64,000 nucleotides of DNA from Bacteroidales bacterium (GTDB taxonomy: Bacteria; Bacteroidota; Bacteroidia; Bacteroidales; UBA932), in assembly GCA_015060395.1 (NCBI GenBank), contig SUYP01000002.1, positions 87,074 to 151,073 on the forward strand, in the 5' to 3' direction. The notes beneath the pieces were generated by a model that did not search any database, was not told the origin of the DNA, and worked only from the letters and a program-made list of their open reading frames with translations. Every line of letters begins with the position of its first letter. Position 1 is the first letter of the stretch. This document shows positions 1 to 64,000 of the stretch, piece by piece. Both the position numbers and the translations under genes were made by a program.

Positions 1-225
1 GGAAATATGGCCTGCATAATGAATGCAGCCAATGAAGCGGCCGTAGCGGCATTCCTCAGAGAGGAGATCGGCTTCTATGAGATCACCGACATAGTCGGTC
101 AGTGTATGAATGGTGCGGATTTTGCAGCCGACCCTGATCTTGAAACCATTTTCGAAACAAACGAGACCATCCTTGCCAGAGCTTCCGAACTGATCGGAAA
201 AATCTCGGGCAGGAAATCATTCTAA
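1..225 (+). CDS. dxr: 1-deoxy-D-xylulose 5-phosphate reductoisomerase, C-terminal end (partial)
   Basis: This is the last 74 codons of a gene whose start lies left of the window; the frame is open from base 1, so the ATG at base 7 is internal. The sequence MNAANEAAVAAFL matches the conserved C-terminal helical region of DXR, the enzyme that converts 1-deoxy-D-xylulose 5-phosphate to 2-C-methyl-D-erythritol 4-phosphate in the MEP isoprenoid pathway. The NADPH and metal-binding domains are outside the window. rseP follows after 12 bases on the same strand, an arrangement common in Bacteroidales, so the two are probably co-transcribed. Confidence 0.9.
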   Translation, partial: GNMACIMNAANEAAVAAFLREEIGFYEITDIVGQCMNGADFAADPDLETIFETNETILARASELIGKISGRKSF

Positions 226-237
226 ACCAGCCTGTAA

Positions 238-1575
238 ATGATCGTAATCATAAAGACACTTCAAGTAATACTTGCTCTTGCCATACTCATACTCGTCCAC
301 GAATTCGGGCACTTCATCTTTGCAAAGGCATTCGGCATAAGGGTTGACAAATTCTTCCTGTTCTTCGATGCCGGAAACACAAAGCTCTTGAGCACAAAGA
401 CCGGCTGGTTCGCCCGGCTGTTCCCGAAAGCCGCAGGATGGGAGACAGAATACGGCATCGGATGGCTTCCTCTCGGAGGCTACTGCAAGATTGCCGGTAT
501 GATCGACGAATCTATGGACACAGAACATCTCAAGACCGAGCCTCAGCCTTGGGAATACCGTGCAAAGCCGGCCTGGCAGCGTCTCTTCGTCATCGCCGGA
601 GGCGTGATGTTCAACTTCATATTCGCCATTCTGATGTATTCAGTCATCCTTGACATCTGGGGAGAGAGCTACCTCCCTAACAAGGGCAACAAGATATATG
701 TCAACGAACTGGCATACGAGATGGGCTTCCGCAACGGAGACGAGATCCTGAGCTTCGATGACTATATACCGGAGGATTTCGGTATGCTTCAGGCAGACCT
801 CGCAAGGCAGACCGCCAGCAAGGCAAAGGTGCTGAGGGACGGAGACACAGTCAATATATATATAGACTACAGTATGATAGGTCAGGTGCTCAACACTCCG
901 GGAATGTTCGACCTGGCTCTGCCGTTCAAGGTCCAGTCTGTCTCCGAAACATCACCTAACGCCGGTCTTGACGTCAGGAAGGGTGATATGGTCATAACAG
1001 TTGCCGGAGAAGAGGTGAATTATGTCCAGGAAGCCTGGCCGATCCTCGAAAAACATCCGGGAGAAGAGATTGCTGTGGCATTTCTCCGCGACGCGGATAC
1101 GGTAACATTGGATATGGCCGTTGACACGACCGGACGCCTCGGAGTCCTGCTGATGCAGCCGGACATACTCTCAAGGGAATATACATTCCTCTCGTCGATC
1201 CCGGCAGGCTTCAGAAAGACTTTCAGCACGATAGGAGGATATATCCAGGACCTGAAGCTCGTGGCTACGCCAAGCACAGAAGCCTACAAATCTGTCGGCA
1301 GTTTCATAGCCATAGGCCAGATATTCCCGGCCAGCTGGGACTGGTACAGCTTCCTGAGCATCCTGGCTCTCCTGTCCATTATGCTCGGCGTGATGAACCT
1401 TCTGCCGATCCCGGCTCTGGACGGAGGCCATATAGTGTTCACCATATATGAAATGATAACAGGCCGTAAGCCTAGCGACAATTTCCTGTATGCGATGCAG
1501 ATCATAGGAATGATATTGGTATTCGGACTTATGATTCTCGCCTTCGGGAACGACATAGCACGATTATTCAGATAA
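238..1575 (+). CDS. rseP: Site-2 type intramembrane zinc metalloprotease RseP
   Basis: The 445-residue membrane protein has the S2P active-site motif HEFGH at residues 21-25 in the first membrane segment and the partner motif LDGGH near residues 394-398 in a late membrane segment; together these supply the zinc ligands and catalytic glutamate. Two PDZ-like regions lie between (about residues 150-300). In Proteobacteria RseP cleaves anti-sigma factors and signal-peptide remnants in the inner membrane; the substrate here is unknown. Compared with E. coli RseP there is an extra loop of about 50 residues after the HEFGH helix (residues 30-80), as in other Bacteroidetes homologues. It lies between dxr and a DUF4837 lipoprotein gene, 12 bases from each, so an operon is likely. 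Confidence 0.95.
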   Translation: MIVIIKTLQVILALAILILVHEFGHFIFAKAFGIRVDKFFLFFDAGNTKLLSTKTGWFARLFPKAAGWETEYGIGWLPLGGYCKIAGMIDESMDTEHLKTEPQPWEYRAKPAWQRLFVIAGGVMFNFIFAILMYSVILDIWGESYLPNKGNKIYVNELAYEMGFRNGDEILSFDDYIPEDFGMLQADLARQTASKAKVLRDGDTVNIYIDYSMIGQVLNTPGMFDLALPFKVQSVSETSPNAGLDVRKGDMVITVAGEEVNYVQEAWPILEKHPGEEIAVAFLRDADTVTLDMAVDTTGRLGVLLMQPDILSREYTFLSSIPAGFRKTFSTIGGYIQDLKLVATPSTEAYKSVGSFIAIGQIFPASWDWYSFLSILALLSIMLGVMNLLPIPALDGGHIVFTIYEMITGRKPSDNFLYAMQIIGMILVFGLMILAFGNDIARLFR

Positions 1576-1587
1576 AAAACACAAAAT

Positions 1588-2613
1588 ATGAAAAGATTCC
1601 TTACATATCTGGTGGTGGCTGTGACAGCAGTCCTTACCATAGCTTCCTGCAGCGAAGATAAGCGCAAGAAAGCCCTCCTCCCGAACATCAGCGGAAAGGC
1701 CGGCGAAGTAATCGTCGTGATTGACAAGGGTCTGTGGGAAGGTGCAGTGGGCACAGTGCTCCGCGACACACTCACAGCAGACTGTCCTTTCCTTCCGCAG
1801 CGCGAGCCTCTCTACAACCTCGTCGATGTGGCTCCAAGCGGATTCAACAATATGTTCCAGATACACAGGAACATCATTCTCGTGAACATTGACAGCAAGG
1901 TGACCGAGCCGGGAATAGTCATCAGGAAAGATGTATGGGCGGCTCCTCAGTGCGTCATCAACATCAACGCCAACGATGCCGAGACTGCCGTGACACTCAT
2001 CAAGGAGAACAGCCAGAAGCTGATAACCACTCTCGAGCAGGCTGAGCGCGACCGCGTGATCGCCAATGCGAAGAGATACGAGGAAAGGGCACTCGCCCCT
2101 GCGACAGCAGAAGTCATCGGAGGGTCCCCACACTACCCGTCAGGCTACCAGCTCAAGATGAAGACATCAGACTTCGTATGGATAACATACGCGCCACAGG
2201 GCACCCAGCAGAGCATTCTGGCCTTCAAATACCCTGTAGTGGAAGGTGAGGATATGATGAGCAGGACTTCCCTCATAGACAACATCAAGGCTATGCTTCA
2301 GAAGAATGTACCCGGTATGTTCGAGAATACATATATGACCATCGCCCCTGTCATAGATCCGTCAGTGAAGTACCTCAATTACAAAGGACACGCATTCGCT
2401 GAGATCAGAGGCCTTTGGGATGTTCACAACGATTATATGGGAGGTCCTTTTGTAGCACACGCATTCTACAGCCAGGACGGAAAGGATATGATCGTTCTCC
2501 TTGCTTTCGTTTATGCTCCGAAATACGATAAGAGACAGTATCTCAGACAGGTAGAATCAGTTCTCTATTCTTTCGAGTGGTCAAAAACTGAAAATGATGC
2601 AATAAAAGAATAA
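1588..2613 (+). CDS. DUF4837 family lipoprotein
   Basis: The 341-residue product starts with a lipoprotein signal peptide (cysteine about residue 20, in a TIASC lipobox) and matches the DUF4837 family known from Bacteroidetes. No catalytic motif is visible and the function is unknown. It follows rseP by 12 bases, an association seen in other Bacteroidales, so a link to envelope protein quality control is possible but only inferred from position. The mature protein should be anchored in the periplasmic face of a membrane. The family call rests on recall of the N-terminal KAGEVIVV and RNIILVNID patterns. Confidence 0.75.
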   Translation: MKRFLTYLVVAVTAVLTIASCSEDKRKKALLPNISGKAGEVIVVIDKGLWEGAVGTVLRDTLTADCPFLPQREPLYNLVDVAPSGFNNMFQIHRNIILVNIDSKVTEPGIVIRKDVWAAPQCVININANDAETAVTLIKENSQKLITTLEQAERDRVIANAKRYEERALAPATAEVIGGSPHYPSGYQLKMKTSDFVWITYAPQGTQQSILAFKYPVVEGEDMMSRTSLIDNIKAMLQKNVPGMFENTYMTIAPVIDPSVKYLNYKGHAFAEIRGLWDVHNDYMGGPFVAHAFYSQDGKDMIVLLAFVYAPKYDKRQYLRQVESVLYSFEWSKTENDAIKE

Positions 2614-2619
2614 AATTAT

Positions 2620-2650
2620 TTTGTATTTTACAAATTAATTCATACCTTTG
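2620..2650 (+). promoter_or_regulatory. Bacteroidetes-type promoter for tRNA-Glu and possibly rpsT
   Basis: TTTG at 2620-2623 and TACCTTTG at 2643-2650 are separated by 19 bases. This matches the Bacteroidetes housekeeping promoter (-33 TTTG, -7 TAnnTTTG). Transcription would start about 20-25 bases before the tRNA. Confidence 0.75.
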
Positions 2651-2679
2651 CACTCCCATTTGTAAAAAATGGTCAGTTT

Positions 2680-2751
2680 GGTCGGTTCGTCTATCGGTTA
2701 GGACTCAAGATTTTCATTCTTGCAAGAGGGGTTCGATTCCCCTACCGACTA
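2680..2751 (+). tRNA. tRNA-Glu (anticodon UUC)
   Basis: The 72-base sequence folds into a full cloverleaf: acceptor GGTCGGT with ACCGACT (one G-U pair), D arm GTTC/GGAC, anticodon stem CAAGA/TCTTG with loop TTTTCAT giving anticodon TTC, a 4-base variable loop, and T arm AGGGG/CCCCT around TTCGATT. The discriminator is A at 2751. CCA is not encoded, so it must be added by nucleotidyltransferase. A strong promoter lies just upstream and rpsT follows 25 bases downstream. Confidence 0.95.
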
Positions 2752-2775
2752 CAAGAAATATAAAAAATAAAAATA

Positions 2776-3030
2776 ATGGCAAATCACGCATCAGCAGACA
2801 AGCGCTATCGCCAGAGCGAAAGGCGCAGATTGCATAATAAGTATTATGCAAAGACTACAAGAAACGCAATCCGTGCGATTCGTAACACAACCGACAAGGC
2901 AGCAGCCGAGGCTAACGCTCCAAAGGTCTATGCAATGATCGACAAGCTCGCAAAGATCGGTGTTATCCACAAGAACAAAGCTGCAAACCTCAAGAGCGGT
3001 ATCGCAGTTTATATCAATAAACTTTCATAA
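2776..3030 (+). CDS. rpsT: 30S ribosomal protein S20
   Basis: The 84-residue basic protein ([10 protein letters not shown]..., ending in [13 protein letters not shown]) matches bacterial S20 over its full length. S20 is a primary binder of 16S rRNA in the body of the small subunit. The gene lies 24 bases after tRNA-Glu with no separate -7 element seen in the gap, so the tRNA promoter probably also drives rpsT. Confidence 0.95.
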
Positions 3031-3136
3031 AGAAAGGTTCCCTTTTAAGGGTTTTTCTTATAGCTGGAGAGCGGTGGTCAATGACTGCCGCTTTTTCATT
3101 TCCAGCAGGGCAGATATCACATTACGCCGACAAAGC

Positions 3137-3170
3137 AAGCGGTCGGTTCCTTCACAGGGACCGGCCGCTT
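3137..3170. terminator. GC-rich hairpin between convergent rpsT and PorV-like gene
   Basis: A 14-bp stem (arms AAGCGGTCGGTTCC and GGGACCGGCCGCTT, two G-U pairs, loop TTCACA) sits in the convergent gap and could stop transcription from either side. The T-run is weak on both strands. Nearly the same hairpin occurs after groL at 12983-13016. Confidence 0.55.
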
Positions 3171-3215
3171 TCAATATTTATGTAAATAACCAGAAGGTTC
3201 AGGTAGTATTCCAGA

Positions 3216-4106
3216 TCAGAACCTGACCCCTATTGTGGCACACAGGGTGCCTGATACAGGGCCGGAAGCTATCAGATAAGCCGCCGACAACGAAATCATA
3301 GATATGTCGAAACCCAAGCCCGCCGACATATATGAAGGTGCAGCTTTGACATCGGTAGAATAATGGTATCCGGCCCTCAGTGAGAACATATCGAACATTC
3401 TGAAGTCCGCTCCGGCATCCACTACTACAGCCTTGTTCGGTGACTGCGCAAGGTAACCGGCTCCAAGACCTATCTGAAGACCGAATTTCTCTCCAAATGC
3501 AAAGTCATTCTGGACACCTGCCTTGATAAGCATAGGGAGAGGAGCACTTGATGAGGAGTAGTTCAGCTTGGTTCCGAGGTTTGCGGCAAGAAGTCCCACT
3601 TTGAGACTCTTCACGGCATACACCACATTGACATCAGCACAGAAGGCTGACGCCTTGGCTTCCGGAGCAAGGCCGGAACCCACATATTTAGCCAATACAG
3701 ACACTGCAAGACCATCAATGATGGAATATGCCGCGCCAAGCCCTATCGACTGTTCCAGAGGCTTATATGAGCCCGTCACGACACCTGAAGCATCACTCAT
3801 CGGATAAGAACCGTATGTATTGAACCTTGCCTGTGCAAGTATTGCGACCTTATTGAAACGATAACTGACATCAGCATCGATAATGTTGCTTCCGACTCCC
3901 TTCGGGCTCCAGCTGAAATACGACACCGATGCGTCCACTACTGTCGTATCTATAGCCCTTGCGGCATCACCTACAGCCTTGATACCGCCTGTAGCCATAT
4001 CACGTGCATCATCAGGAAGATTAAGGAAAGAGGCCGTCTGAGCGTTCATCGACAAGAAAGGGATTGCCGACATCACACATAATATCAAAAATCTTTTTCT
4101 CATCAT
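3216..4106 (-). CDS. PorV/PorQ-family outer membrane beta-barrel protein
   Basis: The 296-residue protein has a signal peptide ending near NAQ (residue 23) and then the conserved start TASFLNLPDDARDMATGG, typical of the PorV/PorQ family, followed by alternating beta strands and a terminal aromatic residue (VRF). Family members PorV and PorQ shuttle type IX secretion cargo at the outer membrane. This protein is shorter than typical PorV (near 390), so it may be a dedicated accessory. Its ATG overlaps the stop of the upstream protease gene by 4 bases (ATGA), indicating translational coupling; the protease carries a T9SS sorting domain, so the barrel may serve that cargo. A second in-frame ATG directly follows the first. 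Confidence 0.75.
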   Translation of the reverse strand: MMRKRFLILCVMSAIPFLSMNAQTASFLNLPDDARDMATGGIKAVGDAARAIDTTVVDASVSYFSWSPKGVGSNIIDADVSYRFNKVAILAQARFNTYGSYPMSDASGVVTGSYKPLEQSIGLGAAYSIIDGLAVSVLAKYVGSGLAPEAKASAFCADVNVVYAVKSLKVGLLAANLGTKLNYSSSSAPLPMLIKAGVQNDFAFGEKFGLQIGLGAGYLAQSPNKAVVVDAGADFRMFDMFSLRAGYHYSTDVKAAPSYMSAGLGFDISMISLSAAYLIASGPVSGTLCATIGVRF

Positions 4107-6661
4107 AGCTTGACAACATTTTGAGAGAATGACTTGCCGGACTTGGAAGTCACCTTTACATTATACACTCCAGAAGTAATACCGGTAAGATCCACAACCG
4201 CTGGGTTAAATGGGTCAGGGTTCACCTTCCCGTCAAACACAACAGTTCCGGAAGCTCCTGAAATCACGACATCCACCTCATCAGCCTGGGCACCTCTGAC
4301 ATAAAGTCTGCCGTCTGTGATCGGATTAGGATAGAGGTCGTATGCATTCGAACCGTCCCTCACCACTACGTTGAAAACAGCAGAAGCAGTCTTGCCGAGG
4401 GCATCGGACGCTGTGACAGTTATCTGGGCCATACCATATCCTATGGAAGTCAGAGTGAGGACATCTTTGGCGACCGAGCCTTTTGCTACGGACTCGGCAG
4501 AAGATTGGATCGAATACTTCAAGGTCTCGCCATCCTCATCTGTGAAATGATCAGACAGGGTAACCGTCTTGGTCTTGGTTTTAGAATTGAAAAGAACGTT
4601 TTCAATCGGCTGCGATGCTGCAGGAGCATTGTTTTCTTCCACTGTGAAAGTAATCTCACACTCCGCCTCGACGCCATATACATCGGAAGCGACAATACGG
4701 GACTTATATGTTCCTGCAGGAATTTTCTGAGCGTCAATATCTATGCGATAGATTCCATCCTCGATATAGAATGTCTCGAATGCGGTCGCCTCTTCATAGC
4801 GGACCTCGCCAAGTTCATTCTCCGGATCGCTGATATTGAACTGAAGTCTCGGCTGCATAAACTGCTTGAAAGTGTGCTCTGTGCCGTCAAGTGCCTGAAT
4901 GACAGGAGGCAGGTTATCGAGGGTACGGAGGGTTATATTCTCCGTAAGAGCAGAAGCATTGCCAAAGACATCATAACCTACTGCTGAGCAATAGTATGTT
5001 GAATTGAGGGCCAGTTTATCAAGCATTACCGAAAGAGTATCTCCGACAGCCACCTTGGAAACGGTGATCGGAATCCTCTGGAGAGAAGTGGTGATTTCGG
5101 TAAACGGTTCTGAACTGTAGAGAAGCTCGGCAGATCTGCATTCAACGCCCTCATTGTCTGCCGGCATAATGAATTTGATATTGAAAGATGAGCCTGAAGT
5201 CAATTCAGCCTTCGCGAATTCCGGTGCCGGTGGGAGGACTTCGCCATAATGAGCGACTGCAGCCGAAGCATCTACCAATCCTGCACCCATAAGTTCCGGC
5301 TGCAACGCAATGTCTCTGGCCGTCTTAAGAAGACGCTCTATGAGCTGGTCGCGGGTAAATCCAGGGCCTCCGAATTCAGAAAGAATAAGGGCAGCCACAC
5401 CGCTGACGTGAGGACAGGCCATAGAAGTTCCCTGATATCCGTCGTATGAATTGCCCGGTACCGTACTGAGAACCAGATGCATTTTGCTCGATTCTCCACC
5501 TGGAGCCGCTATATCGACCCATTTGCCGTGATTGGTATAAGATGCAGCCTTGAAATCACCGGCTATGGAAGAGACGGCTATACAGCCCTCGTATGAAGCT
5601 GGGTATCCGTACGGTTTTGACTCATTACCGGCAGCAAAGACGACGATACCACCCTTCATCGGACTGTCCGGGAGCTGATTACCATTCTCATCGCATCCGG
5701 CGAACTCATTGAAATAGTCAATAGCATCCTTAACATACCTAGGGGTATCTCCAATATCAGATCCGTCTTCGGTCAGATAGCCCCAACTGTTCTGGGCTAT
5801 GACAGCTCCATTGTTTGCAGCCCATACAAAGGCATCCGCCTCATTACCGCCGTTATCCCCTGCCATTGTCTGACAGGACATAATGCGGACACCCTTTATT
5901 CCTTTGGACGCGTCACCTCCTGCAATACCGCTTATACCGATCGCATTATTATTGACCGCTGCAATGGTTCCGGCGACGTGCGTTCCGTGATCCTCAGGAA
6001 TGATGTTATAATTGCCCATAACGAAATTATATCCGTTAATAGGGTTGCCGTCCGGATCCGTTCCCTGCCAGATATTGTCTTTAAGGTCTTCGTGGTTTAC
6101 ATCGACACCGTGGTCAAGCACAGCAACGACGACATTTTCAGATCCTACCACTCCGCGTTCCCAGGCCGGCCTGACATTTATATCACAGCCCGCCACAAGA
6201 CCTGTAAGTGGGTTTCCGGCATTTGTATAATGCCACTGCTTCCTCAGATCCGGGTCATTGAAGAAATGTGAGGATTCAGAAGAGCGTACGACAGGAACAT
6301 ATTCCACCATCTCGATTCCCGGAATGCCCATCAGGGACTCGCCTGCCTTAGTCAAAGGAGTAGAAGAATCAAATTCGACATCATACCACAGATGAAGCCC
6401 GGACCTGCGCATCCTTTCTTCAAATCGGCCTCCGTGAGAGAAAGTTCTTTTAAGAACTCCGACCTCTGCCAGACCGGCCGGCTCCTCACCTGCCTCAAGT
6501 CTCTGAGAAAGTTCTTCTGTAACCTTGATGCAGGCCTTTCCCGGTATGTAGAAATGCTGGTCCACAGGATCAGGAGCTGCAACGTCATAGACTTCGCTAC
6601 GCTGGCAGGATACCACAAGAGCGATAGCCAGCAAAAGTAGGGTATGATACGGTCGTTTCAT
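4103..6661 (-). CDS. Subtilisin-family (S8) protease lipoprotein with type IX secretion C-terminal domain
   Basis: The 852-residue protein has a lipoprotein signal (Cys19 in LVVSC), an N-terminal propeptide-like region to about residue 150, and an S8 catalytic domain with Asp183 (VAVLDHG), His225 (DHGTHVAG), oxyanion-hole Asn345 (FAAGNES) and Ser413 (GTSMACPHVSG). Asp is followed by His where Thr or Ser is usual. Two fibronectin- or cadherin-like beta regions follow (about 480-760), then a type A T9SS sorting domain from about 774 (DLYPNPITDGRLYV...SGVYNVKV). It likely acts as a cell-surface or released protease. Having both a lipobox and a T9SS domain is uncommon. It precedes a PorV-like gene with a 4-base overlap and follows the SusCD genes across a hairpin. 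Confidence 0.88.
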   Translation of the reverse strand: MKRPYHTLLLLAIALVVSCQRSEVYDVAAPDPVDQHFYIPGKACIKVTEELSQRLEAGEEPAGLAEVGVLKRTFSHGGRFEERMRRSGLHLWYDVEFDSSTPLTKAGESLMGIPGIEMVEYVPVVRSSESSHFFNDPDLRKQWHYTNAGNPLTGLVAGCDINVRPAWERGVVGSENVVVAVLDHGVDVNHEDLKDNIWQGTDPDGNPINGYNFVMGNYNIIPEDHGTHVAGTIAAVNNNAIGISGIAGGDASKGIKGVRIMSCQTMAGDNGGNEADAFVWAANNGAVIAQNSWGYLTEDGSDIGDTPRYVKDAIDYFNEFAGCDENGNQLPDSPMKGGIVVFAAGNESKPYGYPASYEGCIAVSSIAGDFKAASYTNHGKWVDIAAPGGESSKMHLVLSTVPGNSYDGYQGTSMACPHVSGVAALILSEFGGPGFTRDQLIERLLKTARDIALQPELMGAGLVDASAAVAHYGEVLPPAPEFAKAELTSGSSFNIKFIMPADNEGVECRSAELLYSSEPFTEITTSLQRIPITVSKVAVGDTLSVMLDKLALNSTYYCSAVGYDVFGNASALTENITLRTLDNLPPVIQALDGTEHTFKQFMQPRLQFNISDPENELGEVRYEEATAFETFYIEDGIYRIDIDAQKIPAGTYKSRIVASDVYGVEAECEITFTVEENNAPAASQPIENVLFNSKTKTKTVTLSDHFTDEDGETLKYSIQSSAESVAKGSVAKDVLTLTSIGYGMAQITVTASDALGKTASAVFNVVVRDGSNAYDLYPNPITDGRLYVRGAQADEVDVVISGASGTVVFDGKVNPDPFNPAVVDLTGITSGVYNVKVTSKSGKSFSQNVVKL

Positions 6662-6670
6662 AGAATAAGA

Positions 6671-6707
6671 GAAAAAATAAGGGCGTATGTCTTAAATACG
6701 CCCTTAT
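6671..6707 (-). terminator. Intrinsic terminator after the SusCD-lipoprotein genes
   Basis: On the minus strand an 11-bp perfect stem (ATAAGGGCGTA with its complement, loop of 9) is followed by a run of T (TTTTTTC). It lies between the third lipoprotein gene and the subtilisin gene, only 15 bases before the protease start codon, so it could act as a partial stop that lowers protease expression relative to SusCD. Confidence 0.8.
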
Positions 6708-6719
6708 CATATCAAGTTA

Positions 6720-7613
6720 TTAGAGTTCCAACAATTCTGCAAGATCAGGGCCGCCTGGGAATGAGATGTAAGCCTGAGATGTTACACCCCACCAGCTGAA
6801 TGCTCCGTTGTTGTAATTGAGAATAGGATACCATACGAACTGTGCCACATTCTCCATTACCATCTTGTTCTGTGCAACGCTTGCCTCATCCTTTCTAGCA
6901 GACGGATGGAGGAGATGGACAGTCATACCCTGCATCCTGAAACCAAGATTGATCATAGAAGCGTATGAAATAGAACCGTCCTCGTTGATTACGAACTCGA
7001 TGTAAGGGATCTCGTTCACGAACTCCATTCCGATTCTCTCAACGGTTGCCTTGTCGTAAGGATTAAGGAGTCTGTAAGTCTCGGTTCCATCCGGTGCCTT
7101 GATAAGCTGCTTCTCAGTAATAAAGAGACCATCGGCATCCTTATACCACCAGGTATCACAGTACTGTGCTATTCCAAGGTTCTGCCAAGCCTTCTTGCAG
7201 GTGAGCGGGAGAGCCGTTGCAGTATATTCTGAAAATTCACCGGAAGTAAGGCTTACAATGATGCTGTATTCGATGTCAGGAATGAGAGCATCGTATGAAT
7301 AAGATAGTGCCGCAGTTGCAGTAGCCTCACCAGCTGCGAAAGACACTGTTGAATTCTTGAGAGTGAACAGTCCTGATGTATCGGTAAGAGCGACTGTCAC
7401 ATCAAGAGCACCTGATGTATTGGTTCTTACAAACGGAACAAGAATGTCAGCTCCGTCAATATCAAGATTTCTAGGTGCTGTTTCGTCAGCCCTTACGTAT
7501 GTCTTGGACGCATCTTCCTGCGGTGCAGGAACGTATGCTTCTTCTGTACAAGCCGCGAAAGCTATGCTCAGAAAAGCGCCAAGAACGACCTTTGATAATA
7601 TATTTGTCTTCAT
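6720..7613 (-). CDS. Surface lipoprotein encoded after SusCD
   Basis: The 297-residue protein has a lipoprotein signal peptide (Cys22 in AFAAC) and no motif I recognise. An N-terminal beta-sandwich-like region (about 50-135, with repeated 'sv..aaGea.a.v.ls' style strands) resembles the DUF4843 or Calx-beta-like modules found in lipoproteins downstream of SusD. The C-terminal half (about 140-297) is rich in aromatic residues, fitting a ligand-binding face. It lies 17 bases after susD-like on the same strand and is followed by a strong terminator. By position it is probably the third, surface-exposed binding lipoprotein of the uptake system; the substrate is not known. Confidence 0.65.
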   Translation of the reverse strand: MKTNILSKVVLGAFLSIAFAACTEEAYVPAPQEDASKTYVRADETAPRNLDIDGADILVPFVRTNTSGALDVTVALTDTSGLFTLKNSTVSFAAGEATATAALSYSYDALIPDIEYSIIVSLTSGEFSEYTATALPLTCKKAWQNLGIAQYCDTWWYKDADGLFITEKQLIKAPDGTETYRLLNPYDKATVERIGMEFVNEIPYIEFVINEDGSISYASMINLGFRMQGMTVHLLHPSARKDEASVAQNKMVMENVAQFVWYPILNYNNGAFSWWGVTSQAYISFPGGPDLAELLEL

Positions 7614-7629
7614 TTCTTTACCGTCTTAA

Positions 7630-9336
7630 TTAAAACTGTGTTGTAGAATTCTCAACTGAAGAAGTTGGGTTAGGGTTGTTGAGAGTAGTCATAACTCCGT
7701 CAATCTCGCTAGGTACGCCTGTCTCGTCGAGGATATAGTCGTTGTTCTCGATCTCGTTAAGCGGAATAAGGAGGTTCCAGTATGGGCTCACTTCCTCAAT
7801 GTCATACTTAAGAGTTGAGTGGATTACGTTAGATCCCTTGTACCAGGTCTTGACACCAGGTCTGATACGCTTAGCATCGAAGAAACCGACACCTTCGCCC
7901 CAGAACTCTACTCGCTTCTGATAAAGCACCTCCTCCTGGAAGTTCTTTACGAAACCTTCGCCGAAAGTCGAAGAAGCGATAGTATAAGAATAATTAGGGT
8001 CACGGTACTCCTTCATAAATGCCTCAAGCTTAGCTGCACCAGCTGCCTCACCTTCAGTCATTCCGATAGCCTCAGCCTCGATGAGGTACATTTCCTCAAC
8101 ACGCATCATAGGCCAGTCAACAGCACCACCGATTGAATATGTCTCCCAATCGCCACCCTTGCAACGTATCTTGAGTGACTTATAGTCAGGAAGGCTTTCA
8201 AACGGATAAGCCGCGAGATAGTTTGTAGCGTCAGCCCATTCATAGTATGATGCAGGATATGTCTCTCTGTCTGGATCGATGAATGACCTCTTACGGAAGT
8301 CTGTTCTGTTCATACGGTCATACAGCCATCTCTGGATAGCCAACTGGGTAAGAGAGTTGTATCCCCAGTCTGACTCACCTGCGAGGAATCCTGTAGGGTT
8401 ACAAAGGTTACCCATATTGTTTCCTGAGATATTATAGTACCACATCCAAGAGTTGTTGCCGGCTGCATCGCAGAATGCAGTTGCAGGATCGTGCCACTGA
8501 GCCTCTGTCAATGGGGTCTTGCCTGAAGCATCGATAGCCATACGTGCATACTTTGCAGCGTTTGCATAATCCTCCATAGCCAGATACATACGTGCCTTCA
8601 GACCGTAAACAACTGGAAGGCCTGGATATCTTCCTGTAGGAGGAGTATAGTCAGCAAGGAGCTGCTCAGCCTTGTCAAGGTCAGCGAGAACGAATGCAGA
8701 CATAGCCTCCTTAGGAGCACGTGCAGTCTTGTACTCTGTCTCCTGCTCTGCGCTTGAAACGATGATCGGACCTGTAAGACCGAGCACCTTCGAGCAGTCA
8801 GTATATTTGTTCTGAGCAGGGAGGTAGATGTTATAGATATCGTGGTACATCAATGCTCTGTAAACGTAAGCGATACCGAGGTATGCCTTCTGGTCAGCAT
8901 TCATTTCCTCAAGCTGGGCAAGAGGTCCGATGATGTCGTTTGCAGACTTGATGATCTTATAGAGAGTCATAAAAGGAATCACCATACGATAAGTGTTGTC
9001 CTTCATTGAATATCCGTAAGATCCGGCATATCCGGTCCACCAGTCATATCCCTCAGTCGATGAGTTATTTACAACATCGTTCAGCATACGAGCGTATGTG
9101 ATGAGAATTCCAGAGTAAGACATATCGAACTCCTGCTGTACGGATGAACCGTAGAAGTAATATGGCTGATACATCTGTGCAACCAATCCGTCCACAGACG
9201 CCGCCATACCGGCAGCTGACTGGGCAAGCTGGTTAGAAGTTGCCGCTCCCTCAAGAGGGAAAGTTTCCTTGATACATCCGGTAAGCAGAGAAACTGAAGC
9301 AACAGTGACAAGTATAGTCTTAAAAATATTTTTCAT
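7630..9336 (-). CDS. RagB/SusD family nutrient-binding outer membrane lipoprotein
   Basis: The 568-residue protein has a lipoprotein signal peptide (Cys21 in LLTGC) and the SusD architecture: alpha-helical TPR-like scaffold (AYLGIAYVYRALMYHDIYN; GLKARMYLAMEDYANAAKYA) and a C-terminal region with QKRVEFWGEGVGFFDAKR and WNLLIPLNEIENN, both hallmarks of the family. SusD-like proteins close as a lid over the partner SusC transporter and capture the ligand. The gene lies 18 bases after the SusC-like gene. The neighbouring secreted protease suggests a peptide ligand, as for RagB, rather than a glycan. Confidence 0.92.
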   Translation of the reverse strand: MKNIFKTILVTVASVSLLTGCIKETFPLEGAATSNQLAQSAAGMAASVDGLVAQMYQPYYFYGSSVQQEFDMSYSGILITYARMLNDVVNNSSTEGYDWWTGYAGSYGYSMKDNTYRMVIPFMTLYKIIKSANDIIGPLAQLEEMNADQKAYLGIAYVYRALMYHDIYNIYLPAQNKYTDCSKVLGLTGPIIVSSAEQETEYKTARAPKEAMSAFVLADLDKAEQLLADYTPPTGRYPGLPVVYGLKARMYLAMEDYANAAKYARMAIDASGKTPLTEAQWHDPATAFCDAAGNNSWMWYYNISGNNMGNLCNPTGFLAGESDWGYNSLTQLAIQRWLYDRMNRTDFRKRSFIDPDRETYPASYYEWADATNYLAAYPFESLPDYKSLKIRCKGGDWETYSIGGAVDWPMMRVEEMYLIEAEAIGMTEGEAAGAAKLEAFMKEYRDPNYSYTIASSTFGEGFVKNFQEEVLYQKRVEFWGEGVGFFDAKRIRPGVKTWYKGSNVIHSTLKYDIEEVSPYWNLLIPLNEIENNDYILDETGVPSEIDGVMTTLNNPNPTSSVENSTTQF

Positions 9337-9354
9337 TGTTCTATCCTCCCTTAA

Positions 9355-12300
9355 TTAGAATTTAAGTGTAATACCGCCAGATACAGTTCTCATAGGAGAG
9401 TATCTTGTAGCAGTTGTTGAAGATGAGAAGCTCTGACGTGGGTCGAATCCCTTACGAGCAGACCAGTAGTAGAGGTTCTCTGCAGAAACATACACCCTCA
9501 TTGAGCTTACCAGGAACTTCTTGGTAAACTTCGCAGGAAGAGTATAACCGAAGTTGACATTCTGAAGGTTCAGATATGAAGCTGATGTCAAGAACCTTGT
9601 AGATGTCGCGTTATTGTAGGTCTCAGCATACTGGAAACGTGGGATATCCGATGTAGGATTCTCTGGAGTCCAGGAGTTGAGGAGGTCCTTATGATAGTTG
9701 AAACCTGTGCTCTGTGATGTTGGAGAGTACATAAATGTAGCGTATGAACCATCCAGCTGACGACCGCCTACCTGATAAGTGAAGTTGATTGAGAAATCAA
9801 ATCCATAAGCGCTGATCGATGTTCCGAAACCACCGAAGAGAGGTGCAAGAGTTGACTTGCCTGTAAGATACTTGGTAGCCTTTGAATAGTCATCAGTTGT
9901 TTCTCTTTCGCCTGTTGGATTTCCTTCATCGTCGAGGATGTTCTTCCACCAGAGGGACTTACCGGTCGCATCATCTACACCTGCATATTCGTATGTGTAC
10001 CAGGTGTACATTGAAGCGCCTTCTGCTACGAAGAATGAACCGTTTGCGAAACCGTCATACTGATTGCCGTTGGCATCGTATGCCTTTGCATCCTTTACAT
10101 TGTCAGCCAATGATACGACTCTGTTCTTGAGATATGAAGCGTTGAGATTGAAATCCCACTGAACGTTCTTGTTGTTGAGGAGAACGAAGTGGAAGTCACC
10201 CTCGACACCGTAGTTGTTCATATCACCGACGTTCTTGTAAAGCGAAGTATAACCCTGTGAAGGAGCTACCGGAGTCGGGAAGAGCATATCTGTAGTCATA
10301 CGGTTGAAGTACTCGATACCTCCGGAAATGCGACCGTTAAGGAATGCGAATTCAACACCGGCGTTGAAGTTTGTATTGGTCTCCCAAGTGATGTCTGGAT
10401 TACCCTTTGAAGCGAAGATTGTAGAAATCTTTCCGTCAGAAGGAACGATAGAGAATACATCTGTATATCTGTATGAACCGATAGAGTCGTTACCCTGGCT
10501 ACCGATAGAAGCCTTGAGCTTGAGTTCGTTCATCCAACCTACGTTATACCAATTCTCCTTGCTGAGGATCCAGGCTGCACCGGCACTCCAGAAGTTACCC
10601 CAACGATATGAAGGGTGGAATCTAGAAGAAGCATCTCTACGGAATGATCCTGAAACGAAGTAACGCTCCATATAATCATACTGTGCACGTGCGAAGAAAC
10701 CCTCGTTGTTGTATCTGGTCTGGTATGAAGTCGAGCTCTGGCCGTCAACTACAGCACCGTCGAGTTCCTTATTGTCCTGTGAGAACATCTGGCTCTTTGA
10801 ACCGCCTACATAGTAGCCTCTGTTGTCGTAATACTCGTGACCGAGGAGGATACCTACGTTGTGGTTGCCGAACTTCCTTGAATAGTTGAGGAGCTGCTGG
10901 GTGTTCCAAGCATAGCTGCGGCTGTGTCCTACTGAAACTGTACCACCTGTAGAACGGAACTGTCCGTAATATGGGTTATAAACGTAGTTTGATCGAGTCT
11001 CGTCGAGAGTTGCAGAAGCGTTTACAGTGAATGTAAGGCCCTTGCAGATGTCGATATCGATATAACCCTGAGCCGAGAGTGCGTTACCCTCTGCGTGGTT
11101 TGTATTGTAGAGGTTCGCAAGAACAGGGTTCGCGTCAGTGATGAACGGACGTGATGTACCTGGGATACCACCATTACCGATGTTACCGTTACCGTGGTCA
11201 AGGAGTGCGATACCGTTTACATCATAATACTGAGTTCCGTCAAGATTTCTGATGTAGAGAGGGTAAATAGGAGCGATCTGAGATGTGAACGCCCAGATGT
11301 TCGCTGTAGAACCGTCGTTACCGTTATTTCCGAGAGAGTTGAAGCCGAACTTTGTGTAAGACATATTTGCACCGATCTTCAACCAGTTCTTAGCCTTGTA
11401 GTCAGCCTTGAGACGTGCAGAAAGACGCTGGTGGTCAGACTTGTCAGTGATACCCTTGTTATCAAGGTAGCTCAAAGATGAGTAGAAAGACATTCTTTCC
11501 TGAGCACCTGAAACAGAGAGTGTGTATTCCTGACGGACACCGTTGCGATATACATTGTCAGCCCAGTTATCCGGCTTTACAAGGAAGTCACCCATTGCAT
11601 AACCCTCTGTTGCAGCAGGGTTGAAGCGGCCGTTACGTCCGATTGCATACTGTCCTTCAGGAACGGTATATGTCTGATAACCGAGACCGCCTGAAGCTGC
11701 ATCGAACAGGTTCTCATTAGCCCTCATATATGCTTCCTCTGAAGAAAGTCCGAGACCATCCTCTGAAACATAGTAGTTATAGAGAGCCTTGTAGTGCTGC
11801 TCATAATATGCGCGTGGGTCATCGATAGTCTCATATCTCTGGAGAGCGTTTGTATTGACACCGACCTTTGCATCGAATGATACGACAGCCTGTCCCGACT
11901 TTCCTCTCTTGGTGGTGATCATAATCACACCATTGGCACCACGGGCACCGTAGAGAGCATTCGAAGCAGCGTCCTTGAGGACTGTCATACTTTCGATATC
12001 ACTTGGAGCGATGTTGTTCATATTGCCGTCGAACGGAGCACCGTCCACGATGATGAGTGGGTCATTTCCTGCATTGATTGAAGAAATACCACGTACACGG
12101 ATTGTTGCAGAAGAACCAGGGGCACCGTTTGAAGAAACGAGCTGCACACCGGCTACCTGACCTGCGAGAGCATTTGTGACGTTAGATACCTGCGACTGAG
12201 CAAGCTTCTCGTCATCAAGGACTTTCGCAGAACCCGTGAAGGCCTCCTTGGTTGATGTACCGAACGCGACAACGATAGTCTCGTTCAAAGTCTCGGTATC

Positions 12301-12591
12301 CGGATCGAGAGTCACGTGAAGAGTCTTGCGGCCATCCACTGGAATCTCAAGTGTGTGGTATCCGAGAGAAGAGAATACCAAGATACCGTTTGCTGGTACT
12401 GTCATAGAGAACAAACCATCAGCATCTGTGCTGGCTCCTGTCATTGTGCCTTTCAGCTGAATGGATGCGAAAGGCACATACTCATCTGTTGCTGAATCCT
12501 TTACACTTCCGGTTACAGTTACATCCTGTGCAAATGCCGCATAACCGATCAGAACAGCCAACACTGTGAAAAATAGTTTCATTTTTCTCAT
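9355..12591 (-). CDS. SusC/RagA family TonB-linked outer membrane transporter
   Basis: The 1078-residue protein has a signal peptide ending AAFAQ, a carboxypeptidase-regulatory-like beta domain (about 23-105, VTVTGSVKD...), a TonB box region, the plug domain with the SusC signature VLKDAASNALYGARGANGVI (about 205-225), and a long beta-barrel ending in the outer membrane signal GGITLKF. It imports nutrients across the outer membrane using TonB energy with the SusD-like lid encoded next. The start chosen is the first ATG; a second Met (MKLFFTV) lies three residues later. A good promoter is found 106 bases upstream of the ATG. Confidence 0.93.
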   Translation of the reverse strand: MRKMKLFFTVLAVLIGYAAFAQDVTVTGSVKDSATDEYVPFASIQLKGTMTGASTDADGLFSMTVPANGILVFSSLGYHTLEIPVDGRKTLHVTLDPDTETLNETIVVAFGTSTKEAFTGSAKVLDDEKLAQSQVSNVTNALAGQVAGVQLVSSNGAPGSSATIRVRGISSINAGNDPLIIVDGAPFDGNMNNIAPSDIESMTVLKDAASNALYGARGANGVIMITTKRGKSGQAVVSFDAKVGVNTNALQRYETIDDPRAYYEQHYKALYNYYVSEDGLGLSSEEAYMRANENLFDAASGGLGYQTYTVPEGQYAIGRNGRFNPAATEGYAMGDFLVKPDNWADNVYRNGVRQEYTLSVSGAQERMSFYSSLSYLDNKGITDKSDHQRLSARLKADYKAKNWLKIGANMSYTKFGFNSLGNNGNDGSTANIWAFTSQIAPIYPLYIRNLDGTQYYDVNGIALLDHGNGNIGNGGIPGTSRPFITDANPVLANLYNTNHAEGNALSAQGYIDIDICKGLTFTVNASATLDETRSNYVYNPYYGQFRSTGGTVSVGHSRSYAWNTQQLLNYSRKFGNHNVGILLGHEYYDNRGYYVGGSKSQMFSQDNKELDGAVVDGQSSTSYQTRYNNEGFFARAQYDYMERYFVSGSFRRDASSRFHPSYRWGNFWSAGAAWILSKENWYNVGWMNELKLKASIGSQGNDSIGSYRYTDVFSIVPSDGKISTIFASKGNPDITWETNTNFNAGVEFAFLNGRISGGIEYFNRMTTDMLFPTPVAPSQGYTSLYKNVGDMNNYGVEGDFHFVLLNNKNVQWDFNLNASYLKNRVVSLADNVKDAKAYDANGNQYDGFANGSFFVAEGASMYTWYTYEYAGVDDATGKSLWWKNILDDEGNPTGERETTDDYSKATKYLTGKSTLAPLFGGFGTSISAYGFDFSINFTYQVGGRQLDGSYATFMYSPTSQSTGFNYHKDLLNSWTPENPTSDIPRFQYAETYNNATSTRFLTSASYLNLQNVNFGYTLPAKFTKKFLVSSMRVYVSAENLYYWSARKGFDPRQSFSSSTTATRYSPMRTVSGGITLKF

Positions 12592-12696
12592 AGTTGTTAC
12601 TTTTAGTTGTTAAACATAAATATTGATACTTCGTGTACACTACACTAAAAAACCAATTGCACTAATAATAGGTGGTTTTTATAGCACCATTTCCTA

Positions 12697-12728
12697 CAAA
12701 GTTAACTAATGTTTTTTTAATTTTCAAA
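12697..12728 (-). promoter_or_regulatory. Bacteroidetes-type promoter of the SusC-like operon
   Basis: On the minus strand TTTG (12725-12728) and TAACTTTG (12697-12704) are 20 bases apart, matching the -33/-7 consensus. The predicted start near 12690 gives a leader of about 100 bases. No anti-sigma/ECF pair is nearby, so regulation is not evident. Confidence 0.7.
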
Positions 12729-12982
12729 CATTCTTAAATCAATTATTTATGGCGATTGTTAAGTTTTTGTTACATAAAGCCAAAAAAACTATAAGACACG
12801 GGCCACCTAACACCTTACAATTCACTTCCGTGCACGGTCTCAAATTTACGATTTATAAGTTAAATTTATTTTGCTTTTTTTATCGATATGACGAAAAAGT
12901 CCTGTTTAAAGGGTGATTTTCGCCCAATATTCATAGAAAAACAGCGTTTTGAAACCGCAAAGGTTACAATTCTGAACCACAA

Positions 12983-13016
12983 AAGCGGCCGATTCCAGCA
13001 AAGGAACCGGCCGCTT
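12983..13016 (-). terminator. Terminator of groSL operon
   Basis: A 14-bp stem with one mismatch (AAGCGGCCGATTCC and GGAACCGGCCGCTT, loop AGCAAA) lies 26 bases past the groL stop and, on the minus strand, is followed by TTTTGTGG. It is nearly identical in sequence to the hairpin at 3137-3170. Confidence 0.75.
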
Positions 13017-13041
13017 CTATATTATATAGGTATAAATAAGG

Positions 13042-14676
<1,635 letters not shown>

Positions 14677-14684
14677 TTACTTTC

Positions 14685-14747
14685 TGTCATATTGAACGAA
14701 GCGGAACATCTCTACCTGAAAGATCCTTCGCTAAGCTCGGGATGACA
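14685..14747. repeat. REP-like palindromic element between groS and groL
   Basis: The 63-bp element begins TGTCAT and ends ATGACA. Read on the minus strand it is TGTCATCCCGAGC...GCTTCGTTCAATATGACA, with imperfect inverted arms built around the GCGAAG/CTTCGC pair. Sequences of the form TGTCATYCYGAGCGAAGCGAAG are a recurrent intergenic repeat in bacterial genomes. It fills most of the 83-bp groS-groL gap, so it is transcribed in the operon mRNA and can fold there. Confidence 0.65.
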
Positions 14748-14753
14748 ACATTA

Positions 14754-15020
14754 TTAAAGAATTGCCAATATGTCAGACTGCTTCATAATGAGGTAGTCCT
14801 TTCCTTCCACTGAAACCTCGGTACCTGCGTACTTGCCATAAATGACTACGTCGCCCACCTGCACCTCCATAGGCTCATCCTTCTTGCCAGGGCCTGCCGC
14901 TACGACTGTTCCCTGCTGTGGTTTCTCCTTTGCTGTATCAGGAATAAAAAGTCCTGAAGCTGTCTGTGTCTCAGCCGCTTTCGGCTCGATCACAACTCTG
15001 TCTGCTAATGGTCTGATCAT
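14754..15020 (-). CDS. groS: 10 kDa co-chaperonin GroES
   Basis: The 88-residue protein starting [14 protein letters not shown] matches GroES over its length, with the mobile loop ([15 protein letters not shown]) and the C-terminal [13 protein letters not shown]. The ORF track runs the frame back to 15140, but the 40 extra residues are not part of the family, so I place the start at the ATG at 15020. It caps GroEL rings. The upstream region holds a sequence fitting a sigma-54 promoter. Confidence 0.96.
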
Positions 15021-15096
15021 TGTTATTGAATTTAAAACGTTTTCTTTCAGTGTCTCCGACTCATCCGGAATATATCCGGAGGATACTGGATACGGA

Positions 15097-15122
15097 CAAA
15101 TATATCGGCAAAAGAAGTGCCA
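15097..15122 (-). promoter_or_regulatory. Candidate sigma-54 type promoter upstream of groS
   Basis: On the minus strand 15122-15108 reads TGGCACTTCTTTTGC, with the GG and GC dinucleotides exactly 10 bases apart as in -24/-12 elements. A TATATTTG box (15104-15097) follows at once and could instead be a housekeeping -7 element, although no TTTG is seen at the right distance. The leader to the groS ATG would be about 75 bases. Confidence 0.4.
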
Positions 15123-15221
15123 GCCGCGCCCGACTGACATTTTGTCACTTTGCGCATAATTTTTGTATCAATTTACAGATAAAGACGTATATTTACAGAC
15201 AACGACCAATCCACCCCTGTT

Positions 15222-18200
15222 ATGACTAGAATCCTAAGACTCTTCAATGCGGCTCTGATTTCAGCGATCATCTGCCTTTCATCCACTTCCTGCAAGGAAA
15301 ACAAGCGTCAGACAAATGACCCTTCAACAGAATTCGCCACCTATATCAAGGCATACACCGGCAACCTCATAAATGCCGGCACCCCTGTCAAGGTCGAGTT
15401 CACCACACAGCCGGGCAATCCCGACATAACGGATCTATTCTCTTTTTCTCCTTCGATAAAGGGAGAAACGAGATGGACCTCCGCGACAACGGTGGAATTC
15501 ATCCCGGACGAAGGCGCTATGAAGCCAGGAAAATCCTACAAGGCAGTCTTAGCACTCCACAAAATCTATGACATCAAGGACAGCGGGCTGAAGGAGTTCC
15601 GCTTCGGCTTCGTCACCGCTGCAAGGGAAGCCAGAATATCTGTCGAAGGCGTTACACTGACCGAAGCACAGAGCGGAAGCGCAAGCGTCAAGGGACACCT
15701 GGCTCTGAGCGAGCCTCTGGAAAAGGAAAAGGCCCAGCAGATGCTTTCGGTACATTATCCGGCCGGCAAGGCAGAGATAGCGCTCGAAGGAGAAGGAACT
15801 TCATACACATTTACAGTCACAGGACTTGAGCAGGCGGCATCAGACAGAGATCTCGAGATCAGACTGGACGGGAAGAAAGCCGGTTTCTCTTCAGAATCCA
15901 GACAGACTGTCGTCATCCCCGGCACAGGAGAATTCAAAGTGCTGGGAGCCAGGATTATGGAAGGAGAAGATCCATACGTCGAGATACGCTTTTCCGAGCC
16001 ATTGGATCCTACGGCCGATTACACAGGATTCTTCACTCTCATCGGAGCCGGACGCCAGCATATAGACATACAGGACAACATCGTGAAGGTCTATTTCGAG
16101 AGGATAGAAGGGGAAGAGACCGCAATTCTGGTCAGCGCCGGCACAAAGAGCATAAATGCCAACAAGACCGGCAGCGACTGGTCCTATAACTTCGGAGCAT
16201 CTTCGCCGAAACCGGCCGTGGAAGTGCCTCTGGAGGGCACGATACTTCCTGACGCCGCATCCCTCACGATACCTTTCAGGGCGGTGAACCTCGCTGCCGT
16301 TGACCTCAGCATAATCCGGATATATGAAGACAACGTCCTGATGTTCCTTCAGGACAATACCCTTTCCAGCGGGTCACAGATCAGGCGTTCCGGAAGGCTT
16401 GCCTACAGAAAGACCATCAGACTTGACTCTGACCGTGACAAAGACCTGAGCAAATGGCAGAATTTCTCGGTCGATCTTAGCGGCATCATCAAGCACGAAC
16501 CTGGAGCCATATACAGGGTACGCATCTCATTCAAGCAAGAGTATTCTCTCTACGGCAAGGATGCCGCAAGCATCCTCGCCGACAATGCGATGATAAGTCT
16601 CACCTCCGGCGACCTGACAGAAAAGGATATGGCCGTCTGGGACGCTCCGTTCCCATATTATTACGAAAGCGCATACGACTGGAGCAGATACGACTGGAAG
16701 GACAGGGACAACCCTATGACTCCTTCATATTATATGGAGTCGGAAAGATTCCCTGAATTCAACCTTCTTTCCAGCAACATCGGCATCATCGCCAAATCCG
16801 CAGATTCCGGACATTTCTGGGTGAATGTCAACGACATACTCACCACTGCACCTATGGCAGGAGTGAAGGTGAGCGCATATAACTTCCAGCTTCAGAAGGT
16901 AGGTTCTGCAGAGACCGACGGCGAAGGATCCGCAAAGATGAAGGTAAGCGGCAAGCCTTTCGTCATCGTGGCTGAGAAAGGCCGCACCAGATCATATCTG
17001 AAGGTGACTGACGGAAACGAGAATTCCCTCAGCCGCTTCGACACCGGCGGAAAGAAGCTCGAAAAAGGGCTCAAGGGCTTCGTCTATGGAGAACGCGGGG
17101 TATGGAGGCCGGGAGACACCCTGCACCTTACACTGATAATCGATGACATCGAGAAGAGGATTCCGGCGAATCATCCTGCGACAGTGGAAATATATACCCC
17201 TCAGGGCCAGTTCTACAGCAAGAAGGTATGCTCTGAAAACATCAACGGATTCTACAGATTCGACATAGCTACGGCTGCAGACGACCCTACAGGCACCTGG
17301 AACGCATATTTCAAGATAGGAGGCGCTACATTCCACAAGGGCCTGCCAGTGGAGACCATCAAGCCTAACCGCCTGAAGATCAGCACCGACATAAGGACCG
17401 GCATCCTCGTCGGAGGGGAACCGGCATTTGTAGAAATCGCTTCATCCTGGCTCACAGGACCGGCGGCTGCAGGCCTGAAAGCCACTGCGGAAATGTCACT
17501 GCGTCCTCAGAGCGGCACTTTCAAAGGATTTGAAGGCTATACATTCAGAAACCCTTCTGCTGAATTTTCATCAAAGGCACAGCAGATCTTCGACATTACG
17601 CTGGATGCCCAGGGAAAGGCCCGGATGAATGTGACAATGCCTGCCGCAGCCAATGCACCAGGTATGCTTACGGCAGACATCGTGACAAGGGTGACAGAAC
17701 CGGGAGGCGACATCAGCATCACGTCACAGTCTATGCCATTCTCCCCTTTCAAGGGATATGTAGGCATCAAGATGCCTCAGACCGAAAACTGGTATGAGAC
17801 AGACACTTACCACGACTTCAACATAGCTACCGTGGATATGCACGGCAAGCGCATCAGCGGACATAACATCGAATATGTAATATACAAGGTCGGCTGGAAC
17901 TGGTGGTGGGATTCGGACGGAGCTTCCTTCGATTCATACGTCAACAGCAGCAATGCCAAGGTGCATACTTCCGCAAGATATGTCTCCGGTGCGAGGGACG
18001 AGATCGTCAGATTCAGGCTCGACTACCCGGACTGGGGCAGATTCTATCTCTACGTAAAGGATCTCGACAGCGGGCACTCGACCGGAACCTTCTTCACCGT
18101 TGACTGGCCGATGTGGAGAGGAAGGGCCGACCGCACTGATCCTGAGGCAATTACAATGCTCACATTCACCACAGACAAGAAGGAATACGAAGTCGGAGAG

Positions 18201-20726
18201 CAAGCAACGGCATATATCCCTGCCGCCAAGGGAGGCCGTGCGCTTGTCAGCATCGAGAACGGAAGGACCGTCATATCCAGGACCTGGGTGCAGACAAAGG
18301 AGGAAGGTGACACGCCTTTCCGATTCACCGTCACCAAGGATATGGCTCCTAACTTCTACATTCATATAACCCTCCTGCAGCCTCACAAGCAGACAGCCAA
18401 CGACCTGCCTATCAGGATGTACGGAGTGCAGCCTGTGACCGTAAGCAACAAGGCATCGGCACTTCATCCAGTCATAGAGGCTCCTGAGGTCATACGTCCG
18501 CAGGAATCTTTCAAGATAAAGATCAAGGAAAAGAACGGCAGGGCGATGACCTACACCCTTGCGATTGTGGACGAAGGACTTCTGGACATCACAGGATTCA
18601 AGACTCCTGACCCTTGGAAGGCTATGTATGCAAGAGAAGCCCTCGGCATAAGGACCTGGGACATCTACGACGATGTGGCCGGAGCATTCGGCGGAAACTT
18701 CCCGGCAATGTTCAGCATCGGAGGTGACGAATATATGATCAAAGGCGACAAGAGGGACAACAGATTCAACCCTGTCGTGAAATTCCTCGGTCCTTTCAAG
18801 TGCAACGGAAGCGCCACACACACCATCACCCTCCCGATGTACGTCGGTTCGGTGCGCATAATGGTGATTGCAGGGCAGGACGGAGCATACGGATCGGCAG
18901 AGAAGGCCGTGCCGGTACGCTCCCCTCTTATGATCCTCCCGACAGCTCCGCGCGTACTGGGCATCGGTGAGACCGTGGCCCTGCCTGTCAATGTATTCGC
19001 TATGGAAAAAGACGTCAGGAACGTCAAGCTGACAATCAGCGCTGAAGGCCCTGTCAGGATCACATCCGAAGCAGTGCAGAACATTGAGTTCCAGGAAGTT
19101 GGGGACAAACTAGCAAGATTCACCATACAGTCTGAAGGAGAGGGCGCCGTCAAGCTGACCGTCAAGGCCGAGGCCCAGGGCTTCAAGGCTCAGGAAACCA
19201 TACATCTCGAAAGCCGCAACCCTGATCCTGGCAGACTCAGAATAGAAAGAAAAGTCATCAACGCAGGTGAAGAGGCTGTCTTCAGATGGGACAAGGGCGA
19301 TGGTCTCAGCTTCGAATGGGCAAGAGCAGAAGCTGCAGGCTTCCCGGCAATCGACTTCAACGGTCTGTTCAGCTATGTTTACGGCTACAGACACAACTGC
19401 ACCGAACAGCTCAGCGCCAGAGGCATCAGCCTGCTCAACATTATGGATATGCTCGACGAAACCAACAGGCAGAAGGCTAAGGCTATGGTAGAATCGATCC
19501 TTCAGCAGCTCTACTCAAGGCAGCTTCCGGACGGAGGATTCAGATACTGGCCGGGCTCTCGCTCCGCTGACGGCTGGGTGACTTCAATGGCGGGGCATTT
19601 TATGACAGAAGCCGCCGCTAACGGATACAGCGTCAGCAAGAGCGTCCTGAACAGCTGGAAGAAATACCAGAACAAGGCTGTCAAGGAATACAGACATACA
19701 GGCAGATATGACCACAACGACCTCGGTCAGGCCTACAGGCTCTACACCCTTGCCCTGGCAGGAAGCCCGGACAACGGAGCTATGAACCGCCTGAGAGAAA
19801 GCATCTCCTGCTCCGACCAGGCGAAATGGATGCTTGCCTCGGCATACGCCCTGAGCGGCAAGAAGAGCATAGCCTCCCAGATGATATCCGGCACATCATC
19901 CGACATCTCCAGCTATCCTGAGACCGACAACACATACGGATCGGCCACCCGCGACAAGGCGATTGCCCTCGAAGCCTTCATCCTCGCCGACGACATCACA
20001 AAGGCTATGGATATCGCCGAGGAAACAGCCGCCGACCTCAATGCTGCCGGCTTCACGACCCAGACTGCCGCATTCGCAGCCATTGCTATGAACAGGCTCA
20101 ACAAGAAGATCAGCGACAAGTCAATAGACATCGACATCATCCAGAACGAGACCTTCAAGGCCAGGAGCGCCAAGGCTTCAGCATCCTGGGATCTGGACGC
20201 AGCACAGGGCAACGTGACGATAAGGAACAACGCTGACGAGCCTATATACATCAGCGTCTCGTCATACGGCAGGCCTGCATACGGAACGGAAATGCCGGCC
20301 GAGGCTTCAGGACTTATGCTGCAGGTGACATACAAGGACTTATCAGGCAATGTCATTTCTCCATACAGCATAGCTCAGGGAACAGATTTCATCGCAGAAA
20401 TGACGGTTGCAAACACCTCGTCCGTCAACGACTGCCGCGACCTGGCACTGACTATGGCCATACCTTCAGGATGGGAGATATTCAACGAAAGGCTCTTCGG
20501 CGGGGCTGCGGAAGCCGAGGAGGCGTCATACGCATACAACGACATACGCGACGACAGCACCTCATATTATTTCGACCTCCCGAAGGGACACCGCAAGACC
20601 TTCCGCACAAGACTCACTGCCGTATATGAAGGAACATATATCCTTCCGTCGGTCAAGTGCGAGGCTATGTACGACAACAAGACATTTGCATACACAGCTT
20701 CCGGGCATACATCCGTGACAAGATAG
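15222..20726 (+). CDS. Alpha-2-macroglobulin family lipoprotein with thioester
   Basis: The 1834-residue protein carries a lipoprotein signal (Cys24 in LSSTSC) and the bacterial alpha-2-macroglobulin layout: MG-type domains through residue about 1000, an MG2-like segment (GLKGFVYGERGVWRPGDTLHLTLII), a bait-like zone, and the thioester motif CTEQ at about residue 1393 (HNCTEQLSARG) in the alpha-alpha barrel domain. Such proteins trap proteases in the periplasm by covalent capture. It is somewhat longer than E. coli YfhM (1653). pbpC starts one base after its stop, the classic pairing in which the penicillin-binding protein is thought to repair the cell wall while the inhibitor protects against invading proteases. 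Confidence 0.92.
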   Translation: MTRILRLFNAALISAIICLSSTSCKENKRQTNDPSTEFATYIKAYTGNLINAGTPVKVEFTTQPGNPDITDLFSFSPSIKGETRWTSATTVEFIPDEGAMKPGKSYKAVLALHKIYDIKDSGLKEFRFGFVTAAREARISVEGVTLTEAQSGSASVKGHLALSEPLEKEKAQQMLSVHYPAGKAEIALEGEGTSYTFTVTGLEQAASDRDLEIRLDGKKAGFSSESRQTVVIPGTGEFKVLGARIMEGEDPYVEIRFSEPLDPTADYTGFFTLIGAGRQHIDIQDNIVKVYFERIEGEETAILVSAGTKSINANKTGSDWSYNFGASSPKPAVEVPLEGTILPDAASLTIPFRAVNLAAVDLSIIRIYEDNVLMFLQDNTLSSGSQIRRSGRLAYRKTIRLDSDRDKDLSKWQNFSVDLSGIIKHEPGAIYRVRISFKQEYSLYGKDAASILADNAMISLTSGDLTEKDMAVWDAPFPYYYESAYDWSRYDWKDRDNPMTPSYYMESERFPEFNLLSSNIGIIAKSADSGHFWVNVNDILTTAPMAGVKVSAYNFQLQKVGSAETDGEGSAKMKVSGKPFVIVAEKGRTRSYLKVTDGNENSLSRFDTGGKKLEKGLKGFVYGERGVWRPGDTLHLTLIIDDIEKRIPANHPATVEIYTPQGQFYSKKVCSENINGFYRFDIATAADDPTGTWNAYFKIGGATFHKGLPVETIKPNRLKISTDIRTGILVGGEPAFVEIASSWLTGPAAAGLKATAEMSLRPQSGTFKGFEGYTFRNPSAEFSSKAQQIFDITLDAQGKARMNVTMPAAANAPGMLTADIVTRVTEPGGDISITSQSMPFSPFKGYVGIKMPQTENWYETDTYHDFNIATVDMHGKRISGHNIEYVIYKVGWNWWWDSDGASFDSYVNSSNAKVHTSARYVSGARDEIVRFRLDYPDWGRFYLYVKDLDSGHSTGTFFTVDWPMWRGRADRTDPEAITMLTFTTDKKEYEVGEQATAYIPAAKGGRALVSIENGRTVISRTWVQTKEEGDTPFRFTVTKDMAPNFYIHITLLQPHKQTANDLPIRMYGVQPVTVSNKASALHPVIEAPEVIRPQESFKIKIKEKNGRAMTYTLAIVDEGLLDITGFKTPDPWKAMYAREALGIRTWDIYDDVAGAFGGNFPAMFSIGGDEYMIKGDKRDNRFNPVVKFLGPFKCNGSATHTITLPMYVGSVRIMVIAGQDGAYGSAEKAVPVRSPLMILPTAPRVLGIGETVALPVNVFAMEKDVRNVKLTISAEGPVRITSEAVQNIEFQEVGDKLARFTIQSEGEGAVKLTVKAEAQGFKAQETIHLESRNPDPGRLRIERKVINAGEEAVFRWDKGDGLSFEWARAEAAGFPAIDFNGLFSYVYGYRHNCTEQLSARGISLLNIMDMLDETNRQKAKAMVESILQQLYSRQLPDGGFRYWPGSRSADGWVTSMAGHFMTEAAANGYSVSKSVLNSWKKYQNKAVKEYRHTGRYDHNDLGQAYRLYTLALAGSPDNGAMNRLRESISCSDQAKWMLASAYALSGKKSIASQMISGTSSDISSYPETDNTYGSATRDKAIALEAFILADDITKAMDIAEETAADLNAAGFTTQTAAFAAIAMNRLNKKISDKSIDIDIIQNETFKARSAKASASWDLDAAQGNVTIRNNADEPIYISVSSYGRPAYGTEMPAEASGLMLQVTYKDLSGNVISPYSIAQGTDFIAEMTVANTSSVNDCRDLALTMAIPSGWEIFNERLFGGAAEAEEASYAYNDIRDDSTSYYFDLPKGHRKTFRTRLTAVYEGTYILPSVKCEAMYDNKTFAYTASGHTSVTR

Positions 20727-20727
20727 G

Positions 20728-23037
20728 ATGACGCTCAGGTCTGTCATAGAGTATATCAAGGCCCACAGGATCAAGACATTATGTCTGACGGTCCTGTGCG
20801 TCTTGTCTGCAGCCTATATCTTCTGTCTGCCGGCCGACCTGTTCGAAGGCACCAGCTTTTCCACAGTGGTAACCAGCCGGGAAGGAGAGCTGCTGGGAGC
20901 AAGGATTGCCGATGACGGGCAGTGGCGTTTCCCTCCGTCGGACACGGTGCCGGAAAGATTATCCCGATGCCTCATCGAGTTCGAAGACAGATATTTCCGT
21001 CTCCATCCCGGAGTCAATCCCGTATCCGCAGTACGCGCATTGAAGGAAAACATCCGGTCAGGAAGGATAGTCAGCGGAGCCAGCACCATCACGATGCAGG
21101 TGATCAGGATGTCGCGAGGGAAGGAAAGGAACATAAGGCAGAAACTGACGGAAGCAGTCCTTGCGACAAGACTCGAGCTCAGGTGCAGCAAGGACGAGAT
21201 TCTGGCCTTATATGCAGGCCACGCCCCCTTCGGAGGCAATGTCGTGGGTCTCGAAGCGGCATCCTGGAGATATTTCGGAAGATCGCCGGAAGACCTGTCC
21301 TGGGGAGAGGCGGCCGCCCTTGCCGTGCTCCCGAACGCTCCGGCAGCCATACACCCCGGCAGGAACAGGGATGCGCTCAAAGCCAAGAGAGACCGGCTTC
21401 TGAAGAAACTTTACGACAGGGGACATATAGACTCCACGACCTTCGTCCTGTCACAGGAGGAGCCCCTGCCGGACGCTCCCCTTCCGCTGCCTGACTATGC
21501 ATTCCACACCGTTCAGAACATACACCGCACAGCTCCGGGGAAGAGAACAGCTACAGACATAGACTTCAGCCTTCAGAACGATGTCGAGCAGATCGTGGAA
21601 CGGTGGAATGCCGATTTCCAGTCGAAAGGGATCAAGGACCTGGCCGCCGTCATAATCGACGTCCGCACCGGCAGGACCGTAGCATACGTCGGAAACGCAT
21701 CCCCGGAATCCGGCCGTCCCGGCAGCAAGGTGGACATAGCATCATCCCCTCGCAGCACCGGAAGCGTACTGAAACCTATTCTCTACTGCGCACTTATGCA
21801 GGAGGGAACGATACTTCCATATACCCTTCTTCCCGATATACCGGTGAATATCAACGGATTCTCCCCGCAGAACTTCGACCAGAAGTTCGCCGGCGCCGTA
21901 CCGGCCTCCGAGGCTCTCGCACGAAGTCTCAACGTCCCTTCCGTATTTATGCTCCGCAAATACGGAGTGCCGAGATTCAAGGAACTTCTCATCCGCAGCG
22001 GTATGACGACCCTGACCAGAGACGCATCCCACTACGGACTGTCCCTCATCCTCGGAGGTGCCGAAGGAAGGCTTGACGATATGACCAGGATGTATGCGGC
22101 AATGAGTGCATTCTATCAGGACAGCACATTCTCCGGATGGGACAGGAAGCCAGAGGACTGGCCCCTGACCGACCGTATGGCCCTGCATTACACCTTTGAC
22201 GCCCTGAAGGAGGTCAACCGTCCGGACGAAATGGACTGGAGGATGATCTCATCGGTGAGGAAGGTGGCCTGGAAGACCGGCACAAGCTATGGATTCAGAG
22301 ACGGCTGGGCAATAGGAGTGACCCCGGACTATGCTGTCGGCGTATGGGCAGGGAATGCATACGGAGAAGGCAGCCCGGGACTTACGGGAGCCAGAACTGC
22401 CGGGCCGGTAATGTTCGACATATTCAATCTTCTGGACAGCGGGGAATGGTTCGGATTCCCTCTCTACAACGACTGGATCGAGGCAGAAGTATGCACTGCC
22501 TCCGGACATCTGAAGGGCATACACTGTACGGAATGCGATACGCTCTATCTGCCTAAAAACGCTCTCAGAAGCGATTCCTGCCCATATCACCGTGTAGTCA
22601 GCATCACCGAAGACGGGCGCTGGCGCACGAACACTCCGGAAGCCGGCACCAGGCTTCAGACAATGTTCCTCCTTCCTCCTGGAATGGAATGGTTCTACCG
22701 CCGTCATCATCCCGAATATACTCCCCTGCCTCCTTTGAAGCCGGGCGGCAATACAGGCGAGGGATATTCCCCGATGGAATTCATATATCCTGAAAACGGC
22801 AGCGAGATAAGCATACCGAGGATGCTGGACGGTTCGCCGGGAGAAATAGTGTTCAACCTTGCCCACAGCAATCCCGAGACGGAAGTGTTCTGGCATCTCG
22901 ACCAGAACTTCATCAGCAGCACCAGACATCTCCACCAGCTCTCTGTAAGGCCGGAAGACGGTTTCCATACTATGACAGCTGTGGATGAAGAAGGATATAC
23001 AGTGTCGGTTTCTTTCACCACGCGCTTTTCTTTATGA
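20728..23037 (+). CDS. pbpC: Penicillin-binding protein 1C, bifunctional glycosyltransferase/transpeptidase
   Basis: The 769-residue protein has an N-terminal membrane anchor, a GT51 glycosyltransferase domain (EFEDRYFRLHPGVNP; GASTITMQV), a transpeptidase domain with SxxK at Ser346 (STGSVLKP), an SLN motif and KTGT (WKTGTSYGFRDGW), and the C-terminal BiPBP_C module from about residue 680 that is specific to PBP1C. It polymerises and cross-links peptidoglycan on the outside of the inner membrane. It directly follows the alpha-2-macroglobulin gene with a one-base gap, so the pair is co-expressed. Confidence 0.95.
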   Translation: MTLRSVIEYIKAHRIKTLCLTVLCVLSAAYIFCLPADLFEGTSFSTVVTSREGELLGARIADDGQWRFPPSDTVPERLSRCLIEFEDRYFRLHPGVNPVSAVRALKENIRSGRIVSGASTITMQVIRMSRGKERNIRQKLTEAVLATRLELRCSKDEILALYAGHAPFGGNVVGLEAASWRYFGRSPEDLSWGEAAALAVLPNAPAAIHPGRNRDALKAKRDRLLKKLYDRGHIDSTTFVLSQEEPLPDAPLPLPDYAFHTVQNIHRTAPGKRTATDIDFSLQNDVEQIVERWNADFQSKGIKDLAAVIIDVRTGRTVAYVGNASPESGRPGSKVDIASSPRSTGSVLKPILYCALMQEGTILPYTLLPDIPVNINGFSPQNFDQKFAGAVPASEALARSLNVPSVFMLRKYGVPRFKELLIRSGMTTLTRDASHYGLSLILGGAEGRLDDMTRMYAAMSAFYQDSTFSGWDRKPEDWPLTDRMALHYTFDALKEVNRPDEMDWRMISSVRKVAWKTGTSYGFRDGWAIGVTPDYAVGVWAGNAYGEGSPGLTGARTAGPVMFDIFNLLDSGEWFGFPLYNDWIEAEVCTASGHLKGIHCTECDTLYLPKNALRSDSCPYHRVVSITEDGRWRTNTPEAGTRLQTMFLLPPGMEWFYRRHHPEYTPLPPLKPGGNTGEGYSPMEFIYPENGSEISIPRMLDGSPGEIVFNLAHSNPETEVFWHLDQNFISSTRHLHQLSVRPEDGFHTMTAVDEEGYTVSVSFTTRFSL

Positions 23038-23047
23038 TTTTTTGTGA

Positions 23048-23055
23048 TAACTTTG
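23048..23055 (+). promoter_or_regulatory. -7 element upstream of the DUF819 gene
   Basis: TAACTTTG matches TAnnTTTG 23 bases before the DUF819 start codon. No exact TTTG lies 19-20 bases upstream (CTTT is closest), so support is moderate. Confidence 0.45.
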
Positions 23056-23078
23056 TCATTGTCTGAAACCTTTACGCT

Positions 23079-24245
23079 ATGCATATACTGAACATCATCC
23101 TGCTGGCAGCGAGCTTCTGCCTGATTCCCGCAGGAGTCCTATGGCTCTGCCGCCGTCTGCCCTGGCTCGGCAAGATAGGCCCGGTCTTCACCTTATATAT
23201 CATCGGCATCATCATCGGCAACATCGGCCTGATGCCCGGACAGATGCCTCTGGTGCAGGATATACTGTCGAACGCGATGGTACCCCTTGCCATACCTCTG
23301 ATGCTCTTCGGATGCACTTTCAAGCTCAGCGGGGCACGCTCGCAGCTGCTTGCACTCATCACGGGAATGATTTCCGTGGCGACGGCAGTAATCATAGGCT
23401 ATCTGATCTTCGGGAAAGACCTTCCGGAAGGAGCCAAGATCGGCGGAATGCTCACGGGCGTATATACCGGAGGCACGATCAACCTCGCCGCACTCAAGAC
23501 TATGCTCGGAGTGGATGAAGAGACATATATCCTTGTCAATTCCTACGACATTCTGGTCAGCTTCCTCTACCTCTCGTTCCTGCTGGCATTCGGCATAAAG
23601 CTGTTCAGGAAATTCCTTCCGAACCAGTCCGGAGCCTATTCGAAGGAAGACGAAGCCGCCATACAGAAGGAAATGGACAGGAATTCCGAGAATCCTTACA
23701 AGGGGCTGTTCACAAAGAAGGGGATGATTCAGGCCGGAAAGCTGCTCGGGCTCACCCTCCTGATTGTCGGCCTGTCAGCCGGAGTGGCTCTTCTGCTTCC
23801 GGAATCTATGTTTATGACCGTGTTCATCCTGCTTCTCACCACTTCCGGCATAGCCTGTTCGTTCATCAGACCGGTGAGGGAAATGAAGCAGAGCTACGAC
23901 ATCGGAATGTATTTCATCTACATATTCTGCATCACAGTGGCCTCTATGGCCGATCTAAGCAAGCTCGACCTGGCCGGAGGCCTCGGCCTTATGGGCTATC
24001 TGCTCGTCGCCGTATTCGGCTCGCTGATGCTCCAGGTGATATTCGCAAAGATATTCAGGATAGACTCGGATATGATGGTCATCGCATCCGTGACCTATAT
24101 AAACTCACCGCCTTTCGTACCTATGATGGCGGCCGCTATGAAGAACAAGGACGTGCTCATCCCCGGCCTTACGATAGGTGTCATCGGATATGCCGCAGGA
24201 AACTACCTCGGCTTCCTTATGTCCCAGCTGCTGGGACTTCTTTAG
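23079..24245 (+). CDS. DUF819 family membrane protein
   Basis: The 388-residue protein is strongly hydrophobic with about ten or eleven predicted membrane segments and matches the DUF819 family (YjcL-like), seen in GVYTGGTINLAALKTMLG and the C-terminal TYINSPPFVPMMAAA pattern. The family resembles secondary transporters with an internal repeat, but no substrate is established to my knowledge. The gene starts 41 bases after pbpC with its own -7 element and converges with the RNA methyltransferase gene, 7 bases apart. Confidence 0.82.
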   Translation: MHILNIILLAASFCLIPAGVLWLCRRLPWLGKIGPVFTLYIIGIIIGNIGLMPGQMPLVQDILSNAMVPLAIPLMLFGCTFKLSGARSQLLALITGMISVATAVIIGYLIFGKDLPEGAKIGGMLTGVYTGGTINLAALKTMLGVDEETYILVNSYDILVSFLYLSFLLAFGIKLFRKFLPNQSGAYSKEDEAAIQKEMDRNSENPYKGLFTKKGMIQAGKLLGLTLLIVGLSAGVALLLPESMFMTVFILLLTTSGIACSFIRPVREMKQSYDIGMYFIYIFCITVASMADLSKLDLAGGLGLMGYLLVAVFGSLMLQVIFAKIFRIDSDMMVIASVTYINSPPFVPMMAAAMKNKDVLIPGLTIGVIGYAAGNYLGFLMSQLLGLL

Positions 24246-24252
24246 AAACTGT

Positions 24253-24783
24253 TTAAGAAAAGAGGCGAAAGTGCCAGAGGATCACGCCCACGCTTACGGA
24301 GACATTCAGGGAGTGCTTTGTGCCGAACTGAGGGATCTCCAGGCACATATCGGCTGCATCTACGACATCCTGCCGCACTCCGGCCACCTCATTTCCGAAC
24401 ACCACGGCATATCTTCGCCCCGGCTCGGGACGGAACTTGTCCAGCATCACCGAACCCACCGTCTGTTCGGCGCAGACGACAGTATATCCAGCCTCTTTCA
24501 GACGACGTACCGCATCCATCGTATCATCCGTATGCTCCCACTCCACGCTGTCCTCCGCTCCGAGGGCTGATTTGTGGATTTCGGCCGAAGGGGGAACGGC
24601 ACAGATTCCGCAAAGCCACACCTTGTCGATCTTGAATGAATCTGCAGTGCGGAAGGCAGACCCGACATTATGGGCGCTGCGGATATTGTCCAGGACTACA
24701 ACAATGCCTGAATCAGGCAGTTCCTTATATTCTTCAGCAGAGACCCTGCCGAGTTCGATGTTCAAAAGTTTGCGGTTTGCCAT
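24253..24783 (-). CDS. SpoU/TrmH family RNA 2'-O-methyltransferase
   Basis: The 176-residue protein starting MANRKLLNIELGRV has the SPOUT motifs: motif 1 VVVLDNIRSAHNVGSAFRTAD, motif 2 YAVVFGNEVAGV and motif 3 CLEIPQFGTKHSLNVSVSVGV, which together form the SAM-binding knot. It methylates a ribose in tRNA or rRNA; the target cannot be told from sequence. It is the short form without an extra RNA-binding domain. The ORF track extends it to 24936, but the extra 51 residues lie across the divergent promoter region and overlap glyA, so the ATG at 24783 is preferred. Confidence 0.88.
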   Translation of the reverse strand: MANRKLLNIELGRVSAEEYKELPDSGIVVVLDNIRSAHNVGSAFRTADSFKIDKVWLCGICAVPPSAEIHKSALGAEDSVEWEHTDDTMDAVRRLKEAGYTVVCAEQTVGSVMLDKFRPEPGRRYAVVFGNEVAGVRQDVVDAADMCLEIPQFGTKHSLNVSVSVGVILWHFRLFS

Positions 24784-24806
24784 AGAAATCCAAAAAGTTT
24801 TCAACA

Positions 24807-24841
24807 CAAAGGTAGTAAAAATAAAAAAATGAGTATTTTTG
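24807..24841. promoter_or_regulatory. Divergent -7 elements between trmH-like gene and glyA
   Basis: The 79-bp gap holds TATTTTTG (24834-24841, plus strand, for glyA) and TACCTTTG (24814-24807, minus strand, for the methyltransferase). Each lies about 20 bases from its start codon, so leaders are short. Clear -33 TTTG boxes are not seen. Confidence 0.55.
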
Positions 24842-24862
24842 TATCCGCTTAAAACCAGAAAT

Positions 24863-26191
24863 ATGAAACAGGATCTACAGATTTTCAATCTCATCAAGAA
24901 GGAAGAGGACAGACAGACCTCCGGAATCGAGCTCATCGCTTCGGAAAACTATGTAAGCGAGCAGGTGCTGACAGCTCTTGGCTCCATCTGCACTAACAAA
25001 TATGCAGAGGGCTATCCTGGAGCAAGATATTACGGAGGATGTGAGGTTGTCGATCAGATCGAGCAGCTCGCAATCGACCGTCTCTGTGAAATATATGAAG
25101 CAGAATATGCCAATGTGCAGCCTCACTCGGGAGCACAGGCAAATATGGCCGTTATGATGGCCTGCCTCAAGCCGGGCGAGACATTTATGGGTCTTGACCT
25201 TGCACACGGAGGACACCTTACCCACGGTTCTCCTGTAAATATGTCCGGCATTCTCTACAACGCCGTCGCATACGGCCTCAGCGAGGCTACAGGTATGATC
25301 GATTACGACCAGATGGAGCAGAGAGCCCTCGAGTTCAAGCCGAAGCTCATCATCGGAGGTGCATCGGCATATTCAAGGGAATGGGACTATGCACGTATGC
25401 GCGAGATCGCAGACAAGGTAGGAGCCATCCTCTGGATCGATATGGCCCACACAGCGGGACTCATCGCAGCCGGTCTCCTCAGCAATCCTGTGAAATATGC
25501 ACATATTGTGACATCGACCACTCACAAGACCCTCCGCGGACCTCGCGGCGGTATCATCCTCCTGGGAAAGGACTTCGACAATCCTTGGGGCCTCAAGACT
25601 CCTAAGGGAGTGGTGAAGAAGATGTCCCAGATCCTCAATTCAAGCGTATTCCCAGGCGTTCAGGGCGGTCCGCTCGAGCACTGCATCGCAGCAAAGGCAG
25701 TTTCGTTCTACGAAGCTCTCCAGCCTGAATTCAAGGAATATCAGAAGCAGGTCGTCGCTAATGCCCAGGCAATGGCAGAAGCCTTTGCATCAAGAGGTTA
25801 TAAGATCGTTTCAGGCGGTACAGACAATCACCTTATGCTCATTGACCTCCGCACCAAGTTCCCTGAACTCACAGGAAAGGTGGCAGAGAAGGAGCTCGGA
25901 AAGGCAGACATCACCGTCAACAAGAATATGGTTCCGTTCGACTCACGCACTCCGTTCCAGACTTCCGGCATCCGTGTAGGTACTCCGGCAATCACATCAC
26001 GCGGATTCGTTGAGAAGGATATGGAATTCATCGTAAAGCTCATCGACCAGGTGCTCGCCAATGCAGTCGCCAACCTCGACCTCATCGCAGGCAAGACAGA
26101 GGAAGGACGAGAAGCATACGAAGCTGTCATCGAGAAGGTGAAGAAGCAGGTACGTATGAAGACCAACGGAATGCCTCTGAACAGATACTAG
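24863..26191 (+). CDS. glyA: Serine hydroxymethyltransferase
   Basis: The 442-residue PLP enzyme interconverts serine and glycine and charges tetrahydrofolate with a one-carbon unit. Visible signatures are [21 protein letters not shown], the PLP lysine region [15 protein letters not shown], and [17 protein letters not shown]. The ORF track start is a TTG at 24839 that lies inside the promoter; the ATG at 24863 ([18 protein letters not shown]) is the conserved start. Its 3' end is one base from the convergent M23 peptidase gene, leaving no room for a terminator outside coding sequence. Confidence 0.97.
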
Positions 26192-26192
26192 A

Positions 26193-27446
26193 TCAGAGAT
26201 TTTCAAGCAACTGAAGCATAACCTTGCGTGCCTGGATCGTATCGATCCGGGCACGACATTTTTGTGCCTGTTCCTCGAATGCGGCACGATGCTCCTCACG
26301 GAGAGGCTCTGCCGGAGGAGAGTCCATCTTGAGCGGGTTGATAGGAGTGCCGTTCTTCCACACACGGAAGTCAAGATGAGGGCCGGTAGAACGGCCTGTA
26401 GAGCCCACATATCCGATCACCTCTCCCTGACGCACACGCTGTCCGGCCTTCAGGCCCTTAGCATACTTCGAAAGATGGAGATAGGCGGTGGAATACACCG
26501 AATTATGTCTGATCCTGACGGTATTTCCGCCGGCTCCTTCATATTTGACGCTCGTCACCACACCGTCACCTATGGTCATCACCGGAGTGCCCTTAGGAGC
26601 CGCATAATCGACTCCGGTATGAGGCTGCACCCTGCGCGTTACCGGATGCCTTCTGGCGTATGAGAAGCCGGAGCTTATGCGGGAATACTGCAGAGGAGCC
26701 TTCAGGAAGGCCTTACGCATACTCTCTCCCTTGTCGTTCCACCAGATATTTCCGCTGTCACGCTGGTTATACATAATCATAGGAAGATCCTCGCCACCGT
26801 GCGAGAAGACGGCATATCTCACCGTATCGACAGCCAGAACTTCCCCGTCACACATCTTCTCGTCATACAGGACTCTGAAGCGGTCCCCTTTCTGAAGGCC
26901 GAAGAAGTCGATTGTCCAGGCATAGATGTCCGAAAGACTGAGGATCAGCAAAGGAGAGACATCGGCTGCAAGCATATCGTTCCACAGCGAAGTGTTGATG
27001 GTGACATCCGCATAGCGGCTCTCCACCGTCACAGGCTTCGTATAGACCCAGGCCTCATACGGAGGACGGCATCTGAACACGATGCTGCTGGCCCTGTCCC
27101 TCTCATATACAAGATATTCAAGCGAAGAGGAACTATAGGCCTTATAGGAATTTCCCACCCTCAAGGTCTTGACATCAAAGACAGAATCGCAGGCCATAGT
27201 AAGGTCGTAAGCATCCTTCTGACTCATACCGAGTTCGGCAAGAAGGGTCGAAAAGAACTGTCCGCTGCGCACCTTTCCTTCCTTCACGTCCAATGAATCA
27301 GGGCAGAAGCCCAGCACCTGAGAAGCAGAATCCGCTGCCGCAGTCACCTGTCCCTCATCAGCGGCGACATCCTTTTCATCCGAAGAACCGCAGGAAGCCG
27401 CAAAGAGACAACATATTGATAATAAAACACTTATATTTCTTCTCAT
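26193..27446 (-). CDS. M23 family peptidase lipoprotein
   Basis: The 417-residue product starts MRRNISVLLSICCLFAASC, a lipoprotein signal peptide; the ATG at 27470 in the ORF track would precede it with 8 residues and is less likely. A helical and OpcA/LysM-like middle region is followed by a C-terminal LytM domain: HTGVDYAAPKGTPV, AYLHLSKYAKGLKAGQRV, GEVIGYVGSTGRSTGPHLDFRVW. The first His and Asp zinc ligands are present, but the usual HxH reads HLD, so the last histidine ligand is replaced by aspartate. It probably acts on peptidoglycan cross-links in the periplasm, or is a regulatory homologue if zinc is not held. Convergent with glyA. Confidence 0.85.
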   Translation of the reverse strand: MRRNISVLLSICCLFAASCGSSDEKDVAADEGQVTAAADSASQVLGFCPDSLDVKEGKVRSGQFFSTLLAELGMSQKDAYDLTMACDSVFDVKTLRVGNSYKAYSSSSLEYLVYERDRASSIVFRCRPPYEAWVYTKPVTVESRYADVTINTSLWNDMLAADVSPLLILSLSDIYAWTIDFFGLQKGDRFRVLYDEKMCDGEVLAVDTVRYAVFSHGGEDLPMIMYNQRDSGNIWWNDKGESMRKAFLKAPLQYSRISSGFSYARRHPVTRRVQPHTGVDYAAPKGTPVMTIGDGVVTSVKYEGAGGNTVRIRHNSVYSTAYLHLSKYAKGLKAGQRVRQGEVIGYVGSTGRSTGPHLDFRVWKNGTPINPLKMDSPPAEPLREEHRAAFEEQAQKCRARIDTIQARKVMLQLLENL

Positions 27447-27500
27447 AATCTCAGTCAAATAGCATCGCAAAGTTATGAATTTTAAGAAAAAACAAAAAGG

Positions 27501-27532
27501 ATTGGTTTAGATAAATATTTTGTCTAACTTGC
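27501..27532 (+). promoter_or_regulatory. Probable promoter of the Gfo/Idh/MocA oxidoreductase gene
   Basis: ATTG (27501-27504) and TAACTTGC (27525-27532) are 20 bases apart, a near match to TTTG and TAnnTTTG, and sit 36 bases before the ATG. Confidence 0.4.
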
Positions 27533-27568
27533 GGAATTGTCTGAAACTAACTACATAAACATACAACT

Positions 27569-28993
27569 ATGATCAGAAGAGATTTCCTCAAAAGATGCGG
27601 CCTCATCGCAACAGGAGTCGCATTGACAGATCCTATGGCAATGGCCTCAGAAATGCTTGGCGGCACATCACCTGCAGAAGCCGCAGATCTCGCATTTGAC
27701 GACGGCCAGATCAAAGCCAACATCCGTTCGCTCACTCCAAGCACCAACAAGCAGATCACCGCAATAGTGATCGGCGCCGGCAACCGTGGAAGACTGTACG
27801 CAAGCTACGCGGAAAGATTCCCGGATCACCTCAAGATCGTGGGAGTATCCGATATCCTCGAAAGCAGAAAGAATGCAATGGGTGACAAGCACGGAATCCC
27901 GCAGGAGCATCGATTCGGACATTATCGCGAAGTTTTCGAAGTTCCTAAATTCGCAGACGTCGTGATCATCTCCACACCGGACGACAAGCACATCGAGCCT
28001 TGTCTCAAGGCTATGGAATTCGGATATGACGTCCTCCTCGAGAAGCCTGCCGCACAGACAGAAGCAGAGTGCCGTCAGATCCTCGCCCACACAAAGAAAT
28101 ACAACCGTATCGTGGCCATCTGCCACGTCCTCAGATATGCCCCTTACTTCATCGCGCTCAAGCACGCTGTCGCTACAGGAGAGATCGGAGAGCTCGTAAA
28201 CATCCAGCATATGGAGCCTATCCAGTATGCGCATATGGCCCACTCATACGTAAGAGGCAACTGGAGAAGCGAGAAGGCCACCACACCTATCATCCTTGCC
28301 AAGTCCTGCCACGACCTCGACATCATCAGATGGATCGTTGACAAGCCTTGCCTCACCATCGCGGCAGACGGATCTCTCCACCTCTTCAAGAAGGAGAACG
28401 CTCCGGAAGGCGCTCCGCTCAGATGTACAGACGGATGCCCTCACGAGAGCACCTGCCCTTATTCTGCAATCGACATCTATGTGAACAGAAAGCAGCACCT
28501 CGGAGTATTCGACCTCAAGGACAGGAAGGACGAGAACGAGATTATGGAGAAGATCAAGACCACAGGCTACGGAAGATGCGTATATCACTGCGACAACGAC
28601 CAGCCTGACCACTACGTATCCCAGATGACATTCGAAGACGGCAAGACCGCTTCATTCACAATGGACGCATTCACCCCTTGGGGAGGCCGCAGGACCAGGA
28701 TTATGGGTACGACAGGCTTCATCGAGGGCGACGGAAAGACATTCACCGTATATGACTTCCGCTCCAACAAGAAGAAGGTCTGGAATATGGACGTAGTTGA
28801 CGCCGAAGAGTACAAGGGTTCAGGTCACGGTGGCGGCGACTTCGCCCTCGTGAGAGACTTCATCGAGGCAGTAGCCACACAGGACAGCTCACGTCTGAGC
28901 AGCACCATCGAAGCATCCATCGAAAGCCACATTATGGGCTTCGCGGCAGAGAAGAGCCGCAAGTCGGACAAGAAGGCCAAGGTGAAGCTTTAA
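27569..28993 (+). CDS. Gfo/Idh/MocA family oxidoreductase with Tat-like leader
   Basis: The 474-residue protein starts MIRRDFLKRCGLIATGVAL, a twin-arginine signal, and has an NAD(P)-binding Rossmann domain (VIGAGNRGRLYA, about residues 66-78), the family motif EKPAAQTEAECR (catalytic-lysine region, about 158) and a C-terminal substrate domain with HDLDIIRWI. Extra cysteines lie in a CTDGCPHESTCPYS segment (about 287-303), a pattern found in a subgroup of these proteins from Bacteroidetes. It probably oxidises or reduces a sugar or inositol derivative; the substrate is unknown. It stands alone between divergent and unrelated genes. Confidence 0.85.
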   Translation: MIRRDFLKRCGLIATGVALTDPMAMASEMLGGTSPAEAADLAFDDGQIKANIRSLTPSTNKQITAIVIGAGNRGRLYASYAERFPDHLKIVGVSDILESRKNAMGDKHGIPQEHRFGHYREVFEVPKFADVVIISTPDDKHIEPCLKAMEFGYDVLLEKPAAQTEAECRQILAHTKKYNRIVAICHVLRYAPYFIALKHAVATGEIGELVNIQHMEPIQYAHMAHSYVRGNWRSEKATTPIILAKSCHDLDIIRWIVDKPCLTIAADGSLHLFKKENAPEGAPLRCTDGCPHESTCPYSAIDIYVNRKQHLGVFDLKDRKDENEIMEKIKTTGYGRCVYHCDNDQPDHYVSQMTFEDGKTASFTMDAFTPWGGRRTRIMGTTGFIEGDGKTFTVYDFRSNKKKVWNMDVVDAEEYKGSGHGGGDFALVRDFIEAVATQDSSRLSSTIEASIESHIMGFAAEKSRKSDKKAKVKL

Positions 28994-29085
28994 GATACTG
29001 AAATACATATTGAATACCATCCGGGAAGCCTCGTCAATGAGGCTGCCCGGATGCGTTTTATTGCACTGCGGTGGCCTTGTTGAAA

Positions 29086-29123
29086 AAAGTGTGGAAAATT
29101 TTGGAAGAAAGTGTAAGAAAGTG
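29086..29123 (+). promoter_or_regulatory. AAAGTG repeats, candidate MraZ operator
   Basis: AAAGTG occurs at 29086, 29108 and 29118; the last two are exactly 10 bases apart, and a degenerate unit (AAATTTTGGA) lies between the first and second. MraZ binds tandem short repeats upstream of its own gene in other bacteria, and AAAGTG-type units with 10-base periodicity have been described for Mollicutes. The cluster ends 12 bases before the -7 element. Confidence 0.6.
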
Positions 29124-29135
29124 GAAAATTATTCT

Positions 29136-29143
29136 TACTTTTG
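29136..29143 (+). promoter_or_regulatory. -7 element of the dcw cluster promoter
   Basis: TACTTTTG matches TAnnTTTG, 23 bases before the mraZ ATG. No TTTG lies at the expected upstream distance; the AAAGTG repeats occupy that position, which fits repressor binding over the promoter. Confidence 0.55.
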
Positions 29144-29166
29144 CATCGATTAGCGTGTGAAAGACT

Positions 29167-29619
29167 ATGATCAAATTCATCGGCGAATATAATGTTAAGG
29201 TTGACGACAAGGGAAGAGTGATTTTCCCTGCCGCCTTCAAGGGCATTATGCCTGCCGACGGAGATATGAGATTCGTGGTCAGGAAGGATGTTTTCGAGAA
29301 GTGTCTCGAGATGTACACCTTCGCCGAGTGGGAGCGCCAGTCGGAGCTCGTGAGGTCGAAGCTGAACATCACATTCAATGAGAAGCACGCAAGATTCTGG
29401 AGAGCATATATGCACAACAGCGCCATAGTGGAGCCGGACGCGAAGCTCGGACGCATCTCCATACCAAAGAAACTCTTGGAACTGATCGGTGTGACCAAGG
29501 AGGTAGTCTTCTCGGGCAACGACCATAAGATTGAAATCTGGGCCAAAGAGAACTTTGAGTCCGGAATCATTTCAAACGAAGAGTTCACTGCCATCGCCAA
29601 TATGCTTTCTGATCTTTAA
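29167..29619 (+). CDS. mraZ: Transcriptional regulator MraZ
   Basis: The 150-residue protein has two SpoVT/AbrB-like halves (FIGEYNVKVDDKGRVIFPAAFKG at the start; VEPDAKLGRISIPKKLLELIG from about residue 85), each with a DxxGR-type core. MraZ forms a ring that binds repeats upstream of its own operon and represses dcw transcription. The gene heads the cluster and the AAAGTG repeats upstream are the likely target. rsmH follows after 15 bases. Confidence 0.95.
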   Translation: MIKFIGEYNVKVDDKGRVIFPAAFKGIMPADGDMRFVVRKDVFEKCLEMYTFAEWERQSELVRSKLNITFNEKHARFWRAYMHNSAIVEPDAKLGRISIPKKLLELIGVTKEVVFSGNDHKIEIWAKENFESGIISNEEFTAIANMLSDL

Positions 29620-29634
29620 GAGGAGGGCCGGACG

Positions 29635-30549
29635 ATGTCAGAATATCACACTTCAGTACTGCTTGATGAAAGCGTTTCAGCTTTGATCGGCTCAGCATCA
29701 GGAATTTACGCAGACGCCACTTTCGGCGGAGGAGGACACACCTCGGAGATTCTCAGGAGACTTTCTCCCGAGGGAAGGGTCATTGCCTTCGACCGTGACA
29801 GCGACGCCATAGCCAACAGGCCGGACGACAGCCGCCTGACCCTCATCAGAAGCGACTTCCGATGGATCCACAACCATATCCTTCATCAGGGCTATGCGGA
29901 AGGGATCGACGGAGTCCTCGCCGATCTCGGAGTATCGTCCCATCAGTTCGACACGGCCGAAAGAGGATTCTCATTCCGATATGAGGCTCCCCTGGATATG
30001 AGGATGAACCAGGAGGCATCGCTCAATGCGGCCGACATAGTGAACACATACAGCCAGGAGGATCTCGAGAAGATCCTGAGGCTCTACGGAGAGGTTGACA
30101 ACAGCCGCAGGATAGCCCAGATGATATGCAAGGCGAGGGATCTGTCCGCGATAGCGACCACCACCGACCTGGACAAGGCCATAGAAGCGGCTCTGCCTAA
30201 GTTCGCCGAGCACAAGTTCCTTGCGAAGGTCTATCAGGCACTCAGAATCGAGGTCAATCAGGAGATGAAGTCGCTTGAGAAGTTCCTCAGCGGAGCCACG
30301 AAGTCGCTCAGACCGGGAGGAAAGCTGGTCGTGATCACCTACCACTCCCTCGAGGACAGGATGGTGAAGAACTTCATCAAGTCGGGCAATATCGAAGGAA
30401 AGGTGGAGAAGGACTTCTACGGCAATGCCACAGCTCCTCTCAAGGCTGTCAACAGGAAGCCTATCCTCCCTCAGGAAAGCGAGATTGCAGCCAACACAAG
30501 GGCAAGAAGTGCCAAACTCAGGATAGCGGAGAAGGAGGAGGGACGATGA
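29635..30549 (+). CDS. rsmH: 16S rRNA (cytosine(1402)-N(4))-methyltransferase RsmH
   Basis: The 304-residue SAM-dependent methyltransferase shows YHTSVLLDESVSAL, the SAM motif ADATFGGGGHTSEILRRL and DGVLADLGVSSHQFD, and the C-terminal SLEDRMVKNF segment, all diagnostic of RsmH (MraW). It methylates C1402 of 16S rRNA at the decoding centre. It is second in the dcw cluster and its stop overlaps the ftsL start by 4 bases. Confidence 0.96.
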   Translation: MSEYHTSVLLDESVSALIGSASGIYADATFGGGGHTSEILRRLSPEGRVIAFDRDSDAIANRPDDSRLTLIRSDFRWIHNHILHQGYAEGIDGVLADLGVSSHQFDTAERGFSFRYEAPLDMRMNQEASLNAADIVNTYSQEDLEKILRLYGEVDNSRRIAQMICKARDLSAIATTTDLDKAIEAALPKFAEHKFLAKVYQALRIEVNQEMKSLEKFLSGATKSLRPGGKLVVITYHSLEDRMVKNFIKSGNIEGKVEKDFYGNATAPLKAVNRKPILPQESEIAANTRARSAKLRIAEKEEGR

Positions 30550-30875
30550 AGGAGAAGATGTCGGTAGTAAAGGTGCTCAAGTCCATCATAAGCGGAGACA
30601 TTCTGCTCGTGATGGGCGTGCACAGGCTGTTTCCATACATCCTGTACGCATTCATCCTGGGCTGGGTGAGCATCTGGATGAGCTACAAGGCCGAACAGAC
30701 TATGACTCTGGTGGAGGCCAACAAGAAGGAACTTGAGACACTCAAGATACATCACGCGCAGAAGACCTGCGAATATGTAGGGCTGGACAGGATCAGCACG
30801 ATCGAGGAGATGCTGACCGAGAAAGGTTCGGAAGTGAGGGCGCCGGAAAAGCCGGCAGACATTATAAAGAAGTAA
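30546..30875 (+). CDS. ftsL: FtsL-like cell division protein
   Basis: The 109-residue protein has an N-terminal cytoplasmic segment, one membrane helix (about residues 29-46, FPYILYAFILGWVSIWMSY) and a coiled-coil-like periplasmic tail (QTMTLVEANKKELETLKIHH). Sequence is poorly conserved in this family, so the call rests on topology, size and the position between rsmH and ftsI, where FtsL is found in Bacteroidetes. FtsL links FtsQ/FtsB to FtsWI and helps activate septal synthesis. Confidence 0.85.
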   Translation: MKEKMSVVKVLKSIISGDILLVMGVHRLFPYILYAFILGWVSIWMSYKAEQTMTLVEANKKELETLKIHHAQKTCEYVGLDRISTIEEMLTEKGSEVRAPEKPADIIKK

Positions 30876-30884
30876 CGGCAGGAT

Positions 30885-32999
30885 ATGAAGAACAAGGAAG
30901 ATAAGGAGATAAGGAGGGCCAGCAATGTGCTGAGCGCTTTCCACGTCGTGTTCCTGATCATCGCCATAGCCGCCGTGACCAAGATCGTCATCACTCAGTA
31001 TTTCTGGGAGCCCGATCCTGAATATCTCCACTATTTCCAGCCGAGGAAGAAGAAGATGGACATAGATCCGGACAGAGGAGCCATCATCGACCACAACGGC
31101 AACCTGCTGGCGATGTCCACTCCGATGTATAATATATATATGGACTGCTATGTCCTGAAGGAGGCCCACGACGCCGACACCAGGAACGGCGCCAAGAACG
31201 AGGAAGAATGGGTAGAAAAGGCGAAGAAGCTGGCGGCTATGCTTCCACGGGTGCTGAAGGAGGAAGGCAAGGACGAGGCATATTATAGCACTCTGATATT
31301 CAACGGAAGAAGGAACAAGCGCAGATATGTTCCGATAGCTAAGAACATCGATTATGACGTCCTGACAGAGCTCAAGAAGCTCCCGCTCTACAATGAGAAG
31401 CAGCACAAGGGCGGTCTCATAGTGGAGAAGGTGGAGACAAGGCAGTATCCTTACGACGAGCTTGCGAGGAGGGTCATCGGATATGTGAAGCACAACAACG
31501 ACACTCTGTCCAGACATATCGGCATCGAGGGCAAATACGACTACATTCTTCACGGAAAGAAGGGTGCGGAGTGGAAGAAGATCACCGACAAGAAGAAGAT
31601 GATCAAGGATGTGGACAGCAGCATCGTGGATGTGGAGCACGGATACGACATCAGGACGACCCTCGATATCAACATCCAGGACATAGCTGACAGAGCCCTG
31701 AGAAGGAATATGAGCAGCGAGGAGAACCTTGTGGGCGGCTGCGTGGTGGTTATGGACGTAGAGACCGGCGCCGTGAGGGCTATGGTCAATCTCCAGAAGG
31801 ACAAGAAGGGAGAGTACAGGGAGATATTCAATATGGCCGCAGGAACTCCTGCAGAGCCGGGTTCGGTATTCAAGGCTGTGACTCTGACAACCCTTCTCGA
31901 AGACGGATATGTGGAGCTGGAAGACAAGCTTCCTACCAACCACGGACGTATGAGCGATATGCCTAAGATAAACCAGGACACTTATATCACCACATACGAG
32001 AGCAGGAACAAGACTGACGAGATCCCGGTGATCGACGGTTTCAAGATTTCGTCGAACTATGTGTTCCGCAGGCTTGTGAAGGATCACTACGGCGAGAATC
32101 CGGAAGAGTTCATCAACCGTCTGCACGCATATAACTTCGGAGAGGCATACGAATTCGACCTCACGGAAAGCGGAAGCTCGAAGCCGAGGATTCCGGATCC
32201 TGCAAGCAAGGGATGGACAATATATGACCTCGTATCGGTGGCTATCGGATATTCGGCAAGGGTGACTCCGCTTCAGGTGGCGACATTCTACAACGCCATA
32301 GCCAATGACGGCAAGATGATGAAGCCATACGTCGTGGAGAGCATCGAGCACAACGGAAAGGTGGAGAAGCAGTTCAAGCCGGAGATCCTCAACGGATCCA
32401 TCTGTTCAAAGGCTACGGCTGACACCCTGACCAGGGCTCTGAAGATGGTGACGCTCGAAGGAACCGCCAGCAAGCTGAAGAACGCGAAATGCGTCGTGGC
32501 AGGAAAGACAGGAACATCGAGGATACACCTTACAGCCGAGGAAAGACAGGGAAGCAAGGATCCATATTCCGACAAGGACGGCCGCAAGAAGCATCAGGCC
32601 ACATTCGTGGGCTTCTTCCCGGCAGACGAGCCTCAATATACGGCTATCGTGGTGGTCTATACCGACCTGATCAGTCACAACGTGTATGGAGGAAGCATCC
32701 CTGCCCTGACATTCAAGGAGATAGCGGACGAGCTCTGGGCATATAGTCCCGGCTGGGGAAAGGAGCTGAAGAAGAGAGGCGAGGTGCCGCAGATGCTTGC
32801 AGACCACATCGCCACAAGCACATCTCCCGACAGTCCGGTGCCTGATCTGAAGGGACTGGGTCTGAAGGATGCGCTCTACGCGATTGAGAACAACGGCTAC
32901 AGATGCAGCCACAGCGGCACAGGACACGTCGCGAGCCAGCATCCGGCAGCCGGAACCAGATTGAAGAAAGGAGAAACGATTACCATAAAGTTGCGATGA
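30885..32999 (+). CDS. ftsI: Septal peptidoglycan transpeptidase FtsI (PBP3) with PASTA domain
   Basis: The 704-residue class B penicillin-binding protein has a membrane anchor near residues 20-40, a dimerisation/pedestal region starting DPDRGAIIDHNGNLLA, and the transpeptidase motifs SVFK (EPGSVFKAVT), SSN (KISSNYVFR) and KTGT (AGKTGTSRI). A single PASTA domain ends the protein (VPDLKGLGLKDALYAIENNGY...). It cross-links septal wall with FtsW as partner. The stop overlaps the murE ATG (ATGA). Confidence 0.96.
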   Translation: MKNKEDKEIRRASNVLSAFHVVFLIIAIAAVTKIVITQYFWEPDPEYLHYFQPRKKKMDIDPDRGAIIDHNGNLLAMSTPMYNIYMDCYVLKEAHDADTRNGAKNEEEWVEKAKKLAAMLPRVLKEEGKDEAYYSTLIFNGRRNKRRYVPIAKNIDYDVLTELKKLPLYNEKQHKGGLIVEKVETRQYPYDELARRVIGYVKHNNDTLSRHIGIEGKYDYILHGKKGAEWKKITDKKKMIKDVDSSIVDVEHGYDIRTTLDINIQDIADRALRRNMSSEENLVGGCVVVMDVETGAVRAMVNLQKDKKGEYREIFNMAAGTPAEPGSVFKAVTLTTLLEDGYVELEDKLPTNHGRMSDMPKINQDTYITTYESRNKTDEIPVIDGFKISSNYVFRRLVKDHYGENPEEFINRLHAYNFGEAYEFDLTESGSSKPRIPDPASKGWTIYDLVSVAIGYSARVTPLQVATFYNAIANDGKMMKPYVVESIEHNGKVEKQFKPEILNGSICSKATADTLTRALKMVTLEGTASKLKNAKCVVAGKTGTSRIHLTAEERQGSKDPYSDKDGRKKHQATFVGFFPADEPQYTAIVVVYTDLISHNVYGGSIPALTFKEIADELWAYSPGWGKELKKRGEVPQMLADHIATSTSPDSPVPDLKGLGLKDALYAIENNGYRCSHSGTGHVASQHPAAGTRLKKGETITIKLR

Positions 33000-34468
33000 A
33001 GCTTGACAGTATAATAAAGGACAGCGGCAGCGTCATCACCTCCGGAAACGGAAGCATTGAGATCAGCGCCATCTGCTGCGATTCGAGGAAGGCAGTCCCC
33101 GGATCGCTTTTCGTGGCTGTAAAGGGATTTGCAAGCGACGGACACGACTTCATCGCCGGAGCCATCGACAAAGGTGCGGCCGCTATCGTCTATGGAGACC
33201 AGGAAGCAGCTGAAAGACAGGTGATTGCTTCAGGCAAGGACGGAATCGTGATGATCAAGGCGGAATCGGCAAGATACGCGCTTGCGATTATGGCCGCCAA
33301 CTTCTATGACAATCCTTCACGCAAGCTTACCCTCGTGGGCATCACCGGCACAAACGGCAAGACCACGACCGTAACCCTCCTTCACAGGATGTTCACGGCA
33401 ATGGGATACAGCTGCGGACTGCTTTCGACCATAGCAAACTATGTGGGAACAAAGGGAACGGAAGCGATCAACACGACTTCCGACCCTCTGACCATCAACT
33501 CGCTTCTCGACGAGATGGTGCAGGCAGGCTGCGGATACTGCTTTATGGAAGTCAGTTCGATAGGCGTGGAGCAGGAAAGGATAGCTGGTCTGGAGTTCAA
33601 GGTGGGAATATTCTCCAACCTCACCCACGACCACCTCGACTATCACAAGACTTTCGCCGAGTATCTCAGGTGCAAGAAGCTGTTCTTCGACAACCTCAGT
33701 CCAGAGGCATACGCCATCACCAACATTGACGACCGCAACGGAATGGTGATGATGCAGAACACAAAGGCACAGGTGGTCACATATTCCTGCAGGAAGATAG
33801 CCGATCACACCTGCCGCATCATCGAGCAGAGCTTTGAGGGAATGCTTCTGAGGATCGACGACAGAGAGAGCTGGAGCTGCCTCATCGGTATGCACAACGC
33901 CTACAACCTGCTTGCGATATACACTACAGCCGTCACTCTCGGAGCGGATCCGCAGGAAGCCCTGATCGCTCTGAGCAGCCTCAGACCTGCACCGGGACGT
34001 CTGGAGAACATAAGAGGTCCGAGGGATATTTCCGTGATCATCGATTACGCACACACCCCTGACGCTCTCGAAAACGTGCTCAGGACGCTACGTGAGATTG
34101 CTCCCGACCACGAGCTTATATGTCTTTTCGGATGTGGAGGCGACAGGGACAAGACCAAGAGGCCGGAGATGGCGGCAATAGCCCAGAAGCTTGCAGACAG
34201 GATAATCGTGACATCAGACAACAGCCGCACAGAAAGGACAGCCGACATAATGGCCGACATCAAGGCCGGTATGGACACCGCGGGAAGAGCAAAGTCGCTG
34301 TTCATCGAAGACCGGGAAGAGGCAATAAGGACCGCTATTATGATTGCCGGACAGGGAGCGACGATACTGCTTGCCGGAAAAGGCCACGAGACCTACCAGA
34401 TCATCGGAACAGAAAAGAGACATTTTGACGAGAGAGAGATCGTCACAGGAATTTTTGAAACACTTTAG
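32996..34468 (+). CDS. murE: UDP-N-acetylmuramoyl-L-alanyl-D-glutamate--diamino acid ligase MurE
   Basis: The 490-residue ATP-dependent ligase adds the third residue of the peptidoglycan stem peptide. It has the P-loop GITGTNGKTTTVTLL (about residue 115), the central-domain ligase motifs (HTPDALENVL) and the C-terminal amino-acid-recognition segment VTSDNSRTERTADIM. DAP-adding enzymes usually have DNPR at this site; here it is DNSR. The ORF track starts 31 codons too early, inside ftsI; the ATG at 32996 overlaps the ftsI stop and gives the normal length. Confidence 0.95.
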   Translation: MKLDSIIKDSGSVITSGNGSIEISAICCDSRKAVPGSLFVAVKGFASDGHDFIAGAIDKGAAAIVYGDQEAAERQVIASGKDGIVMIKAESARYALAIMAANFYDNPSRKLTLVGITGTNGKTTTVTLLHRMFTAMGYSCGLLSTIANYVGTKGTEAINTTSDPLTINSLLDEMVQAGCGYCFMEVSSIGVEQERIAGLEFKVGIFSNLTHDHLDYHKTFAEYLRCKKLFFDNLSPEAYAITNIDDRNGMVMMQNTKAQVVTYSCRKIADHTCRIIEQSFEGMLLRIDDRESWSCLIGMHNAYNLLAIYTTAVTLGADPQEALIALSSLRPAPGRLENIRGPRDISVIIDYAHTPDALENVLRTLREIAPDHELICLFGCGGDRDKTKRPEMAAIAQKLADRIIVTSDNSRTERTADIMADIKAGMDTAGRAKSLFIEDREEAIRTAIMIAGQGATILLAGKGHETYQIIGTEKRHFDEREIVTGIFETL

Positions 34469-34471
34469 AAA

Positions 34472-35773
34472 ATGATATACCACCTTATAGAATACCTCAA
34501 GGAGATCGGGATAGACATTCCGGGACAGGGTCTCTTCGGCTATCTGTCCTTCAGAGCCATCATATCTTTCACCACTGCCCTGCTGATATCCATATTCGCC
34601 GGAAGGCGCATCATCAGATGGATCCAGAGGAAGCAGATCGGTGAAGAGATCAGAGACCTCGGGCTCGAAGGCCAGATGCAAAAGAAAGGCACCCCTACAA
34701 TGGGAGGCATAATCATATTCCTCTCCATCATCGTGCCTGTACTCCTGTTCGCCGACCTCACGAACATCTATACCATCCTCCTGATTGTCAGCACAATATG
34801 GTTCTTCATCATCGGATTCGCCGACGATTACATCAAGGTATTCAAGAAGAACAAGGAGGGTATGAGCGAGAAGGGCAAGCTGATCGCGCAGGGTGTTCTC
34901 GGACTGGTCATAGCACTGGCTGTATGCTTCAGCGATGACATAGTGGTGAGAGAGAAGGTGAACCTTCAGGACAACATAGCCATCGAGGCTACCAGCGACA
35001 GCACTTCGATCACAGCTGCAGCCGGCATCGCCGGAGTTGTCGAGAACCACGACGTGATCAAGAGCACCAAGACGACAATTCCGTTCATAAAGAGCCACGA
35101 GTTCGACTACAAATGGCTGTCACCTTTCAAGGGCAAGTTCGGATGGTACTGCAAATGGGCCATCTATATGCTGATGATCATCATCGTCATCACAGCCTGC
35201 TCGAACGGTGTGAACCTCACAGACGGTATGGACGGCCTCGCGACCGGAACATCCGCTATCGTGGGAGTGGTGCTTGGAATATTCGCCTGGCTCTCCGGAA
35301 ATATCCTGAATGCGGAATACCTCAACATTATGTATATACCTGGAAGCGGTGAGATTGCGGTGTTTATGTCCGCATTCGTGGGAGCGCTGATAGGATTCCT
35401 GTGGTACAATTCATTCCCAGCACAGGTGTTTATGGGAGACACCGGAAGCCTTATGCTCGGAGGTATCATCGGAGTATGTGCCGTATTGATCAGAAAGGAG
35501 CTTCTTCTGCCGATCCTCTGCGGAATCTTCTTCGTGGAGAGCCTGTCGGTGATTATGCAGAGATTCTATTTCAAATATACAAAGAAGAAATATGGTGAAG
35601 GCAGGAGGATATTCAGGATGGCTCCTCTGCATCACCACTACCAGAAGGAAGGCGTACAGGCACTGATACAGTGGCCTAAGAAGGCACTTCCCGAGGCAAA
35701 GATCGTGACAAGGTTCTGGATCTGCGGAATGATCCTCGCCGTCATAACAATCGCATTGTTGAAGATAAGATAA
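34472..35773 (+). CDS. mraY: Phospho-N-acetylmuramoyl-pentapeptide transferase MraY
   Basis: The 433-residue integral membrane enzyme makes lipid I from UDP-MurNAc-pentapeptide and undecaprenyl phosphate. Motifs include [11 protein letters not shown], the metal-binding [24 protein letters not shown] and MAPLHHHYQ, spread over about ten membrane helices. A roughly 60-residue extra loop (about residues 150-230, including [16 protein letters not shown]-like polar sequence) is the insertion typical of Bacteroidetes MraY. It lies 3 bases after murE. Confidence 0.97.
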
Positions 35774-35788
35774 AGCACACATATATTT

Positions 35789-37123
35789 ATGTCCAGATTA
35801 GTAGTACTTGGTGGAGGCGAGAGCGGAGTAGGTTCCGCAGTGCTCGCGAAGGTTAAAGGTTATGATGTATTCCTCTCCGATATGGGTCAGATAGCGGAGA
35901 AATACACAGCTGTGCTCGACGAGTGGGAGATCCCGTACGAGCAGGGAAAGCATTCGGAAGACCTCATCCTCAATGCGGACGAGGTGGTGAAGAGCCCGGG
36001 AATACCTCCGAAGGCTCCGATGGTGCAGAAGATATCCGACAGCGGCATCAACATCATCTCGGAGATCGAATTCGCAGGGCGATATGACAATGCGAAGAAG
36101 GTGTGCATCACCGGAAGCAACGGAAAGACCACTACCACATCGCTGATCTATCACCTTCTGGTGCAGGCCGGTCTGAATGTAGGACTCGGAGGCAACATCG
36201 GAAAGAGCTACGCCTATCAGGTGGCGACAGAAAAGCACGACATCTATGTACTGGAGCTCAGCAGCTTCCAGCTGGACAACGTATATGACTTCAAGGCCGA
36301 CATAGCCATAATCACCAACATCACGCCGGACCATCTGGACAGGTACGACTACAAGATGGAGAACTATGTCAAGTCGAAGTTCCGCATCACACGCAATATG
36401 TCGAATGACGACTGCTTTATCTTCTGCTCTGACGACGAGATCACCATCAGGCACCTCGACCAGATCGTTATGAAGGCACAGAAGCTTCCGTTCTCTCAGA
36501 AGGAGGAAGTGGAGCAGGGTGCATTCGTGAAGGACGACAGGATGATCGTCCGCTACAAGGAAGACGAGTGCGATATGTACCTTCAGGAGCTGGCTCTCGG
36601 AGGAAAGCACAATGTATATAACTCTATGGCGGCGGCAATCGCAGCCAAGGCTATGGACATCGACAACGAAGTCATCAGAAACGGACTTGCGACATTCCAG
36701 GCAGTCGAGCATCGCCTCGAGAAAGTGCTGAGCATCAGGGATGTGCTCTACATCAACGACTCCAAGGCTACAAACGTGGATGCAGCGTGGTATGCTCTCG
36801 AATGCCAGACAAGGCCTGTGGTGTGGATCGTAGGCGGTACCGACAAAGGAAACGACTACAGCAGCCTCCTGCCGCTTGCCAAGGAGAAATGCAAGGCTAT
36901 GATATGTATGGGTCTGGACAATGCGAAGTTCCACGAATCGTTCGAGGGCGTTGTACCTGAGATCCACGACGTGACTTCGGCGAAGGATGCAGTTCAGCTC
37001 GCAAGCAGACTCGCAGCGTCAGGTGACGTTGTCCTGCTCTCGCCTTGCTGCGCAAGTTTCGACCTTTTCAAGAATTACGAAGACAGAGGCCGCCAGTTCA
37101 AGGAAGCCGTAAGAAACCTCTAG
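35789..37123 (+). CDS. murD: UDP-N-acetylmuramoylalanine--D-glutamate ligase MurD
   Basis: The 444-residue cytosolic ligase adds D-glutamate to UDP-MurNAc-L-Ala. It shows the N-terminal VVLGGGESGVGSA substrate-binding loop, the P-loop VCITGSNGKTTTTSL (about residue 105), ITPDHLDRYD, and the C-terminal LSPCCASFDLFKNYEDRGRQF. Fifth enzyme step in the cluster, between mraY and ftsW, with 15-base and 3-base gaps. Confidence 0.97.
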   Translation: MSRLVVLGGGESGVGSAVLAKVKGYDVFLSDMGQIAEKYTAVLDEWEIPYEQGKHSEDLILNADEVVKSPGIPPKAPMVQKISDSGINIISEIEFAGRYDNAKKVCITGSNGKTTTTSLIYHLLVQAGLNVGLGGNIGKSYAYQVATEKHDIYVLELSSFQLDNVYDFKADIAIITNITPDHLDRYDYKMENYVKSKFRITRNMSNDDCFIFCSDDEITIRHLDQIVMKAQKLPFSQKEEVEQGAFVKDDRMIVRYKEDECDMYLQELALGGKHNVYNSMAAAIAAKAMDIDNEVIRNGLATFQAVEHRLEKVLSIRDVLYINDSKATNVDAAWYALECQTRPVVWIVGGTDKGNDYSSLLPLAKEKCKAMICMGLDNAKFHESFEGVVPEIHDVTSAKDAVQLASRLAASGDVVLLSPCCASFDLFKNYEDRGRQFKEAVRNL

Positions 37124-37126
37124 GTA

Positions 37127-38533
37127 ATGGAAGACAAGGACTACAGAGAGCCGGAGACCGAAAAGAAAGGCCTCTGGCGCATAATAGACAGTATCGAAGG
37201 AGACAAGGTGATATGGATCATCGTTCTCCTTCTGATTCTTATATCGGTACTGGCGATCTTCTCATCGACCCCGCTTCTCTCCCAGGAGAGCAGGATCGAG
37301 ATTATGAAGAGCCACGGCAAGGTCGCCATAGCAGGCCTGGCCCTGATTTTCGTTCTGTACAAGTTCGTGACCAAGATAGGCATATACAGATTCTTCTCAC
37401 AGTTCGGTTTCTTTGTATCACTGGTTCTGCTCATCCTGCTTGACGGGCACTGCAAGCTGGGCTTCATAAATGCTCAGTATCTGAACGGAGCCTGGAGAAC
37501 CCTGTCTCTGATGGGAGTGCAGATACACGTGTTCGAAGTCGTGAAAGTGGCGATGGTTATGTACCTGGCCTGGGCGCTGCACGCCCTCAAACAGGACAGG
37601 GAAGCTCTGGAAAGGGGCGAGAAAAGCCCTACCTTCTGGTTAGCCAACAGTCTTGCCGAGAAGAAGGGATTTGAATTTATGGCGAAGCCGTTCGCAAAAA
37701 GATCCCTGTATATCTATCTGCCGTCACTTCTTGTGTGCGGACTCGTTATGCCAGGAAGTAACTCCAGCGCCATATTCATAGCACTCATCCTCATCGGAAC
37801 TATGCTGATAGGAGGCATCCCTTTCAAGGAGCTTCTCGCAGCAGGAGCGGCGATGATGGTGATGGCAGGCATCCTTTTCGGGATATACAAAGCGTCTGAC
37901 GGCCAGCAGATGAGACGTATGGCCACATTAGAAAGCCGTATGAAGGCAAACTATGACACGGAAATCCTCGAAAAGTACAGGAAGGAAAGCCCGGAATTCT
38001 ACCACGCCCTGGACTCGATCAGACAGCCATACGGCGCAAGAGTGGCCGTCCACGAAGGCAAGCTCATCGGAAAGGGCATCGGCAACAGCACGCAGAAATA
38101 TTCTGTCACACACATTTATTCCGACTATATGTTCAGCTTCATCATCGAGGAGTACGGACTGCTGGGAGGAATATTCATCATCATCCTGTATCTGAGCCTG
38201 CTGGCCAGAAGTTCGATGACTATAAGGCTGTGCAGCAACGAATTCGCGAAGATAGCCATAGGAGGGCTCGCCTTCCTGATCACCGGACAGGCCTTCCTCC
38301 ACATTATGGTGAATTCCGGTATAATCCCGATGACGGGACAGACCCTGCCTCTGCTAAGTGACGGTGCGAGTGCATTCCTGACTTCCTGCCTTGCATTCGG
38401 TATCATATTGTCAGTGAGCCGAATGGCAAAGAAAAAGACCAGGAGCGTCGAGGAGGCTCAGTTCAAGAGCAGCGATGACATCCAGGCAAGACTCAGCATA
38501 CTTGAACAGATTGACGACGAACAACAGCTGTAA
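37127..38533 (+). CDS. ftsW: Septal peptidoglycan glycosyltransferase FtsW
   Basis: The 468-residue SEDS-family protein has about ten membrane helices and polymerises lipid II at the septum with FtsI. The C-terminal part shows DYMFSFIIEEYGLLGG and the FtsW/RodA pattern IPMTGQTLPLLSDGASAFL. It carries a longer periplasmic loop in the middle (about residues 270-320, RRMATLESRMKANYD) seen in Bacteroidetes homologues. It lies 3 bases after murD; murG begins 4 bases past its stop. Confidence 0.95.
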   Translation: MEDKDYREPETEKKGLWRIIDSIEGDKVIWIIVLLLILISVLAIFSSTPLLSQESRIEIMKSHGKVAIAGLALIFVLYKFVTKIGIYRFFSQFGFFVSLVLLILLDGHCKLGFINAQYLNGAWRTLSLMGVQIHVFEVVKVAMVMYLAWALHALKQDREALERGEKSPTFWLANSLAEKKGFEFMAKPFAKRSLYIYLPSLLVCGLVMPGSNSSAIFIALILIGTMLIGGIPFKELLAAGAAMMVMAGILFGIYKASDGQQMRRMATLESRMKANYDTEILEKYRKESPEFYHALDSIRQPYGARVAVHEGKLIGKGIGNSTQKYSVTHIYSDYMFSFIIEEYGLLGGIFIIILYLSLLARSSMTIRLCSNEFAKIAIGGLAFLITGQAFLHIMVNSGIIPMTGQTLPLLSDGASAFLTSCLAFGIILSVSRMAKKKTRSVEEAQFKSSDDIQARLSILEQIDDEQQL

Positions 38534-38537
38534 AGAA

Positions 38538-39680
38538 ATGGGAAAATATAGAAAGATAAAGGCGATAATAAGCGGAGGCGGCACAGGAGGTCACATCTTC
38601 CCTGCCCTTTCGATTGCGGACAAGCTCAAGGAACTTAACCCCGAGACAGAAATCCTGTTCGTGGGAGCAGAAGGCAGAATGGAGATGGACAGGGTACCGG
38701 CAGCAGGCTACGAGATCATAGGCCTGCCAGTGGCCGGTCTTCAGAGGAAGCTCACGCTGTCGAATCTTGCCCTTCCGTTCAAGGTGATCAGAAGTGTCAA
38801 TATGGCAAAGAAGGTCATCAGGGAATTCCGTCCTGACATCGCCATCGGAGTCGGAGGATATGCCAGTGCTCCCCTTCTATGGGCGGCGGAGCGTATGGGA
38901 GTGCCCGTACTCATCCAGGAACAGAACGGATTCGCAGGCCTCACCAACAAGATCCTCGGAAAGAAGGCAAAGGCTATATGCGTGGCGTACGAGGGTATGG
39001 AACGATTCTTCCCTGCCGACAGGATAGTCCTTACAGGCAACCCTATCAGAAAGGAGATCGTCCCTGCAACGGCACAGATGAAGGAGGAGGCGATCAGGTT
39101 CTATGGTCTTGACCCTGAGAAGAAGCACATATTCATAGTCGGAGGAAGCCTCGGAAGCGGCACATTGAACAACGCTATGAAAAAATGGATCACCGACGGA
39201 TGCCCGGGAGGCGAAGGTCTGGAGGTGATATGGCAGTGCGGAAGATACTACAAGCCTGGCACTGACGCATTTATGAAGGAGGCTCAGGAGAATGGGCTTG
39301 GAGGAGGTTGCCTTGGATATATCCATCACAGCGATTTCATAAAGAGGATGGATCTGGCTTACGCTGCAGCCGACATAGTTATCTCGAGATCGGGAGCAAG
39401 TTCGATCTCGGAGCTCTGCGCGGCGCATAAGGCAGCGATCTTCGTACCGTCTCCTAACGTGACCGAGGATCATCAGACCCACAATGCGATGGCTCTGGTA
39501 CGCAAGGATGCGGCTATGATCGTAAAGGACAGCGAGGCGGTGGAAAAACTTATGGAAACAGCCTGCTCGCTGATAGAAGATCCTGAAAAGATTGCTCTTA
39601 TTGAAAGAAATGCGGCCGCTATGGCAAAGACCGATGCGGCTCAGACCATCGCGGACGAAGTTTATAAAATAATCGGATGA
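38538..39680 (+). CDS. murG: UDP-GlcNAc transferase MurG
   Basis: The 380-residue GT28 enzyme converts lipid I to lipid II on the inner face of the membrane. The N-terminal glycine-rich loop ISGGGTGGHIFPALSIAD and the C-terminal donor-binding region ISRSGASSISELCAA and VPSPNVTEDHQTHNA are diagnostic. The ORF track start at 38475 lies inside ftsW; the ATG at 38538 fits the family. Its stop overlaps the murC start (ATGA). Confidence 0.97.
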   Translation: MGKYRKIKAIISGGGTGGHIFPALSIADKLKELNPETEILFVGAEGRMEMDRVPAAGYEIIGLPVAGLQRKLTLSNLALPFKVIRSVNMAKKVIREFRPDIAIGVGGYASAPLLWAAERMGVPVLIQEQNGFAGLTNKILGKKAKAICVAYEGMERFFPADRIVLTGNPIRKEIVPATAQMKEEAIRFYGLDPEKKHIFIVGGSLGSGTLNNAMKKWITDGCPGGEGLEVIWQCGRYYKPGTDAFMKEAQENGLGGGCLGYIHHSDFIKRMDLAYAAADIVISRSGASSISELCAAHKAAIFVPSPNVTEDHQTHNAMALVRKDAAMIVKDSEAVEKLMETACSLIEDPEKIALIERNAAAMAKTDAAQTIADEVYKIIG

Positions 39681-41041
39681 TGTACACCAATATATATTTC
39701 ATAGGTATCGGCGGAATCGGAATGAGTGCGATCGCCCGCTACTATCATTACAAAGGCCTGAAGGTGAGCGGATATGACAAGACGCCTTCAGAGCTGACTG
39801 CCGCTCTGGAAAGCGAGGGGATCGAAGTCCATTACGAGGACAACATCGGTTTCATCCCGAAGGATGTGGAGAATACGCTTGTGGTATATACCCCTGCCAT
39901 TCCTGCCGATATGGGAGAGCTCGTATATGTGCAGGAACACGGCTACCGCGTCATCAAAAGATCCAGGACGTTGGGTGAAATCGCCCAGGGACAGAAATGT
40001 CTCGCAGTGGCCGGCACACACGGGAAAACGACCACCAGCACACTTCTGGCCCATATTTTCCAGAACAGCGGAGAAGGATGTTCAGCCTTTCTCGGAGGTA
40101 TTTCGAAGAATTACGACACGAATCTTCTGGTCAGCCGCAATCCTGTGATAGTAGCCGAGGCAGACGAATTCGACCGTTCGTTCCTCCAGCTCTTCCCTGA
40201 GATTGCCGTGATAACATCGATGGATGCCGACCACCTTGACATATATTCAGACATCAGCAATATGCACGATGCCTTCAAGGCATTCGCTTCGCAGGTAAAC
40301 GGCACGGTGATCGCGAAATACGGTCTTCCGATAGAACAGAAAGACACCAAGGCGCAGATCCTCAGATATGCCTACGACAATGCTGGAGCGGATTTCTATG
40401 CCAGCGGCATCAAGGTCGATGAATGCGGATATTTCACCTTCGACCTCAACTGGCCGGGCGGTACGGTCAAGGACTGCAAAGTGGGAATACCGGGCTGGAT
40501 AAATGTCGAGAACGCCGTAGCGGCATCCGCAATAGCACTGACATACGGTCTTGACCCTGAGAAAGTTAAGAAGGCACTTTCTTCATTCCAGGGAGTGAAA
40601 AGACGCTTCGACATCCACCTCAACACACCGGGATGCGCATATATAGACGACTATGCCCACCATCCTAAGGAGATATCGGCGGCCATAAGCTCTATGAGGG
40701 ACATCTTCCCGGGCAGAAGGCTCACAGCGATATTCCAGCCTCATCTCTATACGAGGACTAGGGACTTCGCTGATGAATTCGCCGAGGCCCTGAGCGGAGT
40801 GGACAAGCTCATACTCCTGGACATCTATCCTGCTAGGGAAGAACCGATACCGGGAGTGACATCAGAAATCATATTCGAGAAGGTGACGGCTCCTGAAAAA
40901 GTGATTATGAAGAAAGAGGAGCTGATGGAATATCTTCAGAATGAGCCGGTTGACACCCTCATCACCTTCGGAGCAGGAAACATAGACAGATTTATCAGAC
41001 CTATAACTGAAATGCTATGTCAAAGACAGCAAGACATATAA
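39677..41041 (+). CDS. murC: UDP-N-acetylmuramate--L-alanine ligase MurC
   Basis: The 454-residue ligase attaches the first amino acid, L-alanine, to UDP-MurNAc. It has the Rossmann-like start YFIGIGGIGMSAIARYY, the P-loop VAGTHGKTTTSTLLAH, EADEFDRSFL and the DDYAHHPKEI motif. It overlaps murG by 4 bases at its start and ftsQ by 25 bases at its end, so the three are translationally coupled. Confidence 0.97.
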   Translation: MMYTNIYFIGIGGIGMSAIARYYHYKGLKVSGYDKTPSELTAALESEGIEVHYEDNIGFIPKDVENTLVVYTPAIPADMGELVYVQEHGYRVIKRSRTLGEIAQGQKCLAVAGTHGKTTTSTLLAHIFQNSGEGCSAFLGGISKNYDTNLLVSRNPVIVAEADEFDRSFLQLFPEIAVITSMDADHLDIYSDISNMHDAFKAFASQVNGTVIAKYGLPIEQKDTKAQILRYAYDNAGADFYASGIKVDECGYFTFDLNWPGGTVKDCKVGIPGWINVENAVAASAIALTYGLDPEKVKKALSSFQGVKRRFDIHLNTPGCAYIDDYAHHPKEISAAISSMRDIFPGRRLTAIFQPHLYTRTRDFADEFAEALSGVDKLILLDIYPAREEPIPGVTSEIIFEKVTAPEKVIMKKEELMEYLQNEPVDTLITFGAGNIDRFIRPITEMLCQRQQDI

Positions 41042-41796
41042 TAAACATAGTATCGGCAGTTCTGCTGACCGCCGTCCTGACGGCCGGATATATAAGCGGA
41101 GTGTCCTGCAGGGCACCTCTGAAATGTACCGGTCTGAACGTGGTGATCAAGGACAGCTCGGCCAACCGCTTCGTCACAAAGGCTGACATCGAGAGATTCC
41201 TCAACAGAGAATACGGGGAATATGCCGGAAAGCCTCTTGACAGCCTGGATCTTACAAAGGTGGAGAAGATCGTGGATTCCAGAAGCGCGGTGTATAAGAG
41301 CGAGGCCTTCACGACAAGGGACGGAAAGCTGAACATCACCGTGACCCAGAGGACTCCGGTCGTACGTTTCCAGAAAAGCGACGGTGGCTTCTATGCCGAT
41401 GCAGAAGGCTTCCTCTTCCCTCTTCAGAGCAGCTATGCCTCAAGGGTGCAGGTCATCGACGGCGATATACCTCTCAAGGCCAACAGCGGCTATAAGGGAG
41501 AGCTCAGCGACCCTAAGGAAAAGGAATGGCTTATGAAAGTGCTGAATGTCGTGAACTATATGGAAAGCAGCAAGTTATGGAGAGACAAGATCGTCCAGAT
41601 AACGGTTTCTGACGGAGGAGAGCTTTCCCTGGTGCCGAGGATAGGTCAGGAGGTCTTCCTCTTCGGGCAACCGGACGACATAGAGGACAAGTTCCGCAAG
41701 ATGGAGATGTACTACAGGAACATCGTTCCGGAAAAAGGGGCCTCTCATTACACAAGGGTGAGCGTGGAGTACGAAGGACAGATAGTATGCAGATAG
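41017..41796 (+). CDS. ftsQ: Cell division protein FtsQ
   Basis: The 259-residue protein has a short cytoplasmic segment, one membrane helix (about residues 8-27), then a periplasmic part with POTRA-like and beta regions (CTGLNVVIKDSSANRFVTKADIERFL; LNITVTQRTPVVRFQ; DGGELSLVPRIGQEVFLFG). It scaffolds the divisome and binds FtsB/FtsL. Sequence is weakly conserved, but position between murC and ftsA is decisive. The 25-base overlap with murC is the longest in the cluster. Confidence 0.92.
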   Translation: MSKTARHIINIVSAVLLTAVLTAGYISGVSCRAPLKCTGLNVVIKDSSANRFVTKADIERFLNREYGEYAGKPLDSLDLTKVEKIVDSRSAVYKSEAFTTRDGKLNITVTQRTPVVRFQKSDGGFYADAEGFLFPLQSSYASRVQVIDGDIPLKANSGYKGELSDPKEKEWLMKVLNVVNYMESSKLWRDKIVQITVSDGGELSLVPRIGQEVFLFGQPDDIEDKFRKMEMYYRNIVPEKGASHYTRVSVEYEGQIVCR

Positions 41797-41815
41797 AAAA
41801 CAAAAGATAACATAT

Positions 41816-43261
41816 ATGGAAGAAAAGAATATAGTGGCGATAGATCTGGGTACATCCAAGATCGCTCTGACAGTCGCCAAGGTGAACGGAAACGACGTGC
41901 AGATCGCATACTACAAGGAAATGCCATCTGCCGGAATAAAGTACAGCAGCGTCTGGAACATCAACCAGGCCACAGATCCTCTCTCAAGGATAATCCGCGA
42001 CGCTGAAGAGGCTCTTGACATCAAGATCACCCAGGCTGTGATCGGTATGCCTAAATATCCCGTACGTCAGGAGAGCAACAGCGCCATCGTCAAGGACAGA
42101 GGAGAGGACACTGACATCACGGCAGAAGACATAGCGGACCTCAAGAGCTACGCCGAGGATTCATATCCGCTCGATGATCCTGCAAAGGAGGCGATCTATG
42201 GCGCCGTGGCTCAGTCATTCTCGGACGGAGAATATTTCCAGATCATCGAGAACGACATCATCGGTATGGCAAGCGATACGCTTGAAGGCAATTTCAAGAT
42301 CTTCATCGGCAAGAAGAGCGACCTCAAGAAGATCGACTCCGTGATGACGAAGACCGGAATCGCGGCAAGGAAGAAATATTTCACAGCAGACACCACAGCC
42401 AAGGCCGTACTCACCGACGCAGAGATGGAGAATGGAGTCGCACTGATCGACTTCGGCGGCGGCAGCACATCCGTATCCATCTATCACGGCAACATTATGC
42501 GCCACTATGCTTCTATCCCGTTCGGAGGAAAGAACATCACCGACGACATCAAGAGCGAATGCCAGATTTCAGAAAGGCTCGCAGAGAACATAAAGCTCGC
42601 GTATGGAGCCTGTATGCCTGAAAAGCTGCAGAGTCTCAGCGAGAAGGTGCTGCAGATCAGAAGCAACAACACCGAACCTGACAAGCAGGTTACAGTCAAA
42701 TATCTTTCCGAAATCATCACGGCAAGAATCGAAGAGATCATTATGGCAATGCTCTACGAGATCAATGAGAGCGGATTTGCAGATATGCTCAGAAGCGGCA
42801 TCGTGATCACAGGAGGCGCGGCACAGACAGCCAATCTCGGTAATTTCATTTATGAGCTCTCCGGCTACAGGGTAAGGACCGGATATCCGAAGCAGCATTT
42901 CTCGAATGCAGGCTGTGACGGTCTGAAGGACACTACGGCAGCTACTTCCATAGGTCTTATCCTCGCTGCAAAAGACGAACTCGGAGTCAACTGCGCATAT
43001 AATGACGAGCAGGGCGGAAGCAGCGTGATCATCGAAAACGGGGAAGAGGACGTGGAAGTGGAAGCTCCTGCTGAAGTCCAGACAGAGCCGGCAGAAACCG
43101 ATCCGGCACCTCAGTCAAACGGCAAGCTTTTCTCTGACGACGAGATAGAGGTGGTGGAGAAGCCAAAGAAGAAAAAGAAGAGCGACATCTTCGCGACTTG
43201 GAGAAAGGCCAAGCAGAAAGTGGAGGAAGCACTTGACAAACTCAGTGAAGAACAGGTATGA
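41816..43261 (+). CDS. ftsA: Cell division protein FtsA
   Basis: The 481-residue actin-like ATPase has the phosphate-1 motif VAIDLGTSKIALTV, the FtsA-specific 1C domain, phosphate-2 VALIDFGGGSTSVSIY and the adenosine motif IVITGGAAQTANLGNF. After residue about 395 there is an acidic, proline-rich linker and a basic C-terminal tail (KPKKKKKSDIFATWRKAKQKVEEALDKL) that looks like the amphipathic membrane-targeting helix. FtsA tethers FtsZ filaments to the membrane. ftsZ follows after 21 bases. Confidence 0.96.
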   Translation: MEEKNIVAIDLGTSKIALTVAKVNGNDVQIAYYKEMPSAGIKYSSVWNINQATDPLSRIIRDAEEALDIKITQAVIGMPKYPVRQESNSAIVKDRGEDTDITAEDIADLKSYAEDSYPLDDPAKEAIYGAVAQSFSDGEYFQIIENDIIGMASDTLEGNFKIFIGKKSDLKKIDSVMTKTGIAARKKYFTADTTAKAVLTDAEMENGVALIDFGGGSTSVSIYHGNIMRHYASIPFGGKNITDDIKSECQISERLAENIKLAYGACMPEKLQSLSEKVLQIRSNNTEPDKQVTVKYLSEIITARIEEIIMAMLYEINESGFADMLRSGIVITGGAAQTANLGNFIYELSGYRVRTGYPKQHFSNAGCDGLKDTTAATSIGLILAAKDELGVNCAYNDEQGGSSVIIENGEEDVEVEAPAEVQTEPAETDPAPQSNGKLFSDDEIEVVEKPKKKKKSDIFATWRKAKQKVEEALDKLSEEQV

Positions 43262-43282
43262 AACGAATAACAGGAGAACGCT

Positions 43283-44542
43283 ATGACTGATTTTATTGAA
43301 ACCAACGATATAATGCCAAACGACTGGATACCCGAGAATTCCATTATCAAGGTGATCGGAGTCGGTGGCGGCGGATGCAATGCCGTCAACTATATGTACC
43401 ATCAGCGCATCGAGGGATGTACATTCATCGTCTGCAACACTGATGCACAGGCACTTGAAAGCTGCGACGTACCTGTAAAGATACAGCTCGGCGAAGGCCT
43501 CGGAGCAGGCTGCAACCCGACAGAAGGTCGTAATGCGGCCCTGAATTCGCAGGACGAGATTGCCGAGAAGGTCATAAACAACAACACCGATATGCTTTTC
43601 ATCACAGCCGGTATGGGAGGTGGTACAGGTACCGGAGCGGCTCCTGTCATCGCTGCGATGGCAAAGAAGAAAGGCATCCTCACAGTCGGAGTCGTGACCA
43701 TCCCGTTCAAGAGCGAAGGCAATGAGTCTATGTCCAAGGCAATCGACGGCATCAACGAACTCGAGAAGAATGTTGACAGCCTCATCATCATCAACAACGA
43801 AAAGCTCTACAAGGAATATGGCGACCTGCTTATCCGTGACGCATTCCCTAAGGCTGACGAAGTGCTTGCTACCGCTGTCAGGGGCATTACCGAAATCATA
43901 AAGAAGAAGGGCTTCATCAACGTTGACTTCAAGGATGTGAAGGCTATGATGACAGGAAGCGGAATGGCTCTGATGGGCTGCGGAACAGGAAGCGGCAAGA
44001 ACAGGCTTCAGGATGCCGTGAAGATGGCTATGGACTCCCCTCTCCTCAACGACTTCGATATCAAGACAGCCAAGAATGTCCTGATAAACATCACATCAGG
44101 CTCAAGCAAGGACGGCCTTATGATGAAGCAGCTTGACGAGATCGACAAGATGATCAAGGAATATACCGGCAACGCCAACAACTTCAAGAGAGGCATCGTC
44201 TTCGATGATGACCCTGATTTCGGCGACAAGGTAAGCATCACCGTGATTGCGACAGGCTTCAAGATGGCCAGGATAATCGAGATCACTGAAGGAAATCTCG
44301 GCAATATCATACAGATCGACAGCAACTTCGTTTACAAGAAGAACGAGAGCGCCACAGACGAGGGAATCGAGCTTCCGGAGGTCAGAAGCCAGAAGATCGG
44401 CTATAACAACACAGCCATCAGGAAAAGGATCTCATTCGAGGAAGGCAGAAAGCCGGCCCTTCTGATCAGGGAAGGTGAGGACAAAAGCGAGCTCGAAAAC
44501 ACTCCTGCCATCAAGAGAGTGGCAGGAAGAGGCAAGGAATAG
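43283..44542 (+). CDS. ftsZ: Cell division GTPase FtsZ
   Basis: The 419-residue tubulin homologue shows VIGVGGGGCNAVNYM, the tubulin signature GMGGGTGTGAAPVIA, and the T7 loop region NVDFKDVKAMM. It polymerises at midcell to organise the divisome. The C-terminal linker is short and ends with NTPAIKRVAGRGKE, where NTPAIKR corresponds to the conserved tail peptide that binds FtsA. It is the last gene of the dcw cluster; a T-rich stretch follows but without a hairpin. Confidence 0.98.
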   Translation: MTDFIETNDIMPNDWIPENSIIKVIGVGGGGCNAVNYMYHQRIEGCTFIVCNTDAQALESCDVPVKIQLGEGLGAGCNPTEGRNAALNSQDEIAEKVINNNTDMLFITAGMGGGTGTGAAPVIAAMAKKKGILTVGVVTIPFKSEGNESMSKAIDGINELEKNVDSLIIINNEKLYKEYGDLLIRDAFPKADEVLATAVRGITEIIKKKGFINVDFKDVKAMMTGSGMALMGCGTGSGKNRLQDAVKMAMDSPLLNDFDIKTAKNVLINITSGSSKDGLMMKQLDEIDKMIKEYTGNANNFKRGIVFDDDPDFGDKVSITVIATGFKMARIIEITEGNLGNIIQIDSNFVYKKNESATDEGIELPEVRSQKIGYNNTAIRKRISFEEGRKPALLIREGEDKSELENTPAIKRVAGRGKE

Positions 44543-44553
44543 GATTTTTTTAT

Positions 44554-44561
44554 TATTTTTG
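44554..44561 (+). promoter_or_regulatory. -7 element of the gltX promoter
   Basis: TATTTTTG matches TAnnTTTG, 22 bases before the gltX ATG. It is followed by GCGCCCGATTAA, a sequence closely shared with the rpsO and glyA promoters. No TTTG is seen 19-20 bases upstream. Confidence 0.55.
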
Positions 44562-44583
44562 CGCCCGATTAAAACTTAAGGAT

Positions 44584-46173
44584 ATGGAACGCAAGACAAG
44601 GGTCAGATTCGCACCCTCTCCGACAGGACCTCTCCATATGGGTGGAGTGAGGACTGCACTTTACAACTATCTCTTCGCCAAACAGCGCGGAGGTGATTTC
44701 ATAATAAGGATTGAAGACACTGACTCTCAGAGATTTGTCCCTGGAGCAGAGAAATATATCATCGAAGCACTCAACTGGTGCGGCATCGTGCCTGACGAAG
44801 GAGTGGACGCTTCCGGAAATGTCGTGGAGACCGCTTCCGAGCGTCATCCGCACGCTCCGTACAGGCAGAGCCAGAGAAAGCCGATATACCGCAAGTATGC
44901 AGAGGAACTCGTTGCAAACGGGTTCGCATACTACGCATTCGATACAGCCGAAGAGCTTGGTGCAAAGCGTGCCGAGATGGAGGCTGCCGGTCAGACATTC
45001 ATCTACAACCAGACCACACGCCTGGGTCTCCGCAACTCCCTCTCCCTCCCTGAGGCAGAATGGAAGGAGCTTCTCGAGACACGTACCGACTGGACCATCC
45101 GTTTCAGGATGCCTGAGAACAGGATCGTCAAGATGGACGATCTCATCCGTGGCCACGTGGAGGTCAATACTGACACACTCGACGACAAGGTGCTCTGGAA
45201 AAGGGCCGACGAGCTCCCTACATACCATCTTGCAAACATCGTGGATGACCACCTGATGGAAATCACCGAGGTGATCCGTGGTGAGGAGTGGCTGCCTTCG
45301 CTTCCACTCCACTATCTGCTTTACGAAGCATTCGGATGGACTGAGACCCAGCCAAGATTCGCTCATCTCTCGCTTCTTCTGAAGCCTGACGGAAAGGGCA
45401 AGCTCAGCAAGCGTGACGGTGACCGTCTCGGTTTCCCTGTATTCCCGCTCAAGTGGGTCAATGCTGAGGGTGAGGTTTCACGAGGATACCGTGAGGACGG
45501 ATATTTCCCTGAAGCATTCGTGAATCTTCTCGCAATGCTCGGCTGGAATCCGGGCAACGACCAGGAGATCTTCTCACTTGAAGAGCTCGTACAGGCATTC
45601 TCGCTCGAAAGAGTCGTGAAATCGGGAGCCCGCTTCAATGCCGACAAGGCGAAATGGTACAATAAGGAATATCTCCGTACCAAGAGCGTTTCGGAGCTTA
45701 CCGACCTTTATATCCCTGTGCTTGAAGAAAAGGGCATCACTGTCAGCGGGGAGTCTGTGGACTTTGCCGGCAGGACTTTCCCACGCCAGTATGTAGAGAG
45801 GATCGTAGCGCTTATCCAGGAAAGAGCTACCTTCGTGGCAGACTTCTGGGATATAGCATCATACCTCTTCATAGCTCCTGAGACATTCGTCGAGAAGGAT
45901 GCCGCAAAGTTCTGGAAGGAAGAGAATTACACTCTGGCACTCCAGGTGGCGGACTTCATTCTCGGTTTCGAGGGTGAATTCACAAAGGAGTCTCTCGAAG
46001 GACCGCTCGAGGAGTATATCCGCGGCAACGAATGGCCTATGGGCAAGGTAATGAACTGCCTCCGTCTGGCACTCGTGGGAGCATCCAGCGGACTCGGTAT
46101 CGCCGACATCGTCACCCTCATCGGAAAAGAAGAGTTTGCCAAGAGGATCGGATATATAAAGGCAACGCTTTAA
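44584..46173 (+). CDS. gltX: Glutamate--tRNA ligase
   Basis: The 529-residue class I synthetase has the HIGH-type motif FAPSPTGPLHMGGVRTALYNYLFA (HMGG for HIGH) at the start, the KMSKS-type KLSKRDG at about residue 276, and a C-terminal anticodon-binding domain. It charges tRNA-Glu; the tRNA-Glu(UUC) gene is also in this window, far upstream. Length is slightly above the usual 470-510, typical of Bacteroidetes. It is followed by rpiB after 17 bases. Confidence 0.97.
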   Translation: MERKTRVRFAPSPTGPLHMGGVRTALYNYLFAKQRGGDFIIRIEDTDSQRFVPGAEKYIIEALNWCGIVPDEGVDASGNVVETASERHPHAPYRQSQRKPIYRKYAEELVANGFAYYAFDTAEELGAKRAEMEAAGQTFIYNQTTRLGLRNSLSLPEAEWKELLETRTDWTIRFRMPENRIVKMDDLIRGHVEVNTDTLDDKVLWKRADELPTYHLANIVDDHLMEITEVIRGEEWLPSLPLHYLLYEAFGWTETQPRFAHLSLLLKPDGKGKLSKRDGDRLGFPVFPLKWVNAEGEVSRGYREDGYFPEAFVNLLAMLGWNPGNDQEIFSLEELVQAFSLERVVKSGARFNADKAKWYNKEYLRTKSVSELTDLYIPVLEEKGITVSGESVDFAGRTFPRQYVERIVALIQERATFVADFWDIASYLFIAPETFVEKDAAKFWKEENYTLALQVADFILGFEGEFTKESLEGPLEEYIRGNEWPMGKVMNCLRLALVGASSGLGIADIVTLIGKEEFAKRIGYIKATL

Positions 46174-46190
46174 AACTGTTTCTTGATATT

Positions 46191-46625
46191 ATGAAGATCG
46201 GTATATGCAACGACCACGCTGGTGTGGACTATAAATTCCGCCTGTCGGAATATCTGGAATCAAAGGGATATGAGATGGTGAATTTCGGCACCGACACAAC
46301 CGACAGTATGGACTATCCGGATGTAGCGCATCCTCTCGCGACAGCAGTTGAGAATGGCGACGTAGATCTGGGTATCGCATTCTGCGGCACAGGAAACGGC
46401 ATCGGAATGACCTTGAACAAACATCAGGGCATACGCGCAGGCCTCTGCTGGAATGCAGAGATAGGAAAGCTGATCAAGCAGCATAACAATGCAAACGTCC
46501 TGGTTATGCCGGCACGATTCGTTTCTTTCGAGACCGTTCTGGAAATCACTGACGCCTGGCTCGGAGAGACATTTGAAGGCGGACGCCACCAGAAGCGCAT
46601 CGACAAGATACCTTATAATAAATAG
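46191..46625 (+). CDS. rpiB: Ribose-5-phosphate isomerase B
   Basis: The 144-residue RpiB/LacA-family enzyme interconverts ribose 5-phosphate and ribulose 5-phosphate. It shows IGICNDHAGVDYK and the active-site segment IAFCGTGNGIGMTLNKHQGIRAGLCW, with the catalytic Cys. The ORF track extends it into gltX; the ATG at 46191 is the family start. truB begins on the base right after its stop codon. Confidence 0.95.
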   Translation: MKIGICNDHAGVDYKFRLSEYLESKGYEMVNFGTDTTDSMDYPDVAHPLATAVENGDVDLGIAFCGTGNGIGMTLNKHQGIRAGLCWNAEIGKLIKQHNNANVLVMPARFVSFETVLEITDAWLGETFEGGRHQKRIDKIPYNK

Positions 46626-47579
46626 ATGGAAATAAGCGCAAAGATACTGACTCCGGAAGACGAAGTCCTTTCAAGGGACATCAACGACTATCCGGAAGGG
46701 ATAATAATCCCGATAGACAAGCCATACAGATGGACATCGGCGGACGTGATCAGAAAGGTCAAGTTCGCCGCTATCCGTCATTTCGGCAAGAAGAACCTGA
46801 AAGTAGGTCACGCAGGCACCCTCGACCCGCTCGCCACCGGCATCCTCCTCGTATGCATCGGGAAAGCGACCAAGCTGGCCGAACAGCTCCAGGCCCACCA
46901 TAAGGAGTATATAGCCGGAGTGACATTCGGTGCCACAACCCCGTCGTACGACCTTGAGAAGGACATCGACAGATTCTTCCCGTACGAGCATATAACCTCA
47001 GAGTCTGTAGCCTCGGCATTGCCTTCATTCATCGGTGAGCAGGATCAGATCGCTCCCCTTTTCTCAGCCAAATCAGTCGATGGCGTACGCGCATACGAGC
47101 TTGCCAGAAAGCTTCATAAAGAGGGCAAGACTCTTGACGAAGCTGCGGAAGAGCTGATACGAGTATCCAGAATCAATATTACGGAGTTGAAACTGTTGAA
47201 GTTTGAAGGTCGAGATGAGGAAATCGAGGACCGTGCCACCCGCGGCACGGAAGCGGGGGGACCACGAGCGAAGCGAAGTGGTGGGGTGAGCGAAGCGAAC
47301 GTCCAAGATTCCTCATCCGACCTTCAAACATCGGATGCCTCCAGCCGAATCAACGTGACTGACAATTCGGAACTTGGCCTCCCGCGCGCAGTCATCAGAA
47401 TTTCCTGCAGCAAGGGAACATACGTCCGCGCATTTGCCCGTGATCTGGGCGAGGCACTCGGCAGCGGAGCCCATCTGGACAGCCTGCAGCGCAGCCGCAG
47501 CGGACTATTCCGGATAGAAAACGCATTAACGGTCGATCAGACCATAAACCTGCTCACAGCGTGGCAGGCAAACCAGTGA
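46626..47579 (+). CDS. truB: tRNA pseudouridine(55) synthase TruB carrying an in-frame palindromic insertion
   Basis: The 317-residue protein makes pseudouridine 55 in the T loop of tRNAs. The catalytic Asp is in VGHAGTLDPLATGILLVCIGKATKL (about residue 69) and the conserved CSKGTYVRAFARDLG follows at about 260. Between LKLLKFEG and LPRAVIRISCSKGTY, where family members have only a short turn, lie about 60 extra residues of low complexity (DRATRGTEAGG..., then SSSDLQTSDASS). Their DNA, 47201-47329, is a large inverted-repeat element of 43 codons in length that leaves the frame intact. The enzyme is probably still active because the insertion sits in a loop. Confidence 0.92.
   Translation: MEISAKILTPEDEVLSRDINDYPEGIIIPIDKPYRWTSADVIRKVKFAAIRHFGKKNLKVGHAGTLDPLATGILLVCIGKATKLAEQLQAHHKEYIAGVTFGATTPSYDLEKDIDRFFPYEHITSESVASALPSFIGEQDQIAPLFSAKSVDGVRAYELARKLHKEGKTLDEAAEELIRVSRINITELKLLKFEGRDEEIEDRATRGTEAGGPRAKRSGGVSEANVQDSSSDLQTSDASSRINVTDNSELGLPRAVIRISCSKGTYVRAFARDLGEALGSGAHLDSLQRSRSGLFRIENALTVDQTINLLTAWQANQ
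47201..47329. repeat. 129-bp palindromic element inserted in truB
   Basis: Left arm 47201-47231 (GTTTGAAGGTCGAGATGAGG...) and right arm 47301-47329 are inverted copies differing only by two single-base gaps and a two-base change. Inside are a perfect 7-bp hairpin (CCGTGCC/GGCACGG, 47231-47250) and two copies of GAGCGAAGCGAA. The length is divisible by three and no stop arises in the truB frame. The core, read on the minus strand, resembles the core of the element in hutI. Confidence 0.8.
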
Positions 47580-47673
47580 ATCACAAGCATTTAGCTGCAC
47601 ATTATAGGTCAAATCAGCCATATAGCCAACACATAAAACACTAAGTATCAGGCAAATAAGTGCCACACCGAAA

Positions 47674-49014
47674 ATGACAAAGACAACAGGTACATACTCA
47701 TACAGGAATATCTGGAAGGTAGCCTACCCAATTCTGATAAGCCTTGTGATGGAACAGATGATCGGCCTCACCGACACGGCATTCCTCGGAAGAGTCGGCG
47801 AGATAGAGCTGGGTGCATCTGCCATTGCCATTGTCTATTATATGGTGCTGTTTATGATCGGCTTCGGATTCAGCATCGGAGCACAGATCATAATAGGACG
47901 ACGTAACGGTGAAGGCAGGTTCAGGGAGACCGGAAAGGTATTCTGGACCGGCCTGTATTTCGTGCTGGGACTGTCGGGAGTGATAATACTGCTTTCAGAA
48001 CTTTTCACTCCGTGGATGATGAAATATATGGTATCATCTGCGGCCATATATGATGCGGCCCTGAGCTATGTACGTTGGAGGCTTCCCGGTATGATCTTCG
48101 CGTTCATCACCGCTATGTTCAGAGCATTCTACGTCGGCACCACACAGACCAAGACGCTGACACTCAACTCGATAGTGATGGTGGCCTCCAACATCCTGTT
48201 CAACTGGATCCTGATCTTCGGTAAAATGGGATGTCCTGCTCTTGGCATTACCGGAGCTGCAATAGGCTCGAGTCTGGCGGAACTTGTCTCACTGATATTC
48301 TTCATCGTATATACAGCCCTCAGATGTGACCGTACCAAATACGGTCTCGACAAAGCGGCGAGATTCGACAAGGACGAACTCAAGGGAATGATGCCGGTGT
48401 GCATCTGGACAATGATCCAGCATACCATATCCATATCGACCTGGCTGATCTTCTTTCTCTATATCGAGCATCTCGGAGAAAGGGCCCTGGCGATTTCAAA
48501 TATCACCAGAGGAGTATCCGGACTGATATGGGTAGTCCTCCAGGCATTTTCATCCACCTGCAGCACTTTGGTCAGCAATATGATAGGCGAGGGACATCAG
48601 GATAAGGTGATGTCACTGGTGAAAAGAATCCTGAAGCTGTCGTACGGCATAGTCAGCGCACTGATACTGGTCATCTGCCTGTGCCCCGAGACTATAGCAA
48701 GGATATATACGGACATACCTGATCTCATCACGGCATCACTTCCGGCGATGGTCGTGATGGCATCCTCATACTTCGTAAATGTCGGTGGACAGGTACTCTT
48801 CCTTGCTGTATCAGGAACAGGAAGCACCAAGACCGCATTCAGGCTGGAACTCGTGGCGCTTGCAGTGTATATGGTCTATTGCACCGTAATCATCGGATGG
48901 CTGAAGCTGGACGTGGCCGTATGCTGGACAGCCGAACACGTCTATGCCGGTATGCTCCTGATATGCAGCTGGTGGTATATGCGAAGCGGACGCTGGAAGA
49001 ACCGCAAGATCTGA
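47674..49014 (+). CDS. MATE family efflux transporter
   Basis: The 446-residue protein has about twelve membrane helices in two halves. Family features include the start WKVAYPILISLVMEQMIGLTDTAFLGRVG and GAAIGSSLAELVSLIFF. MATE proteins export cationic drugs, metabolites or flippase-type substrates using sodium or proton gradients; the substrate here is not predictable. The ATG at 47674 follows a 94-base gap after truB in which I see no clear promoter. Confidence 0.93.
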   Translation: MTKTTGTYSYRNIWKVAYPILISLVMEQMIGLTDTAFLGRVGEIELGASAIAIVYYMVLFMIGFGFSIGAQIIIGRRNGEGRFRETGKVFWTGLYFVLGLSGVIILLSELFTPWMMKYMVSSAAIYDAALSYVRWRLPGMIFAFITAMFRAFYVGTTQTKTLTLNSIVMVASNILFNWILIFGKMGCPALGITGAAIGSSLAELVSLIFFIVYTALRCDRTKYGLDKAARFDKDELKGMMPVCIWTMIQHTISISTWLIFFLYIEHLGERALAISNITRGVSGLIWVVLQAFSSTCSTLVSNMIGEGHQDKVMSLVKRILKLSYGIVSALILVICLCPETIARIYTDIPDLITASLPAMVVMASSYFVNVGGQVLFLAVSGTGSTKTAFRLELVALAVYMVYCTVIIGWLKLDVAVCWTAEHVYAGMLLICSWWYMRSGRWKNRKI

Positions 49015-49047
49015 CCGATGGCATCCAATCCCCTATCTATCAGTAAC

Positions 49048-49093
49048 TTATGCGAGATGCCTGCTGTCAAAGTACAGCAGGCATCTCGCATAA
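49048..49093. terminator. 20-bp perfect hairpin between convergent MATE and YgjP-like genes
   Basis: TTATGCGAGATGCCTGCTGT and its exact complement (49074-49093) enclose the loop CAAAGT. It lies midway between two convergent genes and could terminate both, although the T-tails are poor. The exceptional stem length also fits a REP-like repeat. Confidence 0.65.
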
Positions 49094-49125
49094 AGCATTA
49101 TCAATCAGGCGATTAGGCGCCATCA

Positions 49126-49803
49126 CTATACCAGAGGAAATTGCTTGATTGCGCGAGTGATGGTATAATCCAACGGATATCGCGCCTTTGAGGTTGCCCC
49201 TTTACGCGCGATCTCCACCGCCAGAGCCCGGTCACCTTCAGAAACGGGCATATCTCCGGACATCAGTTTCAGAATATGGTCTGTAAGGACGTGCTCCAGA
49301 AGCAGATGGAAGGCCTGGCCGTGATTCTGATGCCTCAGATGGCAGAGTTCGTGCAGAAGCACATAATCCTGGAAGATACGCGGAAGACGTACGATATTGA
49401 GGTTGAGATTTATATTTCCCTTTGAGGAACAGCTGCCCCAGTTGGTAGCATTGTGCTTGATTGTCACATTGTTATATGCAAAGCCATATCTGAGTGCCAG
49501 TTCACGGAGCCGCGGCGGTAGTTCGGCCTTGGCCTGACGGCGGAGGGCCTCAATTTCGGCTGACGACGGAACCGGAACATCCTTGTACTTCTCACTCTGC
49601 CGGGCGATGGTCCGGATGACCCAGTCACGTCTGGCCTGGAAAAAGAGCTGGGCAGCGGCATAAGGGACAATGTACGGCACTGTCACTGTGACACCTTTGA
49701 CCGGATGTACCCTGATGCTCATACGGCTGCTTGCGGCGCTTTTGCGGAGCGTCACCTCCCCGATCTGCGGGTCAATGAATTTCTTTGATGAGGTCTTTGG
49801 CAT
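49126..49803 (-). CDS. YgjP-like (DUF45/M48-type) metallopeptidase
   Basis: The 225-residue protein has the zinc motif HELCHLRHQNHGQAF (HExxH with a downstream His) and the preceding NWGSCSSKGNINLN segment, both typical of the YgjP/SprT-like family (DUF45). Members are soluble and their biological role is unsettled; an activity in UTP handling has been proposed for E. coli YgjP. The N-terminal part (residues 1-90) is basic. It is divergent from rpsO with about 150 bases between them. Confidence 0.85.
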   Translation of the reverse strand: MPKTSSKKFIDPQIGEVTLRKSAASSRMSIRVHPVKGVTVTVPYIVPYAAAQLFFQARRDWVIRTIARQSEKYKDVPVPSSAEIEALRRQAKAELPPRLRELALRYGFAYNNVTIKHNATNWGSCSSKGNINLNLNIVRLPRIFQDYVLLHELCHLRHQNHGQAFHLLLEHVLTDHILKLMSGDMPVSEGDRALAVEIARKGATSKARYPLDYTITRAIKQFPLV

Positions 49804-49850
49804 TTCGATGGACGAAGGTACAAATTATATGGAAAATTTTATTGCATCGG

Positions 49851-49881
49851 GTTGTTTTCTTGGAATTTATGCGTATCTTTG
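49851..49881 (+). promoter_or_regulatory. Promoter of rpsO
   Basis: GTTG (49851-49854) and TATCTTTG (49874-49881) are 19 bases apart, fitting -33/-7. The start would be near 49888, giving a leader of about 65 bases. Confidence 0.65.
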
Positions 49882-49915
49882 CGCCCGCTTAATCCCTAAA
49901 GTCGGGTGCGGGCAC
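49882..49915 (+). promoter_or_regulatory. Hairpin in the rpsO leader
   Basis: GCCCGC (49884-49889) pairs with GCGGGC (49908-49913), with TCCC and GGGT available for an inner pair. S15 represses its own translation through leader structures in several phyla, so this may be an autoregulatory site; that is inference only. Confidence 0.35.
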
Positions 49916-49951
49916 GAAAATTTATTAATTAACCTCTAATTTTTTCAAAAG

Positions 49952-50227
49952 ATGGCTGAATATTTGGCACCAGAGAAAAAACAGGAGCTTTTCGAGAAGT
50001 ACGGAAAGTCTAATACTGACACAGGTTCTCCAGAGAGCCAGGTGGCTTTATTTTCCTACCGTATCGCTCACCTTACCGAGCATCTTAAGAGCAACAAGCA
50101 CGACTATGTGACTCGTCGTTCACTTCTTAAGCTTGTAGGTAAGCGTCGTCGTGTACTTGATTATCTCAAGGCAATTGACATTGAGAGATACAGAGCTATC
50201 GTCAAGGAGCTTGGTCTCCGTCGATAA
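49952..50227 (+). CDS. rpsO: 30S ribosomal protein S15
   Basis: The 91-residue protein matches S15 ([49 protein letters not shown]), including the 16S rRNA-binding residues of the central helices. It nucleates the platform of the small subunit. pnp lies downstream as in many bacteria, but here an intrinsic terminator separates them. Confidence 0.97.
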
Positions 50228-50252
50228 GCTACATCATAGTAGGAACCGGCGA

Positions 50253-50289
50253 AGGGGGAATTCCCAAAAGATGGGACTCCCCCTTTTTT
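50253..50289 (+). terminator. Intrinsic terminator after rpsO
   Basis: GGGGGAATTCCC and GGGACTCCCCC form a stem of about ten pairs with one mismatch, followed by TTTTTT. It lies 26 bases after the rpsO stop. Confidence 0.85.
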
Positions 50290-50459
50290 CACGCAAAGAC
50301 GCTTCCAAGGCGCTAACACATCAACCTGCGGCGCCGATGGAGCAGAACAATATATAATACGTAACTGTATGTAGGAGCTTGGAAATAAGCTCCGTATGGG
50401 CGGAAAATGACAATTTGTATAATGACTCCCATAGGGGGAGGCAGGTTGAAAACGGAAAA
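50290..50459 (+). promoter_or_regulatory. pnp leader with hairpin
   Basis: The 170 bases before pnp hold a 7-bp hairpin GGAGCTT/AAGCTCC (50374-50393) followed by a GCCCATACGGAGC-complementary stretch and CTCCCATAGGGGGAG (50424-50438). Structured leaders upstream of pnp are the target of PNPase autoregulation in enterobacteria; no clear TAnnTTTG box is seen, so the promoter is not located. Confidence 0.4.
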
Positions 50460-52784
50460 ATGAATATCGTAAAAAAGACAATCGAATTATCCGACGGAAG
50501 GATAATTGAAATCGAAACCGGTAAGCTTGCAAAGCAGGCTGACGGCTCTGTAGTCGTAAAGATGGGCGGTACAATGCTCCTCGCGACAGTTACTTGCGCA
50601 AAAGACGCAAAGGAGGACGTTGACTTTATGCCGCTTCAGGTGGACTACAAGGAGAAATATGCTTCTGCGGGACGTTTCCCGGGAGGTTTTATGAAGCGTG
50701 AAGGAAAGGCTTCCGATTATGAAATTCTTATCGCACGTCTTGTTGACCGTGCCCTCAGACCTCTTTTCCCAGAGGATTTCCACGCTGAGGTGTTCGTAAA
50801 TGTAAATCTCATCTCAGCTGAGAAGGACATCCAGCCGGATGCATTGGCAGGTCTTGCTGCATCATCAGCTCTTGCTGTCAGCGACATTCCTTTCGAGGGT
50901 CCTATCTCTGAGGTACGTGTTGCAAGAATCGGCGGCGAGTTCAAGATCAACCCTAACTTCAGCGAAATGGCTGATGCAGACCTCGACATTATGGTTGCCG
51001 CTACATACGACAACATTATGATGGTGGAGGGTGAGATGAACGAGGTAAGCGAGCACGATATGCTTGAGGCCATCAAGTTCGCTCACGAGGAGATCAAGAA
51101 GCACTGCAAGGTGCAGATGGAGCTTACAGAGGCTGTAGGCAAGACCGAGAAGAGAGCTTACTGCCACGAGGAGAACGACGAGGATCTCCGCAAGGCTATC
51201 CAGGAATTCTGCTACGACAGATGCTACGCCATCGCCAAGTCAGGCTCGGCAAAGCACGAGCGTTCTGACGCATTCGAGGCACTCAAGGAGGAGTTCTATG
51301 CAACTCTCCCAGAGGAAGAGCAGGAGGAGAAGAGGATGATGATCGAGAGATATTATCACGCAGTCGAGAAGGCAGCGATGAGAAATATGATCCTCGACGA
51401 GGGTGTACGTCTCGACGGCCGTGACACCACTACAGTCCGTCCTATCTGGTGCGAGACAGACTATCTCCCTTGCGCACACGGTTCAGCGATATTCACCCGC
51501 GGTGAGACTCAGTCACTTTCGACTGTAACCCTCGGTACAAAGCTCGATATGAAGGAGCGCGACGAGGTTCTCATCCAGGACACAGACCAGTTTGTACTCC
51601 ACTATAACTTCCCTCCTTTCTCAACAGGTGAGGCTCGTCCTCAGCGCGGTGTAGGCCGTCGTGAGATCGGACACGGAAACCTTGCATACAGGGCACTCAA
51701 GCCTATGATCCCTATGGCTCCGGAGAATCCATACGCAGTTCGCGTAGTATCTGACATCCTCGAGTCAAACGGTTCATCTTCAATGGCTACAGTATGTGCA
51801 GGCTGCCTCGCCCTTATGGACGCAGGTGTGAAGATCAAGAAGCCTGTTGCCGGAGTTGCAATGGGTCTTATCACAGACAAGGACAATCCTAACGAGCGCT
51901 ACGCCATCCTTACCGATATCCTCGGTGACGAGGACCACCTCGGAGATATGGACTTCAAGGTGACCGGTACAAAGGACGGTATCACAGCCACTCAGATGGA
52001 CATCAAGGTGGACGGTCTTTCATACGACGTTCTCGAGAAGGCTCTCGAGCAGGCACGTCAGGGCCGTATGCACATTATGGGCGAGATGATGAAGACCATC
52101 AGCGAGCCACGTGCAGACTACAAGGAGTTCGTTCCTCGTATGATCCAGATCCGTGTTGCAGGTGAATTCATCGGTGCAATCATCGGAAAGGGCGGCGAGA
52201 CAATCCAGCGTATCCAGCGTGAGACCGGCACAACAATCACCATCACCGAAGAGCAGATCGACGGTGTATCACAGGGCGTTGTTGACATCTTCGGTCAGGA
52301 CAAGGAAGCTATGGACAAGGCTCTGAACTGGATCAACGGCATCACCGCAGTTCCTGAAGTAGGTACCGTATATCACGGAAAGATCGTTTCAATCCTTGAG
52401 TTCGGTGCTTTCGTTGAGATTCTCCCTGGCAAGGAAGGCCTTCTCCACGTATCAGAGATCGACTGGAAGAAGACCGAGAAGGTAGAGGATGTACTTCACG
52501 TAGGCGACGAGGTGGATGTAAAGCTCCTCGAGATCGACGAGAAGACCGGCAAGATGAGACTTTCACGCAAGGCTCTTATCGAGAAACCTGAGGGTTATGT
52601 AGAGCCAGAGCGCAAGCCAAGAGGCGACAGAGGCCCACGCCGTGACAACGACCGTCGCGACAACCGCGGACCACGTCGTGATGACAACCGTGGCCCACGC
52701 CGCGATGACAGAGGTCCAAGAGGTCCACGTCGTGAGCGTCCGGCTGAGGCTCCAGAGCAGAACAACGAGCCTGAGATGTTCTAA
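50460..52784 (+). CDS. pnp: Polyribonucleotide nucleotidyltransferase (PNPase)
   Basis: The 774-residue 3'-to-5' exoribonuclease has two RNase PH domains ([14 protein letters not shown]; the active second copy with [17 protein letters not shown] and [14 protein letters not shown]), a KH domain with the GxxG loop ([15 protein letters not shown]) and an S1 domain ([33 protein letters not shown]). A C-terminal tail of about 60 residues is rich in Arg-Gly-Pro-Asp repeats ([11 protein letters not shown]), likely an extra RNA-binding extension. The ORF track starts 27 codons upstream in the leader; [10 protein letters not shown] at 50460 fits the family. Confidence 0.97.
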
Positions 52785-52802
52785 TCTATTGACATACAGA
52801 AA

Positions 52803-52834
52803 AAAGGAGGCTGACTTTCGGGTCGGCCTCCTTT
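52803..52834. terminator. Terminator between pnp and SGNH hydrolase genes
   Basis: AAAGGAGGCTGAC and GTCGGCCTCCTTT form a 13-bp stem with one G-U pair. Runs of A and T flank it on both sides, so it can serve the two convergent genes. Confidence 0.8.
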
Positions 52835-52856
52835 CGTATATGGCACAGTGGTGAAA

Positions 52857-53699
52857 CTACCTTGTAAATCTGCACGGCAATGTAAGAAGCTGGTAATACA
52901 GGCACTCGGCGATACGCCTGTGACCGTCCGTATCGGGATGGAGCCAGTCGTTTCCTCCCGGGAAGAACTCAGCCTGTTCCTTATGCATAGGAAAGAGACC
53001 GCTCAAGGAATAGAGATCGATGACAGGAACCGACCATAAGGAAGACGCTTCATTGATTGACTCGATATATGCATCAATATACTCGCCGCAACTGTTCTGA
53101 TAGCTTTCATCCGGCTGTATATTATAGTCACTGAACCGGGCGAATGCCCTATGTACAGGAGTCAGCAAGACGATCTGCTTGGATGGATATGTCCTTTTAA
53201 GACTGTCCAGAGCGAAATTTATCCTTCCCCTGAACGTACTCAGGTCAAAGACAGGCGTCCTACGTACACGCTCCACCATCTTTCCGTCAGCATTGACCTG
53301 CACGGTTTCCTCCGAGAACCATTCTCCGATCGGAACTCCTGCATTGAAATCGTTAGTTCCCAGGAAGATGATTATGGCATCGAAACTGTCTCCGTGTTCT
53401 TTGGTCAGCCTTGCAGCCTGACCAAGGAGCTGATGCCACTGATGCCCGCCTTTACCATAGACCAGCGGGGTGATGTCCAGCCATTCCTGAAGGTAATTCC
53501 AATAGATGGGTGTTTCTCCCAACGTACCGGGATCCGTAATCGAATCGCCTAGGTATGCAACCCGGACTCCGTACCAGGGATGAGACACATAGAGAGTGTC
53601 TTTCCGGGTCTCTTCTGGCTCAGCGGCCTGAAGATGCTGTACAGGAATGCCTGCAAACGCAACGGCAATCAGAAATCTGAATAATATACGATGTTTCAT
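52857..53699 (-). CDS. SGNH/GDSL hydrolase-family secreted protein
   Basis: The 280-residue protein has a signal peptide (MKHRILFRFLIAVAFAG...LQAAE) and the SGNH blocks: YLGDSITDPG with the nucleophile Ser, the glycine block YGKGGHQW, IIFLGTNDFNAG with the Asn, and NDWLHPDTDGH with Asp and His. Such enzymes remove acyl groups from lipids, glycans or peptidoglycan; the substrate is not known. It is a single-gene unit with a promoter so close to the ATG that the transcript may be almost leaderless. Confidence 0.87.
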   Translation of the reverse strand: MKHRILFRFLIAVAFAGIPVQHLQAAEPEETRKDTLYVSHPWYGVRVAYLGDSITDPGTLGETPIYWNYLQEWLDITPLVYGKGGHQWHQLLGQAARLTKEHGDSFDAIIIFLGTNDFNAGVPIGEWFSEETVQVNADGKMVERVRRTPVFDLSTFRGRINFALDSLKRTYPSKQIVLLTPVHRAFARFSDYNIQPDESYQNSCGEYIDAYIESINEASSLWSVPVIDLYSLSGLFPMHKEQAEFFPGGNDWLHPDTDGHRRIAECLYYQLLTLPCRFTR

Positions 53700-54066
53700 A
53701 CCTCAAAGCTACAAAAAAAATCCAGACGGACAAAAAAGCGGAAACTAACGTGGCAGACAAGCTATTATAGCTCAGGCAGTTACGTCTTGCCTATCGGGCA
53801 TTTCAGCCCTGCAACAAAAGCATAACTAACTATCAACCAGAGCATTAGATGCCACGAGAATTCTCCTCGGTCATCAGGACAGATCTGGAGAGAAGCAAAA
53901 ATAGAGACTCGAACGCGGAAAGGACTTAAGAAAAAGAAAAACAGGACATAAGAAAAACACAAAAAGGATAAAAAAGCGAAAAATCGGACAAGTGGGTGGT
54001 TTATTGAAGGAAAAAATCTAACTTTAAAGGTTAATTTGAAAATTCATAAAACTTATAACCTTATAT
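53700..54066. other. Intergenic region between SGNH hydrolase gene and ftcD
   Basis: The 367 bases hold the SGNH promoter at the left edge and a purine-rich, A-rich stretch (about 53880-53990). TAACTTTA at 54019-54026 is a weak candidate -7 element for ftcD. A 60-codon minus-strand ORF (53780-53962) has no family match and biased composition and is not called. No RNA gene is recognised. Confidence 0.5.
53704..53734 (-). promoter_or_regulatory. Promoter of the SGNH hydrolase gene
   Basis: On the minus strand TTTG (53734-53731) and TAGCTTTG (53711-53704) are 19 bases apart. The -7 box ends only 4 bases before the ATG at 53699. Confidence 0.65.
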
Positions 54067-55770
54067 ATGGAAAGAATCATCGAGTGCGTGCCTAATTTCA
54101 GTGAAGGCCGCAATATGGAAGTCATTGACGCGATTGTCGCATCTATCGAGAAATCAGGAGGTGTAAAGGTACTGGATGTGGATCCGGGTGAGGCTACGAA
54201 CCGTACCGTGGTAACTTTTGTCGGAAGTCCTGAGGCTGTCACAGAGGCTGCCTTCCAGGGAGTGAAGAAAGCAGGAGAACTGATCGATATGCGCCAGCAT
54301 CACGGAGCGCATCCACGTTCAGGTGCCACAGACGTGCTTCCGCTAATTCCGATTTCAGGAATTACCCTTCAGGAGTGTGCCGAACTTGCACGCAAGCTCG
54401 CAGAGCGTATCTACAATGAGCTTGAGATTCCTTGCTACTGCTATGAGGCTGCGGCTCAGAAGCCTGAGAGAAAGAATCTGGCCGTATGCCGTGCAGGTGA
54501 GTATGAGGCGCTTCCTGAGAAGATGGGTGACCCTGACCGTCAGCCTGATTTCGGACCGGGGAAATATACCGAGCGTGCGGCACAGGCTGGTGCCACCAAT
54601 GTAGGAGCACGCGACTTCCTGATCGCCGTCAACTACAACCTCAACACGACATCTACACGCCGTGCCAACGCGATTGCATTCGATGTACGAGAAAAAGGCC
54701 GTCCTAAGAGAGAGGGCAACCCTATCACCGGCAAGATCGTGAAGGATGAGAACGGTAAGAACGTGATGATTCCTGGTACGCTGAAAGGTTGCAAGGCAAT
54801 CGGATGGTTCATAGATGAATACGGCATAGCCCAGGTGTCGATGAATATCACCGACATAAACACTACCCCGCTCCACGTGGCATTTGACGAGGTCTGCAGG
54901 GCAGCCCAGGCCAGAGGTTTGAGAGTCACAGGCACCGAGATAGTCGGTCTTGTGCCGAAGCGTACTCTGATCGAGGCCGGACGCTATTTCCTCGAAAAGC
55001 AGCAGCGTTCTACCGGTATAGCTGAGGAAGAGATTATGAAGATTGCGGTGAAGTCTATGGGTCTTGACGACCTGAAGCCGTTCAACCCTGCAGAGAAGGT
55101 GATCGAATATCTCATTCAGGATGAGAAGGAAGCTGCAGCTCGCGAAAGACTGGTCAGAATGACCTGCAAAGGCTTTGCACACGAGACAGCATCAGAATCA
55201 CCTGCACCGGGTGGCGGATCCATATCAGCTTATATGGGAGCCCTCGGAGCTGCACTCGGCACTATGGTGGCCAACCTTTCATCACACAAGGCCGGCTGGG
55301 ATGCACGCTGGAAAGAGTTCTCTGACTGGGCAGACCAGGGACAGGTGCTGATGTCAAGGCTCCTGGCACTCGTAGATGAAGACACTGCAGCATTCGACAG
55401 GATTATGGCCGCAATCGGTATGCCTAAGGGATCCGATGAGGAGAAGAAAGCACGTGCAGAGGCTCTCGAAGCCGCTACCCTTTATGCTACTGAGGTTCCG
55501 CTCAAGACTATGAAGGCTGCCCTGGAGGTATTCCCTATCGTACGTGCAATGGCTTCTGAAGGCAATCCGGCTTCTGTATCTGATGCCGGAGTTGGGGCAT
55601 TGGCAGCCCGCTCAGCTGTTCTCGGAGCCCAGCTGAATGTACGCATCAACGCCGCAGGCCTGAACGACCGCGAAGCAGCAGAAAGGCTTTGCGCAGAAGC
55701 TGCAGAGATCGCTGCTAAGGCCATAGCTGAAGAGGCAGAGGTTCTCGCAATCGTAAACGAAAAGATATAG
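54067..55770 (+). CDS. ftcD: Bifunctional glutamate formimidoyltransferase / formimidoyl-THF cyclodeaminase
   Basis: The 567-residue fusion has an N-terminal formiminotransferase (ECVPNFSEGRN; MRQHHGAHPRSGATDVLPLIPI with the catalytic His region, about residue 80) to about residue 320, and a C-terminal cyclodeaminase domain starting near 370 (ESPAPGGGSISAYMGALGAALG). It moves the formimino group of the histidine breakdown product to tetrahydrofolate and releases ammonia, giving glutamate and methenyl-THF. It is first in the hut region, in line with hutU. Confidence 0.95.
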   Translation: MERIIECVPNFSEGRNMEVIDAIVASIEKSGGVKVLDVDPGEATNRTVVTFVGSPEAVTEAAFQGVKKAGELIDMRQHHGAHPRSGATDVLPLIPISGITLQECAELARKLAERIYNELEIPCYCYEAAAQKPERKNLAVCRAGEYEALPEKMGDPDRQPDFGPGKYTERAAQAGATNVGARDFLIAVNYNLNTTSTRRANAIAFDVREKGRPKREGNPITGKIVKDENGKNVMIPGTLKGCKAIGWFIDEYGIAQVSMNITDINTTPLHVAFDEVCRAAQARGLRVTGTEIVGLVPKRTLIEAGRYFLEKQQRSTGIAEEEIMKIAVKSMGLDDLKPFNPAEKVIEYLIQDEKEAAARERLVRMTCKGFAHETASESPAPGGGSISAYMGALGAALGTMVANLSSHKAGWDARWKEFSDWADQGQVLMSRLLALVDEDTAAFDRIMAAIGMPKGSDEEKKARAEALEAATLYATEVPLKTMKAALEVFPIVRAMASEGNPASVSDAGVGALAARSAVLGAQLNVRINAAGLNDREAAERLCAEAAEIAAKAIAEEAEVLAIVNEKI

Positions 55771-55774
55771 CAGA

Positions 55775-55845
55775 AGGCTGGCACACAGCAGCCTGACACT
55801 CAACGGCTTACGCCGGACGCCTGCTGCAAAAGGGACGCAGGCATC
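55775..55845 (+). repeat. Two hairpins between ftcD and hutU
   Basis: AGGCTG/CAGCCT (55775-55794) and GACGCCTGC/GCAGGCATC (55816-55845, one mismatch) lie in tandem in the 117-bp gap. Neither has a T-tail, so processing or stability of the ftcD-hutU transcript is as likely as termination. The second shares GATGCCTGC with the hairpin at 49048. Confidence 0.45.
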
Positions 55846-55887
55846 TAAAACAAACGATTGGTTTTCAAACAGTTACTTGACAGAGAT

Positions 55888-57906
55888 ATGAACAGATTCA
55901 AAGAAGATATATTGGCGGGCATACCGGCGGTGCTTCCGGAGCCGAAGCCATACTCGACAGAGGTGAACCACGCGCCGAAGCGCAAGGAGATTCTCAGCGC
56001 AGAGGAGAAGGTGCTGGCGATAAAGAACGCCCTGCGATATTTCCCTGAGGAGCATCACGCGACGCTTGCCGCAGAGTTCGCTCAGGAACTTAAGGACTAC
56101 GGACGCATATATATGTACCGTTTCCGCCCGGATTATGAAATGTACGCACGTCCTATCGACGAGTATCCGGCACAGTCAAGGCAGGCAGCTGCCATTATGG
56201 CTATGATCCAGAACAATCTGGACTACCGCGTGGCGCAGCATCCGCACGAGCTTATCACATACGGAGGCAATGGAGCCGTGTTCCAGAACTGGGCCCAGTA
56301 CCGCCTCGTGATGCAGTATCTGGCAACTATGACGGACGAGCAGACCCTCGTGATGTATTCCGGACATCCGCTCGGACTCTTCCCTAGCCACAAGGATGCG
56401 CCACGCGTGATCGTGACCAACGGAATGGTTATTCCGAATTATTCGAAGCCTGACCACTGGGAAAAGTTCAATGCTCTCGGAGTGTCGCAGTACGGCCAGA
56501 TGACAGCAGGATCATATATGTATATAGGTCCTCAGGGCATCGTGCACGGAACGACCATAACAGTGATGAATGCAGCACGCAAACAGCTCAAGGCCAGAGG
56601 CATAGCAGCTACTGAGGATAATATGAAGGGTATGCTGTTCGTGACCGCCGGGCTCGGAGGAATGTCAGGAGCACAGCCTAAGGCCGGAGTCATTTCAGGC
56701 GTTGTAAGCGTATGCGCCGAGGTCAATCCTCACGCCGCACACAAGAGGCACAGCCAGGGATGGGTGGATGAGATCCACGAAGATCTCGACGAGCTCATTC
56801 CTCGTATCCGCAAGGCGGTTGCAGACAAGGAAGTCGTATCGATAGCATATCAGGGCAATGTGGTGGACCTCTGGGAGAGGCTCGCAGATGAAGATATACA
56901 GGTGGATCTGGGCTCAGACCAGACATCGCTTCACAATCCTTGGGCCGGAGGATATTATCCGGTGGGATACAGCTACGAAGAGTCGAACAGGATGATGGCA
57001 GAAGAGCCGGAGAAGTTCAAGGAATGCGTCCGTGAATCGCTCCGCAGACACGCTGCGGCAGTCAACCGCCTGGCTGACAGGGGAATGTATTTCTTCGACT
57101 ATGGAAACGCCTTCCTCCTCGAGGCATCAAGAGCAGGCGCAGACGTGCTTAAGGAAGACGGACGCTTCCGCTATCCATCTTACGTTCAGGACATTATGGG
57201 CCCTCTTTTCTTCGACTACGGATTCGGTCCGTTCAGATGGGTATGTATGTCGGAAAAGCCGGAAGATCTCGCAAAATCGGATGCATTGGCGGCTAAGGTG
57301 CTGAGGGAGATTATGGTCGAGGCACCGGAGGAGATCCAGGGCCAGATGATGGACAACATCAGATGGATCGAAGAGGCCGGAAGGAACAACCTCGTGGTAG
57401 GCTCGCAGGCACGTATCCTTTATGCCGATTGCGAAGGACGTACAAAGATCGCCCTCGCCTTCAATGAAGCCATCCGAAAGGGCGAAATCACAGCTCCGAT
57501 TGTCCTTGGACGCGATCATCACGACGTATCAGGAACAGACTCGCCTTTCCGCGAGACATCAAATATCTACGACGGATCGCAGTTCTGCGCGGATATGGCC
57601 GTGCATAACGTGATCGGCGACGGATTCCGAGGAGCGACCTGGGTATCCATCCACAACGGCGGCGGAGTCGGCTGGGGCGAGGTTATGAACGGTGGATTCG
57701 GTATGGTGATCGACGGATCGGAGGATTCTGACCGACACATCAGGGAAATGCTTCTGTGGGATGTGAACAATGGCATCGCACGGCGAAGCTGGGCGCGTAA
57801 CGAAGGCGCTATGCACGCGATCAGACGTGAAATGGAGCGCACACCGGGCCTGAAGGTTACCCTGCCTAACATAGCCGATGAGGATATGATCAGGAAACTG
57901 TTCTAA
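55888..57906 (+). CDS. hutU: Urocanate hydratase
   Basis: The 672-residue enzyme uses tightly bound NAD to convert urocanate to imidazolone propionate. Visible features are YGGNGAVFQNWAQYRLVMQYL, YSGHPLGLFPSH, MTAGSYMYIGPQGIVHGTT (NAD-binding) and NGGGVGWGEVMNGGFGMV. It is longer than the 550-residue proteobacterial type, as in Bacteroidetes. The ORF track uses a TTG at 55858; the ATG at 55888 (MNRFKEDILAGIPA) is preferred. Its stop overlaps the convergent Wzi-like gene by 4 bases. Confidence 0.95.
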   Translation: MNRFKEDILAGIPAVLPEPKPYSTEVNHAPKRKEILSAEEKVLAIKNALRYFPEEHHATLAAEFAQELKDYGRIYMYRFRPDYEMYARPIDEYPAQSRQAAAIMAMIQNNLDYRVAQHPHELITYGGNGAVFQNWAQYRLVMQYLATMTDEQTLVMYSGHPLGLFPSHKDAPRVIVTNGMVIPNYSKPDHWEKFNALGVSQYGQMTAGSYMYIGPQGIVHGTTITVMNAARKQLKARGIAATEDNMKGMLFVTAGLGGMSGAQPKAGVISGVVSVCAEVNPHAAHKRHSQGWVDEIHEDLDELIPRIRKAVADKEVVSIAYQGNVVDLWERLADEDIQVDLGSDQTSLHNPWAGGYYPVGYSYEESNRMMAEEPEKFKECVRESLRRHAAAVNRLADRGMYFFDYGNAFLLEASRAGADVLKEDGRFRYPSYVQDIMGPLFFDYGFGPFRWVCMSEKPEDLAKSDALAAKVLREIMVEAPEEIQGQMMDNIRWIEEAGRNNLVVGSQARILYADCEGRTKIALAFNEAIRKGEITAPIVLGRDHHDVSGTDSPFRETSNIYDGSQFCADMAVHNVIGDGFRGATWVSIHNGGGVGWGEVMNGGFGMVIDGSEDSDRHIREMLLWDVNNGIARRSWARNEGAMHAIRREMERTPGLKVTLPNIADEDMIRKLF

Positions 57907-59426
57907 GGTCTCCGGAAAGATCCGCCATAAAGGACCCGGAGGCTGAGGCCGGCGCTGTTGCGATAGACCTTGCCGAAATCGCCGTAGGCTCCGATGGCGA
58001 AAGTCAAGGGAATATTCGTCACTTGTTCTCCAAGTTCCACTTCGAGGGCAAGTGACAATTGTTTAGGGCGTGAGGCGAAGAAACTGTCGTCCTTATCTGA
58101 ATATCTTCCCCAGTTGCTGCTGAATGTAGCTCGAAACGAATACGGAACAGGGCCGGCGAGTCCCTTTATGCCGAAATGATGGGCCCTGACACGGTTGCAG
58201 ATCAAACCCATAGTGACCCCCTTGTCATCCGGAGCGAAAGGTATCATCAGAGGCAGTCCCATTGCACGTCCGAAATATGTCCAGCCCGAACGATATTCAC
58301 CATTGTTGAAATAATTGTCAAGTCCTCCCTGTACGAATCTGCCATAATAATGATGATCCGGATCCTGCCAATAGACATATTTGCCGTAATCCTTTGTCAT
58401 TTCCTCTTCAGTAGCAGGCCTATCGTGAACAGGACCCGATTGCCAGGTCGTGTGTATATATTCATATAGGACGTCCGTAACAAATGACGTCCTGTCATTG
58501 AAGGAAAACTTCAATGTATATACGCCGTCAGGGATAGGCTCGTTCTTTATGATCTGACCTCCGTCATCGAAAGGCATATCGTATTGAAAATTCATTGTAA
58601 ATGCAGAGGCTCTCCAGGTAATACGTATATATTCCCTGCCAAGGTGATTGCCCAAGGCATTAAGCTGATCGGAAAGGGTAGCTCCAGCACCACCTCGCTG
58701 CGCCAGAATTACCCTGATATAGTCCCTGAATGATGAAGGGCGCACCCCTGTCTCAGGCGAGGTACCGCCCCACTGGACCCAATGATCCAGGCCGGCCTCG
58801 AAGTCAACCTTCCTGCCTAGAGCGACCTTGAAAGCCAGGGACTTGTTGTGTATCATCGTGCCGCGGACATAGCGGTTGTCAAGAGTCTGATAATGAGCGA
58901 AATTGCCCCTGACGCCGAACCAATGTCCCTTTTCGAAATAGATCCAGTCGGACCAGGCGTTGATTCCGGGCATATTCCGGGCGTTTCCGGTAAACATTAT
59001 ATTTCCTCCGGTGACGGATAGGTCGCCGAATTCTCTGATTCTGGGCTTCATTCCGATATCAAGATGGAGCATCTTCCAGCTTCCGGATATATATAGCCTG
59101 TCAACGAAGCCTTTAACTCCCCTGCTGTTCCAGGGACCTGCCGTGATAGCCTGGCCTACGAGGTTTGCTCCGGCATCCATACGGATTCCGTTCACGGATT
59201 CATATCTGAAATCAGCTCCGGCCGACAAGATTGCAGCAGATGTATATGGCATAATTCCGTCATATCCGGTTCTTTGCCAGAAAGGCAGATAATCCCCGGT
59301 CCCGCCGTTCATATACAGATCTGCATTCCAGTCCACCTTCCATCCCGGCTGGGCATTAGTAAGGACACAGAGCAGCAGAGATGTCAGAAACGATGATATA
59401 TGCAATAGGCAATTATTTCCATTCAT
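57903..59426 (-). CDS. Wzi-like capsule assembly / outer membrane beta-barrel protein
   Basis: The 507-residue product begins MNGNNCLLHISSFLTSLLLCVLTNAQ, a signal peptide, and continues as an 18-strand-like barrel with many aromatic girdles (WKVDWNADLYMNGGTGDYLPFWQ; WSDWIYFEKGHWFGVRG; YWQDPDHHYYGRFVQGGLDNYFNNGEYRSGW). This pattern matches the capsule assembly Wzi family, which holds polysaccharide at the cell surface. The ORF track start at 59507 would overlap hutH, so the ATG at 59426 before the signal peptide is preferred. It is inserted, on the opposite strand, between hutU and hutH; no capsule genes are nearby. Confidence 0.72.
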   Translation of the reverse strand: MNGNNCLLHISSFLTSLLLCVLTNAQPGWKVDWNADLYMNGGTGDYLPFWQRTGYDGIMPYTSAAILSAGADFRYESVNGIRMDAGANLVGQAITAGPWNSRGVKGFVDRLYISGSWKMLHLDIGMKPRIREFGDLSVTGGNIMFTGNARNMPGINAWSDWIYFEKGHWFGVRGNFAHYQTLDNRYVRGTMIHNKSLAFKVALGRKVDFEAGLDHWVQWGGTSPETGVRPSSFRDYIRVILAQRGGAGATLSDQLNALGNHLGREYIRITWRASAFTMNFQYDMPFDDGGQIIKNEPIPDGVYTLKFSFNDRTSFVTDVLYEYIHTTWQSGPVHDRPATEEEMTKDYGKYVYWQDPDHHYYGRFVQGGLDNYFNNGEYRSGWTYFGRAMGLPLMIPFAPDDKGVTMGLICNRVRAHHFGIKGLAGPVPYSFRATFSSNWGRYSDKDDSFFASRPKQLSLALEVELGEQVTNIPLTFAIGAYGDFGKVYRNSAGLSLRVLYGGSFRRP

Positions 59427-59431
59427 ACCGG

Positions 59432-59460
59432 CAAATATAACCATATATTTCATATCTTTG
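59432..59460. promoter_or_regulatory. Divergent -7 elements between Wzi-like gene and hutH
   Basis: TATCTTTG (59453-59460, plus) lies 26 bases before the hutH ATG and TATATTTG (59439-59432, minus) only 5 bases before the Wzi-like ATG. No clear -33 boxes are seen; the minus-strand element would give a near-leaderless message. Confidence 0.45.
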
Positions 59461-59486
59461 TGTGATTTAATAACATCTGAGACAAT

Positions 59487-60968
59487 ATGGACCATATAAT
59501 TTCGCACAAGAAACTCACTATCGACTATGTAAAGACACTTATTGACGGGAATGCTCGTCTGGAGCTCGGAAAGGAAGCTGAGGCTGCTATCGTAAAATGC
59601 CGTAAGTTCCTGGACACCAAGATGGAAGACATCGGAAGGCCCGTATATGGAGTGACTACCGGATTCGGCTCGTTATGCAATATATCCATTCCTGCCGAAG
59701 ACCTATCCCAGCTGCAGCACAACCTCGTGATGTCACACGCCTGCGGCACCGGTGAGACAGTTCGTCCTGAGATCGTGAAGCTTATGCTTCTCCTTAAGAT
59801 CCAGTCGCTTTCGTACGGATATTCAGGCGTACAGCTTGTGACTGTCCAGCGTCTTATCGATATGTTCAACAACGACATTCTGCCTGTGGTGTATCAGCAG
59901 GGTTCTCTCGGAGCATCCGGCGACCTCGCTCCGCTCGCCCACCTCTGTCTGCCGCTTATCGGTATGGGAGAAGTGAACTACAAGGGAGAAGTCCGTCAGG
60001 CTGCAGAACTCTGGAAGGAGCTGGGCTGGGAGCCGATCAGACTCCAGTCGAAGGAGGGTCTGGCCCTTCTGAACGGCACGCAGTTTATGAGCGCGCACGC
60101 AGTGTGGTCGCTGATCCAGGCGGAGAGGCTTTCTGACTGGGCCGACAAGATTGGAGCTATGTCACTTGATGCATACGACGGCCGTATAGAGCCGTTCTAC
60201 CCTCAGGTACACGAGGTGAGGGCACACAAGGGCCAGATAGAGACCGCCGCACGCATCAGAGAGCTCCTCGAGGGCAGCGAGATCATCAAGCAGAAGAAGG
60301 TGCACGTACAGGATCCATATTCTTTCCGCTGCATTCCTCAGGTGCACGGAGCCAGCAAGGATACCATCAGATATGTCAAGTCTGTCATCGAGATCGAAAT
60401 CAACAGCGCGACCGACAATCCTACCGTTTTCCCTGACGAGGATATGATCATTTCTGCCGGAAATTTCCACGGACAGCCTATAGCCATTCCGATGGATATG
60501 CTCACCCTAGCGCTTTCAGAGCTTTCCAATATTTCGGAGAGACGTATATATAAGCTCATATCGGGCCAGAGAGGCCTTCCTAACTTCCTCGTGGCGAAGC
60601 CGGGTCTGAACAGCGGATTTATGATTCCGCAATATACTGCTGCATCTATCGTCAGCCAGAGCAAGGGTCTGTGTATGCCTGCGTCGGCTGATTCTATTCC
60701 GTCTTCTCAGGGTCAGGAGGATCACGTGAGTATGGGTGCGAATGCGGCTACCAAGCTTGTGCGCGTGGTGGAGAATACGGAGCGTGTGCTTGCCATCGAG
60801 CTTTTCAATGCGGCTCAGGCTCTGGAGTTCCGCAGGCCGCTGAGGTCATCGTGGAGCATCGAGAAGATATTTGCGGGCTATCGAAAGGTGGTTCCTTTCA
60901 TCGATGATGACCGTTATATGCATCCGCTCATTGAAGCATCGGTAGAGTTCTTGAAGTATTCTAAATAA
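59487..60968 (+). CDS. hutH: Histidine ammonia-lyase
   Basis: The 493-residue enzyme deaminates histidine to urocanate. The MIO cofactor tripeptide Ala-Ser-Gly is in QGSLGASGDLAPLAHLCLPLIG (about residue 145), and VTTGFGSLCNISIPA, NGTQFMSAHA and the conserved SIPSSQGQEDHVSMG support the family. First enzyme of the pathway, separated from hutU by the opposite-strand Wzi-like gene; its own promoter is proposed at 59453. Confidence 0.96.
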   Translation: MDHIISHKKLTIDYVKTLIDGNARLELGKEAEAAIVKCRKFLDTKMEDIGRPVYGVTTGFGSLCNISIPAEDLSQLQHNLVMSHACGTGETVRPEIVKLMLLLKIQSLSYGYSGVQLVTVQRLIDMFNNDILPVVYQQGSLGASGDLAPLAHLCLPLIGMGEVNYKGEVRQAAELWKELGWEPIRLQSKEGLALLNGTQFMSAHAVWSLIQAERLSDWADKIGAMSLDAYDGRIEPFYPQVHEVRAHKGQIETAARIRELLEGSEIIKQKKVHVQDPYSFRCIPQVHGASKDTIRYVKSVIEIEINSATDNPTVFPDEDMIISAGNFHGQPIAIPMDMLTLALSELSNISERRIYKLISGQRGLPNFLVAKPGLNSGFMIPQYTAASIVSQSKGLCMPASADSIPSSQGQEDHVSMGANAATKLVRVVENTERVLAIELFNAAQALEFRRPLRSSWSIEKIFAGYRKVVPFIDDDRYMHPLIEASVEFLKYSK

Positions 60969-60984
60969 TTAACTAATAGCGAGT

Positions 60985-61029
60985 TATCCGTTCTACGTGC
61001 CTCACTTTAGGGAGCACGTAGAACGGGTA
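60985..61029 (+). repeat. 16-bp hairpin between hutH and hutI
   Basis: CCGTTCTACGTGC and its exact complement (61014-61026) enclose a 13-base loop, extended by three more pairs including one T-G. There is no T-run after it, so it looks more like a REP-type or mRNA-stabilising hairpin than a terminator; hutI begins 41 bases later. Confidence 0.6.
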
Positions 61030-61069
61030 GAGTGCTGATATACAGCAGATTAACTTTCTTCGGGGCTAT

Positions 61070-62386
61070 ATGAAGACAATAATATACAATATAGGGACAT
61101 TGGCGGGGATACTGCCGGAGGGAGTCCTGAAGCTGGAGGGCGAGGAGATGAAGCAGGTGGAGTGCATCGAGGATGCGTATCTGGTGATCGAGGATGGGGT
61201 TATCTCCGAATTCGGGGAGGCTTCCGGACACTGTTGTACCGGAGACAACCCCTCCCGCTTCGCGGGTCCCTCCCCCTGCGGCCAGGGGGGTAGCACGGTC
61301 TCCGGTACAACAGTGTCCGGAAGCTGCGAGCCAAAGATTGAGTATATAGACGCGAAGGGAGGATTTGTGCTGCCTTGTTTCTGCGACAGCCATACGCATA
61401 TAGTTTATGCCGGATGCCGTGACGGAGAGTTCCGAGACAAGATTGCAGGACTGAGCTATGAAGAGATTGCGGCACGAGGAGGCGGAATCCTGAATTCGGC
61501 CGATCTTCTTCACAACACTTCAGAGGATGAGCTTTACAGGCAGTCGATGGAGAGAGTGAACGAGATTATGGCTATGGGTACCGGAGCTGTGGAGATCAAG
61601 AGCGGCTACGGACTGACCGTCGAAGATGAGCTGAAGATGCTCAGAGTCATAAAGAGGATCAAGGAGACAGCACCAATCACCGTGAAGGCGAATTTCCTTG
61701 GCGCGCACGCTGTAGGCAGGGCATATAGAGGACGTCAGAGCGAGTATGTAGATCTGGTCTGCGACGAAATGCTCCCGAAAGTGGCAGAAGAAGGCCTTGC
61801 AGACTTCGTTGACGTGTTCTGCGACACTGGGTTCTTCACAGTGGAAGAAACGGCCAGAATCCTCGAAAAAGCAGCAAAATACGGCATTCGTCCGAAGATC
61901 CACGCAAACGAGCTGGAGGTTTCCGGCGGAGTGCAGGTGGGAGTGAAATATGACGCGCTTTCCGTGGACCATCTGGAGAAGACTACGGATGCCGAGATAG
62001 AGGCTCTGCGTGGAAGCGGCACAATGCCTACGATGCTTCCGGGATGCTCGTTCTTCCTCGGACTGCCATACGGAAGGGCAAAGGATTATATCGAGGCCGG
62101 ACTTCCTGTGGCACTGGCATCAGACTACAACCCAGGATCAAGCCCTAGCGGAAATATGCGCTTCGTGATGGCTCTGGGATGCATCAAGATGCGTCTCACA
62201 CCAGAGCAGTCCCTCAATGCCTGCACCATCAACTCCGCATACGCAATGGGAGTCAGCGACATCCTTGGCTCGATTACGGTCGGCAAGAAAGCCAACCTCA
62301 TCATCACAAAGCCGGTTCCGTCTCTAGCCTTCATTCCTTACAGCCACCAGACACCGGTGATTGAGAGGGTTATCATCTCAGAATAA
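61070..62386 (+). CDS. hutI: Imidazolonepropionase carrying an in-frame palindromic insertion
   Basis: The 438-residue amidohydrolase opens the ring of imidazolone propionate to give formimino-glutamate. Metal-binding and active-site features are PCFCDSHTHIVYAG (His-x-His, about residues 108-110), RPKIHANELEVSGGVQVGV and ALASDYNPGSSPSGNMRF. Residues 51-85 (ASGHCCTGDNPSRF...TVSG), between strand VISEFGE and strand EYIDAKGGFVLP, are coded by a 105-bp perfect-armed palindrome and are cysteine- and glycine-rich, unlike the rest of the protein. The frame is kept and all catalytic motifs are intact, so activity is probably retained. Confidence 0.93.
   Translation: MKTIIYNIGTLAGILPEGVLKLEGEEMKQVECIEDAYLVIEDGVISEFGEASGHCCTGDNPSRFAGPSPCGQGGSTVSGTTVSGSCEPKIEYIDAKGGFVLPCFCDSHTHIVYAGCRDGEFRDKIAGLSYEEIAARGGGILNSADLLHNTSEDELYRQSMERVNEIMAMGTGAVEIKSGYGLTVEDELKMLRVIKRIKETAPITVKANFLGAHAVGRAYRGRQSEYVDLVCDEMLPKVAEEGLADFVDVFCDTGFFTVEETARILEKAAKYGIRPKIHANELEVSGGVQVGVKYDALSVDHLEKTTDAEIEALRGSGTMPTMLPGCSFFLGLPYGRAKDYIEAGLPVALASDYNPGSSPSGNMRFVMALGCIKMRLTPEQSLNACTINSAYAMGVSDILGSITVGKKANLIITKPVPSLAFIPYSHQTPVIERVIISE
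61220..61324. repeat. 105-bp palindromic element inserted in hutI
   Basis: Left arm 61220-61246 (GCTTCCGGACACTGTTGTAC...) and right arm 61298-61324 are exact reverse complements over 27 bases. The 51-base centre holds two more hairpins, CCCGC-TTC-GCGGG and CCCCCTGCGGCCAGGGGG. The element starts exactly at a codon boundary and is 35 codons long. The centre and the right inner flank (GGTAGCACGGTC) resemble the truB element read on its minus strand (GGTGGCACGGTC). Confidence 0.88.
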
Positions 62387-62403
62387 AGGGCCCGCTGCTC
62401 TGA

Positions 62404-62478
62404 TCCGTGGAAAATGTATGGATTCCGGATGAGGTCGGCAGCATTGCTGACTTCATCCGGGATTTCATTAAATTCTAA
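62404..62478 (+). pseudogene. Possible 3' remnant of a gene related to the one at the right edge
   Basis: The frame from 62404 reads VENVWIPDEVGSIADFIRDFIKF then stops, with no start codon fitting a gene. The segment PDEVGSIADFIRD resembles PDDLDQFADLVRE at the C-terminus of the partial minus-strand gene at 63859. The same bases form the hairpin at 62425-62460, so the likeness could instead reflect a shared repeat. Confidence 0.25.
62425..62460. repeat. REP-like hairpin left of the RAYT gene
   Basis: CCGGATGAGGTCGGC pairs over 15 bases (two G-U) with GCTGACTTCATCCGG around the loop AGCATT. The motif CCGGAYGAGGTCGGC recurs at 63883-63897 on the other side of the transposase. Confidence 0.5.
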
Positions 62479-62530
62479 GGATGAGGTTCATTTTTTCCAG
62501 AGCAGAAGAACTGATTTCGATTTTTTCTTC

Positions 62531-62538
62531 TATATTTG
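62531..62538 (+). promoter_or_regulatory. -7 element upstream of the small unknown gene
   Basis: TATATTTG matches TAnnTTTG and is followed by possible ATG starts at 62579 and 62605. No exact TTTG at -33. Confidence 0.4.
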
Positions 62539-62564
62539 TCAATCATAGGACTATTCTGGTTCGC

Positions 62565-62581
62565 CATCCACGATCAAATGG
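62565..62581 (+). repeat. Left copy of 17-bp direct repeat flanking the RAYT region
   Basis: CATCCACGATCAAATGG here and CATCCACGATCAGATGG at 63817-63833 differ by one base and are in direct orientation, bracketing the small unknown gene and the transposase. Confidence 0.55.
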
Positions 62582-62604
62582 CAAGGACTTATAAACATTT
62601 GATT

Positions 62605-62820
62605 ATGGACAAGTTATATCTTAACGTCAAGGCTGTACCTGCCTTTGATACGGAATTCCTGCAGGAACATACCGCATTCACCGTATTCCACTACAACGGG
62701 AAAAATCTTCAGACAGCATCCGGATGGACCCTGAAAGATGCAATAGAGCTATTCTCCAAGCTATATTCCTATCATAGGGAGGACCTTGGGGTCAAACGGC
62801 CTTTCGCCTCACAACACTGA
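62605..62820 (+). CDS. Small protein of unknown function
   Basis: The 71-residue frame starting MDKLYLNVKAVPAFDTEFLQEHTAFTVFHY has ordinary composition and a predicted beta-beta-alpha order, ending VKRPFASQH. I do not recognise a family. An in-frame ATG at 62579 (MARTYKHLI) or the TTG at 62536 would lengthen it; the TTG lies inside the -7 box and is unlikely. It sits 48 bases before the RAYT gene on the same strand and inside the 17-bp repeats that flank that gene, so it may belong to the same mobile unit, as small helper genes sometimes do. Confidence that it is translated is moderate. Confidence 0.5.
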   Translation: MDKLYLNVKAVPAFDTEFLQEHTAFTVFHYNGKNLQTASGWTLKDAIELFSKLYSYHREDLGVKRPFASQH

Positions 62821-62868
62821 TTTGTAATCCTGAGAAACATCTGTATTCACGGATAACACTATCACAAT

Positions 62869-63804
62869 ATGAGCGACATCAAAATTCTGACTTTCTTTGA
62901 CAAAGAAAGGATATGTGAAGAGAGATTTCGGAGGGCAGGCCAGTTCTGGCACCTATATTCTGACGGGACAGTTATGGAGAACATCTTCTTGAATGATACT
63001 GAAATGAAGGCAGGCCTATCAATCTTGGCGGCTTCGGTACAGATGGTCAAACCAGATATAAGACTGGTGACTTTCGCCTTGATGAAGAATCACATTCACC
63101 TTATACTATGCGGGCATCGCGAAAAATGTCTGCAGTTGTTCGACATCTTTAAAGACAAGATGAGAAGGATATTCAGGAAAACAATCAGAGGTATCGATTG
63201 GAAAAGATTCAACGCCAAGATTCTTCCTATAGATTCGCTCAAGGCATTGAGGAATGAAATCATCTATGTGCATCGTAATCCATTTGTCGCGAATCCTGAC
63301 CAAACTCCTTACGGTTATCCTTGGAGCGGGGGATGTGCATACTTCAATCCCCTGATATACGATATCGGAACGGACGACATCCGTTCATTCAGTTTCGACA
63401 GACAGAGAAAGCTGACATACAGCCGGAACATCAGTCCTATGGGCGGATTGAAATTCGCGGGGGATAAGGTTTTCATTCCGTCATTCTGCGACATAGGTCT
63501 GGGAGAAGGGATGTTCACAGATGCCCGAAGCTACTTCCTGCTTCTCACGCGAAATGCAGAGGCATATAGCCAGATTGCGACAAGGCTGGAAGATAAGATA
63601 TTCCTTACTGACGATGAGATGTTCATTACAGCGGTACATCTTGCTGAAAAAGCATACCATACAAGCAAGATCACTACTCTGTCCCCAGAGCAGAAAGTCA
63701 AGCTGGCCAAAGACCTTCATTTCAAATACAAGGCATCCAAACAGCAGGTGAGAAGGATTCTGAGACTTGAAAATACGGTTCTGGACGAACTGTTTCCGAT
63801 ATAG
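62869..63804 (+). CDS. REP-associated tyrosine transposase (RAYT, Y1/IS200-like)
   Basis: The 311-residue protein has the HUH motif in FALMKNHIHLILCG (about residues 73-80) and a downstream YVHRNP segment (about residue 143), the position of the RAYT catalytic tyrosine. The first 60 residues include the typical FWHLYSDGTVMENIFLNDTEMKAGL. A C-terminal helical region (LSPEQKVKLAKDLHFKYKASKQQVRRILRL, about 275-305) looks like a helix-turn-helix. RAYTs cut single-stranded REP hairpins and are usually single-copy, domesticated relatives of IS200 transposases. No IS200-type partner or second transposase is nearby. Confidence 0.85.
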   Translation: MSDIKILTFFDKERICEERFRRAGQFWHLYSDGTVMENIFLNDTEMKAGLSILAASVQMVKPDIRLVTFALMKNHIHLILCGHREKCLQLFDIFKDKMRRIFRKTIRGIDWKRFNAKILPIDSLKALRNEIIYVHRNPFVANPDQTPYGYPWSGGCAYFNPLIYDIGTDDIRSFSFDRQRKLTYSRNISPMGGLKFAGDKVFIPSFCDIGLGEGMFTDARSYFLLLTRNAEAYSQIATRLEDKIFLTDDEMFITAVHLAEKAYHTSKITTLSPEQKVKLAKDLHFKYKASKQQVRRILRLENTVLDELFPI

Positions 63805-63816
63805 GGCCTGCCTCAA

Positions 63817-63833
63817 CATCCACGATCAGATGG
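63817..63833 (+). repeat. Right copy of 17-bp direct repeat flanking the RAYT region
   Basis: CATCCACGATCAGATGG, 13 bases past the transposase stop; one mismatch to the copy at 62565-62581. Confidence 0.55.
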
Positions 63834-63858
63834 GAGCGCACTGGGGAATAATATGTAA

Positions 63859-64000
63859 TCATCCGGAGGAACTGTCGATTTCCCGGACGAGGTCGGCGAA
63901 TTGGTCCAGGTCGTCCGGATAATGGCAGGATATCCCGGATCGCTTACTGAGTGCCGGCAGAACCCATCCATCAAGAGTGTACATCTCTTCAGGAGAGAGT
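63859..64000 (-). CDS. C-terminal end of an unrecognised protein (partial)
   Basis: This frame enters from the right edge and gives 46 residues, LSPEEMYTLDGWVLPALSKRSG...YPDDLDQFADLVREIDSSSG, before TGA at 63861-63859. Codon use looks ordinary and there is no interruption. I cannot name the family. The segment CCGGACGAGGTCGGC inside it matches one arm of the hairpin at 62425, and its last 20 residues resemble the remnant reading frame at 62404-62478. It converges with the RAYT gene. Confidence 0.5.
   Translation of the reverse strand, partial: LSPEEMYTLDGWVLPALSKRSGISCHYPDDLDQFADLVREIDSSSG

Follow-up and report, generated by a model that had tools for sequence, protein, structure and literature searches.

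Most of what is known of coding palindromes comes from Rickettsia and Wolbachia. The palindromic elements of these genera (approximately 105 to 146 nt) occur in frame in conserved protein genes as well as in intergenic regions, and one tested host protein with a Rickettsia palindromic element (RPE) stayed functional (PMC2229807). RPE families can be told by their terminal inverted repeats, the identity of which is lost with time (PMC2229807; PMC6649704). Template switching is known to homogenise hairpin arms and to invert spacers (PMC8604942), and it both creates and maintains hairpins (PMC8794818). Nematomorph mitochondria have perfect inverted repeats that are actively maintained in protein genes, and template switching has been proposed as the process (PMC6649704). 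REPs are shorter (20 to 40 bp) and have a fixed GTAG or CGTC end (PMC3733652).

Here, we describe a family of palindromic elements from one group of gut bacteria, uncultured Bacteroidales, two members of which lie in the window (i.e., the whole stretch of DNA that was analysed; 64,000 nucleotides). Both consist of a tip flanked by arms that pair with each other (Table 1). The Rickettsia coding palindromes are the closest kin in kind; the present elements likewise lie in frame in genes for conserved proteins (e.g., TruB, HutI, MiaA, DnaX, FtsK, RNase R, and RecG). The comparison, which spans different phyla and is one of features only, also reveals clear differences: there are no shared terminal repeats, only the tip is common to the copies and it flips, and the arms stay matched while diverging, with decay at a minority of sites. 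Template switching or quasipalindrome correction homogenises the arms of hairpins and inverts their spacers, also within coding genes (PMC8604942, PMC8794818), and the mirrored multi-base arm changes found here are of the same type; however, such hairpins are local and lack a conserved spacer that is dispersed and structured. The nematomorph palindromes differ in residing in organelle DNA, and the cited part of that account notes no shared tip family (PMC6649704). REPs are also dispersed palindromes, and RAYT-like Y1 transposases co-occur with our elements in genomes, but the latter are 100 to 130 nt long, have variable arms and no GTAG/CGTC end, and do not flank the Y1 genes. Unlike MITEs, the tip family has no fixed terminal inverted repeat, and no autonomous relative came to notice among the loci studied. 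Because tests for shared terminal repeats, fixed ends, and flanking transposase genes were negative, we do not file the family as RPE, MITE, or REP. Mitochondrial double-hairpin and other repetitive hairpin elements are similar in being mobile structured hairpin DNA. They are not known to have site-specific long arms, and we set them apart by description.

The truB insert and its structured tip

The host ORF was assigned to truB by Pfam (TruB_N, 2.5e-39; TruB_C_2, 3.2e-7), and the best structural matches of its product are TruB entries (i.e., 1k8w and 1sgv). The first-pass annotation had placed an inverted-repeat insert of 43 codons in this reading frame at positions 47201 to 47329, and we confirmed both the insert and its coordinates. 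The arms, which had been described as nearly perfect and about 30 bases long, are indeed inverted but shorter (23 to 27 nt). They form a 23-bp duplex with two single-A bulges, followed by GGAC/GTCC (47228 to 47231 and 47301 to 47304), and the outermost part of the left arm (47201 to 47225) encodes a conserved Phe of a strand of the host protein. The GGCACGG hairpin (CGTGCC/GGCACG) and the two GAGCGAAGCGAA units that had been read in the core are both present, the latter as exact units at 47266 to 47277 and 47288 to 47299. The folding z score of the insert is -4.5 as RNA and -4.45 as DNA, and none of 200 shuffles was equally stable.

The insert had also been interpreted as a tolerated in-frame insertion at a loop. 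This interpretation agrees with an AlphaFold2 model of TruB, in which residues 198 to 243 (pLDDT, <50) lie between two strands, the remaining fold is intact, and the insert is predicted to be disordered. A comparison with sister TruB proteins points the same way, as the relatives hold unrelated sequence or nothing at this position; a loop kept at the protein level across the order over unrelated DNA was looked for and not found. A search of the genome with the truB core recovered a further copy (94% identity over 83 nt; E = 1e-30). Overall, the earlier reading of the insert is partly supported, as regards the tolerated in-frame insertion; its placing of the loop near the RNA-binding face is conjectural. 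What it missed is that the insert belongs to a family dispersed across the genus, with site-specific arms that change together and a core that flips; the truB insert is one family member and no peculiarity of TruB.

TABLE 1 Features of the two palindromic elements in the window
Feature	Position	Strand	Length or composition	Basis or remark
truB (tRNA Psi55 synthase) ORF with insert	46626..47579	+	317 aa	Pfam and structure matches
Entire palindromic element in truB	47201..47329	+	129 nt (43 codons)	Open and in frame
Left arm	47201..47225	+	GTTTGAAGGTCGAGATGAGGAAATC, 25 nt	Two bulged A
Conserved tip (core)	47226..47306	+	~80 nt	Common to dispersed copies; model R1
P1 closing helix	47228..47304	+	GGAC (47228-47231) with GTCC (47301-47304), GA/AA on flanks	Sequence, alignment A1
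P2 hairpin	47232..47249	+	CGTGCC-ACCCGC-GGCACG	Pair counts
Pseudoknot	47239..47257	+	Loop CCCGC (47239-47243) with GCGGG (47253-47257)	Covariation, 77/79 copies
P3 hairpin	47261..47282	+	ACCAC...GTGGT, GC-GAA-GC inside	
P4 hairpin	47286..47300	+	GT-GA-GC-GAA-GC-GA-AC	
Right arm	47307..47329	+	GATTCCTCATCCGACCTTCAAAC, 23 nt	Pairs with left arm
hutI-like ORF	61070..62386	+	438 aa	With subfamily II element
HutI left arm	61220..61246	+	27 nt	Perfectly complements right arm
HutI tip	61247..61297	-	51 nt	Inverted relative to gene
HutI right arm	61298..61324	+	27 nt	

The tip has a conserved fold. In an alignment of 52 tips, the P2 loop pairs with a downstream stretch to form an H-type pseudoknot, and the pair types covary among the 79 parsable copies (GC:GC in 40, UC:GA in 33, and GU:AC in 4, with 2 exceptions). 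Paired cells amount to 97.7%, compared with 91.0% in shuffles and 36 to 76% in slid controls. The P3 and P4 hairpins are free to vary in sequence, and a simple finder recorded GNA triloops in 34 and 48 of 82 loops; the same finder returned no GNRA or UNCG tetraloops in these 82 loops. GNA triloops are exceptionally stable in DNA, and their frequency here hints at, without proving, single-stranded DNA as the relevant form of the tip. Two scans of 26 element-carrying loci with the Rfam 15 covariance models gave no credible match, and HDV-like, twister, and pistol folds were dropped on topology alone. At one methylase site (L102, L135, and L100), P3 is wholly swapped for a longer hairpin between near-identical species (flanks of L019 and L102 at this site, 98% identical).

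Dispersal among genomes and host genes

The tip in truB was recovered within the window by model R1 with 89.6 bits (E = 1.4e-25). The further copy that the search with the truB core recovered in the same genome sits, also in frame, within a gene for a transporter, and its arms are unrelated to those in truB. BLAST detected the tip in 71 of 399 genomes of the family among the matches listed, each genome contributing no more than two scored candidates. With the covariance model (E ≤ 0.01; E values are rough), the tip was found in 99 of 120 genomes of the genus, with up to approximately 30 copies per genome among the matches listed, of which no more than 33 were scored. The size and host range of the genus suggest that it is Cryptobacteroides. 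Among 295 genomes drawn from the order, a threshold of 1e-4 was passed by the source genome, one other genome of its family, and two of other families. One exact pattern retrieved 65 stretches from the GTDB collection, all of them titled Bacteroidales or Bacteroidia and derived mostly from MAGs of ruminants and other herbivores. Matches to GAGCGAAGCGAA on contigs C32 and C33 were rejected as an unrelated intergenic repeat outside the tip family. Exact-pattern searches of viral contigs for three subfamilies, as well as searches of plasmid and phage collections, gave no match indicating carriage by phage or plasmid. We found no description of the tip family in the open-access literature, which is weak evidence of novelty.

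The tips comprise at least three subfamilies (i.e., I, including the truB copy; II, CGTGCTACCCCCCTGGCCGCAGGGGG..., including the HutI copy; and III, GACGTGCCACCCCCGGCTAGGGGG..., intergenic). In the source genome, subfamily III tips sit on mostly intergenic, terminator-like hairpins (L250 to L263, L265, and L266), many with an A-tract ahead and a T-tract behind, so that a structured tip of conserved sequence appears to cap terminators in this genome.

Pfam identified the hosts as TruB, MiaA (IPPT), DnaX, FtsK, SpoU methylase, RNase R, RecG, and GcpE, together with a GDP-mannose-dehydratase-like epimerase, a 2-oxoacid dehydrogenase E2, and an RluA-type pseudouridine synthase; some copies are sense and others antisense to the gene. 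Since 63 of 78 copies lie within ORFs of at least 200 aa, as do 81% of random windows, there is no targeting of genes and no visible avoidance beyond frame. Adaptation of the cores to be stop-free was rejected, as they exceed no expectation from composition; the open frame is thus a filter on surviving copies and no property of the element.

RAYT-like Y1 transposases are candidate mobilisers, being present in 13 of 13 element-rich genomes versus 5 of 17 element-free ones (Fisher p = 8.7e-5, uncorrected for phylogeny). In 34 stretches (2.4 to 4 kb) around Y1 genes, a search for a flanking element gave one strong match, approximately 0.9 kb upstream of a Y1 ORF. The source genome encodes three RAYT-like Y1 proteins of approximately 300 to 340 aa (L309 on G000:C39, L308 on C3, and L310 on C27) with the N terminus "HIYQR...VFY." Reverse transcriptase was rejected as a mobiliser, as RVT_1 exhibited no association with the element.

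Matched arms and flipped tips at orthologous sites

The second palindrome of the window (61220 to 61324) lies in frame in an ORF that we take to be hutI from sequence similarity and a neighbouring hutH-like ORF. Arms of 21 to 29 nt occur in 11 of 25 HutI sequences, and most of the others have none. The HutI gene of the nearest relative fetched (G678) carries an element at the same site, with a flank 83% identical and arms that are also perfect. The arms of the two species differ at positions 3, 9, 20, 23, and 24, all five differences are mirrored in the opposite arm, and the tip is inverted. More generally, an arm complements its own partner far better than that of another species (HutI, 0.985 versus 0.50; TruB, 0.995 versus 0.32; permutation p = 5e-5 for each), these values coming from arm sets picked for long inverted repeats in related and thus nonindependent species. 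Mirrored differences outnumber one-sided ones in alignable arm pairs (131 versus 10 for HutI; 19 versus 4 for TruB); as any difference between species is bound to be mirrored when both arms are perfect, these counts restate the lasting match and are not independent tests. The arm counts therefore speak for the persistence of matching during sequence change, not for p values. Between species, tips are approximately 83% identical in either orientation and HutI arms 53%.

In the HutI tree, the presence of the element changes at least eight times (four changes are forced by well supported branches), and the reversed L278 nests with the forward L284 and L288 with 100% bootstrap support. The same tip inversion occurs at another site (L079/L112). 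The TruB and HutI loops are insertion hotspots. A comparison of HutI and TruB tips within genomes (0.75 to 0.89) and between species (0.82) gave no signal of within-genome homogenisation for the four pairs available. One genome (G380) has two different hutI loci (L303, G380:C37), one of which recurs unchanged and with the same coordinates in another genome (L290, G323:C6); this common locus may reflect bin contamination.

We consider it quite probable that a dispersed and presumably mobile tip is combined with arms that are made and kept matched by replication template switching, which would also flip the tip. In each copy, the conserved structured tip, with its short closing helix, its pseudoknot, and one or two hairpins, crowns a stem of 20 to 30 bp that takes its sequence from the site and not from the family. 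The nascent strand would snap back and copy the opposite arm or the flank, by which arms could be created, extended, and re-matched, and the same template-switch mutation could invert the spacer and thereby flip the tip. Copies would survive in genes if they keep the frame and land in a tolerant loop, adding a disordered peptide. Of the known processes that copy flanks as reverse complements, restore the match between arms, and turn spacers round, template switching is the simplest. It explains the arms and the flipping but not the dispersal of one conserved tip, so a transposition-like step is needed, through which tips would reach new sites. We also entertain, as a conjecture that we think more apt to fail than to hold, that the tip is a mobile self-templating nucleic-acid structure (probably single-stranded DNA, in view of its GNA triloops and of conservation irrespective of orientation) that triggers template switching on landing, builds its stem from the target sequence, and keeps it perfect. 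If so, the host site would write the terminal repeats of a mobile element.

Rather improbable, in our view, is that the arms are kept matched by compensatory substitutions because their RNA or DNA structure has a function under selection. The strong structural covariation within the tip and the persistence of matching arms over approximately 20% divergence are consistent with such selection, but elements run in either direction with respect to the gene and so share no sense-strand mRNA fold, and the same gene lacks the element in related species. Moreover, the arms still match in two copies that have lost nearly all of the tip (L052, with a 10-nt loop, and L055, with 28 nt). The family also cautions that compensatory covariation in a long stem need not imply a functional RNA.

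Arms across sites and empty sites

Nearly every intact copy has inverted-repeat arms, and these are unrelated in sequence across approximately 90 copies. A conventional selfish MITE or Rickettsia-type element, with terminal repeats that are part of the element and decay after insertion, would account for a dispersed, palindromic, in-frame family of approximately 130 nt and for the decayed arms at a few sites (TruB of G645 and HutI L277 and L294). In RGIG3749, moreover, at least four places hold copies of the whole unit, arms included, so the tip can take its arms along. We nevertheless judge this explanation unlikely: arms differ between sites although tips are 80 to 94% identical, and many species have perfect yet different arms, a pattern by which the HutI series already strains it.

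A slightly weaker candidate is that tips enter old, pre-existing palindromes (e.g., terminator hairpins), as the position of subfamily III tips on intergenic, terminator-like hairpins (A-tract ... T-tract) would suggest. Orthologous coding sites that are free of the tip argue against it, having no palindrome: this holds for the empty transporter orthologues (G362, G416, G289, and G415) and for empty L122, L161, L044, and L130 compared with filled L038, L028, L119, and L131. Furthermore, near-perfect repeats of 20 to 27 nt are otherwise unexpected at coding loops (shuffle maxima, 8 to 14). No near-identical filled/empty pair was found, the nearest flanks being 70 to 80% identical, so arm formation was not caught in one step; at this same level of flank identity, no target-site duplication is evident in the filled/empty alignments. 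That the insert is spliced out or bypassed to give a normal protein, like the bypassed palindromic elements of Magnusiomyces mitochondria, is very improbable despite the strong hairpins in essential genes, because neither process would require an open frame and the inserts at TruB, HutI, and other checked sites keep the frame open whichever way they point.

Compared with the Rickettsia and Wolbachia elements, the family offers a much larger living case, with up to tens of copies per genome, many of them in frame in housekeeping enzymes, and hundreds of species sampled. One and the same site can be observed without the element, with it, with the tip turned round, and with its arms rewritten, which makes two questions testable. 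One is whether bacterial palindromes arise and stay matched through template switching or through selection; the other is by what route a structured DNA tip disperses and comes to furnish essential proteins with disordered loops. Short repeats of other kinds (TCATCCTGAGCGAAGCGAAGGATCT-like and ATTTCGAGCGAAGTCGAGAAATCT-like) are present in the genomes of L016, L017, L056, L059, L102, and L287, some of them in the same protein loops, which thus accept several kinds of repeat.
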